A stretch of 25,954 nt of DNA from a virus. A program made the translations under genes and the position numbers. The notes under the pieces are model-generated. The model ran no database searches and was not told the DNA's origin. It was given only the letters and a program-made list of their open reading frames with translations. Position 1 is the first letter of the stretch; each line of letters opens with the position of its first letter. Where the stretch lies: positions 1 to 25,954 of the IMG/VR virus record IMGVR_UViG_3300025082_000063. One strand, given 5' to 3'. Shown piece by piece: positions 1 through 25,954 of the stretch.

Positions 1-971
1 TACTCGACCGTGACGTACCAGTCGATGGTCGTCGCCGCGAGCCCCGTCACGAGTGGGATGAGGGTGTTGCCGCTGACCGTGAAGCCCGCCGCCAGGTTGA
101 CGCTCGACTCGACCGCGAAGATGGCAGCCAGGGCACCCTGGAGCAGGGGCCCTGCCCCCTCGCGGTAGTAGAGCCCCGCCGTCTTGTAGAAGCACCGCTC
201 TGCGCCGGCCTGGTCACGACCGACGAAGGTCGCCTCGACGCCGACGATCGTCTCGTCGGCGACCGGGATGCCCACCTCGGTACACCCCTGCGGGGTGTTG
301 TTGACGGTCTGCTTGTACCCCGTCCGGGTCATCTTCGCCCCGGCGCCCGAGGCCCCCGTCGTGTGGGACTTCACGACGAAGGGGTCCTGGACCTGGACGC
401 TGCCCTTCGTCGCGTGGCTCGTACTCTGGAGGACCAACCCGTCACTGGCCGCTGTGCCACCGATGATGGTCTGGCCGGTCGCGCGGCCCGCCAGGACCGG
501 GACCTCCGTCAGAGCCGCCTCGACATCAGCGCCGGTGTAGTCACCCGCCGAATCCTCGATGGCCACGAGAGAGGCGCCCAGGCCGCTCGTCGTCGAGCCC
601 AGGACCGCAGCAAGCTCGCTGTTCACTGTGAACACGGCCCAGTTGACGCCGTCGCAGACGACGCGCACCGACTGGTACTGCACGCTCAGGCTGAAGGTGG
701 GGCTGCCGTCGATGGTGGCGGAGTCGGCCGTGGCCAGACGCACCAGGTTGGACGAGCTGTCGGACTTCTTGACCACCACGGACATGCCGGCGATCTCCGC
801 AGAGGCAGCCATCAGGGTGACGGTGACGTTCCCCGCCGTGGCGTCCTTCGGGTAGAACCCGCCCTTGGTGATGGTCTCCGAGTCGGTGACGTCGACCGAC
901 CCCTGGAAGTACTCGGAGGGAACGGCGCCGCCTGGGACATCCGTCCAACGCCCTGTGTGGTCTACACCCAT
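1..971 (-). CDS. Tail fibre or virion appendage protein, N-terminal part (runs off window)
   Basis: The reading frame is open from an ATG at 971 to the left edge, giving at least 323 residues; the C-terminus is outside the window. The product is rich in Thr, Ser, Ala and Val, as expected of beta-structured phage appendages. Residues about 143-156 read DYTGADVEAALTEV and residues about 163-176 read ATGQTIIGGTAAS; from memory, both kinds of motif recur in phage tail fibre and other virion surface proteins. An AGAGAGGAA ribosome site lies just before the ATG. It follows the giant ejection protein gene after a 67-base gap, the first real gap in the structural block. A receptor-binding or fibre role is inferred from the motifs and the position last in the tail module. 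The receptor-binding end is not visible. Confidence 0.75.
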   Translation of the reverse strand, partial: MGVDHTGRWTDVPGGAVPSEYFQGSVDVTDSETITKGGFYPKDATAGNVTVTLMAASAEIAGMSVVVKKSDSSSNLVRLATADSATIDGSPTFSLSVQYQSVRVVCDGVNWAVFTVNSELAAVLGSTTSGLGASLVAIEDSAGDYTGADVEAALTEVPVLAGRATGQTIIGGTAASDGLVLQSTSHATKGSVQVQDPFVVKSHTTGASGAGAKMTRTGYKQTVNNTPQGCTEVGIPVADETIVGVEATFVGRDQAGAERCFYKTAGLYYREGAGPLLQGALAAIFAVESSVNLAAGFTVSGNTLIPLVTGLAATTIDWYVTVE

Positions 972-1038
972 GATTCCTCTCTGTTGTTGCTGACCTTACC
1001 AGCCTGTGGATCGGATGCAATCATCTGTCGTGGTGCGT
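972..1038. other. 67-base intergenic gap before the fibre gene
   Basis: It separates the giant ejection protein from the fibre gene and holds the fibre ribosome site (AGAGAGGAA on the minus strand). No convincing promoter or terminator is visible. Confidence 0.4.
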
Positions 1039-4000
1039 CTACTTGATGGTGTTGAGGCCCAGGAAGCCCTCTGCCGCCTCGGCGCCGCTGTCGATCAGGC
1101 CCGGCTCAGGACGCATGGCCTTGCGCCTCTGCGCCCGCTCCTCGTGCCTCGCCCTCGCCTGTGACATCCGCTTGGGCCTGAAGCCCAGGCCGTAGATGAG
1201 CGCCTCCCCTGGCGACAACTTCATGAAGCGCTTCCCGACCTTCACGCGCGTGTCATCGCCCGTCAGCAGGTCCCAAAGAGCGCTGCCCATCCGGGCGTAT
1301 GGCGTCACCATGGGCACAGTCTTCCTGTCGCCCGCGCTCCAGTCCTTCACCCCAGCGAAGAAGCCAAGGGTGGGCCCCAGCGCGAAGTTGACCAGCCGTG
1401 CCGCGATGTTCTGCCCGTACCCGTCGTAGAAGCGATAGCTGCCCGTGACGTCCGCGCCGAACAGCCCCGGCAGGCCGTACATGACGGTCTCGATGAAGTG
1501 GTCGGCTGACTTGTTATCCATGCCGGCGTCGGTCATCCATTGGTGGACCATCGCCCCGTACATCGCCGGCTCAAGCGCGGTGCCCCCTGCGCCGCCAACC
1601 AGCCCCCTGCGTATAAGTGCTGCCCCGGCCGCCCTTGGGCCCTTGACGCGAGCGAGGTTGAGCAGCGAGTCCGCCTCCTTGAACAGGAAGGGCTTGAACT
1701 GGCCGATGACCTTGGCGAACGGGCCCGCGAAGCCGGCGGGGACGTTCCACATCGTGTTGTCGAACTCGGTGACCTCGGACCACGCCAGCCCGTTCCGGTG
1801 GGCCTGCTCGTCTGGCAGGCCGGCGGCCTTCCCTGTGCGCCACCCGTGCAGGTAGCCGACGGAGCGATTGACATTGGTGGACGCCTCGAAGAGGGAGGCC
1901 CCCTTGAGCGCACGAGAGACTCTCGAGCGCTCCCCGCGCCAGATGTCGTCCATGCCCTCTACCTTCTTGGCGCCGCGGAGCACCCCCGCGTCGTCGATCA
2001 TCTTGCGGACAGACGAGTCCGTGCTCACGGTGTAGTAGAGGTTGGCGAGGTCCTTGGCGCTGACATGCCCCTGTAGCGTGATGAGCGGCTGCGTCATGTT
2101 GACGTAGGCGCTCTTGGGGTTGAACCGCAACTTGGTGTGGTAGTGGAAGGCGGTGAGGTAATTGGCGAGTTGCCGCCCAGCGAACAGCGAGCTGCTCCCC
2201 ATCCCCCACTCGGCCAGCGGCGCCGTCACCTTCGAGATGGCCGGCCCTACGCGAGGGATCTTGGCGGCCCCACCGTGCGTCGCGACGGCAAGCCCCTGGA
2301 GGCCCTCCACGAAGATGCCAAAGAGTTCCTCGGCCGGGGTGGGCTTGCCCCAGACGTGGTCACGCCTGCTCGCGATGAGTTTGGAGAGGCGCCGGTCGAC
2401 CACATGCGGGGACTCGCCCAGTTGCTCGATGATCGGCTGGATCCGGCGCTGCATCTTGCTCAGCGCCTGGGTCCGGGCCACCTCCGAGAAGTACCCGCTC
2501 ATCACCCGGAAGAAGTCCTTCTCGTACCCTTCAAGCCCCTTCCTCTCGTGGGTCGCCCCGAGGTGCTTCTTCTTGCGCTCATGCGGGCCGATGTCTCGCC
2601 CAAGGTCGCGGCTGATGGTCTTGGCGTCGATGACAGCGGCCCGCGACCCTGGCGTCTTTCCGCGAGCCTTCCGCGCGGCCTTGCCTGATGCGCCAATGAC
2701 CCGCTTGTAGTCACGCTTGGTGAGCCAGGTCTTCCCGCTGCTCAGGGCTGGGATCCTGCTCGGGTCAAGCTCGATGCTCATGCCCGGGTCGTCGCCGAGC
2801 TTGCCCGCCTCCGCGAGCGCCTCGGCGTAGGACGAGAATGTCTTCTCACCGTCCGGCAGCCCAGAGTGTTTGAGCTTCACCTCCCCCGTGATGAGGTGCC
2901 GGATGAAGTCGTGGTGGAAGTAGCCCGTCTCGGTGATGCCCCAGTCATCTGGAGTGTCCACCCCGAGGTATCGCCTCGTCTCGATGATGAACTTTCTGGA
3001 GTCCTCGGTGATCTGGTCGTAGGCGCGGATGGCATCCTCTGCCCCCTCGCCCAGGGCATTGACGGCAGCGGCCCGCTCGCTGCTGCCCTTCTCCATCTCG
3101 ATCGCACGGATGAGGCGGCCCTCCCACTCCTTCCTGAAGGCTGCCCGCGCCTTCGGCTTGAAGCGTGACGATGCGCCGTGCAGGAAGGCCGCCGCCTTGA
3201 ACGCCGGCTCCAGCGCCTGCTTCACCTGCTCAAGTTGCATCAGCCGCTTCGAGGTGAGCGTATACACTTCGTGGCCGGCAGCCTGGAGGGCCTCCGAGGC
3301 CGTGAGGGCCAGCACCTCGCTGCTCGGGCCGTCAGGGGTCCTGCCGGGAACCTCGGCCAACTTGGCAAGGCGCTGCCACCCGCCCTGCCACACCACCTGC
3401 CCGGTCCCCCTGTCGATGATGCTGGCGGGCTGCACGGCATAGGCGTAGAGCGCAGCCGCAGCGCCGCCCATAGCGCGCCGGACGGCCTTGGCGCCCTCGT
3501 AGCCCCACTTGCCTGACCCAAACGCCGCCGTCGGCCCCGCGGACCCCAGGACGCCCGTGTGATGCAAGGCACCCTTGGCCGACTCGAGCATGTCTCCAAA
3601 CCGGCGGCCGGCCTCCTTGATCGAGAGCATGGCGGAGCCAGTCTCGTTCGAGACCGCGAGCCCGAGCAGCTCGCCCGCGCCCGGGTCGACCACGGGCGGC
3701 GGCGCGATGTCCGGCACCCGCTCGCGCAGGAACTCTTCGGCGAACTCCTTGGTGTACTTGGGCGGCGGCTTTGGCTTCTTCCTTAGCGTGAACGGGCCTG
3801 CCAGCGGGTCGACTCGCGGAGCCTCCTGGCGCCTCTTGGCCCGGATGGCCTTCACTCGAGCGGTCAACTCGGCCACTCCCGCATCGATCTCCGCCTGCCT
3901 GCGCTCGCGGAACTGCTTGAGGTTCGCGTCCCGCCTCGCCCTCTGCGCTTCCCCTGGCATCCGCTTGGCCGAAACGGCCGCCGCGGAGGCGCGTGCGCCT

Positions 4001-5484
4001 GGGGAAGCCCCGGACAGCATGCGCGCCTCGAACGCATCAATCCGCGCATCAATCCGCGCAGCTTCGCTGCTTGTGAGCGGAACGTCCGGCGCCCCCTGGC
4101 CCCGGCGCACGGCCATCGCCTCATCGAGAAGCTCATCGGCGTATTCGATCGGCGGGGCCGCCGGATCCACTGGCGGGGGAGCCGGCCCTGTGACAGGCTG
4201 CGCCGGCTTTGCAAGCAGTTCGTCTGGCGTGGCCGCAAGGGCGGCTTCGGCCTCGGCGGCAGCAGCCGCCGGGTTCAGCATCGGCTTGCCCTGCTCAGCC
4301 TTCGCGAAACGCCCACGCCTCCCTCCGACGCCCCACTTGGCCACCTTCTCCAGGCCGGCCAACGTCCCAACCTTGGTTGCGAGACCCGCCAGTTTGGCCA
4401 TTTTGGTTAGGACGGGGGCAACAATGGCGCCTGCCGCGAGCGGGTCGTCCTCGGCAAAGCCGGCCGGATCCTCCGCGATTGTCCCGTACAAGAGGGCCAG
4501 GTCGGCGTCAGCTCCCACCTTCTTCCCGCGGTCGGCCAGCATCAGCAGCCGCTCGCCCTCTGGCAGGTCCCCGAGGTCACCGCCTGTCAGCCACTCGATG
4601 GCCTGAGGCGCCACGTCTGGCAGGGTCTTAAAAGCCTCCCACACCTCAACGACGTCATCGCCCGCCTTCCCCCAGGCTTTCCCCGCCTCGAAGTCGCGGC
4701 CCGCCGCACGGTACTTGGCACCCCTCGCGACGGCCTTCTTGATGGCCTTCTTCTGGTCGACGGCCAGCGCCCTCAACTCCTCGACGTAGGCCTCTGCCTC
4801 GGCCCCCTCCATGGGGGCGTCTGCCCCGCGCCTGATTTCGGTGAGGCTGCGACCTGCACGTCTGTTGCGCCTCGACCTCTCGCGGTTCCGGCCAAACTCA
4901 TCGTCCAAGACTTGGGCAGCGTCGCCCACGGCCTTCGCCACCATGTTGGAGAGGGTCACGGTGGCCCGGAAACCGGCCTCCATGGTGCCTTCTGGCCTGG
5001 GGACCGAGTCCCCAAACCTCGAGGCCACACCCGTCTCCACCGTGCCCTCTTGCGGGCCCATCGGGATGTAGCCCTCGGCCCTCGGGTGGAAAGGCTGGGC
5101 GGCAGCGCGGGCCCTTTCCCACCCGGCCGACTCAGCCGGACCCGGCCGGGTCGTGTCGGGCGTGGCCCCACCGGACAGCGGGCCAAGCGGGGGCGCCTCG
5201 AAGGGCGGCTGCGTCTGCGGAGCCGGCCGCCGCAGGCCCTCCCTCATCAGCCCCTGCGAGATGGCGAGAGCGGCCTGGGCCTGCTCCTCAGGGAAAGGCT
5301 CTGTCCGCGGGGCGTACTCTTCAGCGAGTTGGCCGAGCCGCTTCCCGAAGTCCTCCTTCCGAATCCTGGACACACCGTAGCGCTCAGTGAGAGCGGCCCT
5401 GAACTCCTCCTTGCTCACCCCAGCGGCCTGGTTGGCGCTGATGAGGGCGCCCAGAGTCAGCCCATCATGCAGGACAGGCTCCAT
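1039..5484 (-). CDS. Giant internal virion / DNA ejection protein, polyvalent-protein-like
   Basis: About 1481 residues. I chose ATG 5484, which shares one base with the stop of the previous gene (TGATG); a GTG at 5496 in the same frame would add four residues. The N-terminal third is charged and Ala/Pro-rich with helical segments. Around two thirds along is NPKSAYVNMTQPL, followed later by GQFKPFLFKEADSLLN and, near the end, GLPGLFGADVTGSYRF. From memory, these resemble conserved stretches in large phage polyvalent or internal virion proteins (LPD38-like C-terminal region); this is recollection, not a search. Size, helical content and position after the nozzle and before the fibre fit an ejected inner core protein, comparable in role to T7 gp16. 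I see no lytic transglycosylase or other peptidoglycan hydrolase motif. Function is inferred. Confidence 0.8.
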   Translation of the reverse strand: MEPVLHDGLTLGALISANQAAGVSKEEFRAALTERYGVSRIRKEDFGKRLGQLAEEYAPRTEPFPEEQAQAALAISQGLMREGLRRPAPQTQPPFEAPPLGPLSGGATPDTTRPGPAESAGWERARAAAQPFHPRAEGYIPMGPQEGTVETGVASRFGDSVPRPEGTMEAGFRATVTLSNMVAKAVGDAAQVLDDEFGRNRERSRRNRRAGRSLTEIRRGADAPMEGAEAEAYVEELRALAVDQKKAIKKAVARGAKYRAAGRDFEAGKAWGKAGDDVVEVWEAFKTLPDVAPQAIEWLTGGDLGDLPEGERLLMLADRGKKVGADADLALLYGTIAEDPAGFAEDDPLAAGAIVAPVLTKMAKLAGLATKVGTLAGLEKVAKWGVGGRRGRFAKAEQGKPMLNPAAAAAEAEAALAATPDELLAKPAQPVTGPAPPPVDPAAPPIEYADELLDEAMAVRRGQGAPDVPLTSSEAARIDARIDAFEARMLSGASPGARASAAAVSAKRMPGEAQRARRDANLKQFRERRQAEIDAGVAELTARVKAIRAKRRQEAPRVDPLAGPFTLRKKPKPPPKYTKEFAEEFLRERVPDIAPPPVVDPGAGELLGLAVSNETGSAMLSIKEAGRRFGDMLESAKGALHHTGVLGSAGPTAAFGSGKWGYEGAKAVRRAMGGAAAALYAYAVQPASIIDRGTGQVVWQGGWQRLAKLAEVPGRTPDGPSSEVLALTASEALQAAGHEVYTLTSKRLMQLEQVKQALEPAFKAAAFLHGASSRFKPKARAAFRKEWEGRLIRAIEMEKGSSERAAAVNALGEGAEDAIRAYDQITEDSRKFIIETRRYLGVDTPDDWGITETGYFHHDFIRHLITGEVKLKHSGLPDGEKTFSSYAEALAEAGKLGDDPGMSIELDPSRIPALSSGKTWLTKRDYKRVIGASGKAARKARGKTPGSRAAVIDAKTISRDLGRDIGPHERKKKHLGATHERKGLEGYEKDFFRVMSGYFSEVARTQALSKMQRRIQPIIEQLGESPHVVDRRLSKLIASRRDHVWGKPTPAEELFGIFVEGLQGLAVATHGGAAKIPRVGPAISKVTAPLAEWGMGSSSLFAGRQLANYLTAFHYHTKLRFNPKSAYVNMTQPLITLQGHVSAKDLANLYYTVSTDSSVRKMIDDAGVLRGAKKVEGMDDIWRGERSRVSRALKGASLFEASTNVNRSVGYLHGWRTGKAAGLPDEQAHRNGLAWSEVTEFDNTMWNVPAGFAGPFAKVIGQFKPFLFKEADSLLNLARVKGPRAAGAALIRRGLVGGAGGTALEPAMYGAMVHQWMTDAGMDNKSADHFIETVMYGLPGLFGADVTGSYRFYDGYGQNIAARLVNFALGPTLGFFAGVKDWSAGDRKTVPMVTPYARMGSALWDLLTGDDTRVKVGKRFMKLSPGEALIYGLGFRPKRMSQARARHEERAQRRKAMRPEPGLIDSGAEAAEGFLGLNTIK

Positions 5485-7166
5485 CAGTCCACCCACCCCT
5501 CGGGGCCGCCTTCGGTCACGAGGTCCCTGAGGACGGAGGTGAGCTGCCCCTGGAGGTTGGTTTCTTTTTCGAGGAGGGCATCGACGTCCTCCCCATTGAG
5601 GCTGGCGTCGTTGATCCGCTTCCGGTTCCTCTCCAGGGTCGCGATCAGAGTGCGCGCCGTTCTGTTGGTCCGGCCATGGGCGGCCTCGTCGGCGTCCAGG
5701 TCCCTCTTGTAGGCGGCCATGAAGATGTCGTGCTCCTTCGCCGCGGCAGCCGCCCGCTCCTTCCGCGCCGCAGCGTCTTCAGCGGCTGCCGCGGCAGCCG
5801 CTGCCCTCGCATCCTGGAGGCTCATAACCCTGCCCGTGATGAGGTTCGACAGCTCGACGGGGCTGATCTTGGACCTCCCGGTGGCCAGGTCCCTGATCTC
5901 CTTCTCCGTCAGCTTCGCGTAGGCCTTGTCGTACCCGCCCGCATTCCCGATGCTGATGACCTCTTCCTGCTCCGCGCTCCGCTGGCCGGAGGGGGTGTCG
6001 CGAGCGGCGAAGTAGGCGCGCACGTCGGCGTCCTCCTTCGGCTTGCGCGCGGGGGGCGGCCTCCCTCCGCCCTGGCCCCTTCGCGCTTCTCGGTCCTCGA
6101 TCTTCTTGGCCTCGACGCCGGCCTTCCGGCCCTTCATCACCTTCCCGTAGATCTCCGCCATCGCCCTGGAGGACTCCATGTCACCCGTCGAGGACATCTG
6201 CTTGTTGCGGGCCATGAACGCCAGCAGCGCCTCCCGCTTGGCGCCCAAGAGGCGGTCGTTGGTGCCCGCCAGGAGGTCCGACAGGTTCCGAGGGCCAAGG
6301 TCTGGGGCGGCCTCGAGCGCACGCATGATGCGCTTGAGGTCATTCGTCGAGCCGCCCTGGTGTGCGATGTAGAAGATCTCATCCGCATCCGAGGGCATCT
6401 GAGACCAGTAGGACGCGCGATAGGGCGACGGGGCCAAGGGCTGCGGCCCTTGCCGCGTCTTGTGGTACTGCTCCCACGCGGTCTGTAGCAGCATCGCATC
6501 CCGGCTGAACGTCCCGGCTCCCGGTCGCTCGGCCTGCTCGGGCGGGCGATGCGGGTCGCGGGCATCTGCCGGCGGGTCCATCCCACCCAGCCTCCGGGCT
6601 GCGGCGGCAGTGGCAGCTTTCAGCGCCCCACCAGGGTCTCCCACGCCTGGTTCCGGGCCATCGGTCCCCCGGAGCCAGTTGAGAGCATCCATCGCCCTCC
6701 TGCGCATGATGCCGCGATCCGAGATGGACCCGCCCGACAACCCCGCCCCGCCTCGTGCAAAGGGGTTCGCTCTCGCCCGCTCGGAGTCGACGTCCGCCCT
6801 CGCGTCCGCCCTCCGCGCCCGATAGCCATCCCACGGCTGGGCGGCCGAAGTGCGCATGTCGTAAGGGTCTCTGCCCTGTGCGCCCACGGCGGCTCGCTGC
6901 CTTGCGACTCGCTGCTCGGGGGTCCCCTCCCACTTGCCCTCCTGCTTGCCGCCCCTGCCGGCCCAGAGCCCGCCCTGGATGATCAGGTCCGTGACCGGGC
7001 TCGTGACGATGCCCTCGGCCACGCCCAGCCAGCGGTTGATCTCCTCCGCCGCCTTGGCCGAATCAGACTCCGGCGGAGGGGGCGGCCGTGTGCCCACACG
7101 AGCGCTCAGGTAGGGCGACGGGGCCTGGGCCCCCAGCATCCCCCTTGGGAGGCGTAGGCGGGCCAT
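5484..7166 (-). CDS. Putative internal virion protein, Ala/Arg-rich, 560 aa
   Basis: 560 residues, starting at ATG 7166, which shares a base with the upstream TAA (TAATG), and ending in the TGATG that starts the giant protein. The N-terminal half is Pro/Arg/Gly-rich and probably disordered (PPPPPE at about residues 29-34). The C-terminal half looks helical and may form a coiled coil, with an alanine run (RAAAAAAAAED) and many charged residues. No catalytic motif is visible. It lies between a 212-aa Gln/Ala-rich protein and the giant ejection protein, the usual place of inner core or ejection proteins in podoviruses, so a role in the ejected core is inferred from position alone. It could equally be an assembly factor. 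Confidence 0.7.
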   Translation of the reverse strand: MARLRLPRGMLGAQAPSPYLSARVGTRPPPPPESDSAKAAEEINRWLGVAEGIVTSPVTDLIIQGGLWAGRGGKQEGKWEGTPEQRVARQRAAVGAQGRDPYDMRTSAAQPWDGYRARRADARADVDSERARANPFARGGAGLSGGSISDRGIMRRRAMDALNWLRGTDGPEPGVGDPGGALKAATAAAARRLGGMDPPADARDPHRPPEQAERPGAGTFSRDAMLLQTAWEQYHKTRQGPQPLAPSPYRASYWSQMPSDADEIFYIAHQGGSTNDLKRIMRALEAAPDLGPRNLSDLLAGTNDRLLGAKREALLAFMARNKQMSSTGDMESSRAMAEIYGKVMKGRKAGVEAKKIEDREARRGQGGGRPPPARKPKEDADVRAYFAARDTPSGQRSAEQEEVISIGNAGGYDKAYAKLTEKEIRDLATGRSKISPVELSNLITGRVMSLQDARAAAAAAAAEDAAARKERAAAAAKEHDIFMAAYKRDLDADEAAHGRTNRTARTLIATLERNRKRINDASLNGEDVDALLEKETNLQGQLTSVLRDLVTEGGPEGWVD

Positions 7167-7804
7167 TAGTAGCCCTGCCCGGTCGAGGCGGCGATGGCCT
7201 GCGCTTGCTGTCGACCCTGAGTCATGTACTGGAACTCACTCATCCCGATGCGCTGCCCGTACTGCTCGATGGCCTGCCGTACCTGCGGGTCCGGCTCCTG
7301 CGCCCACATGATCTCAAGCAACCGCGCCTGCTCCGCACGGCCGTACTGGGCCGCAGCGTTCACCGCGTCCATCATCGCCGCCACCTTCTGCTGACGCTCA
7401 ATGTGGACGGCGTTGCCCGCCTCGTACTGAGCGGCCAGCGCCTCCACCCGCGCAGCCGCAGCCTGCTCCTCCGCAGTGCCCACCGCCTCCGCCGCCTGCA
7501 AGTCGAACTGGGCGATCGCCTGCCCACGCTCCATCGCCGCCTGACGCATCAGCCCCGTGTGGCTCGACGAAGACCCGAGCCCACGGCCCGCAGCCATCTG
7601 CTGCGCCGCCTGCTGCCGGATGGCAGCACGACCACCCGGGACAGCGTCACGGATGCTCTCGTACTTGCGCTGAGAGGCGTCGGCCACCCCGCTCATGCCG
7701 GCGGCTGCCTGCTGGCGGTACTGCTGGCCCTGCTCCCACTCCGACTGCTTGACCTGCACGCCGGGCTTCGCCTGCTTGATGTAGCCCTTGACTGGTACTG
7801 CCAT
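7166..7804 (-). CDS. Putative internal virion protein, Gln/Ala-rich helical, 212 aa
   Basis: 212 residues, starting at ATG 7804 with AGAGGA directly upstream, four bases after the stop of the 579-aa gene. It is almost wholly helical by composition: long Ala/Gln/Glu stretches from residue about 20 to 150, with QQQAAAG-like and EEQAAAARVEALAAQ-type segments. It resembles in size and character the small internal virion proteins (T7 gp14 type) that form the outer-membrane pore of the ejection apparatus. I see no clear sequence motif to prove this. It is the first of three consecutive core-type proteins (212, 560 and about 1481 aa), an increasing-size order like that of T7 gp14-gp15-gp16, which supports the inference. 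Confidence 0.7.
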   Translation of the reverse strand: MAVPVKGYIKQAKPGVQVKQSEWEQGQQYRQQAAAGMSGVADASQRKYESIRDAVPGGRAAIRQQAAQQMAAGRGLGSSSSHTGLMRQAAMERGQAIAQFDLQAAEAVGTAEEQAAAARVEALAAQYEAGNAVHIERQQKVAAMMDAVNAAAQYGRAEQARLLEIMWAQEPDPQVRQAIEQYGQRIGMSEFQYMTQGRQQAQAIAASTGQGY

Positions 7805-7808
7805 TCCT

Positions 7809-9548
7809 CTACCTCATCAAGTACTTGCGGCCAATCAGATAGACCCAGTGGCCACCGTAGCCGCTCACGACCTCGGTAGCTGCCGGCCCCGTGGGAGTCT
7901 CCCGTATCTTCACCGTGGCTTCAATGAACTGCTCAGCGCCCGCGCAGTTCGGGGCGCCAGGAGTATATGGAGCAGCCGCTGTGCCGATATTCTCGCGTGC
8001 GCCCAACGGTGTCCACGTCTGGCCCATGTAGACCCGCTCGCCTTGGTCTTGGAAGCTCACGCCGGCCACCGTGGTGCCCACGATCCTTAGCTCGTGCAAC
8101 TCCAGGTCCCAGTTCGCAGTGGCCGTCCGCAGCGGAGACCCCGAGTGACGGATGGCGATGCGGTCGATGAGCCGCGTGTCCCACGTACCCGTCGTCAGCG
8201 GGTCCACCATCTGATGGGTCGCCACTTGGTCGTAGACGATGCCGCTGTCCGACCGCAGCCCCGCCCCGATGGACACGTCCACGTCCACCGTGAAGTTCGG
8301 CCCGGGGATGGACGTGGCCGCCACGCCCGTGTCCAGCCAGCGCTGCCAGTTCCACCCAAGGATGGCTCGGTGCAGCACGAACGGGTACGCCAGCGTCACA
8401 CGCCCGCGGTCGTAGATAGGGTCCGTCGCAGCGCCCGAGTAGGGCTCCGCGGCCATCTCCGCCCCAGTGACCCCGCCCTGAAGGCGGTTGTTGAATAGCG
8501 GGATGGCGATGACCTCATAGCCACCGTAGTCGGCGAGCACGCTGTCAAGCCGCCCCTCGCCCAGGCGCCCGATGCCGCCCCGAAGCTTCGACACGAAGAC
8601 GTCATCGATGTTGTCGAGGCCCGTCTGGATGCCGTCCACCCCGTCAGCCTCGATGTCCGTGCCTGGCTGCGGCGCCGTGATAGTCACCGTGGGCGCGCTC
8701 TCGGTGAAGCGCGTAGGCCGGTTCTGCGCTGAGGACTGGTCCGCCGAGGCGACGTCCATCTCCATCGAGAAGCGCATGTCGATGGTGACGTTGAGAAGCG
8801 CCATGTTGAGGTCGTTCGTCGGGTCCAGCAACTCCGGCGCTCGGATGATGAAGCAGTACGACAGCCCCGGGTCCATAGCGATGTTGATGTCCTTGAACAA
8901 CGCCGGGTTGATCCGCAGGCCATACGAGGCGTAGGCCTCGGGCGTTATCTCAGTGGACCACACCTCCACCGTCGGCCGCATCGCATCTTGACTGTCCTTG
9001 AAGTCCACGTCCGTACTGGCGAAGTACCAAGGCCGCCGGCCTACGATGCTCAGCCGGATGCCGTAGGCGTCCGTCCGATCGTAGTCCAGCGTCCCCATGT
9101 CGCTGCCGATGGTGCCGATGGATTGCCCGTAGTACCGCCCCGCTACAGCCGCCGGCTCGCTCCGCGTGTCGAACCCGAAGGACACCGACTCCAACACTGG
9201 CGTTGGGACCGACTCGTCGAGGTCCAGGCTCACCTGGCCGTCGTCGTCGGTGGTGAGGCTGAAGTCCTCGCGTAGAGGGAACAGCGCAAAGGGGATGCCG
9301 TAGTTCGCGTCCTCCGTCTGCTTGGCCGCTGCCGTCGAAGGCACCATGTAGTCCGCGTCGATGCACGGCAGGTTCAGGAACACATGGAAGACCCCGTTGG
9401 GGGCCTCCATCTGTGGGGTGGCGATGCGTGCCGCGTTGAACTCGTCGGCCATGTCCTCCAGCTCGGGGAAGACGTGGCCCTCGGTGTTGGTGGCGCTGAC
9501 CTCGAGCTTGTTGCCCCGAGAGAGGCGGCGGCGGGTGACCTTCGCCAT
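7809..9548 (-). CDS. Beta-rich virion protein, 579 aa
   Basis: 579 residues from ATG 9548, one-base TGATG overlap with the previous gene. A basic N-terminus (TRRRLSRGNK) is followed by a short helix with EDMADEFNAAR and then almost entirely beta-type sequence to the end. Residues about 240-265 contain FKDINIAMDPGLSY and an APEL segment that align by eye with a region of the adjacent 284-aa protein (KDLAIPIPAGARV and VPEY), so the two look like paralogues sharing one domain. The 579-aa protein has about 300 extra C-terminal residues. No enzyme motif is visible. Position between nozzle and internal core genes suggests a tail-tip, fibre-anchor or particle-surface component. This is inference. 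Confidence 0.75.
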   Translation of the reverse strand: MAKVTRRRLSRGNKLEVSATNTEGHVFPELEDMADEFNAARIATPQMEAPNGVFHVFLNLPCIDADYMVPSTAAAKQTEDANYGIPFALFPLREDFSLTTDDDGQVSLDLDESVPTPVLESVSFGFDTRSEPAAVAGRYYGQSIGTIGSDMGTLDYDRTDAYGIRLSIVGRRPWYFASTDVDFKDSQDAMRPTVEVWSTEITPEAYASYGLRINPALFKDINIAMDPGLSYCFIIRAPELLDPTNDLNMALLNVTIDMRFSMEMDVASADQSSAQNRPTRFTESAPTVTITAPQPGTDIEADGVDGIQTGLDNIDDVFVSKLRGGIGRLGEGRLDSVLADYGGYEVIAIPLFNNRLQGGVTGAEMAAEPYSGAATDPIYDRGRVTLAYPFVLHRAILGWNWQRWLDTGVAATSIPGPNFTVDVDVSIGAGLRSDSGIVYDQVATHQMVDPLTTGTWDTRLIDRIAIRHSGSPLRTATANWDLELHELRIVGTTVAGVSFQDQGERVYMGQTWTPLGARENIGTAAAPYTPGAPNCAGAEQFIEATVKIRETPTGPAATEVVSGYGGHWVYLIGRKYLMR

Positions 9549-10402
9549 CAGCAGACCTCTTCGAGGGTGACCCAGTTCAGGTCGTACATCTGCATTGTGG
9601 TGGGGTCGTTGGCCGTCCCGGCGCCCCAGTCCGAGTCCGAGGCCGTTGCGTACTCAGGGACCACCATGTGGACCCGCACCCGCGCGCCCGCCGGGATGGG
9701 GATGGCGAGATCCTTGGCGCGAAAGTAGACCCCCTCTACTGTCCCACCCGGCCAGGAGAGCGAGGTGTCGCTCGACGGCGGAGTCCCCGGGTCCTCCACC
9801 CAGTAAGTCTCTCGCAGCAAGGACACCCCGTGGTAGGCGAAGACCTTGGCGGCCAAGCGCTGGTCCTCTGGGTAGAAGGGGTTGTCCACGCTCACGACCA
9901 GAGAGAAGTCCTCAGATCCGTCCGCCGTGACGTACCCATCCGGCGGGGTCGCCCCGTAGGTGAATCCGTTGGTGAACACCCGGCTCCCCAGGCTGTTGTG
10001 GTCCACCGTCAGCATGAAGCTGATGTCATCCAAGATGACCGGCTTCGGGAAGGCCAGCGGCGTCGAGGATATCCAGTGGTTAGAGCCCGTGCCGTCGAGC
10101 ACCTCGATGCCCGGCGCCCGGAAGCCTTTGACCCGCAACTCATTCTCCGTCCGCTCCGGCGTGTCCGCGCCCGTCGCCAGGTCCGGGTTCTCAGCGGCCA
10201 TGAAGGGGAAGTTGGTCCCCGTCGAGCCGTTGATGCGCGGCATCCAGCGGACCACGTAAGTCTGCGGGAAGAAGCGGTTCTGGAGGTCCCCCCGGCGGAC
10301 CCGGTTGAACCGGTCCACCGTCTCCTGCATCGCCCGGTCGATGCGGTCCCCGTCGATGGTCGTGCCATCGGCGAACTGCTCCTGAGTGACCTCGCGAGCC
10401 AT
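9548..10402 (-). CDS. Beta-rich virion protein, 284 aa, related to the next gene
   Basis: 284 residues from ATG 10402, one-base TGATG overlaps at both ends. An N-terminal helical segment (DRIDRAMQETVDRFNRVRR, residues about 20-38) could bind another virion protein. The rest is beta-rich, with KPVILDDISFML and SVDNPFYPEDQ segments that resemble parts of the larger 579-aa neighbour. It ends in a Trp/Asp/Thr-rich region. I recognise no named family. Its position after the nozzle and beta-helix genes suggests a tail accessory or fibre-adaptor protein. Structural role likely, exact role unknown. Confidence 0.72.
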   Translation of the reverse strand: MAREVTQEQFADGTTIDGDRIDRAMQETVDRFNRVRRGDLQNRFFPQTYVVRWMPRINGSTGTNFPFMAAENPDLATGADTPERTENELRVKGFRAPGIEVLDGTGSNHWISSTPLAFPKPVILDDISFMLTVDHNSLGSRVFTNGFTYGATPPDGYVTADGSEDFSLVVSVDNPFYPEDQRLAAKVFAYHGVSLLRETYWVEDPGTPPSSDTSLSWPGGTVEGVYFRAKDLAIPIPAGARVRVHMVVPEYATASDSDWGAGTANDPTTMQMYDLNWVTLEEVC

Positions 10403-10986
10403 CAGAGCACCGCCGTCGTGTTCACGGTGCCCCAGGCTACCGCTGAGCGCTTGTAACAGCCGACGACCTCGACGAGCCCCGCGACCCCGCCGTTGAGGAT
10501 GACGACCGCAGGCGTCGAGTCGCCCACGAACCAGCAGCCCACACAGATGCCCTGCGCGCTGTCGCTGAAGCGCAGCCAGTTGCTCTGGGACTTCGGGCCC
10601 CGGTCGAACCAGCAGTCATGGAAGGTCGCCGTGGCGCCGTTGGCGATGTGGACCAGCGGCACGTCGTCATCGCTCGCGAAGTGGAGCCCGGCGAACATGG
10701 AGTCCTCCGACACCGTGATAGGCGCTGAGACCACCGTGCGGCCGGCTACGGAGCGGACAACGGTGTCGACGCGGTCGACGTCGGGGAGCGGGCGGTCGCC
10801 TGCGGTGAGGTTGAGGTCGTTGCCCACGAGCTTCTTGAGCGTGACGATCTCGTTCGGCGGCACCAGTTGGAGGCCATCGACGACCCTCTGCACCTGCTCA
10901 CGCGCGAGGCGGTCCTGCTCATCCCGAAGGTGGCCCTCGACCTGATCGCCGGACCGGGGCCAGAACTGCTCAAAGGCGAGGCCCAT
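10402..10986 (-). CDS. Small right-handed beta-helix-like virion protein
   Basis: 194 residues from ATG 10986, TGATG overlaps at both ends. Residues 1-60 include a helical, charged segment that may be an anchor. From about residue 85 the sequence shows a solenoid pattern with a 26-residue period: C125, C151 and C177 each sit in the same local context (HDCWF, VGCWF, VGCYK), with VHIANGA, LRFSDSA and VILNGGV strands preceding them. This is the appearance of a parallel beta-helix like those in pectate-lyase-fold tail proteins. No catalytic residues of a polysaccharide lyase can be assigned, and three to four rungs is short for an enzyme. A structural tail or fibre-linked role is inferred. Confidence 0.72.
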   Translation of the reverse strand: MGLAFEQFWPRSGDQVEGHLRDEQDRLAREQVQRVVDGLQLVPPNEIVTLKKLVGNDLNLTAGDRPLPDVDRVDTVVRSVAGRTVVSAPITVSEDSMFAGLHFASDDDVPLVHIANGATATFHDCWFDRGPKSQSNWLRFSDSAQGICVGCWFVGDSTPAVVILNGGVAGLVEVVGCYKRSAVAWGTVNTTAVL

Positions 10987-13700
10987 CAGTGCCCCCTGCG
11001 GCGGCGGGACTTGCTGGTCACCCGGAAGGCGGCCGTGAGGCCCTCGACAATCATGCGCTCCGCGCGGTTGCGCATGAAGCCGAAGACCATCCAGGAGAAG
11101 CGGGAGCCCTTGGTGCTGCTCGAGACTGCGATCTCTGACACCTGTTCATCGCCGATGATGTAGTTGCCGGTGGCCCCGTTGTTGACGTCCCCGTAGGCGA
11201 CGTTGGTCGTATTGAAAGTCACGTTGCGCAGCGAGTCCCCGCTGTCCTTGATGCGCGTGCGGACCGTCGTCTTGCTTGCCAGTTGGTTGATGGCCTCGGT
11301 CGTGCCGCTGTGGTCGAGAGCCTGGGCCTGCCAACCCTTCTGGTCACTGCCGACGAGGACGTTGTAGACGCCCCACGACCAAGCACTGAAGATCTTGGTC
11401 GTGGCGTTGCCGTGCGACATAACCCGCGCCCAGAGCCCGCGAGCCTTGAGCTGCTGCCCCTCGCCGAGGCCGACCTGGTCTGTCTTGTAGGCGTAGTCCA
11501 CGGCCTGCGCGACGTCGTCGTCTGCGTGCCGGCTCACCCGCGGATCATACTGCTCCCAAGCGAAGAGGACCGGCCGAATGGAGCCCGAGGCCCCCGAGAG
11601 GGTCGAGGGCGCCCCCGTCCCCCACTCGAGGCCCATGGAACTGAGGTCTTCCGTGGAGCCCGTCGGGGCCATCGGGATGTAGATGAGGGGACTCTTGCGC
11701 TGGTACGTGGCGTTCATCGGCGTGCCGCCGCCTACCTGCCAGTCCAGTTCGATCTCGTCAGACGTGACGGCCACCGTCACCCACTGCCCGTCCGAGGCGA
11801 TGCGCTCTGGCGGCAGGACGTAGTCGATGTTGACGCCGGCCCCAATTTTCACTGGTGTCCAGTGCGTCGAGTCGTACCGGATGAAGAGGTGGACGTCGTC
11901 GAGGCCGTTGCCGTTGGGCAACGCCGGCCCGAAGTTGACGTGGTCCGGCGGGCACACGCTGATAGGGAGCAGCACCGTCTTCCCCGAGGTGACCGTGCCG
12001 CCCGGCAACGTGTAGCCTGGCTCCACCGGGATCCACTTGTCGATGTAGACCCGCGAGTTCAGCGCTGCGACGCTCTGAGCCCCCTGATACCACTTGCGGA
12101 TGAGCCAGCGAGTGTCCTCCGCCTCACCCTGGTACGGAGTGGAGGAGATCGAGCGATCTACCGCCCCACCACGCCCATACTCACAGAGAATCAGCGACCG
12201 CACGGTCACGTCATCGTTGATGTCTGCACCCTCGCGCTGCGCCTCGTCGGTGATGGGCCCCTGGGCGTAGGGTCCCGCCATCACGTAGAGGCGGTCGCGC
12301 AGGGCGATAAACCACGGGAACGGGAGGTTGGCCGTGGAGCCGCCGTAGGCGTCCGCCGGGCTCCCCGACGTGAAGACCATGGACTCCGTCGACCACATCG
12401 CCCACTTGCCCCCGGAGAGGACCATGGCGGTCGCCTCGTTGGGGATGCCGAGGATGAGGGCGTCGAGGTCGGGGGCGAACGTGAGATGCGCCCCTCGCGG
12501 GTCGAAGCGGACCCGGGTGCGTGGACCGTCAGCGGCGAAGCTGATGAAGCCGCTCTGCTGATAGAAGCTGGTCAGCGGGTTGGTGACGTAGTCATCGAAG
12601 AAGGCCTCGATGGCCTGAGAGATGGGCTCGATGCCCCCGCTGCCCTGGCCGATGTAGACACCGTTGGTGTCGGCCCAGGCGATGCCCTTGTCGAGCCGGA
12701 CCACGGCGCTGGGGCCGATGCAGCCTACGTTGTCGCTGAGCTTCGTCAGGCGCCCGGTGTCGAAGAGGTCGCCCTGGCCAGGCTGGAAATGCCAGGTCTC
12801 CCTCTCGGTCCACACGAGGATGGAGCCGTACTGCTCCGCGATGGCGGTGATGGGGTACTCGCTGGGGATGTTGTACCCGTTGACCTCGATGATGTTGGCG
12901 GGGAAGCCCTTGTCGGAGAACCAGAGCCGCCGCTCGGTCGCGTAGACCATGTGGCCATCGAGGACGGCGCAATCACGGACCCCGGACAGGTCAGCGTTCT
13001 TGAGGTAGGAGTAGGCCTTCTGGGCGATGCCGTCTGCGAGGGCCACGCGAACGACGCAGGCGCTCTCGCTGTAGCGCTCGGCCCACTCGTTGTCATCGAC
13101 GCTGTCGACCATGGAGCGGCGGCGACGGTTGAAGGTCGAGGGCATGTAGGCCCAGACGCCCGTGCGGGGGGAGCCGAAGAAGAGGACGTCGTCGAACTCC
13201 TCGAACCAGAAGTAGTCCTCGGTGTGCGCACGTATCCAGGCTTGGCGGTCGATGTCCCTCGAGGTCTCGTAGTTGCCGTGCCAGCGGTCGAGGGGGAGCA
13301 CCTCGGACGTGTTCTCACTGGTCCGACGGTAGAGGTTCTCCTGCCAGCGGTCTCGGGTCGTCAGGTCGTAGATGATGACCCCGTAGACGGGGACGACCAT
13401 CGTGCGCGTGTCCTCGCCGCCCGTGTGGACACGCTGTCGGACGATGGTGATGATTTGATCATGCCCGAAGGCCGTGCGGATGGGGTACGAGCCGAGTTGC
13501 TCAACGAAGCCCCACTCCTCCTCTTCGCCGGCAATGTTCTTCGACAGGGTGGAGTCGAACTCCTCGACGCAGCCGAAGCCTTTGCGGACCTCCCATGAGT
13601 CCCGGCGCCAGAGCATGTTCAGCGCGAAGCTGCCGTCGCTCGGCCCTCTGGCCATGACGCCATCGAGCAGGACTTCGACCTCTTGGGCGGGCGTCGCCAT
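10986..13700 (-). CDS. Tail nozzle / tail tubular protein B-like
   Basis: 904 residues from ATG 13700 (MATPAQEVEV). The frame stays open upstream to 14081, but that extension only overlaps the adaptor gene, and ATG 13700 gives the same TGATG one-base overlap seen at neighbouring junctions. Repeated beta-propeller-like strands are visible between about residues 230 and 420: ERRLWFSD, YPITAIAEQYGSILVWTERE, and LSDNVGCIGPSAVVRL followed by GIAWADTNGVYI. From memory, this is the pattern of podovirus nozzle proteins (T7 gp12 type), which form the lower tail tube through which DNA exits. The basic C-terminal end (SKSRRRRGH) is unusual. Immediate placement after the adaptor gene supports the call. 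Its length is greater than that of T7 gp12 (about 794 aa). Confidence 0.82.
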   Translation of the reverse strand: MATPAQEVEVLLDGVMARGPSDGSFALNMLWRRDSWEVRKGFGCVEEFDSTLSKNIAGEEEEWGFVEQLGSYPIRTAFGHDQIITIVRQRVHTGGEDTRTMVVPVYGVIIYDLTTRDRWQENLYRRTSENTSEVLPLDRWHGNYETSRDIDRQAWIRAHTEDYFWFEEFDDVLFFGSPRTGVWAYMPSTFNRRRRSMVDSVDDNEWAERYSESACVVRVALADGIAQKAYSYLKNADLSGVRDCAVLDGHMVYATERRLWFSDKGFPANIIEVNGYNIPSEYPITAIAEQYGSILVWTERETWHFQPGQGDLFDTGRLTKLSDNVGCIGPSAVVRLDKGIAWADTNGVYIGQGSGGIEPISQAIEAFFDDYVTNPLTSFYQQSGFISFAADGPRTRVRFDPRGAHLTFAPDLDALILGIPNEATAMVLSGGKWAMWSTESMVFTSGSPADAYGGSTANLPFPWFIALRDRLYVMAGPYAQGPITDEAQREGADINDDVTVRSLILCEYGRGGAVDRSISSTPYQGEAEDTRWLIRKWYQGAQSVAALNSRVYIDKWIPVEPGYTLPGGTVTSGKTVLLPISVCPPDHVNFGPALPNGNGLDDVHLFIRYDSTHWTPVKIGAGVNIDYVLPPERIASDGQWVTVAVTSDEIELDWQVGGGTPMNATYQRKSPLIYIPMAPTGSTEDLSSMGLEWGTGAPSTLSGASGSIRPVLFAWEQYDPRVSRHADDDVAQAVDYAYKTDQVGLGEGQQLKARGLWARVMSHGNATTKIFSAWSWGVYNVLVGSDQKGWQAQALDHSGTTEAINQLASKTTVRTRIKDSGDSLRNVTFNTTNVAYGDVNNGATGNYIIGDEQVSEIAVSSSTKGSRFSWMVFGFMRNRAERMIVEGLTAAFRVTSKSRRRRGH

Positions 13701-14392
13701 CAGGCGTAGCAGTCCTCGTCGAGGACCCGCTGCACGTACTGGTTCGCCGGCCCTTGGCGGAAGTTCAGGTACTCCATGAGCTTGACCTCTCGCTGCCCGA
13801 GCAGAAGCTGCTGAGGCTCCGCAGAGGCGCCGTCGAGGACGTTGTACTGCTGCGCGGCGTAGAGGGCGATCATGTCGTGGAAGGGCGCGAGGTCGTCGAT
13901 GTAGGTCGCCGCGGTGGACCAGTCGATACCGGACGACAGGGCCGCATTGTAGGCGGCGTCCGGGACGTAATAGACCTTCAGCGTAGCCGCCACCGTCGAG
14001 GCAAAATGGAGCGTGGCGTTCTGGAGCGTGTAGCCGTCGGTAGCCCGCTGGAGCGCCTGAATGGACCCGTAGGAGCGCCACACCCGGGTGATGGCTCCCG
14101 AGGCGCTGATGGAGGCGATGTTGTTGAGCTTGATCAACCGCGGATGCGTCAGGTTGGCGTCAGTGCCCAGGATGGAGACCGCGGAGGCGCCCTCGCCGAG
14201 GTCGTAGGTGGTCCCGGACACTGTGATGCTGACGGAGGTCTCGTACTTCTGCGGGTCGTACTGCATCACGGTGTGGCGGAACTCTTCGTAGGCCACGGCG
14301 AGGGACACCTGGACGGTCGCATCCGAGACGAAGGACTCGTCCGGTTCGTCGATGTAGTTCCTGAAGAGCGTGGTGACCTGGCCTACGTTCAC
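13700..14392 (-). CDS. Head-tail adaptor (connector, tail tubular protein A-like)
   Basis: 230 residues from GTG 14392, which overlaps the stop of the lysine-rich gene by four bases (GTGA). N-terminal residues about 6-42 (LFRNYIDEP... VSLAVAYEEF) form the helical start typical of adaptors that dock under the portal. A beta-rich middle follows (SVSITVSGTTYDLG). The C-terminal helices carry LAPFHDMIALYAAQQY and GQREVKLMEYL, a pattern common in podovirus gp11-type adaptors. The predicted role is to bridge the portal ring to the nozzle. Being directly upstream of the nozzle-like gene supports this. Family assignment is by recognition, not search. Confidence 0.8.
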   Translation of the reverse strand: MNVGQVTTLFRNYIDEPDESFVSDATVQVSLAVAYEEFRHTVMQYDPQKYETSVSITVSGTTYDLGEGASAVSILGTDANLTHPRLIKLNNIASISASGAITRVWRSYGSIQALQRATDGYTLQNATLHFASTVAATLKVYYVPDAAYNAALSSGIDWSTAATYIDDLAPFHDMIALYAAQQYNVLDGASAEPQQLLLGQREVKLMEYLNFRQGPANQYVQRVLDEDCYA

Positions 14393-14877
14393 TTCTTGCC
14401 TTGGTAGTCGTACAGGGGCTTGGCCGGCTTGCCCTTCCGCTTCTTCTTCTTGACCTTGATCGGCTCCATCGGCTTAGCGACCTCGGAGTGCTTCTCGGGG
14501 TGCTTCAGCCTCTCCGCCCGCTTCTCCCTCTTGACCTCCTTGTACGCCTTGGCCTTGTCAGCGTCGGACTTCAACTTCTTCAGCATGGCATGCTGATACA
14601 ACTCCGCCCGCTTGACGCGCTCAACCTTCATCATCTTCCGGGCCGCCACTTTCCGGGCCTTCTTTCTCGGCTTCTTTTGCCGGTCCGCCTCGCGCGCCAG
14701 TTCGAGAGCCCGCGCGTTGTCTGATATCCTATCCGACTTCTCGACCGCCTTCCTCACGGGCGTCCACCACTTGGGGGCCTTCTTGATTTTCGCCTCACGC
14801 TCCCGCAGCAAGCGCTGCGCAGCCGCCTTTCGCGCCTTCAGCCGGGCCTTCTCCTTCGGGCTCAATCGCTTGGCCAT
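14389..14877 (-). CDS. Very basic lysine-rich protein between portal and adaptor
   Basis: 162 residues from ATG 14877, sharing one base with the portal stop (TGATG). By my count it has 40 Lys and 20 Arg, about 37 percent of the chain, spread over the full length, with a run of mostly Lys near the C-terminus (KVKKKKRKGK at about 141-150). It looks helical in the middle and lacks any hydrophobic core or membrane segment, apart from KWWTP at about residues 36-40. I do not recognise a family. Such composition suggests binding to DNA or RNA, as in histone H1-like tails, or to acidic protein partners such as the scaffold. Being between portal and adaptor suggests a packaged or assembly protein. Function unknown. 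Confidence 0.75.
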   Translation of the reverse strand: MAKRLSPKEKARLKARKAAAQRLLREREAKIKKAPKWWTPVRKAVEKSDRISDNARALELAREADRQKKPRKKARKVAARKMMKVERVKRAELYQHAMLKKLKSDADKAKAYKEVKREKRAERLKHPEKHSEVAKPMEPIKVKKKKRKGKPAKPLYDYQGKK

Positions 14878-16850
14878 CAGCCTATCCCTCCGTACTGCCC
14901 GGACTTCATGGTGTCTGCGCCGCCGAGGCGCCGCTCCGCTCCGCCGATGCGGTTCTCCATATCGGAGGCCGCGACGCTACCTTGGACTTGCTGCTGCATG
15001 GATGCGTTGGGATTGCTCGCTGCGAGCCGCAGAGAGCCTCCGGCCCCACCCTGGGGCCTGGGGCTCACCTGCTGGTTCTGGAGGGCTGCCTGGAGGGCCT
15101 CCGGGGGCATGCCAGCGGTGATGATCTCCGCGAGCACGTTGCGCAGGTACTCCTGCTGCTCGACGGGCAGCTCGTAGTAGGCCGGCTCCCGCATGTAGTC
15201 CCCGAAGACCTGCTCGAAGGCCTCGAGGTCATCGTTCATGAAGATCTCAATCTCCAGTTGCGGGTTGGCCAGCCAGCCGTAGAGCGTCTCCCTGGCATGC
15301 GAGATGGCTGAGATCTTGTGTGAGATGAAGGAGTTGCCGGTGCGGAAGCTCAGTTCCTTCATGCCCTCTTCGGGCGGCAGCATCCCCAACTCGACGAGTT
15401 GCATGACCTTGAGGTCTCGGTCCTGGCTCTCGGCCCGGAACATGGAGCCGGCTTCGATGAAGATCTCGGGATCGTCCACGATGCTCTCAGACGACAGCGC
15501 CCGGAAGACCACCTTGCCGTACTCGTCCATCATCCGAGTCATGCGCTCTTCGGTGTAGAACGCCTTCATCAACTCGAGCGCGCACTTCGCCGTGTTCCGC
15601 ACCGCCTGCTCGATGCGCGTCTGCGTGAGTTGAAGCTGCGAGGTGTCCCGCTCGGTGAGCACCTCCATCGCGCGCCCCGAAGAGACGCCGACAGAGCGCT
15701 TGCCGAGGGAGACGCTGTGGGCGCCGCTGACGTCGCTCATCTCCACCTGGAGCCGCATCGCATGCTCCAACACGTAGTTGGGCAGCGGCTCCCCGGCCAC
15801 CATGGAGGGTTTGCCACCCGCGGCGTTGTAGTAGACCTTCTCGCCCGCCTTGTTCGTCAGTTGATGAGCGGCTACGCCGGCCGTCTTCGGGATGAGCCAC
15901 TTGGGGTTGGCCATCAACTCGACGTTGTTGGTGATCTGAGAGCGGGTCCGGTTGTAGAGCCACTGGAGGTCGATGAGCGGCTCAATCAGGCCCAGGCCCC
16001 AGATGCGCCGAGGGATGCGCGTGTAGTGGACCACCTGCACCGGGAACGTCTTCGTCTGGCGCTCCCCCTCGTACAGGTAGATGTCGTCGATGACGATCGC
16101 GTGTCGCCCGTCCCGGTAGTAGAACTCGTAGGCTTCCACGCGGTTGGGCGGCGGCTCGCCATCGCCCTGGTCGTCCGGCCGGGCCATCCCAGAGGCCTGG
16201 AGGATCTCAGTCTCCAGCTTCGGGTAGGCCTCGATGAGGTCCGCCCGGTTGTGGATGGTCCGCAGCGCCACCCACGAAGACTCGTCGATGGAGATGACGC
16301 CCTTCTCGAAGAAGAGGTCGTAGGACTGGATGGCCTCGGAGACGAGCTTCTCCTCGTCCTCGTCGTAGTAGGTGTGGATGGCGGAGGTGCCCGTCGTGGC
16401 CGAGTACTCGACGACGTCGGCGATGACCGCCTTGAGGTCCGCCTGGGCCCAGAAGTAGCGCAGGGCGCTCTCAGAGGACTGGGCCTTCACGATGTCGTCG
16501 GGGCTGGGAGAAGCCGGCAAGACGACCGTCGAGGGGTAGGAGATCTGAAGGCGGCTGACCACGTTCCTGAAGATGTTCAGGATGAGGTTGATCGTCGCCT
16601 GCTTGTCATCGTCCGTCGCTCGGCGATCCACCACGTACTGGCGCAGCCGGCGGTCGAAGGAGAGCCACTGGCGGCCTTCCAAGAAGAGGATGCAGAGGTC
16701 CCACAGACGGACCTCCTGGAGCTTGTCCTCTCGGCTCAGGCTGATGAGCTTCTTGGGGCTCGCCGGGAAGCCGTTGTCGTTCAACTCCTCGGCAACCGAG
16801 TACGTCGGAGAGGCCAGCGTCTCCGGCTTCTTGCGGCTGAACATCGCCAC
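14877..16850 (-). CDS. Portal protein
   Basis: 657 residues from GTG 16850, which shares a base with the upstream TAG (TAGTG); an ATG two codons inside (16844) is an alternative. Portal-like features: LEGRQWLSFD at 57-66, then VVEYSATTGTSAIHTYYD at 146-163, IPRRIWGLGLIEPLIDLQ at 279-296 followed by a helix with RTRSQITNNV, and GVSSGRAMEVLTERDTSQ at 388-405 leading into the long stem-type helix. This order (wing strands, clip, GVSSGRA loop, helix) is familiar from P22/podovirus-type portals and the length is usual for them. It forms the dodecameric DNA channel and docks terminase. It ends in a Pro/Gln/Gly-rich tail. Unusually, it lies downstream of the capsid gene. Confidence 0.9.
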   Translation of the reverse strand: MAMFSRKKPETLASPTYSVAEELNDNGFPASPKKLISLSREDKLQEVRLWDLCILFLEGRQWLSFDRRLRQYVVDRRATDDDKQATINLILNIFRNVVSRLQISYPSTVVLPASPSPDDIVKAQSSESALRYFWAQADLKAVIADVVEYSATTGTSAIHTYYDEDEEKLVSEAIQSYDLFFEKGVISIDESSWVALRTIHNRADLIEAYPKLETEILQASGMARPDDQGDGEPPPNRVEAYEFYYRDGRHAIVIDDIYLYEGERQTKTFPVQVVHYTRIPRRIWGLGLIEPLIDLQWLYNRTRSQITNNVELMANPKWLIPKTAGVAAHQLTNKAGEKVYYNAAGGKPSMVAGEPLPNYVLEHAMRLQVEMSDVSGAHSVSLGKRSVGVSSGRAMEVLTERDTSQLQLTQTRIEQAVRNTAKCALELMKAFYTEERMTRMMDEYGKVVFRALSSESIVDDPEIFIEAGSMFRAESQDRDLKVMQLVELGMLPPEEGMKELSFRTGNSFISHKISAISHARETLYGWLANPQLEIEIFMNDDLEAFEQVFGDYMREPAYYELPVEQQEYLRNVLAEIITAGMPPEALQAALQNQQVSPRPQGGAGGSLRLAASNPNASMQQQVQGSVAASDMENRIGGAERRLGGADTMKSGQYGGIG

Positions 16851-17521
16851 TAGAACATCCCCACGAGGGTGTCGATGTCAGACGGGCTGAAGCCTCCGGC
16901 GCCGGCCCCTGCCTTCGAACCCGCCCCTGCCTTCGAACCCGCCCCAGACCGAGAGATAATCTCACCAGTGGAGACCGGCTGATTGCCTGGCCCGTACTCC
17001 TGCTGGTAGCCCGGCACGTTGATCTCGCCCTTGACACCCTCAGTCTTGTAGCGCCAGTACTCGCCAGTGGACGGGAAGGCCGTCTCCATGCCCTGCACGT
17101 TCTGGCCCGCCACGCCGCCCTGCGCGCCCGCGCCCTGCGTGAGACCGCCGAACAGGCGCTGCTGGCCCTTGACGGCCGATGACACCGCCGTGGCGCCGCT
17201 CTTGCCGAACTTGTCCGTGGGCGCATGGACGCCCATGACGTCGCCCCGCTTGGCCGCCCTGCCCATGTCTCGAATGCCGTCGCCGAAGAACTCGCGGTGA
17301 CCGCGCACCGCGTTCTCACCGAAGCGGTTGCCAGCACCGTAGCCCTGATACGCGCCGAGGGGGCCGCCGTACATGCCGCCCCAGACCCCGCCGATGCCGC
17401 CACCGATGTAGCCGCCGATGTCATCGGCCTTCTCGCCCTTGCTCTTGCCCTTGGGCGCCATCATCCCCTGTGCCGCTCGCTGCCGGGCGCCAAGGATGTA
17501 CGAGTCATACGGACCGGCCAT
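16850..17521 (-). CDS. Glycine-rich protein with glycine-zipper segment and GAGSKA repeats
   Basis: 223 residues from ATG 17521, two bases after the stop of the small membrane protein gene. Residues about 35-70 (GGYIGGGIGGVWGGMYGG and GAYQGYGAG) form a glycine-zipper-like stretch, a pattern seen in membrane-inserting and oligomeric channel proteins. Near the C-terminus (about 194-207) the unit AGAGSK occurs twice in tandem, encoded by an 18-bp direct repeat at 16911-16946. The rest is Gly/Ala/Gln-rich with few predicted helices. No family recognised. The stop shares a base with the portal start, so it is translated with the head genes. It could be a minor virion or ejection protein that enters the membrane; this is inference from composition. 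Confidence 0.68.
   Translation of the reverse strand: MAGPYDSYILGARQRAAQGMMAPKGKSKGEKADDIGGYIGGGIGGVWGGMYGGPLGAYQGYGAGNRFGENAVRGHREFFGDGIRDMGRAAKRGDVMGVHAPTDKFGKSGATAVSSAVKGQQRLFGGLTQGAGAQGGVAGQNVQGMETAFPSTGEYWRYKTEGVKGEINVPGYQQEYGPGNQPVSTGEIISRSGAGSKAGAGSKAGAGAGGFSPSDIDTLVGMF
16911..16946. repeat. 18-bp tandem repeat in the glycine-rich gene
   Basis: GCCTTCGAACCCGCCCCT occurs at 16911-16928 and, with one end mismatch, at 16929-16946. It encodes the two GAGSKA units of the glycine-rich protein. Confidence 0.8.
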
Positions 17522-17523
17522 GG

Positions 17524-17682
17524 CTACCCTCCGAGGTAGGCGGTTGGAGAGATGTCCGTGCGCGGGATGAGCGCCCGCCGCCTCTCAGCGGCGAGCACCC
17601 AGATGTACCACGCGACCATGACGAGGACGCCGCACGACCCGACCTTCAGCAGAGCGTTCAGGATGGAGTGTACGACGTCCAA
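17524..17682 (-). CDS. Small single-span membrane protein, 52 aa (TTG start)
   Basis: A compact ORF fills the space between the capsid gene and the glycine-rich gene. It starts at TTG 17682 with AGGGG six bases upstream and stops at TAG 17524-17526, two bases before the next ATG. The product has an amphipathic start (LDVVHSILNALLKVG), a hydrophobic segment at residues 14-32 (VGSCGVLVMVAWYIWVLAA) and then ERRR, giving a predicted N-out, C-in single span by the positive-inside rule. Nothing else explains these 169 bases, and the packing matches the rest of the operon. It could be a pinholin-like lysis protein, a helper of ejection, or a membrane anchor for assembly. The TTG start is inferred; no ATG or GTG lies before the membrane segment in this frame. 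Confidence 0.6.
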   Translation of the reverse strand: MDVVHSILNALLKVGSCGVLVMVAWYIWVLAAERRRALIPRTDISPTAYLGG

Positions 17683-17691
17683 GTCAGTCCC

Positions 17692-18966
17692 CTACTGGAG
17701 GGTGAGGCCGGTCAGGATCCCGTTGCAGTTGGGGCGGGTACAGATGACGTTGTAGTACCACTTGTAGAAGCCCTCCCACGCATCGGCGTTCGACACGCGG
17801 CTGAGCACCTCGCCGTCCAGGTCGGCGAAGCCGCCCGGCTCGAGTTCGGCGTACTTCCACGACTTGAGCGTCATGAAGATGATCTGGCCGTTGTCGAAGT
17901 GGCGCGACGTCTTGAACGGGATGTTCCCATACGAGAGGCTCGAGAACCCGCCGTCGCCCTTCTCCGCCTTGTTCGTCCAGGTCTGGAGCGTGGCGGTGAG
18001 CAGGTTGGTGTAGCGGTTCCGCTGGAGCGGCGAGGTGAGCAGGCAATCCGGCTCCATCCCGCTGTACTGGAGGAGCTGGTCGAACATCACCTGGATGCGC
18101 GGGATCGAGAGCGCGACACCGGTGATGTTCGCGCCCGTCGCGACAGCCTGCGTCAGCACCGTCGACTGAAGGATGGGCGCGGGCGTGGCGCCCGCCGCGT
18201 TCCGCGCGACCCCGAACAGCGTCTGGGAAGCGAGGTTCCCGTAGATGCCGATGGGCTCGGTGTCGAGGTAGTTGAGGCTCGCATGGCCGTCGCTGATGTT
18301 GATGGCGTGCGCCCACCCCAGGTCGCCACCGCTCGTGGTCGTCGCCGAGATAGTGATCTGACCCAATGCCGCGTCCGTCGCCGACACCGTCTGTGTGGAC
18401 ACAGTGTTGTACGCCGTCGCAGCCGAGAGCCGGTCGAGCCGGATGACCTGCACCGTCACCGCGGAGCCCTTCGCGTCGATGGCCGCCTGGAGCTTGTTGA
18501 TGTCACCGCGGAACGCCAGGGTGGTGCCGCCGGTCTCATGGCCCGTGACGAAGCCGACGAGGCGTCCGCCCGAGACCATCGCCCGGTTGACCGAGTCCCG
18601 GACATCGTCCTTGAGGCGGGTCATCTCCGCCTCCATCCAGCCGATGAAGGCGCCCGCGCCCGAGGACTTCGCCGAGGCGATGGCCGGGCCCGAGACCTCG
18701 AAGCGTCCGTAGACGAAGGCCGCGTTGAGCGTGAAGTTCCGGTAGGTCTGGTTGCCCGCCGTCGGCAGCGTCGCGTTCTCGGCCCGGAACCCGACACCCG
18801 AGTTGCGAGCAGCGTGGAACGGGAAGTACGCGAGGCGTCCGTTCCAGGACACGCGAGCCTTGGTCATCAACTGGACGACCATGATCTCGTTGTTCAGTTC
18901 TTCATTGACCGGGCCAATGTAGAACTCCTTGAGGAGCGAAGTGAGGGTCGTAATCGTAGCGCCCAT
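17692..18966 (-). CDS. Major capsid protein (HK97-like fold expected)
   Basis: 424 residues from ATG 18966, with AGGAA about six bases upstream. The N-terminal region runs LTSLLKEFYIGPVNEELNN (9-27), then FPFHAARNSGVGFRAE (48-63), LPTAGNQTYRN (67-77) and VYGRFEVSGPAIASAK (85-100). This series, with its conserved RNSGVG and LPTAGNQ elements, is one I know from a widespread phage major capsid family. The length is normal, with no added protease domain. It sits nine bases after the scaffold gene, the classical scaffold-capsid pairing. Product forms the icosahedral shell. A high-expression promoter is not obvious immediately upstream; a weak candidate lies in the end of the terminase gene. Confidence 0.9.
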   Translation of the reverse strand: MGATITTLTSLLKEFYIGPVNEELNNEIMVVQLMTKARVSWNGRLAYFPFHAARNSGVGFRAENATLPTAGNQTYRNFTLNAAFVYGRFEVSGPAIASAKSSGAGAFIGWMEAEMTRLKDDVRDSVNRAMVSGGRLVGFVTGHETGGTTLAFRGDINKLQAAIDAKGSAVTVQVIRLDRLSAATAYNTVSTQTVSATDAALGQITISATTTSGGDLGWAHAINISDGHASLNYLDTEPIGIYGNLASQTLFGVARNAAGATPAPILQSTVLTQAVATGANITGVALSIPRIQVMFDQLLQYSGMEPDCLLTSPLQRNRYTNLLTATLQTWTNKAEKGDGGFSSLSYGNIPFKTSRHFDNGQIIFMTLKSWKYAELEPGGFADLDGEVLSRVSNADAWEGFYKWYYNVICTRPNCNGILTGLTLQ

Positions 18967-18975
18967 GAGGTATTC

Positions 18976-19830
18976 CTATCTGAAGGGGTTGCGAGTCTTG
19001 AACCAGGACTCTGCCCGGTTCGAAGCCTCCTCGATGGTCCTGGGCCTGTCTGCGTTCGCCACCTGGCCGGCCTTCGCCCCCGACTTCCGTGGGCGCTTCG
19101 GCGCCTTCGGCTTCGCCTTCACGGCGGGGGCTCGCTCCGTTTCGTCCGCCGCTGGCTCGATCCCCTGCTCCGCGAGGTACCGCGCGATCGCAGCCTCCTC
19201 CACGACAGTCCGTCGGGCCATGTATGCGTCCGCCACCTGGCTCGCAGTCACTTCTGGGTTCCGCACGACAGCATCGACGATGACCGCTCGCAGTTCCTCG
19301 GGTCCGTCGGGGTGGGCCTCGAGAGCTTTGCCGATCTCCAGATCGAGCTTCAGCCTCTCCACGCTCACCATGGCCTGCTCCGCCATGTCCGGCGCCTCAG
19401 CCTCCGTCGACCACTCCGGGTCTACATAGTCATCTGGCTCGGGAGTTCGAGAGACGCCCTTCACGGCCTCCAACGCAGCCTCCAGCCCGGCGGCTCTCGC
19501 CTCCGCAGCCTTCATCCGGTCGTTGACCTGCTTGAAGCGACTGTACGTGACCCTGTGGCCACGGCGCGCAGGCTTCTTCTCCGGCTCACTGTCATCCGCC
19601 GGGAGTTCCGCCTCCGCAGACTCGTCCTCCGCTGCCTCTACCGCCTCACCCTCGGTAGCGTCGGGTCCCTCCAGCTCGACCTCATCGTCATCCGCGGCCC
19701 CGGCTTCAGCCTCGACCTCGACTTCGACTTCGCCCTCTGGCTCGGCGTGGGCCACCTCCACGTCCGCATCCACTGCATCCTCGAACTTCTCCGCAAACGC
19801 TTCCGCCTGCTCTTCGGTGAGGATGCCCAT
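18976..19830 (-). CDS. Capsid scaffolding protein
   Basis: 284 residues from ATG 19830, with a strong GGAGG seven bases upstream. Residues 1-85 are extremely acidic, including alternating Glu/Val at about 34-41, then a basic patch (KKPARRGHRV, 85-94), a helical region at about 97-125 with Ala/Glu heptad character, and a second acidic/helical part. The C-terminal fifth is basic (KAKPKAPKRPRKSGAK) and ends in WFKTRNPFR. An acidic, largely helical protein with a basic C-terminal capsid-binding end, directly in front of the capsid gene, is the hallmark of phage scaffolds. No protease motif is visible, so removal from the shell may be by exit rather than cleavage. Confidence 0.85.
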   Translation of the reverse strand: MGILTEEQAEAFAEKFEDAVDADVEVAHAEPEGEVEVEVEAEAGAADDDEVELEGPDATEGEAVEAAEDESAEAELPADDSEPEKKPARRGHRVTYSRFKQVNDRMKAAEARAAGLEAALEAVKGVSRTPEPDDYVDPEWSTEAEAPDMAEQAMVSVERLKLDLEIGKALEAHPDGPEELRAVIVDAVVRNPEVTASQVADAYMARRTVVEEAAIARYLAEQGIEPAADETERAPAVKAKPKAPKRPRKSGAKAGQVANADRPRTIEEASNRAESWFKTRNPFR

Positions 19831-19858
19831 GGATTACCTCCGCCCGATGTCGCTCGGG

Positions 19859-21469
19859 TCAGCGCGGTCTATGCACCTCCCGGATGGGAGATCTCTCGAC
19901 CGTTTGTAGCATGGCCCTGTGTGAAGATCCTACTCCGTGCGTGTATATTTTGCCCATTGCAAGCTCAAACTCCAACATTTCCCGTATGTTAGTTGGTCGC
20001 TGAGCTTCGACCTCCGAGACCAGCACGTCGATCTGGTCCATCCCCGCAAGGGCCAGCGCCGTGGCGATGATCATGTCATCGTGGTGACCCGTGTCAGCCA
20101 CCGGCTTGCTCTTGAGGTCGTACACGAAGCTGTTGATCTCCCCCTGCAAGGTCTCGTCGATGACCGTGAGCTTGTTCTCGACGATGGCCTCATACAGACG
20201 CCGGATGAGGATAGGCCGAGTCTTCACGTTCGTCTGGAACCCAACGATGGACAGCCAGCGGTCCTCGATCTTGTCGTGCTTCACGCGCCGGTACAGGTGC
20301 GCGTAGCCCTGCTGCACGAAGTGCTCCGCCACCGCAGCGCCGTAGCTGTTGTCCTCGATGACCGCCAACGCCCCCCAGTGCTTCGCCTCCGCCAAGGCAG
20401 CCACAGAGAAGTCGTAGGGCTTCGACCTCGAGTAGTAGGCCGACACCGTCCGAGGCAAGTCCTTGTTCGTCACGTCCAAGACGTGGAAGGCGCTGTAGTC
20501 GCCATCCACTGCGCCCGAAGCCGTGTCGCACCCGATCGTGTAGATGTGGTACGCGACAGGCTTCTCGACATAGCGATGAAGCCCCGGACGCGCCTGCGCA
20601 CCCGAGAAGTAGATGCGGTCCGGGAACACCCGGTCCCCCGAGCTGACGAAGGCCTCCTCCGCCGTGTTCGGGTACTGCTCCTTGAACGTGCGCCACTTCT
20701 TGAAGCACTTGCCGTTGAGCGTCTTCTGCGCCCAGAACATCTGGCCCCGCGTGAGCCCGTGCTCCTTCGCGTATGCCTTGATTTCCTTGGTGATTCGCAG
20801 ACCCTTCGGCTTCACCCGGAGGCTGTACTGCTTGTGCGCCGTCCAAGGGACGAAGTGCTTCTCGAACCCGTCATCCTCCTGGTCCCAGAGCTTCTTCGCC
20901 TCGTTGTGCCCGTTAGCCGTCGTCTCCAGGACGATGCTGGCGTTCGGCCCCGCCGTCTGAAACACCGCCTTGACGAACTTCTCCACGTCCCGATACCGAC
21001 TGAACTCGGTGGCGTGGATGTCGTGGTACGTGCTCCCGTGCCACTTGTTCGAGTCGGCCGTAGCCGCCCGAATGTAGCCCCCATGGAAGAAGGCCATCTC
21101 CGTCGTGGTCTTCGTCGTGAGCGGGAACTTCAGGAAGTCCGGGAGGTGGTCGTAGAAGGTCGAGTACTTCTCGAAAATGGCCCTCGCCGCCTCCTCATCC
21201 TGAGCCGTCACCGCCACCCGGTGGTTCGGGTTGAACAGGCAGCGATGAAAGAGGCGGGCCGCCATGATCGTCGTGTAGCCGATCTGACGCGCCTTCAGGA
21301 TGTACAGCCACGGGTTCAACTCGAGACGCTCGATGACGTCAAGCTGCTCCGGCCGTGGGTGCAGGGCGATCAACTTCGCCGTCTTGCTGACGATCTTCAG
21401 GTACCTCCGACAGAAGTACAGGAAGTCGTGCTTGCAGCGAGTGATCTCTTTGGCGGCGTCGAAGGCCAC
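19859..21469 (-). CDS. terL: Terminase large subunit (ATPase-nuclease)
   Basis: 536 residues from GTG 21469, four bases after the small-subunit stop. The ATPase domain has a variant Walker A (KARQIGYTT, 59-67, without the usual GKT), a Walker B region (YHDIHATEFSRY, 148-159) and the coupling motif ETTANG (182-187). The RNase H-like nuclease domain shows D315 in GCDTASG, E372 in VIEDNSYG and D464/D465 in GHHDDMIIA, the expected acidic triad. It powers DNA packaging through the portal and cuts the concatemer. The length is normal. The last 50 or so residues extend past the nuclease domain and are encoded by DNA visibly richer in A/T than the rest. The packaging mechanism (cos, pac or headful) cannot be told from this alone. 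Confidence 0.95.
   Translation of the reverse strand: MAFDAAKEITRCKHDFLYFCRRYLKIVSKTAKLIALHPRPEQLDVIERLELNPWLYILKARQIGYTTIMAARLFHRCLFNPNHRVAVTAQDEEAARAIFEKYSTFYDHLPDFLKFPLTTKTTTEMAFFHGGYIRAATADSNKWHGSTYHDIHATEFSRYRDVEKFVKAVFQTAGPNASIVLETTANGHNEAKKLWDQEDDGFEKHFVPWTAHKQYSLRVKPKGLRITKEIKAYAKEHGLTRGQMFWAQKTLNGKCFKKWRTFKEQYPNTAEEAFVSSGDRVFPDRIYFSGAQARPGLHRYVEKPVAYHIYTIGCDTASGAVDGDYSAFHVLDVTNKDLPRTVSAYYSRSKPYDFSVAALAEAKHWGALAVIEDNSYGAAVAEHFVQQGYAHLYRRVKHDKIEDRWLSIVGFQTNVKTRPILIRRLYEAIVENKLTVIDETLQGEINSFVYDLKSKPVADTGHHDDMIIATALALAGMDQIDVLVSEVEAQRPTNIREMLEFELAMGKIYTHGVGSSHRAMLQTVERSPIREVHRPR
19942..19969 (-). promoter_or_regulatory. Weak candidate promoter for scaffold and capsid genes
   Basis: Read on the minus strand, TTTGAG (19964-19969), a 16-base spacer and TATACA (19942-19947) lie in the A/T-rich last part of the terminase gene, about 110 bases before the scaffold ATG. 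The match to sigma70 boxes is modest (about 3 and 4 of 6). Confidence 0.22.
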
Positions 21470-21473
21470 CGGC

Positions 21474-21962
21474 TCAGTTCACCGTCGGCGCGTCCTTAGA
21501 CGCTCCCGCCGTCAAGAGAGCCGCCAAGGCCCGCTGGTCGAGCTTGCCGCCCTTGAAGGCCTCCGTGCGAGCCCGCATCCACGCCACCTCGGCCTGCGCC
21601 TTCTCGACGGTGGCCTTGTCGACCTGCGCCTGAGCATCCGCCGACAGCCGCGCACGGTCCCGGTACTCCGGGAACTCCGCCATCAGCACCTTCACGATGG
21701 CCTGATAGCTCTTCTTGCCGTGAACATGGACAAGTTGGTCCACCAGCCAGTCCTTCCGAATCTGGCACGCCGTCAGGTAGTCCTCGTAGAAGTCCGCCGC
21801 CGCCGTGCGGACCTCCCGCTGTCCCATCTTCAGCCAACGACGCACCTTGTACGGGTCCAGCTTCGCACTCTTCGCCGCGTGGCTGATGCTCCACCCCTGC
21901 TCGAACTTGTCGAGCATCTTCCGCCAAGAGACGGCGTTGAAGCCGGTCATGTCATCGCGCAT
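21474..21962 (-). CDS. terS: Terminase small subunit
   Basis: 162 residues if started at ATG 21962, which overlaps the upstream gene by 11 bases; an in-frame ATG at 21950 (MTGFN) would instead leave a one-base gap. Residues about 18-45 (DKFEQGWSISHAAKSAKL... YKVRRWLKMG) form a helix-turn-helix expected to recognise the packaging site. A central helical oligomerisation region follows and the end is Ala/Lys-rich. Size, HTH at the N-terminus and position directly before the large subunit fit the family. It should form a ring that loads the large subunit onto phage DNA. Confidence 0.85.
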   Translation of the reverse strand: MRDDMTGFNAVSWRKMLDKFEQGWSISHAAKSAKLDPYKVRRWLKMGQREVRTAAADFYEDYLTACQIRKDWLVDQLVHVHGKKSYQAIVKVLMAEFPEYRDRARLSADAQAQVDKATVEKAQAEVAWMRARTEAFKGGKLDQRALAALLTAGASKDAPTVN

Positions 21963-22452
21963 TGATGAACCTCCGCACGATCTTGGGCCGGTCCGCCTTC
22001 TTGGTCTTGTCGTGAAGCAAGAAGTGGCAGGTCTCCATGAACATCTTCATGTTCTGGCCGAACTCCACCATCCGAGGATCTGAGTCCAGAAGAACCTGCC
22101 CATCGTAGAGCAGGTTGTTCAGGTCGTGCCCCGGCCTCGCCAGCCGAAGCCCCATCTCCCCAACGACCTGAGCGATCTGGATGTGCTTGCGGGGCATCCC
22201 GTGACGGCCAGCGCTCTGGTAGAACATCGCCAGCTTCGTGACCTCGTCCCGAACCGTCACATACGTCGCCGCCGCACTCGCGAAGAGCTTCGCCGGGTCC
22301 AGCGTCAGAGAGTCCGTCGCCAAGACCAGGCCAGCTTCCTTGATCTGCTGCAACGCCCCTACGACACACACCTCCGCAGCCTCTGCCGGCGTGACCGGCG
22401 GCCCAGAGATGTCGTCCGCAGGCATCGCCTCGGGCAGGTTCAAGGCAACCAC
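21952..22452 (-). CDS. Conserved-looking protein of unknown function upstream of terminase
   Basis: Up to 166 residues. Possible starts are GTG 22452, TTG 22443 (a 4-base TTGA overlap with the upstream stop) or ATG 22428; I cannot decide. The protein is mostly helical and soluble. It contains EAAEVCVVGALQQIKE, a middle with HGMPRKHIQIAQVVGEMG, and a basic C-terminus (DKTKKADRPKIVRRF). No catalytic or metal motif stands out and I do not recognise a family. Tight coupling to the small terminase (TGA at 21952-21954, next ATG within a few bases) suggests a role in packaging initiation or late regulation, but this is only context. Confidence 0.65.
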   Translation of the reverse strand: MVALNLPEAMPADDISGPPVTPAEAAEVCVVGALQQIKEAGLVLATDSLTLDPAKLFASAAATYVTVRDEVTKLAMFYQSAGRHGMPRKHIQIAQVVGEMGLRLARPGHDLNNLLYDGQVLLDSDPRMVEFGQNMKMFMETCHFLLHDKTKKADRPKIVRRFINAR

Positions 22453-22658
22453 CGAGCAAGCCGCGCAGCCGCCCCCGTTGCCCCGTACACCCGAGCAGCC
22501 TCCGCTGCCTGGTCGATGATGGCAGCGACAAGGACGGCGTTCACCTGCCCCGTCTCAGCCCTCAGTTCATCCAGAAAGCGGTCGCCCGCCTTGCTCACCT
22601 GATGACGCTTGATCAGCGCCTTGAGGTGGTGGTTCTCACGCTTCTTGACCAATGACAT
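22440..22658 (-). CDS. Small basic helical protein, 72 aa
   Basis: 72 residues from ATG 22658, with only a weak ribosome site. The N-terminus is basic (VKKRENHHLKALIKRHQ), then VSKAGDRFLDELRAE and a long helix with AVLVAAIIDQAAEAARVYG, ending in AARLARWLP. The short-long-short helix layout with a VS pair before the long helix faintly recalls the histone fold, but the central helix is about seven residues longer than in archaeal histones and the third helix lacks the usual basic loop. It may simply be a small DNA-binding or regulatory protein. It overlaps the start of the 166-aa gene and follows the zinc protein gene by nine bases. Confidence 0.6.
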   Translation of the reverse strand: MSLVKKRENHHLKALIKRHQVSKAGDRFLDELRAETGQVNAVLVAAIIDQAAEAARVYGATGAAARLARWLP

Positions 22659-22668
22659 GCCCAGAACC

Positions 22669-22866
22669 CTAGCCCCAACCTACCGCTCGGTCAATACTCC
22701 AGACCCTCGCCGGGTCCCGCTCGACCCAGGTATGGAAGGTGGCGCAGTCGTGCGCGCCAGCGACGATGTTCTCCTCCGGGACAACGATCCCGCAGGTGTT
22801 GCATCGCCACTTCCACCCGCCACCGGCGGGCGAATAACCCCGGAACATCCAGTCGATGTGACTCAT
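22669..22866 (-). CDS. Small putative zinc-binding protein, 65 aa
   Basis: 65 residues from ATG 22866, which overlaps the helicase stop by four bases (ATGA); the frame is open further upstream but that part only overlaps the helicase. C22 and C25 (RCNTCG) with H39, C41 and H45 (HDCATFH) could form a small zinc site of the CxxC plus His/Cys kind. The flanks are Trp-rich (HIDWMF, GGWKW). This looks like a mini zinc-ribbon or rubredoxin-knuckle protein; such proteins often bind nucleic acid or act as adaptors, but no specific family is recognised. Coupled expression with the helicase suggests a replication-linked role. Confidence 0.62.
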   Translation of the reverse strand: MSHIDWMFRGYSPAGGGWKWRCNTCGIVVPEENIVAGAHDCATFHTWVERDPARVWSIDRAVGWG

Positions 22867-24176
22867 CCCCGCTCCTTGAAGCAGACCCTCGCCGGATCCC
22901 ACCCCACCCGGTCCTCCTTGAACGTCACCCCACACTCCCCATGCCTGAACTTGTCCAGCGTCAACTGAGCATCGTACTGACTCGCCGTCTCATCCGCACG
23001 CCGGGGCAGCCAAGGCACCAGCACCACGTCCGCAGCGTCATCCGCCTCCCCCGAACCCTTCGTGTCCGTCCCCTTCGGCGCTACCCCCTTCCGCTTCGCC
23101 GAAGACGTGGGCTGAGAGACCAGCACCACCACACACCCCTGGTCCACCGCCAACTGCTTGAGTTCCCGAGCGCTCTGAGACAGCACCTCCTCCCGCGTGG
23201 CGTCCTTCCCACCACCACTCATGAGCTGGAGATAGTCCACCACCACCATCCCACCCTCGACGCCCACCTTCTTGGCCCGCCGAGTAATCGCAGCCACCGA
23301 ACGGTCCCGGGCGATGGTGATGGGCATCAGCGAGAGCTTGTCCGCTGCATCCATCAACCCCGTCAGGTCGTCCGAAGACATCCCCGGACGGTCATGCACA
23401 TGCGGGGGGACACTGCTCAGGGCCCCCAGTTGGCGCCCCACAAGCTCCTGGGAGGGCATCTCGAGGCTCTCCAAGAGCACCGACCGCCCCGCCTTGGCGC
23501 ACTCCAAGGCCAGGTTGTTCACCGCCAAGGCCGTCTTCCCGTGCCCGTTGACGCTCAGCACCATCACCAGCCACCCCGGCTTGAAGCCACCCCCCAGAGG
23601 CTCGTCGATGGGCAGGTTCGTCTGGATGCGGTCCGGCTCCTTGCGGCCCTCCTGGATGGCGATGACCCCCTCCATGTAGGAGGCCACCCCCGCCGCCATC
23701 TCCACCGCGTCATCAGAGACCGGGGCTGCACCCAACTCTGCCGTCGCCAAGTCGTGGTAGTCCGTGACGCTGAGGTTCTCCGCAGCCTCCGTGATGCGAC
23801 GCCCCGCCTCCGCCATCCGACGCCGCTCCGCAAGAGCCCCCAGATGCACCAGCATCGTGTCCAGCGACCGAGGAGAACACACCGTCGTCATCAGCCCAGA
23901 GACGCTCGCCATGCCCCCGATGGCCTTCATCTGACCCGCTGCCCGGATCCGAGCCACGAGGGCCACCTCGTCCCACTCCAGCCCCTCCTTGGCCATCTGA
24001 GCCATGAAGGTCGAGAGCACCCGGTGCTTCTGACAGGACCAGACCTCCGAAGGCAACTCGATGAGGCGGTCGGCCTCCGAGGGCCAGCAGAGGATGGCGC
24101 CGAGGATGGTCGCCTCGAGCTTCTCGTCACGAAGGCTGCTCGCCCCCTGACCCAGGACGTGGATAGTCGCCGTCAC
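22863..24176 (-). CDS. DnaB-type replicative DNA helicase
   Basis: 437 residues from GTG 24176, preceded by AAGGAG seven bases upstream, so the 50-base overlap with the HTH gene appears real. The N-terminal helical domain (LEATILGAILCWP, 20-32, onward) matches the DnaB N-domain. A linker follows at about 150-185. The RecA-like core has Walker A SVNGHGKT (208-215), SLEMPSQEL (237-245), Walker B VVVDYLQLM (311-319, D314) and VLVSQPT (351-357). It should form a hexamer that unwinds DNA at the replication fork on the lagging strand. Length is a little short compared with cellular DnaB (about 470). It has no primase domain, no intein, and no primase or DNA polymerase gene is nearby, so the phage must have these elsewhere or use the host's. 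Confidence 0.92.
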   Translation of the reverse strand: MTATIHVLGQGASSLRDEKLEATILGAILCWPSEADRLIELPSEVWSCQKHRVLSTFMAQMAKEGLEWDEVALVARIRAAGQMKAIGGMASVSGLMTTVCSPRSLDTMLVHLGALAERRRMAEAGRRITEAAENLSVTDYHDLATAELGAAPVSDDAVEMAAGVASYMEGVIAIQEGRKEPDRIQTNLPIDEPLGGGFKPGWLVMVLSVNGHGKTALAVNNLALECAKAGRSVLLESLEMPSQELVGRQLGALSSVPPHVHDRPGMSSDDLTGLMDAADKLSLMPITIARDRSVAAITRRAKKVGVEGGMVVVDYLQLMSGGGKDATREEVLSQSARELKQLAVDQGCVVVLVSQPTSSAKRKGVAPKGTDTKGSGEADDAADVVLVPWLPRRADETASQYDAQLTLDKFRHGECGVTFKEDRVGWDPARVCFKERG

Positions 24177-24426
24177 GTATGCGCTCCTTGACAGCCTCGT
24201 CGAGCTGCCTGCGAGTCCAGCCTACACCAGCGGCTAGACGATCCAAGGTAGAGTCGGGCGGACTCCGGTCCGCCGCCGAGTTCCCGCTCCACCCACACTC
24301 AATCAGAGCGATGTAACTGCGATTGCAGTCCAACCACTCCGCAAGTTGCCCCTGAGTGATGTTCAGCTGCCTCCGTCTCGACCGTAGAACATCACCCAGG
24401 GGCGTAGCTTGCCGGCGCTCAGGCAG
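24127..24426 (-). CDS. XRE-family helix-turn-helix protein, apparent CTG start
   Basis: About 99 residues. The HTH is clear: GDVLRSRRRQLNITQGQLAE (11-30), then a turn and SYIALIECG (37-45), the Cro/CI pattern of two helices around a short turn. No ATG, GTG or TTG lies in frame before the HTH, but CTG at 24426 has a perfect GGAGG six to seven bases upstream, inside the end of the previous gene, so I place the start there. A start at the first ATG-like codon (24333, actually TTG) would delete half of the HTH. The C-terminal third is charged and Gly/Pro-rich. It overlaps the helicase start by 50 bases. Likely a phage repressor or regulator. The dyads at 25701-25827 are possible targets. A frameshift fusion with the upstream gene is an alternative. 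Confidence 0.6.
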   Translation of the reverse strand: MPERRQATPLGDVLRSRRRQLNITQGQLAEWLDCNRSYIALIECGWSGNSAADRSPPDSTLDRLAAGVGWTRRQLDEAVKERIRDGDYPRPGSGGEQPS

Positions 24427-24724
24427 CGGCTTCCTCCGCCATGAGCAACTCCGGCTCCGGCTCCAACTCCGGCTCCGGCTCCGACGTCTCGACGCCCCCG
24501 AACGACACGCGCACCCGCCTCTTCACGTCGAAGTCCGCAGAGCCGCAGTCGAAGATGAGGTGCCAGACCTCCTTTCCCGGCTCGTGCCCGTGGTCCTCGA
24601 CGTGGGCCACCGCCTCCGGCTTCGTGGCCCAGCCAAGCCCGCCGAAGATGGGCCAGTAGGCCAACCCCCCGAGAGTCAGCGACTCCTCCTTCATCCACCG
24701 CCACTCACCCTTCTGCTTTGCCAC
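24419..24724 (-). CDS. Unknown small protein with acidic Glu-Pro-Glu-Leu repeat tail
   Basis: 101 residues if started at GTG 24724 (AGGGGG seven bases upstream), overlapping the ribbon-helix-helix gene by 20 bases; ATG 24694 is an alternative. The middle contains Trp/Gly/Phe-rich AYWPIFGGLGWATKP and EVWHLIFDCGS, suggesting a small folded domain, and the C-terminus is acidic (EPEPELEPEPELL, about 82-94) encoded by a perfect 18-bp tandem repeat at 24447-24482. No family recognised. It lies among small regulatory genes that precede the helicase, so an early accessory role is possible. Confidence 0.55.
   Translation of the reverse strand: MAKQKGEWRWMKEESLTLGGLAYWPIFGGLGWATKPEAVAHVEDHGHEPGKEVWHLIFDCGSADFDVKRRVRVSFGGVETSEPEPELEPEPELLMAEEAAA
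24447..24482. repeat. Perfect 18-bp tandem duplication in coding DNA
   Basis: AACTCCGGCTCCGGCTCC is present twice in direct succession, encoding the acidic Glu-Pro-Glu-Leu tail of the 101-aa protein. Likely a slippage-prone, length-variable site. Confidence 0.85.
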
Positions 24725-24884
24725 GCTTGCGCCCCCTGGCCGCCTTCTTGGCAGCCTCCTGTAGAGTCCTCCGAACCACCAGAGACCGAGTCGCCTTCGA
24801 CACCTCTCCAGATGCCTCCAGACGCACGACCTCTTCATCCAGCCACTCGAGCAACGCCCGCGGTAGCCGCACGTTGACACTCAC
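24705..24884 (-). CDS. Ribbon-helix-helix (CopG/Arc-like) DNA-binding protein
   Basis: 59 residues from GTG 24884; the GGGGAGG ribosome site ends six bases upstream, which decides this start over the GTG one codon earlier. MSVNVRLPRALLEWLDEE (1-18) is the beta strand and first helix, and SKATRSLVVRRTLQEA (29-44) is the second helix with the exposed basic face, followed by a basic tail (KKAARGRKRGK). This is the canonical size and order of an RHH dimer, in which paired N-terminal strands read the major groove. The start overlaps the stop of the 26-codon ORF (GTGA). Likely an autoregulator of this early cluster or a regulator of the control region to its right. Confidence 0.75.
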   Translation of the reverse strand: MSVNVRLPRALLEWLDEEVVRLEASGEVSKATRSLVVRRTLQEAAKKAARGRKRGKAEG

Positions 24885-24961
24885 CACACACCTCCCCGCA
24901 TCTCCGCCAAGGCATACGCAACCGTCGGCTCCCACATCCTCGCCTCATCCGGCCGCTTCAT
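24881..24961 (-). CDS. 26-aa micro-ORF coupled to the ribbon-helix-helix gene
   Basis: ATG 24961 has GAGGGGG about eight bases upstream and reads MKRPDEARMW to a Trp-rich end (GGVW), stopping at TGA 24881-24883. The stop overlaps the GTG of the ribbon-helix-helix gene by four bases. The product has no recognisable domain. The coupling, ribosome site and first position in the leftward transcript suggest a leader peptide that sets the translation rate of the regulator, or a tiny gene of its own. It is short enough to arise by chance. Confidence 0.42.
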   Translation of the reverse strand: MKRPDEARMWEPTVAYALAEMRGGVW

Positions 24962-25109
24962 GCCCGAACCCCCTCGCGCGTTAACCACTCTCTCACTTGT
25001 CCTTCCCTCCTTGTGAAGCAAACACTACACACACCCTCCACACTAAGCAACCCCTATCTTTACCCTCTCTTTTGGCATGTTTCTTGCAATATTACATACT
25101 CCTAGACAA
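24962..25109. other. Leader region of the leftward operon
   Basis: Noticeably A/T-richer than the coding DNA to the left. It contains the ribosome site of the micro-ORF, a candidate leftward -10 box (25091-25096) and a small hairpin ACTCC/GGAGT (25098-25102 with 25111-25115). I see no ORF in it worth reporting on either strand. Confidence 0.4.
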
Positions 25110-25119
25110 GGGAGTACAA
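25091..25119 (-). promoter_or_regulatory. Candidate leftward sigma70-type promoter for the main operon
   Basis: On the minus strand TTGTAC (25114-25119), 17 bases, then TGTAAT (25091-25096, 5 of 6 to consensus). Transcription would start near 25084 and run through the micro-ORF, regulators, helicase and onward. The -35 box is inside the left arm of the long inverted repeat, so a factor or structure there could control it. The -35 match is only 3 of 6. Confidence 0.35.
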
Positions 25120-25221
25120 GTCTGCTAGGCTTTGCCCTGCCTAGGCAGCGCTAGCGGACGCCCTAAGCGGGAGCCCGCGCGCCAACCAGGCTCAGGCTAA
25201 AGCCTAGCTAGACTTGCTCCC
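25110..25221. repeat. Long imperfect inverted repeat with nested palindromes
   Basis: Left arm 25110-25133 and right arm 25199-25221 are complementary over 22 pairs, interrupted only by a TA bulge (25115-25116) and a one-base bulge in the right arm. Inside the 65-base loop are CTGCCTAGGCAG (25137-25148, perfect palindrome), CGCTAGCG (25149-25156), GCGGGAGCCCGC (25167-25178) and AGGCTAAAGCCT (25194-25205, partly in the right arm). CTAG, usually a rare tetramer in bacterial DNA, occurs repeatedly here. No coding frame explains it. It could be a replication origin element, a packaging or recognition site, or a structured RNA on either strand. Confidence 0.75.
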
Positions 25222-25241
25222 CCTGTGTCAGAGAGTATAAG
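25214..25241 (+). promoter_or_regulatory. Second candidate rightward promoter
   Basis: TTGCTC (25214-25219), 16 bases, TATAAG (25236-25241, 5 of 6). The -35 box overlaps the right arm of the long inverted repeat. Weak -35; alternative to the TTGACA site at 25287. Confidence 0.22.
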
Positions 25242-25286
25242 CCTGAACATAAGTCAAGTAGCTCCTCTTCTCTGTAAAGAGTTTGC

Positions 25287-25315
25287 TTGACAAAGTGTTC
25301 ACGGATACCTACTCT
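25287..25315 (+). promoter_or_regulatory. Candidate rightward promoter with consensus -35
   Basis: TTGACA (25287-25292) is a perfect -35 box, followed by 17 bases and TACTCT (25310-25315), a weak -10. The start would be near 25322, just before the GC hairpin and the two small plus-strand ORFs. GTCAAG at 25253-25258 pairs with CTTGAC at 25286-25291, so the -35 also sits in a dyad. Confidence 0.4.
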
Positions 25316-25332
25316 ACCTTCAGACAGAGAGG

Positions 25333-25452
25333 ATGGAAACGCGGCGCCCCTTGGGGGGGCGCCGCTATTCCTCTCCGACTGTGGGGGCTCGAGTGGAGAA
25401 TCTGTTGTGGGTCCTGGCCAGTGACGTGAAGGTCCTGAAGGGGGAAGGGTGA
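25333..25452 (+). CDS. Small plus-strand ORF, 39 aa (start uncertain)
   Basis: Frame open from ATG 25333 to TGA 25450-25452. AGAGAGG touches the ATG, closer than ideal; in-frame GTGs at 25381 and 25393 (the latter with GGGGG five bases upstream) would give 23- or 19-residue products and leave the hairpin at 25341-25365 in the leader. The C-terminal part reads VENLLWVLASDVKVLKGEG. The stop overlaps the GTG of the following ORF by four bases (GTGA), the coupling used elsewhere in this genome. It could be a leader peptide for the 57-aa protein. No family recognised. Confidence 0.35.
   Translation: METRRPLGGRRYSSPTVGARVENLLWVLASDVKVLKGEG
25341..25365 (+). terminator. Strong 10-bp GC hairpin (terminator, attenuator or leader hairpin)
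   Basis: GCGGCGCCCC (25341-25350), loop TTGGG, GGGGCGCCGC (25356-25365): a perfect 10-bp stem. The downstream tract TATTCCTC is only moderately T-rich, and on the other strand the following bases are GTTTCC, so classic rho-independent termination is uncertain either way. It lies about 20 bases after the predicted rightward start site. Confidence 0.45.
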
Positions 25453-25622
25453 CTCGGGAAGAGGTGATGGTCGTCCTCGAGGAGGCAGTGAGGGACCACC
25501 TCGCCGCAGCTCTCGAGACCGAGAGAGCCCTATCGGCCCTCTACAGGGTCCTCGCAGGAGAAGAACCGGCCCTCATCGCCATCGAGGGGGCGAATCCAAC
25601 CGAGGACGAAGGGGTAACCTGA
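25449..25622 (+). CDS. Small acidic plus-strand protein, 57 aa
   Basis: GTG 25449 follows AAGGGGG by about four bases and the frame runs to TGA 25622. Codon third positions are strongly G/C, like the real genes on the other strand. The product is acidic and helical: TREEVMVVLEEAVRDHLAAA then ALSALYRVLAGEE, with a disordered acidic end (NPTEDEGVT). It resembles a small two-helix phage regulator or anti-regulator but no family is recognised. It is the only well-supported gene facing right, with a TTGACA-type promoter candidate about 130 bases upstream. Minus-strand frames across it lack ribosome sites. Confidence 0.5.
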   Translation: MTREEVMVVLEEAVRDHLAAALETERALSALYRVLAGEEPALIAIEGANPTEDEGVT

Positions 25623-25700
25623 AAATAGAGCCGGCCCGATTGTGCCCCTCACCCCCGCCCACACGATTCGACAATCGAGGTACCCCCCCCCACCCCGGGT
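25623..25700. other. Non-coding stretch with small inverted repeats
   Basis: After the 57-aa gene come a small hairpin (CGATT at 25664-25668 pairing with AATCG at 25673-25677), CGATTGT at 25637-25643 with its complement at 25671-25677, a run of nine C, and GGTACCC (25679-25685) opposite GGGTACC (25697-25703). This could be the end of the rightward transcript; no T-tract is present. No convincing gene. Confidence 0.35.
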
Positions 25701-25827
25701 ACCGAACGAGCGCTCGGTTTGGGTACAGAGCAACCGCTCGGTAGATAACAGAGCGACCGCTCGGTCAGGGTATCCCCAGCCAACAGAGCGAGCGCTCGGT
25801 ATCCAACCAACCGAACGAGCGCTCGGT
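25701..25827. repeat. Array of five 18-bp dyads (operator or origin iterons)
   Basis: Sites at 25701-25718, 25725-25742, 25748-25765, 25783-25800 and 25810-25827 fit ACMGARCRASCGCTCGGT. The right half CGCTCGGT is identical in all five; the left half matches its complement (ACCGAGCG) at 6-7 of 8 positions, with a two-base spacer. Copies 1 and 5 are identical. Starts are 24, 23, 35 and 27 bases apart. Dyads of this size suit a dimeric HTH repressor; evenly oriented repeats also suit a replication initiator. Confidence 0.82.
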
Positions 25828-25909
25828 ATCCAACCGTCCGCGATGGTCGACCCATATATGGTAGACGCGCGCGTTACTATATAAGTATCAACGGACTCCG
25901 TCTACTAGG
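25828..25909. other. A/T-richer spacer right of the dyad array
   Basis: Contains CCATATATGG, an alternating CGCGCGCG tract and CTATATAAG. A -10-like TATATA is present, but I find no matching -35 at proper distance on either strand. No ORF with a ribosome site. Confidence 0.3.
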
Positions 25910-25943
25910 ACACTGTGCGAAATGCCACACTGTGTGAAATGCC
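25910..25943. repeat. Two tandem 17-bp direct repeats at window edge
   Basis: ACACTGTGYGAAATGCC occurs at 25910-25926 and 25927-25943, differing at one base, followed by ACAC that may begin a further degenerate copy. The array may continue beyond the window. Confidence 0.7.
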
Positions 25944-25954
25944 ACACCCCACCC

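What the first reader, a model, noticed from the sequence alone, without database searches (positions are those of the whole stretch)
25110..25221. 112-base element closed by a 22-bp stem, with several nested CTAG-containing palindromes
The arms match across 22 pairs with only two small bulges, and the loop is packed with perfect palindromes. This is far more structure than a promoter region needs. It is flanked by promoter candidates on both sides, with -35 boxes inside the arms. It may be a structured RNA, an origin, or a cruciform-forming switch between leftward and rightward transcription.
Basis: seen in the sequence. Interest (0 to 1): 0.68.

Follow-up and report, generated by a model that had tools for sequence, protein, structure and literature searches.

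The report
Long RNA-type hairpin in phage control region
A marine phage carries, between its two oppositely directed gene sets, a 148-base sequence that can fold into an unusually long hairpin, probably a structured RNA at the head of its replication and virion genes, but no relative of this exact hairpin was found to prove it.

Summary
25110-25221 closes with 22 pairs and two small bulges, and holds three perfect CTAG palindromes. The hairpin is longer than reported: 61 pairs over 25092-25239. It is the strongest minus-strand fold in the 26-kb phage contig (z -7.5 core, -9.5 extended). It lies in about 460 bp without a gene-sized ORF, between a leftward operon (HTH regulator, DnaB, terminase, virion genes) and small rightward genes, where the best sigma-70-like promoters of the contig also lie.

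The minus strand fits an RNA better: 9 G-U pairs against 0 on the plus strand (p about 0.01-0.02 by simulation), and the central part is significant on that strand only. In related marine phages (DnaB about 40% identical) the same place holds a strong promoter followed by a 250-300-nt leader with compensatory changes. That supports a structured 5' leader here by analogy, not homology. No homologue of the hairpin was found, so its covariation could not be tested. Rfam has no match.

Best reading: a cis-acting leader hairpin, likely an RNase III substrate (about 0.45). Main rival: twin divergent promoters with palindromic operators acting as DNA. "Origin" and "cruciform switch" remain unsupported.

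The parts
25110..25221 (-). Core element as reported: 22-pair closing stem with a folded interior
   Evidence: RNA fold -78.3 kcal/mol, z -7.5 on minus; -65.8, z -5.5 on plus
25092..25239 (-). Full hairpin, 61 pairs, 9 of them G-U on the minus strand
   Evidence: -98.1 kcal/mol, z -9.5 on minus; -78.8, 55 pairs, 0 G-U on plus
25132..25199 (-). Inner part of the hairpin, significant on the minus strand only
   Evidence: minus -43.6, z -3.2 (6 of 1000 shuffles); plus z -0.6
25137..25148 (.). 12-bp perfect palindrome CTGCCTAGGCAG
25149..25156 (.). 8-bp perfect palindrome CGCTAGCG
25204..25211 (.). 8-bp perfect palindrome CTAGCTAG
25311..25339 (-). Candidate leftward promoter TTTCCA-17-TAGAGT that would transcribe the hairpin
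   Evidence: 3rd best minus-strand promoter score in the contig; consensus match only
25287..25315 (+). Candidate rightward promoter TTGACA-17-TACTCT; its -10 overlaps the leftward -10 on the other strand
   Evidence: best plus-strand promoter score in the contig; consensus match only
25091..25119 (-). Candidate outward leftward promoter TTGTAC-17-TGTAAT, -35 inside the left arm
   Evidence: 5th best on minus strand
25214..25241 (+). Candidate outward rightward promoter TTGCTC-16-TATAAG, -35 inside the right arm
   Evidence: 11th best on plus strand
25072..25100 (+). Candidate rightward promoter TTGGCA-17-CATACT reading into the hairpin
   Evidence: 2nd best on plus strand
24995..25091 (-). 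Purine-rich remainder of the inferred leftward leader, with ribosome-binding site AAGGAGGG (25005-25012) before a GTG at 24996
   Evidence: read from sequence; inferred
24705..24884 (-). First larger gene of the leftward operon, 59 aa, ribbon-helix-helix-like by eye
   Evidence: ORF; no Pfam match, so the fold is an inference
24127..24417 (-). Helix-turn-helix regulator (HTH_31)
   Evidence: Pfam PF13560, E 1.4e-7
22863..24176 (-). DnaB-like replicative helicase of the leftward operon
   Evidence: PHROG 19, E 2.6e-47
25333..25622 (+). Two small overlapping rightward ORFs (37 and 57 aa) on the other side of the hairpin
   Evidence: 37 aa, read by eye; 57 aa; no PHROG match for the 57-aa ORF, no Pfam match for either

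Best explanation
The minus strand of 25239-25092 is transcribed as part of the 5' leader of the leftward operon (small regulators, HTH protein, DnaB helicase, terminase, virion genes) and folds into one rod-like hairpin of about 61 pairs. Shown: the fold, its excess over chance, the strand preference of its wobble pairs, the absence of a gene there, and a cluster of promoter-like sites. Inferred: that it is transcribed, most simply from TTTCCA-17-TAGAGT at 25339-25311, whose -10 overlaps that of the rightward promoter. Inferred mechanism: because the paired region is much longer than the roughly 22 nt that RNase III needs, the hairpin is probably cut or bound by RNase III, which would set the stability or translation of the operon's first cistrons. 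A direct action on the elongating polymerase is a less likely variant.
For: Fold far beyond shuffles and strongest on the minus strand of the contig. G-U pairs 9 on minus, 0 on plus; simulated neutral decay of a perfect palindrome gives such a difference in about 1% of cases, or 2% with a modest strand bias. The inner 68 nt exceed shuffles on minus only. No ORF of 50 aa or more between 24985 and 25448. Top-ranking promoter-like sites of the contig cluster here. In relatives with a homologous DnaB and the same gene order, a promoter that ranks first on its strand (four of four tested) is followed by a structured leader in the same direction, with compensatory changes: 16 of 40 pairs by RNAalifold; first hairpin 7 of 16 pairs, covariation score above all 500 shuffles. 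RNase III minimum target size of 22 nt and phage examples (lambda cIII, T7, T3): PMC5371410.
Against: No homologue, so no covariation in the element itself. No transcript data. The leaders of relatives do not share its sequence or overall shape, and a covariance model of their conserved second hairpin matches here only at E 8.3. The leftward promoter upstream is only a consensus match; an equally plausible leftward promoter inside the left arm would leave most of the hairpin untranscribed. G-U asymmetry in the same direction is common in other G+T-rich stretches of these phages, and with a two-fold strand bias the simulated p is 0.05.
Confidence: 0.45

Rival explanations
1. DNA-level element: two divergent outward promoters that are inverted copies of each other, sharing CTAG-centred palindromic operators bound by the operon's own HTH or ribbon-helix-helix-like protein. 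The hairpin is then a by-product of the symmetry.
For: The two outward promoters align over about 40 bp, from GCCTAGC through -35 and spacer to -10. Three perfect palindromes with CTAG cores. An HTH regulator gene lies close by. Symmetric divergent control regions are common in phages (general knowledge).
Against: Does not predict that the inner 68 nt pair beyond chance on one strand only, nor the 9:0 wobble split. CTAG spacing (23, 16, 10, 53, 4) shows no regular array.
Confidence: 0.27
2. A separate small RNA made from the minus strand, released from the leader or from its own promoter, acting in trans.
For: Long stable hairpin in an intergenic region.
Against: No intrinsic terminator follows it on the minus strand, and the sequence reads on without a T-run to a ribosome-binding site at 25005-25012.
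Confidence: 0.1
3. Single-strand DNA hairpin used in replication (origin or single-strand initiation site). G-T wobbles are tolerated in DNA too, so the strand asymmetry would also fit.
For: Lies upstream of the DnaB gene; strand-specific hairpin.
Against: Nothing shows that this phage exposes single strands here. The five 18-bp repeats at 25701-25827 are a more usual origin or operator array.
Confidence: 0.08
4. Decaying inverted duplication of about 70 bp without function beyond the promoters it carries.
For: The arms are imperfect copies of each other; the palindrome is single copy.
Against: Neutral decay should give wobbles evenly on both strands; 9:0 has p of about 0.01-0.02.
Confidence: 0.1

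Closest known systems
RNase III-processed leader hairpins of lambda, T7 and T3 mRNAs
   Same: Long double-stranded stem in a phage message, near the head of an operon
   Different: Far longer single rod (61 pairs); no cleavage data; no sequence relation
HK022 put RNAs (protein-free antitermination leaders)
   Same: Structured leader near a promoter at the head of a phage operon; divergent operons
   Different: put is about 70 nt with two stem-loops and two copies (PMC9378689); here one 148-nt hairpin, single copy
Structured leaders of related marine phages (L226/L230 clade, found here)
   Same: Same place upstream of a homologous DnaB operon, same direction, wobble excess on the coding strand
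   Different: Several shorter hairpins in place of one rod; no shared sequence motif by covariance model
Divergent symmetric promoters with shared elements (E. coli bidirectional promoters)
   Same: Candidate promoters with overlapping -10 on opposite strands at 25310-25316; inverted outward pair at the arms
   Different: The long hairpin between them is not part of that arrangement (PMC12825309)

Membership tests
HK022 put RNA | About 70 nt, two stem-loops | tested here: not met
   Single hairpin of 61 pairs over 148 nt; put described in PMC9378689
HK022 put RNA | Two similar copies, one per divergent early operon | tested here: not met
   Single match in the record by DNA search; note a 21-nt inverted repeat at 25011-25031 / 25273-25293
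HK022 put RNA | Suppresses termination through the beta' zinc-binding domain of RNA polymerase | not testable with these tools
   Needs transcription assays
RNase III-processed phage leader hairpin | Double-stranded region longer than about 22 nt | tested here: met
   61 pairs with small bulges; size criterion from PMC5371410
RNase III-processed phage leader hairpin | Lies in a transcribed leader | tested here: inconclusive
   Promoter-like site upstream on minus strand; no transcript data
RNase III-processed phage leader hairpin | Cleaved by RNase III | not testable with these tools
   Needs RNA
Any Rfam family | Covariance-model score above gathering threshold | tested here: not met
   No match in window at gathering threshold; nothing over the element even at E up to 5
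Intrinsic terminator | G+C-rich stem followed by a run of T | tested here: not met
   No terminator-like site at the element on either strand
Second hairpin of the L226/L230-clade leader RNA | Match to a covariance model built from 8 members | tested here: not met
   Best match at the element: 8.0 bits, E 8.3, although the tip shares CGCTTNGGGC
Symmetric divergent operator/promoter region | Regulator binds the palindromes | not testable with these tools
   Palindromes present; binding unknown

The most novel reading that the evidence does not exclude
The hairpin is a new kind of phage leader RNA that acts directly on the host RNA polymerase or RNase, one of several shape variants that a large group of uncultured marine phages keeps at the head of the DnaB-terminase-virion operon.
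Probability: 0.12. Interest if true: 0.65.

Novelty: new member of a known kind. Interest (0 to 1): 0.38.

Why it matters
If transcribed, it is an undescribed structured leader in a marine phage group for which no isolate close enough to match was found in the phage collection (best helicase match about 26% identical). Together with the covarying leaders found at the same place in relatives, it suggests that these phages regularly put structured RNA at the head of their main operon, which is testable with existing metatranscriptomes.

Tried and rejected
Homologues of the element: DNA searches in the phage records, in ten records holding relatives and in plasmids; pattern scans of viral contigs (the five hits are in A+T-rich contigs without a hairpin); the neighbouring 59-aa protein as query; genome contigs via the capsid protein (one distant MAG). 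None carries the element. The two near-identical contigs (L082/L083) end inside the helicase gene, just before it.

Shared tip motif: the hairpin tip CGCTTAGGGC matches the tip of the second leader hairpin in L230, L215, L218 and L223. Rejected as evidence because a covariance model of that hairpin gives only E 8.3 here, behind 38 better matches in the same window.

Plain MFE comparison of hairpins upstream of DnaB in 70 relatives was uninformative, as high G+C makes long folds everywhere. Long hairpins in L099 (2618-2762) and L010/L011 (4600-4716) lie at similar distances from DnaB, but are not alike in sequence and were not pursued. A terminator, a known Rfam RNA and a repeated mobile element (single copy) were excluded.

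Full report
What is there. The window is a 25,954-base virus record, G+C 66%. The large genes of recognised function read leftward: DnaB helicase (PHROG 19), large terminase, portal and major capsid genes. Upstream of DnaB are an HTH_31 regulator and small coupled ORFs, then about 460 bp without an ORF of 50 aa or more, then two small rightward ORFs. The element sits in the middle of this gap.

The observation. All parts of it hold. The core 25110-25221 has 22 closing pairs with two small bulges, a z-score of -7.5 on the minus strand and -5.5 on the plus strand, and three perfect CTAG palindromes where about 0.34 would be expected. It is the strongest minus-strand fold and the best-scoring hairpin of the window.

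Which strand, RNA or DNA. Across the full hairpin the minus strand has nine G-U pairs and the plus strand none. I simulated neutral decay of a perfect palindrome to the same pair count. A difference this large (either direction) occurs in 1% of cases without strand bias, 2% with a 1.5-fold bias and 5% with a 2-fold bias. The minus-strand G+T share is 0.51 in the genome, 0.60 and 0.53 in the two flanks. The inner 68 nt beat shuffles on the minus strand (6 of 1000) but not on the plus strand. This favours a leftward RNA, with two cautions: G+T-rich stretches in these phages often show the same asymmetry, and a single-stranded DNA hairpin would also tolerate G-T pairs.

Promoters. With a simple sigma-70 matrix, the contig's plus-strand sites ranked 1, 2, 7 and 11 and its minus-strand sites ranked 3 and 5 fall between 25072 and 25339; the minus-strand rank 1 is at 25904-25876. 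The outward pair with -35 boxes in the arms is real as a consensus match, and the two are inverted copies of each other. A leftward site at 25339-25311 would transcribe the hairpin; its -10 overlaps the -10 of the best rightward site, as in the bidirectional promoters of E. coli (PMC12825309). All of this is consensus matching; the host and its promoter rules are unknown.

Relatives. No DNA homologue of the element was found. Phages with a homologous DnaB (35-48% identical) and the same order of terminase and capsid are common in marine viral contigs. In one clade (L215, L218, L219, L223, L225, L226, L228, L229, L230, L232) a promoter of the form TATACA-17-TATAAT, first in rank on its strand in the four tested, lies about 1.7-2.8 kb upstream of DnaB in most members (3.7 kb in L232). 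A leader of 250-300 nt follows that folds well and shows wobble excess on the coding strand. RNAalifold gives 16 of 40 pairs with double-sided changes. The first hairpin keeps its shape in nine members aligned (eight distinct sequences): 7 of 16 pairs with double-sided changes, covariation score 0.272 against 0.145 in shuffles with 0 of 500 reaching it, and well above slid controls. So this phage group does place structured RNA at this spot. The window's own hairpin differs in sequence and shape, and a model of the clade's second hairpin does not recognise it. The link is one of place and direction, not descent.

Mechanism. The best-supported account is a cis-acting leader hairpin of the leftward operon. 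A paired stretch of this length far exceeds the 22-nt minimum RNase III target (PMC5371410), so processing or binding by RNase III is the likeliest action. Transcription and cleavage are inferred, not shown. The main rival is a DNA reading: twin divergent promoters with CTAG operators bound by the operon's regulators. It explains the arms and palindromes well but not the one-strand pairing of the interior. Origin, separate small RNA and non-functional duplication are less likely.

Known families. Rfam has no match. Against put RNA (about 70 nt, two stem-loops, two copies; PMC9378689) the length, shape and copy-number features are not met. It is not an intrinsic terminator.

Verdict. A real and unusual structure, probably an ordinary kind of thing (a phage leader hairpin) in an extreme form. 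Interest is moderate because the decisive evidence, homologues or transcripts, is missing. The covarying leader RNA found in the related clade is the firmer by-product.

Noticed in passing
L226:1187-1470, L230:2209-2490 and the matching places in L215, L218, L219, L223, L225, L228, L229, L232; L220 919-951 (one hairpin): Conserved strong promoter followed by a 250-300-nt structured leader RNA with compensatory changes upstream of the DnaB operon in a marine phage clade; no Rfam match in the seven loci searched and, for L226, no match in the phage records. Possibly a put-like or other regulatory leader.
   Followed up: partly
window 25701-25827: Five copies of an 18-bp palindromic repeat (ACCGAGCGNNCGCTCGGT-like; 5 of the 6 matches in the window, 0.37 expected). 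Similar copies lie near one end of Gordonia phage Culver (L297 55-163). Operator array or origin iterons.
   Followed up: partly
window 25011-25031 and 25273-25293: 21-nt inverted repeat (81%) placed near the start of each divergent operon, TTTGCTTSACAA core; may be a shared operator or a boxA-like leader element.
   Followed up: no
window 25335-25371: G+C-rich hairpin with 16-nt arms, 88% complementary, at the start of the first rightward small ORF, overlapping the -35 of the candidate leftward promoter.
   Followed up: no
L114 20-370: Run of five different long, near-perfect hairpins in a row near the contig end, about 2.5 kb upstream of the terminase gene (z about -6.6 against background).
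   Followed up: no
L006 413-496, L007 about 700-860, L008 about 5870-5925: Long G/C-rich hairpin just before the DnaB gene; the related contigs differ by a compensating G-C to A-T change in the stem.
   Followed up: no
L048 4504-4694: Very strong hairpin (score 124, shuffles 58) about 1.1 kb upstream of a DnaB homologue in an isolate-derived viral contig.
   Followed up: no
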